This document shows, piece by piece, positions 1-6,450 of a stretch of DNA of 6,450 nucleotides. A program made the translations under genes and the position numbers. Each line of letters begins with the position of its first letter. Positions within the stretch are counted from its first letter, which is position 1. The notes under the pieces were generated by a model that was given only the letters and a program-made list of their open reading frames with translations, made no database searches and was not told the origin of the DNA. The stretch is from J088 sp003695505 [NCBI: Candidatus Dadabacteria bacterium]. GTDB lineage: Bacteria; J088. The stretch is taken from assembly GCA_003695505.1 (NCBI GenBank), contig RFIY01000360.1, forward strand, positions 1 through 6,450, in the 5' to 3' direction.

Positions 1-403
1 CGGCCTCAAAGCAGACCTTCGTGCCATTGCGTCTGACACGTTCGCGATGCAATACGCGGTCGATTTCGGGCAGGCGCCGCGCCGTCTGCTCCGGATTCGC
101 CGCGATCCAGGCATCCCGAAATGCCTGGCAACGTTCACGCCGGCACCGGTTGCAGGGTCGGTGACCGGCCGAGAACGCGGTCGCCTCGTCGAGGAAGAAC
201 AGCTCAGAGTAAGTACCCGGGCCGAATACCTCACGGCGTTTCCCCTTGTACTCAAGCGTACACAGCACCCAGTTGGGGTGGCGCCAACGGTGCACGATGC
301 GCTTATGCTCGTCGTGCAGGATCCCGCGATTACCCATCCAGGCGCCGCGTGCGTTCACAGCCAACAGGTTACCGAAGGGGTCGACTCGATTCTGTAGTGG
401 CAT
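1..403 (-). CDS. Conserved protein of unknown function, 3' part beyond window edge
   Basis: The minus strand is open from the ATG at 403 to the left edge, giving 134 codons with no stop, so the protein is cut at its C-terminus. It begins MPLQNRVDPFGNL and contains WMGNRGILHDE (about residues 22-32), a WVLCTLEYKGKRR strand-like segment (45-57), YSELFFLDEATAFSAGHRPC (65-84) and a cysteine cluster C84, C87, C92. I recognise this pattern from a family of uncharacterised bacterial proteins that start in nearly the same way; no function is known to me. The cysteines could bind a metal, which is inference. There is no signal peptide or membrane segment. The start at 403 is preferred because GGGAG (minus strand, 415-411) lies 7 bases upstream; an in-frame ATG at 409 would leave only one base. 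It lies 77 bp downstream of the ADP-ribosylglycohydrolase gene on the same strand and may be co-transcribed with it. Confidence 0.85.
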   Translation of the reverse strand, partial: MPLQNRVDPFGNLLAVNARGAWMGNRGILHDEHKRIVHRWRHPNWVLCTLEYKGKRREVFGPGTYSELFFLDEATAFSAGHRPCNRCRRERCQAFRDAWIAANPEQTARRLPEIDRVLHRERVRRNGTKVCFEA

Positions 404-480
404 GGCCATGCTCCCGTACCGCTGCATGCCGTCCGATCAGGAACGGACAGCCCGACAGGGACAGTGTACCGTGGATGTCT

Positions 481-1683
481 TCAGGAACGATGCGTCGGCT
501 TGTGGTGACAAAGCTGCAAGGCCAGCTCGCGGATGTCTTCGGCCATAACCAGCCTGTCGAGCCAGGGCGCGGGGATGGCCTCGACGCCGTACCACGCGCC
601 GGCGATCTGGCCGACGATCGCGGCCGTCGTGTCGGCATCGTCACCGAGATTGGCGGCCAGAAGCACCGCGTCCCGGAAGTTGTCGGTGCGCCAGAAGCAC
701 CAGCAGGCGGCTTCGAGTGCATCCACCACGTAACCGCTGCCGCGAATCTCATCGGCAGATTTGGCGCGATAGCTGCCTCGGGCGATCGCGGCGATGCGCG
801 GGCTGAGTTCGGCCGGGTTCAATCCATCGGGGTGGAGGACGTGGGACTTCGATCTTCCGTCAAACGCGTGACACAGCATGGCCGCCAGGAGGCGGCAGGC
901 GTCGACACATTCGGCGGCGCCGTGGGTCGTGCGCGATGATTCCGCTGCCTGGCGAATGGCCGCGGAGATGTCGGGGTAGAAGAACATTGGCACCGGCGCC
1001 AGACGCATGATCGATCCGTTGCCGGCGCTGTGCGGATCGGTCGAGCCGGCGAATGGTTCGCCGCTCTGTTCGAAGCGGTGCAGCGCCGCCCGCACCGTGT
1101 TGCCGATGTCGAAACAACGCCCCGTGCTGCTCCAGAGGCCGTTTCGGTACCACTCCAGGTAGCGCCGCATCTGATCGGCGGGGTCGAAGCCGCTGCAACT
1201 CAGCAGGCTGTCGGCCAGGCACAGCGCCATCGAGGTGTCGTCGGTCCACGCACCGGCGGGCAGATCGAATGGTCCGCCGCCCACCATGTCGGTGAGCGGC
1301 GCGAAGCTGCCGCGGGGCCTGAACTCGACGGTCGTGCCGATGGCGTCGCCCACCGCAAGACCAAGCAGGCAACCGAGCATGCGGTCTTCGACGGTTGCTT
1401 CCGGGGGTTCGACAAAGGGCCGAACGACGATGCCGCCGAAGCGTGCTTCCTTCGCCCTGCAGCGGATCCCATCGACCCAGCAGATGTCCGCGTCGTACGG
1501 GCTGTTGTCGTCGATGTAGAAGCCACGACACCCGCCGATGTCCACGTTGCCAAATCCAACCCGCCGCCCGCTCGCATCCACCGCGCGCTCGATGCACGCC
1601 TCGCACAGGTAGTCGGGATAGCGCGCAAACGCAGTGACCGGCGCGCCGCAGATGCCGCAGGGCTGGGTTTCTGACTCACTCAC
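481..1683 (-). CDS. ADP-ribosylglycohydrolase (DraG/ARH family) with N-terminal cysteine-rich domain
   Basis: A 400-residue cytoplasmic protein. Residues about 99-380 carry the ADP-ribosylglycohydrolase motifs in order: GCLLGLAVGDAIG (104-116) followed by E120, WTDDTSMAL (146-154), GNGSIMRLAPVP (221-232), TTHGAAE (252-258) and GDDADTTAAIVG (347-358). In DraG and ARH3 relatives the TDDT and GxDxDT aspartates hold two metal ions that cleave ADP-ribose from proteins or small molecules. D148, D149, D349, D351 and T352 are present, so the enzyme looks active; its substrate is unknown. Residues 9-90 form an extra domain with C9xxC12, C27xxC30 and later C52, C68 and C75, ending in a conserved-looking CRAKEARFGGIVV stretch (75-87), probably a zinc ribbon-like module. 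The GTG start at 1683 is chosen because GAGG lies 6 bases upstream; an in-frame TTG at 1725 has no spaced ribosome site. The gene lies 91 bp downstream of vapC on the same strand. Confidence 0.9.
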   Translation of the reverse strand: MSESETQPCGICGAPVTAFARYPDYLCEACIERAVDASGRRVGFGNVDIGGCRGFYIDDNSPYDADICWVDGIRCRAKEARFGGIVVRPFVEPPEATVEDRMLGCLLGLAVGDAIGTTVEFRPRGSFAPLTDMVGGGPFDLPAGAWTDDTSMALCLADSLLSCSGFDPADQMRRYLEWYRNGLWSSTGRCFDIGNTVRAALHRFEQSGEPFAGSTDPHSAGNGSIMRLAPVPMFFYPDISAAIRQAAESSRTTHGAAECVDACRLLAAMLCHAFDGRSKSHVLHPDGLNPAELSPRIAAIARGSYRAKSADEIRGSGYVVDALEAACWCFWRTDNFRDAVLLAANLGDDADTTAAIVGQIAGAWYGVEAIPAPWLDRLVMAEDIRELALQLCHHKPTHRS

Positions 1684-1689
1684 GCGCGA

Positions 1690-1693
1690 CCTC
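1690..1693 (-). promoter_or_regulatory. Ribosome binding site of the ADP-ribosylglycohydrolase gene
   Basis: The minus strand reads GAGG at 1693-1690, six bases before the GTG at 1683. This favours GTG 1683 over the in-frame TTG at 1725, which would add 14 residues with no similarity to the rest of the domain. Confidence 0.5.
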
Positions 1694-1713
1694 GATCCGT
1701 TGCGTTCCGTACC

Positions 1714-1741
1714 ACAATACCGCAACCTGACGGCAATGCAA
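1714..1741 (-). promoter_or_regulatory. Candidate promoter for the ADP-ribosylglycohydrolase gene
   Basis: On the minus strand TTGCAT (1741-1736) and TATTGT (1719-1714) are separated by 16 bases, each matching four of six bases of the sigma-70 boxes. It lies in the 91-bp gap after vapC and would give a short leader before the GTG at 1683. It could let this gene be expressed apart from vapBC. No terminator after vapC was found, so read-through is also possible. Confidence 0.3.
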
Positions 1742-1774
1742 GGACCCGAGGGCCCGGTCGATGAAATGTGCGGA

Positions 1775-2206
1775 TCAATCGATGACGGTCAGATTGGCCT
1801 TGCGCGCGCCGTGCACCGTGTCGACGGAGATGTGCCGGTCGAATGTGACGAAACGCCCCTCGTGGGCGACCGCAAGCGCGAGAAGGTAGCTGTCCGTGAT
1901 TTGCTTTGGGCCGTGGATGCGGTCGTGGCGAATCAGGCTGGCCGAAAGCAGCGAAACGTCATCGGGCCAGAATTGATGCCAGCGTGTGGCGGTGGCATCG
2001 GCAAGCAGCTCGACGGCCTGGCCGAACGGAATCGGTGCAGGGTAGGCAGGCGTGGTGATGATGCGCAGGAAGCCATTCTGTGTGATGGGGCACGACGCCC
2101 AGCCGTGATCGATGGACCCCTCGAGCCAGGCGCGTGCGTCGTCGTGCCGGACATGGTTGGCGTCGAACAGCGCAATCAGGACGTTGACGTCCAGCAGTGC
2201 CCGCAT
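1775..2206 (-). CDS. vapC: VapC-type PIN-domain ribonuclease toxin
   Basis: A 143-residue PIN-domain protein, a normal length for VapC. It begins with the LLDVNVLIALFD strand that carries the first metal-binding aspartate (D6). It then has CPITQNGFLRI (39-49), ITDSYLLALAVAHEGRFVTFDRHI (103-126) with D105 and D123, and a short tail. VapC toxins are Mg2+-dependent RNases that cut tRNA or rRNA and are silenced by their VapB partner; the RNA target here cannot be read from sequence. The CPIT(E/Q)NGF(V/L)R pattern places it with the VapC group common in mycobacteria and proteobacteria. The usual second acidic residue, glutamate, is Q43 here. The ATG shares one base with the vapB stop codon (TGATG at 2208-2204), so translation is probably coupled to the antitoxin; no independent well-placed ribosome site is seen. 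Confidence 0.93.
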   Translation of the reverse strand: MRALLDVNVLIALFDANHVRHDDARAWLEGSIDHGWASCPITQNGFLRIITTPAYPAPIPFGQAVELLADATATRWHQFWPDDVSLLSASLIRHDRIHGPKQITDSYLLALAVAHEGRFVTFDRHISVDTVHGARKANLTVID

Positions 2207-2448
2207 CAGTACGGGCCATCCTCGCGCAACGCGTCGATCATTTCATCGGTCACGACGACGCCTCGTTTTCGGGCCAGCGGGCGGAACCCGTAAAAGGCGT
2301 CCTCTTCCTGAGCAGCGTCGCGTGTTTCGGCTTCCAGTGCGGTGCGGGCCAGATCGGACAGCACCTTGCCTGCGGATGTCCTTGACCGTCTCGCGCGCTG
2401 TTTGACGATCTGCAGGACATCGTCGTCGATGTCGAGGGTCGTACGCAT
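2206..2448 (-). CDS. vapB: VapB-type ribbon-helix-helix antitoxin
   Basis: An 80-residue protein directly upstream of vapC. The N-terminal half (MRTTLDIDDDVLQIVKQ, continuing to about residue 42) fits a ribbon-helix-helix DNA-binding fold: a short beta strand with alternating residues, then two helices around SAGKVLSDLARTALE. The C-terminal half (FYGFRPLARKRGVVVTDEMI, 52-71) resembles the toxin-wrapping tail seen in VapB partners of this VapC group. VapB neutralises VapC and, with it, represses its own promoter. The tandem 7-bp boxes just upstream (2463-2496) are the obvious candidate target. No Shine-Dalgarno sequence precedes the ATG at 2448; the -10-like TACAAT ends six bases before it, so the message may be leaderless. 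Confidence 0.92.
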   Translation of the reverse strand: MRTTLDIDDDVLQIVKQRARRSRTSAGKVLSDLARTALEAETRDAAQEEDAFYGFRPLARKRGVVVTDEMIDALREDGPY

Positions 2449-2454
2449 ACCAAC

Positions 2455-2484
2455 ATTGTATGCGCATCACGCATCACGCATCAA
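2455..2484 (-). promoter_or_regulatory. vapBC promoter, possibly producing a leaderless mRNA
   Basis: On the minus strand TTGATG (2484-2479) and TACAAT (2460-2455) are separated by 18 bases. The -10 box matches five of six consensus bases. Only six bases lie between the -10 box and the vapB ATG, so a transcript starting at the usual distance would begin at or next to the start codon. The spacer is made almost entirely of the TGATGCG repeats, so a protein bound there would block polymerase. Confidence 0.6.
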
Positions 2485-2496
2485 ATATCTGATGCG
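2463..2496. repeat. Operator array: three tandem 7-bp boxes plus one inverted copy
   Basis: The plus strand reads CGCATCA at 2463-2469, 2470-2476 and 2477-2483, head to tail with no gaps. After six bases (AATATC) comes the exact reverse complement TGATGCG at 2490-2496. All four copies are identical. The outer pair 2477-2483 / 2490-2496 forms a perfect inverted repeat, and the first box also overlaps the small palindrome ATGCGCAT (2460-2467). The array covers the spacer and -35 box of the vapBC promoter and lies upstream of the divergent DUF523 gene. Ribbon-helix-helix dimers often bind short direct or inverted repeats cooperatively, so this is probably the VapB or VapBC autoregulatory operator. 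Confidence 0.7.
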
Positions 2497-2531
2497 GGTG
2501 CTGCCTGCGCATTTCGGCCGTACGCGGCACC

Positions 2532-3290
2532 ATGTCAGCCATGATGTCAGCAATGAGCGAAACCACTGAACAACCCATCCCGCGCGTCGTCACGAGTCGT
2601 TGCCTCGAATCGGAGCCGGTACGCTATGACGGCACCGGTGTCGCGGTGCCCGGACTGCGCTGGTTGCTGCGCTATGTCGAGCGGGTGACGGTCTGTCCAG
2701 AGATCGCGGTTGGCCTCGGCGTGCCGCGACCGCCGATTCGTCTGCTGCGTGAGGACGGTGAGCTGGTCGTCCGTGACACTGTGAGCGGTCGCCGCGTGGA
2801 CGAGGCGTTGCGGGATTACGCGACCTCGTTCGCGGCCGGCGCTGCGACCGTGGACGGATTCATCCTCAAGGCGGGCTCGCCGAGCTGCGGTCTCGGGTCG
2901 GCAAAGATCTGGCGCGCGCTGGACGGTGATGACTGGGACGGGCGCGGTGACGGCGTGTTCGCGGAGCAGTTACAGAGGATGCGGCCGGATCGGCTGTTCG
3001 TCGACGAGTGCGCACTGACGACCGTGGATGGTTGCCTGGTGGTGCTGGCGCGGCTCAGGGCGCTGGCGCGGATCCGTCAGGTTGAACGCGGGCGGGCGGA
3101 TGCCGCATCGCTGCGGCCGCTGGCTGCGCTGACAGACATTGATCCGGCGTCGCTGGATGCGAACGATCTGCGTGAGCGGGTCATGATGGCGCAAGGCCCG
3201 GTCCGGGCCGGGGAGGGGCTGCTCGCCGACATCGACGGTGCGGCTTCAGATGAATTGGCGCAAATGATCGAAGAGGTTGCGGACGCCTGA
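2532..3290 (+). CDS. DUF523 family protein (TudS/YbbK-like, probable iron-sulfur protein)
   Basis: A 252-residue protein whose first about 155 residues match the DUF523 pattern: VVTSRCLESEPVRYDG (19-34), VTVCPEIAVGLGVPRPPIRL (52-71), GFILKAGSPSCGLGS (109-123) and GDGVFAEQL (139-147). The three cysteines expected in this family are C24, C55 and C119. In the characterised member TudS, a thiouracil desulfidase, three such cysteines hold a [4Fe-4S] cluster; whether this protein has that activity is unknown. The SRC start of the motif is closer to the DUF523 half of YbgA-like proteins, which also carry DUF1722. Here the C-terminal about 95 residues are helical and alanine/arginine-rich with no DUF1722 that I recognise. 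ATGs at 2532, 2541, 2544 and 2553 are in frame with no clear ribosome site; the exact start is unsure. The 3' end overlaps the convergent regulator gene by 45 bp. Confidence 0.85.
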   Translation: MSAMMSAMSETTEQPIPRVVTSRCLESEPVRYDGTGVAVPGLRWLLRYVERVTVCPEIAVGLGVPRPPIRLLREDGELVVRDTVSGRRVDEALRDYATSFAAGAATVDGFILKAGSPSCGLGSAKIWRALDGDDWDGRGDGVFAEQLQRMRPDRLFVDECALTTVDGCLVVLARLRALARIRQVERGRADAASLRPLAALTDIDPASLDANDLRERVMMAQGPVRAGEGLLADIDGAASDELAQMIEEVADA

Positions 3291-3863
3291 GCCCCAGTTC
3301 TTGAGATCCTGGATGCTGCGCGGCGTGCGCAGCGCAATCAGAATGCGCAGCAGTTGCTGCGCGATCTCGGTCATCCGCAGCAGGAACCGCAGCCGGTCCG
3401 CGCGCCACGGGTGTGGTTCGCGGGTGCTGTCGAGCAACTCCGCCTCTTCGAGTGCAGCTTCGAGGCGGATGCGGGCGGCCTCGATCAGCATCCACTCGCG
3501 CGAGCGGAGTACGTCGGCGATCGTCGGCCAGACGTCGATCACGGCCTCGTAGGGTGCATTGCGGCTGTCGTCGGTGGCCCGGATCAGGCCCAGATCGACC
3601 AGCTCGCCGACCGCGCCACTGACCAGCGAGCGGCTGATGTCCAGTCGTCGCGCGATATCGGCTTGCGTCAACGGGTAGCGCGACAGCGCGAGCAGGCACC
3701 AGATACGGCCATAGACGCCTTTGAAGCCCCAGTATTCGATGAACTCGCCGACGGCGTCGCAGGCGGCCAGAACCTTGCGCTCCAGGCGTTCCTGCTGCAG
3801 CCCGGCTCGCTCGGGTGCAGGTTGGTGGCCCTGGATCCTGGATGCGGTGTGCTGCTGTGTCAT
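3246..3863 (-). CDS. GbsR/MarR-type transcriptional regulator
   Basis: A 205-residue cytoplasmic DNA-binding protein. After a polar N-terminal tail (1-25) comes the GbsR-type core: EFIEYWGFKGVYGRIWCLLALS (40-61), a winged helix-turn-helix with LTQADIARRLDISRSLVSGAVGEL (65-88) and DLGLI (90-94), and then a wing. The C-terminal part (115-205) is helical, which fits the dimerisation region. GbsR-like regulators (COG1510) are MarR-superfamily repressors; the best-known members control glycine betaine synthesis or uptake in response to choline. The family is usually about 180 residues, so the N-terminal tail is a little long. The gene is divergent from menF, 153 bp apart. The inverted repeat at 3939-3966 and a partial half-site (GAACA, 3880-3884) near its own start make it a candidate regulator of menFD and of itself. 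This is inference from position. The ATG at 3863 lacks a Shine-Dalgarno sequence. Confidence 0.85.
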   Translation of the reverse strand: MTQQHTASRIQGHQPAPERAGLQQERLERKVLAACDAVGEFIEYWGFKGVYGRIWCLLALSRYPLTQADIARRLDISRSLVSGAVGELVDLGLIRATDDSRNAPYEAVIDVWPTIADVLRSREWMLIEAARIRLEAALEEAELLDSTREPHPWRADRLRFLLRMTEIAQQLLRILIALRTPRSIQDLKNWGSGVRNLFDHLRQFI

Positions 3864-3869
3864 GCGTTC

Positions 3870-3898
3870 ATTCTAGCGCGAACATCAGCCGGATTCCA
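3870..3898 (-). promoter_or_regulatory. Weak candidate promoter for the GbsR-type gene
   Basis: On the minus strand TAGAAT (3875-3870) matches five of six -10 bases and ends six bases before the ATG at 3863, the same spacing as at vapB. The hexamer 17 bases upstream (TGGAAT, 3898-3893) is a poor -35 box. If used, the transcript would have almost no leader, which fits the missing ribosome site. Confidence 0.3.
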
Positions 3899-3928
3899 TT
3901 TTCTTCCTGCGGACGGCGAATAGGTCGA

Positions 3929-3957
3929 TTGTCGTGAGCAGTTGTTCACGGTAGCAT
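3929..3957 (+). promoter_or_regulatory. Candidate promoter of menFD
   Basis: TTGTCG (3929-3934) and TAGCAT (3952-3957) are exactly 17 bases apart, each matching four of six sigma-70 consensus bases. Transcription would start about 3964, giving a leader of roughly 50 bases before menF. The -10 box lies in the spacer and edge of the perfect inverted repeat, and one repeat arm fills part of the -35/-10 spacer, an arrangement typical of a repressed promoter. Confidence 0.5.
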
Positions 3958-3966
3958 GAACAACTG
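3933..3966. repeat. Inverted repeat operator in the menF promoter
   Basis: The arms CAGTTGTTCA (3939-3948) and TGAACAACTG (3957-3966) are exact reverse complements over 10 bp, separated by 8 bases. The left arm is also half of a second near-palindrome at 3933-3950: CGTGAGCA and TGTTCACG around a central GT, with one mismatch. This gives three TG(A/T)(A/G/T)CA-like half-sites in 34 bp, suggesting two adjacent dimer sites or alternative binding registers. It overlaps the candidate menF -10 box. The adjacent GbsR-type protein is the most likely binder, by position only. A transcript hairpin is less likely, because the putative start site is inside the right arm. Confidence 0.65.
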
Positions 3967-3978
3967 GTGTCCGGATGT

Positions 3979-4003
3979 CCCGGCCGCCGGGGGCTTCGGC
4001 CCC
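3979..4003 (+). other. GC-rich leader hairpins before menF
   Basis: Two stem-loops are possible in the menF leader. CCCGG (3979-3983) pairs with CCGGG (3987-3991). GGGGC (3990-3994) pairs with GCCCC (3999-4003) around a TTCG loop, a very stable tetraloop when closed by C-G. The two stems compete for bases 3990-3991. The second stem ends one base before the ribosome site at 4005. There is no T-run, so it is not an intrinsic terminator. It may stabilise the message or set ribosome access. Confidence 0.35.
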
Positions 4004-4004
4004 G

Positions 4005-4011
4005 TAGGAGG
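4005..4011 (+). promoter_or_regulatory. Strong ribosome binding site of menF
   Basis: TAGGAGG is a near-perfect Shine-Dalgarno sequence, five bases before the GTG at 4017. It fixes the start of menF and is the strongest ribosome site in the window. Confidence 0.85.
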
Positions 4012-4016
4012 GTCCA

Positions 4017-5309
4017 GTGGTCTTATCCATACCCCGTCGTGATGCGGTCGATCCGTTGCTTGCGGCAGCGCCCGTTGTCGAGCGTCTCGTGCTGCCGAAA
4101 GGTACGGATCCGTGGTCGTTTGTCGCCGCACTTCCTTTGTCGGCGCCGGCCTGGTACTGGCACGATCCCGACGCGGGTGAAACCCTTGCCGCGGCTTTTG
4201 CGATCGCAGCGGGCACGGGCGAGCCGCAGTGGGATGCGTGGAGCGAACTGGTTTCACGCATTCGTGAACAATGCGACGGCGCCGTGCGTCTCTGGTTCGG
4301 CGGGGCCCGGTCGGGTGCGGATCGGGTCGCCGCGACGATGCCCGCGGACAGAGCCTGGATGGTACCCGGTCTGACCGTGCGCCGTGACCAGACGGGAGTG
4401 GCGGCGTGGTTGTGTGGCGATGCCGAGACGCGACGCGCCTTGCGCGCCATCTGCGAGCGGGCGTCCACAGGTTCGGATGCACTCGAGGTCGTTGCCGAAA
4501 CTCGGTGGGATGAGATCGCCACCGATTCGTGCGCCGACTGGAACGCGCGCGTCGAAGCGGTTCGCGGCGCCATTCGTGATGGGCGACTTCATAAGGCGGT
4601 TCCCAGCCGCCGGGTCTGGTTCCGCGCCGACAGGGTGGATGCAATGCACGCCGGGCTACGCGCGCGGTTGCGTCGAACACCCGACCGGGTGGCCCTGCTG
4701 GTCGAGCAGGAGTCCGGTCTGTTCGCCGCCGCGACGCCGGAGACGTTGTTCACAGTCGCTGCCGATGGGACCTTGCGGACGCATGCGCTGGCCGGCACGC
4801 TGGCGCCCGGCGCCACGATCGATGCGTTTCTCGACAACGCGCGGTTGCGCGAGGAGCACGAGCTCGTCGTTGCGGACATCTGCAAGGTACTGGAGTCGCT
4901 CGGACTGGCGCCGCAGGCGGCCACGCCACGCGTGCGACCGGCGGGAGCCGTCTGCCATCTGGAGACACCGATTCTTGCACACGGCGCCGATCGCTGTACG
5001 CCGCAACAGTTGCGGAACGCATTGCATCCGACCGCTGCGATCGTCGGCGCGCCACGCCGCGAGGCCGCCGCATTCATCGACGCACTCGAACCGTTTTCCC
5101 GCGGCTGGTTCGCCGCGCCGTTCGGCTGGACCGACGGCGGGCGCAACAAGGCGGTCATCGCGATCCGTTCGGTGTGGCTCGACGACAGCGGTGCGCATGC
5201 GCTCGTCGGGGCCGGCATCGTGGCCGACTCCGAACCGGATCTCGAATGGGAAGAGACCGAGCGCAAACTCGACAACATGCGGCAGATGATCGGGATGGTC
5301 AACGCGTGA
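4017..5309 (+). CDS. menF: Isochorismate synthase MenF
   Basis: A 430-residue enzyme, almost the length of E. coli MenF (431). It converts chorismate to isochorismate with Mg2+, the entry step of menaquinone synthesis. The chorismate-binding domain fills the C-terminal about 260 residues. Visible motifs are RLHKAVPSRRVWF with the general base K193, ATPETLF with the general acid E242, HALAGT ending in T261, EEHELVVADI (279-288), LHPTAAIVGAPRREAAAF around H337, EPFSRGWFAAPFGW, and GAGIVADSEPDLEWEETERKL near 398-419. K193, E242 and T261 keep the spacing seen in MenF, Irp9 and MbtI. The N-terminal about 150 residues are the variable lobe. Linkage to menD argues for menaquinone rather than siderophore synthesis (EntC). 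The GTG start is set by TAGGAGG five bases upstream. A candidate promoter and operator lie 50-90 bases upstream. The gene overlaps menD by four bases. Confidence 0.95.
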   Translation: MVLSIPRRDAVDPLLAAAPVVERLVLPKGTDPWSFVAALPLSAPAWYWHDPDAGETLAAAFAIAAGTGEPQWDAWSELVSRIREQCDGAVRLWFGGARSGADRVAATMPADRAWMVPGLTVRRDQTGVAAWLCGDAETRRALRAICERASTGSDALEVVAETRWDEIATDSCADWNARVEAVRGAIRDGRLHKAVPSRRVWFRADRVDAMHAGLRARLRRTPDRVALLVEQESGLFAAATPETLFTVAADGTLRTHALAGTLAPGATIDAFLDNARLREEHELVVADICKVLESLGLAPQAATPRVRPAGAVCHLETPILAHGADRCTPQQLRNALHPTAAIVGAPRREAAAFIDALEPFSRGWFAAPFGWTDGGRNKAVIAIRSVWLDDSGAHALVGAGIVADSEPDLEWEETERKLDNMRQMIGMVNA

Positions 5310-6450
5310 GCAACGGAGTTGCCAGCGCGAATGCGGCGGCTGCGGCAGCCGTCGTCGGCGCGTTCCGGGCCGCCGGAGGGACGCGGGCGGTCGTCTCGCC
5401 CGGATCGCGTTCCACGCCGCTCGTTCAGGCGCTGGCCGGGACCGATCTCGATGTCCGGGTGGTTCTTGACGAACGCACGGCGGCGTTCATCGCGGTCGGG
5501 GCTGCAAGGTCCGATGGCCGACCGGTCCTGCTTGTCTGCACCTCGGGAAGCGCCGGGGCGCACTATGGCCCGGCGGCCGCCGAGGCAATCGAAGCGGGAC
5601 TGCCGCTGTGGCTGGTTACCGCAGACCGGCCGCCGGAGCTGCACGGCATCGGCGCGCCGCAGACGACACGTCAGCACGACTGGTACGGGGGAAACATCGC
5701 CCGGATCGTCGTCGCTGCCGCGGACGAAGTCGACCCCACTGAGCTGGCCGGCCGCGTCACGGCTGCGGCCCCGGATGCGGGCCCCCTGCACCTCAACATC
5801 GGATTTCGCGAGCCGCTCGTCGCCGATCGTGTGCCGCGCATCGACGTTGCACCGGTCTTGCGGCCCGCGGCCATACAACCGTGTCCGACGCCGCCGGCCG
5901 AGGATCTGGATCGCGCTGCCCGTCCACTGATCGTACTTGGTCCAGAAGCGGAGGGTCTCTGGCTCCCTGGTGGCTGGGAACGGTGGGCGCAGGAAGCGGA
6001 CGTCCCGGTCGTTGCCGATGTGCTGGCCGGAACCGCAGCCGGGCTGCGCGGCCTCGACGGGATGCTGCGCGATGAGGCCCTTCGTGAGGCGTTGCAGCCT
6101 GACGTCGTGATGCAGTTTGGCCGATTGCCGACATCGAAGGCGCTTGGTCAGTGGCTCGCACGGTGCGAAGCCGAGGGCGTGCCGGTCTGGCACGTCTCGC
6201 CCGATCAACGGCCGCACGCGTGGCGCCCGTCGGATCGTGTCGTGACGGGCCCGATTGCAGCGCCAGATGTGGCGCCGCAGTCGACGCCGGGCTGGACGGC
6301 AACGTGGCAGGCGCTTGCCACGGCCGTTTCCGGCATCACGCTGGACCCCGGTTTCTGGGAGGCGCATATCTGGCGGGCGCTGGCGCAGGCGCTGCCCGAC
6401 GGCGCAACGGTGCTGGCCGGATCGAGCATGGCGGTGCGCGACGCCGACCA
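5306..6450 (+). CDS. menD: MenD, SEPHCHC synthase (ThDP enzyme), 3' part beyond window edge
   Basis: The reading frame is open from GTG 5306 to the right edge (381 codons), about two-thirds of a usual MenD (around 550 residues). MenD uses thiamine diphosphate to decarboxylate 2-oxoglutarate and add the product to isochorismate, the step after MenF. The pyrimidine-binding domain shows VSPGSRSTPL (29-38; S33, R34), LDERTAAF with catalytic E55, CTSGSAGAHYGPAAAEA (77-93), TADRPPEL with R107, and GAPQTTRQ with Q118. E55, R107 and Q118 fall at the E. coli positions. The middle domain follows (about 190-340). The last residues, SSMAVRDAD, match the substrate-binding S-x3-R motif (S374, R378) at the start of the cofactor domain. 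The start shares GTGA with the menF stop codon, a sign of coupled translation; no good separate ribosome site is seen. Confidence 0.95.
   Translation, partial: MSNGVASANAAAAAAVVGAFRAAGGTRAVVSPGSRSTPLVQALAGTDLDVRVVLDERTAAFIAVGAARSDGRPVLLVCTSGSAGAHYGPAAAEAIEAGLPLWLVTADRPPELHGIGAPQTTRQHDWYGGNIARIVVAAADEVDPTELAGRVTAAAPDAGPLHLNIGFREPLVADRVPRIDVAPVLRPAAIQPCPTPPAEDLDRAARPLIVLGPEAEGLWLPGGWERWAQEADVPVVADVLAGTAAGLRGLDGMLRDEALREALQPDVVMQFGRLPTSKALGQWLARCEAEGVPVWHVSPDQRPHAWRPSDRVVTGPIAAPDVAPQSTPGWTATWQALATAVSGITLDPGFWEAHIWRALAQALPDGATVLAGSSMAVRDAD

What the first reader, a model, noticed from the sequence alone, without database searches (positions are those of the whole stretch)
3929..3966. Perfect inverted repeat in the menF promoter, next to a divergent GbsR-type regulator
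A 10-bp perfect inverted repeat (arms 3939-3948 and 3957-3966) overlaps the -10 box of the candidate menFD promoter, with a third overlapping half-site at 3933-3940. The divergent neighbour encodes a GbsR/MarR-type repressor. GbsR proteins are known from choline and glycine betaine control, so local control of menaquinone synthesis by this family would be new to my knowledge. The repeat and promoter boxes are read directly; the binding partner is inferred.
Basis: partly seen in the sequence, partly recalled or inferred. Interest (0 to 1): 0.6.

Follow-up and report, generated by a model that had tools for sequence, protein, structure and literature searches.

The report
Vitamin-K gene switch beside its repressor
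A short mirror-image DNA sequence in front of a vitamin K2 (menaquinone) gene is kept almost letter for letter in distant relatives while the DNA around it drifts, which marks it as the likely landing site of the regulator encoded next door and points to an undescribed on/off switch for making this respiratory vitamin.

Summary
Confirmed and strengthened. The 10-8-10 perfect repeat at 3939-3966 is real. I found 19 orthologous regulators (three in named records, two of those Myxococcota); 16 of 19 sit beside menF or a menF fragment. GTTCA-N8-TGAAC occurs upstream of the regulator in 10 of 18 loci exactly and in 14 of 18 with at most one mismatch; shuffles average 0.007 and 0.10. Over 18 menF-side sites the arms hold 1.58 bits per base, the spacer 0.18, the flanks 0.08. 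In 9 of 18 genomes searched, the window's own among them, the 22-bp site with at most one mismatch occurs once, at this locus. Where regulator and menF are tandem, a site lies between them. A sister clade, mostly beside futalosine-pathway menaquinone genes, has TTCA-N8-TGAA in 25 of 27 loci. The footprinted site of CydE, a GbsR-type repressor, contains TTTCA-N8-TGAAA. Best reading: a GbsR-type repressor of menFD and itself. Binding, direction and ligand are untested. No such GbsR class was found in print.

The parts
3939..3966 (+). menF-side operator: CAGTTGTTCA-N8-TGAACAACTG; conserved core TTGTTCA-N8-TGAACAA (3942-3963)
3866..3883 (-). regulator-side operator GTTCGCGCTAGAATGAAC, next to the regulator's start codon (autoregulation site, inferred)
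   Evidence: a site at or near the regulator's start plus another on the menF side in 14 of 20 loci
3929..3934 (+). candidate -35 box TTGTCG of menF (weak)
   Evidence: read directly; not reached by the scan
3952..3957 (+). candidate -10 box TAGCAT of menF, inside the operator spacer and the first base of the right arm
   Evidence: read directly
3870..3875 (-). candidate -10 box TAGAAT of the regulator gene inside the second operator; would give a leaderless or nearly leaderless mRNA (inference)
   Evidence: read directly; no good -35 seen by eye
3246..3863 (-). GbsR-type (MarR superfamily) regulator, 205 aa
   Evidence: Pfam MarR_2 2e-11; 1ku9 Mj223 best by E-value in sequence and fold; AF2 mean pLDDT 88.8
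4017..5309 (+). menF, isochorismate synthase, GTG start with AGGAGG
   Evidence: (TIGR00543 1.2e-57, below its curated cut-off)
5306..6450 (+). menD (SEPHCHC synthase), GTG overlapping the menF stop, runs off the contig
   Evidence: TIGR00173 over cut-off; start read

Best explanation
The repeat is the operator of the adjacent GbsR-type regulator. A dimer sits on TTGTTCA-N8-TGAACAA over the core promoter of the menFD operon and blocks RNA polymerase; a second dimer on the related site at the regulator's own start makes the gene autoregulated. A ligand or redox cue that signals need for menaquinone (or the state of its precursors) releases it. Shown by sequence: the sites, their conservation, their dedication to this locus in half of the genomes searched, and their place before menF also where the gene order differs. 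Inferred: binding, repression rather than activation, dimer occupancy, the ligand. A signal common to the men-type and the futalosine-type clade would have to be something both pathways share (chorismate, polyprenyl diphosphate, menaquinone, respiratory state), not isochorismate.
For: 19 orthologues besides the window; 16 of the 19 beside menF: 12 divergent menF-menD and G174 divergent with ispA-menG-menF-menD, G203 tandem, G199 tandem and G099 divergent, both with a menF fragment at a contig edge (weak profile scores, 8.6e-7 and 4.4e-5). GTTCA-N8-TGAAC in 300 nt upstream: exact 10 of 18, at most 1 mismatch 14 of 18, at most 2 mismatches 17 of 18; shuffle means 0.007, 0.10, 1.59. Bits per base over 18 menF-side sites: arms 1.58, spacer 0.18, flanks 0.08. 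For 15 of them the outer TT/AA were not used to choose the site; these four columns hold 0.95, 1.29, 1.86 and 0.62 bits there. Only match of the 22-mer at up to 1 mismatch in G000, G127, G218, G219, G222, G223, G224, G225, G226, 9 of 18 genomes searched. In G199 and G203 (tandem order) an exact site lies between regulator and menF. In 57 genomes of one class the exact site occurs at 13 places (reversed control pattern: 1), 8 of them at the regulator-menF locus (in G200 at a contig edge where menF is not seen); 8 of 16 genomes with the regulator and 2 of 41 without it have the site. Sister clade: TTCA-N8-TGAA in 25 of 27 upstream regions, shuffle mean 0.05, other spacings 0-1 of 27. CydE, a GbsR-type repressor: footprinted site with TTTCA-N8-TGAAA.
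Against: G100 keeps the regulator beside menB-menG-ispA-menCE and has no site. G232 has 53 nt upstream and no site or men gene in view. G099 and G174 have the core, but their own sites are not within one mismatch of the 22-mer. In G199, G200, G229, G230 and G231 there are further matches of the 22-mer within one mismatch (G229, G230, G231: 4, 11 and 4 against controls of 1, 6 and 2), and G203 has a second exact one inside a coding frame. 27 of 41 genomes of the class without the regulator have menD matches, so the control is not general. The menF promoter boxes are weak, and the site's place relative to plausible -10 boxes, judged by eye, varies between loci, so the blocking mode is not fixed. 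CydE's second footprinted site, GGGATGCGCATATGCAAAT, does not have this form. I have no binding or expression data.
Confidence: 0.86

Rival explanations
1. The dyad is the regulator's operator but the regulator activates menF, or does both, rather than represses it.
For: Direction cannot be read from sequence; in several loci the site lies near a poor -10 region (by eye).
Against: Characterised GbsR-type proteins CydE and CioR are repressors; the window site covers the -10 box, and in G199, G200 and G203 the site lies, judged by eye, at or downstream of the likely promoter, where activators rarely work (general knowledge).
Confidence: 0.1
2. The dyad is bound by another factor (for example a global redox regulator), and the neighbouring regulator is a bystander.
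For: No binding data; 2 of 41 regulator-less genomes contain the exact site elsewhere.
Against: The site is unique in 9 of 18 genomes searched and goes with the regulator gene; a global factor would have many sites. The same TTCA-N8-TGAA layout recurs at a second clade of the same protein family and in a footprinted GbsR-type operator.
Confidence: 0.03
3. The repeat works as an RNA hairpin in the menF leader or as a terminator, not as a protein site.
For: An inverted repeat can fold when transcribed.
Against: It overlaps the -10 box, so most of it would not be transcribed in the window; the terminator scan lists nothing here; identical letters are kept rather than just pairing; a second copy lies at the start of the divergent gene.
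Confidence: 0.02
4. Chance repeat without function.
For: A perfect 10-bp repeat with a 3-20 nt spacer is expected 0.75 times in a shuffled window.
Against: Conservation in relatives whose regulators are about 44-58% identical.
Confidence: 0.005

Closest known systems
CydE of Alishewanella sp. WH16-1 (GbsR-type repressor of cydAB; PMC6096048, passages and section 24 read)
   Same: GbsR-type protein; footprinted site 1 contains TTTCA-N8-TGAAA, the same half-site order and spacing; two sites in the promoter; controls its own operon; respiratory target
   Different: Target is a quinol oxidase operon in which cydE itself lies; outer base T/A instead of G/C; de-repressed by sulfate; its second footprinted site lacks this form
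CioR of Chromobacterium violaceum (PMC11837568, passages)
   Same: GbsR-type autorepressor of a respiratory operon
   Different: cytochrome bd target; iron and zinc disrupt binding; the words 'inverted repeat' do not occur in the paper
GbsR, OpcR, OpuAR, YvaV (PMC6207618, abstract, section 16 and passages)
   Same: Same family by fold (Mj223 template); OpcR and YvaV genes also divergent from their targets
   Different: Targets are choline/glycine betaine synthesis and Opu transporters; the review's four classes contain no quinone class, 73 of 179 were unassigned, and 'quinone', 'prenyl' and 'myxo' occur nowhere in it
CrtR of Corynebacterium glutamicum (PMC5401885, passages)
   Same: MarR-type repressor divergent from an isoprenoid operon that begins with a prenyl synthase; released by isoprenoid pyrophosphates, GGPP best: one model for the ligand
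   Different: Carotenoids, not menaquinone; TTAA-containing site; not called GbsR-type in the passages seen
SlyA of enteric bacteria (PMC12506092, passages)
   Same: MarR-family protein that senses respiratory status through aromatic carboxylates of the quinone and siderophore pathways; menD mutation affects it: another model for the ligand
   Different: A global factor, not a dedicated menaquinone repressor; 'GbsR' does not occur in the paper

Membership tests
GbsR-type regulators (MarR superfamily) | MarR-type winged helix-turn-helix | tested here: met
   Pfam MarR_2 2e-11, residues 55-99, above the gathering score
GbsR-type regulators (MarR superfamily) | Mj223-like overall fold (DNA head, linker, C-terminal dimer domain) | tested here: met
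   1ku9 (Mj223) is the best PDB hit by sequence (2.1e-6) and by Foldseek E-value (6.6e-7, TM 0.43/0.53, rmsd 6.2). An uncharacterised protein, 5jbr_A, comes second by E-value with a higher TM-score (0.55/0.73). The middling TM to Mj223 may reflect a different head-tail angle; monomer model only
GbsR-type regulators (MarR superfamily) | Binds an inverted-repeat operator in its target promoter | tested here: inconclusive
   Conserved dyad with the CydE site 1 spacing; binding itself not tested
GbsR-type regulators (MarR superfamily) | Gene neighbourhood in one of the published classes (betaine, Opu, cyd, other transporters) | tested here: not met
   Menaquinone genes in 17 of the 19 orthologous loci (16 menF, G100 other men genes); G200 and G232 are cut by contig ends. 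Neighbourhood is a class label in the review, not a condition of membership
GbsR (choline-responsive subgroup) | Aromatic cage that binds choline or betaine | not tested
   The B. subtilis sequence was not aligned here

The most novel reading that the evidence does not exclude
A quinone-biosynthesis branch of the GbsR family exists in Myxococcota-like bacteria: two clades, one at classical men genes and one at futalosine-pathway (mqn) genes, read operators of one layout, nTTCA-N8-TGAAn, and sense a signal common to both pathways such as chorismate, menaquinone or a polyprenyl diphosphate, in places with a wider regulon (mevalonate entry enzyme, menaquinol oxidoreductase).
Probability: 0.45. 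Interest if true: 0.75.

Novelty: new variant of a known kind. Interest (0 to 1): 0.63.

Why it matters
To my knowledge (recalled), how bacteria set the level of menaquinone is poorly known. Here are a regulator gene, its letter-precise candidate operator and its target operon, conserved over distant relatives and with a parallel at the second menaquinone pathway. The operator layout may be a reading code for respiratory GbsR-type proteins, which would let some of the unassigned GbsR genes (73 of 179 in the 2018 review) be assigned by their sites.

Tried and rejected
Third half-site at 3933-3940: no conservation. Leads not followed as regulon: five two-mismatch sites in the window's genome, one of which (C177) lies in an atpB-like frame (name recalled); G203 C232 exact site inside the 3' part of an oxidoreductase-like frame; G199 C402 exact and G200 C868 one-mismatch sites beside proteins without a clear family; G098 C469 imperfect site inside a long frame; G187 and G217 exact sites, with no men gene recognised in the frames listed (by eye). 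Covariation of operator and recognition helix: loci with GTTTA/TAAAC (G098, G230, G231) have SRGT or SRAS where nearly all GTTCA loci have SRSL (G099 has SKAL), but most Bdellovibrionota-type relatives with GTTTA/TAAAC have SKAL too, so only suggestive. Helical phasing of the two sites: separations of 78 to 161 bp in 11 loci show no common phase, so looping is not argued. Relatives of the window's genome could not be taken from its own taxonomy: one search gave only distant genomes and only itself. Literature listings in which, by title, no paper is about a menaquinone regulator of this family; the library holds open-licence papers only, and the listings (15 of 29; 10 of 14) were partial.

Full report
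What is there. The window is one whole contig (G000:C64) of a fragmented 2.8-Mb genome of unlinked taxonomy. A 205-aa MarR-type gene (3246-3863, - strand) faces menF (4017-5309) and menD (from 5306, cut by the contig end). Between them lies CAGTTGTTCA-CGGTAGCA-TGAACAACTG at 3939-3966, a perfect repeat. A second, related dyad, GTTCGCGCTAGAATGAAC on the - strand (3883..3866), lies at the regulator's start. Each holds a -10-like hexamer in or at the edge of its spacer: TAGCAT for menF, TAGAAT for the regulator (read directly). The menF boxes are weak, 8 of 12 matches, and the automatic scan did not list them.

Chance. A perfect 10-bp repeat with a 3-20 nt spacer is expected 0.75 times in a shuffled copy of the window (40 shuffles), so the repeat alone means little window-wide; in the 153-bp intergenic stretch it arises in 5 of 2000 shuffles. 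The case rests on relatives.

Relatives. One scan of genome contigs gave 12 relatives; three with 44, 56 and 44% identity are men-linked: L025 (uncultured Myxococcales) divergent from menF-menD; L026 (Myxococcota) divergent from a menF fragment and followed by a polyprenyl synthetase and menA; L027 (named only 'bacterium', but in the same class as L025) beside menB-menG-ispA-menCE (names by eye; menF fragment by profile). Searching the class of L026 gave 34 of 71 genomes with a match at 1e-15, three of them clear orthologues by score (2.6e-52 or better; next 5.6e-22), the rest a distinct group near 35% identity. The class of L025 and L027 gave 16 of 57 genomes at 1e-24 (the same 57 genomes). 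That makes 20 loci with the window. A tree of 43 regulators puts these 20 on one side of a branch with support 97/91 (two long rows warned of; the tree held 13 of the 27 sister rows).

Gene order. Beside the window, menF-menD is divergent from the regulator in 12 loci, ispA-menG-menF-menD in G174, menF-menD is downstream on the same strand in G203, a menF fragment lies at a contig edge in G099 (divergent) and in G199 (downstream): 16 of 19. G200 ends 141 nt after the regulator, G232 is cut, G100 has other men genes.

Operators. GTTCA-N8-TGAAC, taken from the window, was sought in the 300 nt upstream of the other regulators with enough sequence: exact in 10 of 18, at most one mismatch in 14 of 18, at most two in 17 of 18; 300 rounds of dinucleotide shuffles give means of 0.007, 0.10 and 1.59 (the window and G232, with 53 nt, left out). 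G100 has none. With C/T and G/A allowed in the core and one mismatch, 18 of 20 loci have a site, and 11 have one at or near the regulator's start and one further off (in G226 the near one lies inside the coding start); with the tandem loci G199, G200 and G203, which have one upstream of the regulator and one after it, that is 14 of 20. Aligned on 18 menF-side sites the two 7-base arms hold 1.58 bits per base, the spacer 0.18 and the flanks 0.08. Part of this is by choice of sites, since the ten core positions were used to find them, and for G199, G200 and G203 the outer bases too. For the other 15 sites the outer TT and AA were not used, and hold 0.95, 1.29, 1.86 and 0.62 bits against 0.10 in the flanks.

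Dedication. The 22-base form TTGTTYA-N8-TRAACAA was searched in 18 of the 20 genomes. With at most one mismatch it occurs once in each of G000, G127, G218, G219, G222, G223, G224, G225 and G226 (2.8 to 11.4 Mb), each time at the regulator-menF locus (the listing was cut inside G218 after its better matches). In the other nine: G099 has one match, elsewhere; G174 and G232 have none; G203 has two, both exact; G200 three; G199 six; G229, G230 and G231 have 4, 11 and 4, against 1, 6 and 2 for the reversed control. The two genomes left out were scanned with a 21-base form (GTTGTTYA-N8-TRAAC): in G098 the only exact match is the regulator-menF site, in G100 there is no exact match; in G099 its own site is the only match even with one mismatch. 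In 57 genomes the exact 22-mer lies at 13 places: 8 at the regulator-menF locus (in G200 at a contig edge where menF is not seen), two more in G199, one more in G203, and one each in G187 and G217, which lack the regulator at the threshold used; the reversed control has one place. In G199 and G203, where the order is regulator then menF, an exact site lies between them, just before menF. The site goes with the menF promoter, not only with the divergent layout.

A parallel at the other menaquinone pathway. Of the group near 35% identity 27 of 32 matches came with loci; 26 of these 27 have a polyprenyl synthetase next to the regulator (L066 excepted). Wider regions were read for 23 of the 27; 19 contain mqnE of the futalosine pathway; the four without are L178, L181, L195 (short) and L170 (families named on two regions). 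Upstream of these regulators TTCA-N8-TGAA is found in 25 of 27, shuffle mean 0.05, while spacings of 4, 7, 9 and 12 give 0, 1, 0 and 0. Relatives in records named Bacteriovoracaceae, Bdellovibrionales, Bdellovibrionaceae or Proteobacteria have GTTTA-N8-TAAAC in 5 of 8 examined (L031, with a short upstream stretch, was left out of the count and shows this form; L022-L024 of other genomes were not counted and show no such pair beyond one partial match in L023), one of them (L029) divergent from a polyprenyl synthetase and a menA-like gene.

Wider regulon, weak evidence. In G199 an exact site lies upstream of a multihaem cytochrome and a molybdopterin-type protein whose best named relatives are the menaquinone reductase subunits QrcA and QrcB (both below curated cut-offs), as in alternative complex III-type enzymes (name recalled); in G200 a two-mismatch and a one-mismatch site, 78 bp apart, lie at the start of a gene whose best profile is HMG-CoA synthase (1.3e-71, below its cut-off), the entry to mevalonate. 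Single genomes only.

Comparison with the known. The regulator's best solved relative by E-value is Mj223, template of the GbsR family, by sequence and by fold (5jbr_A has a higher TM-score; the GbsR review's abstract). The review's section on distribution, read in full, lists classes for betaine, Opu transporters, other transporters and cytochrome bd, and leaves 73 of 179 unassigned; 'quinone', 'prenyl' and 'myxo' occur nowhere in the review. The footprinted site 1 of CydE, TATTTCAGAAATTTCTGAAAGTTCA, contains TTTCA-N8-TGAAA (section read): an experimentally bound operator of a GbsR-type repressor with the layout found here. Its second site does not have it. CioR is a GbsR-type autorepressor of cytochrome bd released by metals (passages). 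CrtR, a MarR-type repressor divergent from a prenyl-synthase-led operon, is released by isoprenoid pyrophosphates (passages). SlyA, a MarR-family protein, senses aromatic carboxylates of the quinone and siderophore pathways (passages). Searches for GbsR with menaquinone (8 papers; by title none on control of menaquinone by GbsR, several on cytochrome bd; listing only), GbsR-type with polyprenyl (0), GbsR with Myxococcota (0) and futalosine with MarR (14, 10 listed, none on this by title) found no such regulator.

Mechanism and limits. Most likely: dimeric repressor, steric block of menFD and of its own promoter, released by a signal of menaquinone need. Repression is inferred from CydE and CioR and from the site over the -10 box; the ligand is open. 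A ligand shared by both clades cannot be isochorismate; a polyprenyl diphosphate or menaquinone itself is my guess, about one in three, with chorismate or an aromatic carboxylate as the next choice. Nothing here is a binding or expression result.

Noticed in passing
L169, L171, L176-L195 (class of G099): GbsR-type genes divergent from ispA-(menG)-ubiX-mqnE-mqnA/mqnC, the futalosine menaquinone pathway (mqnE in 19 of 23 regions read), with TTCA-N8-TGAA dyads upstream: a parallel system that deserves its own report.
   Followed up: partly
L138 (G200:C618), sites at record positions 4627 and 4705: Two operator-like sites (two and one mismatches) at the start of an HMG-CoA synthase-like gene: possible link of menaquinone control to mevalonate entry.
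   Followed up: partly
L136 (G199:C141:6583-6604): Exact operator upstream of a QrcA/QrcB-like (alternative complex III-like) operon.
   Followed up: partly
window 481-1725 (-): ADP-ribosylglycohydrolase whose best profile is ADP-ribosylarginine hydrolase Tri1 (6.5e-114, below the curated cut-off), with an N-terminal extension holding a CxxC pair.
   Followed up: no
window 1775-2448 (-): PIN-domain protein with a small upstream frame that overlaps it by one base: looks like a VapBC-type toxin-antitoxin pair (the small frame has no Pfam hit).
   Followed up: no
window 2532-3290 (+): 2-thiouracil desulfurase-domain protein (PF04463) whose 3' end overlaps the 3' end of the convergent regulator gene (3246-3290).
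   Followed up: no
L025, L116, L117 compared with the other loci: GTTTA/TAAAC operators occur in G098 and in the G230-G231 pair, which lie apart in the tree, each with altered recognition-helix residues: a possible natural specificity switch.
   Followed up: partly
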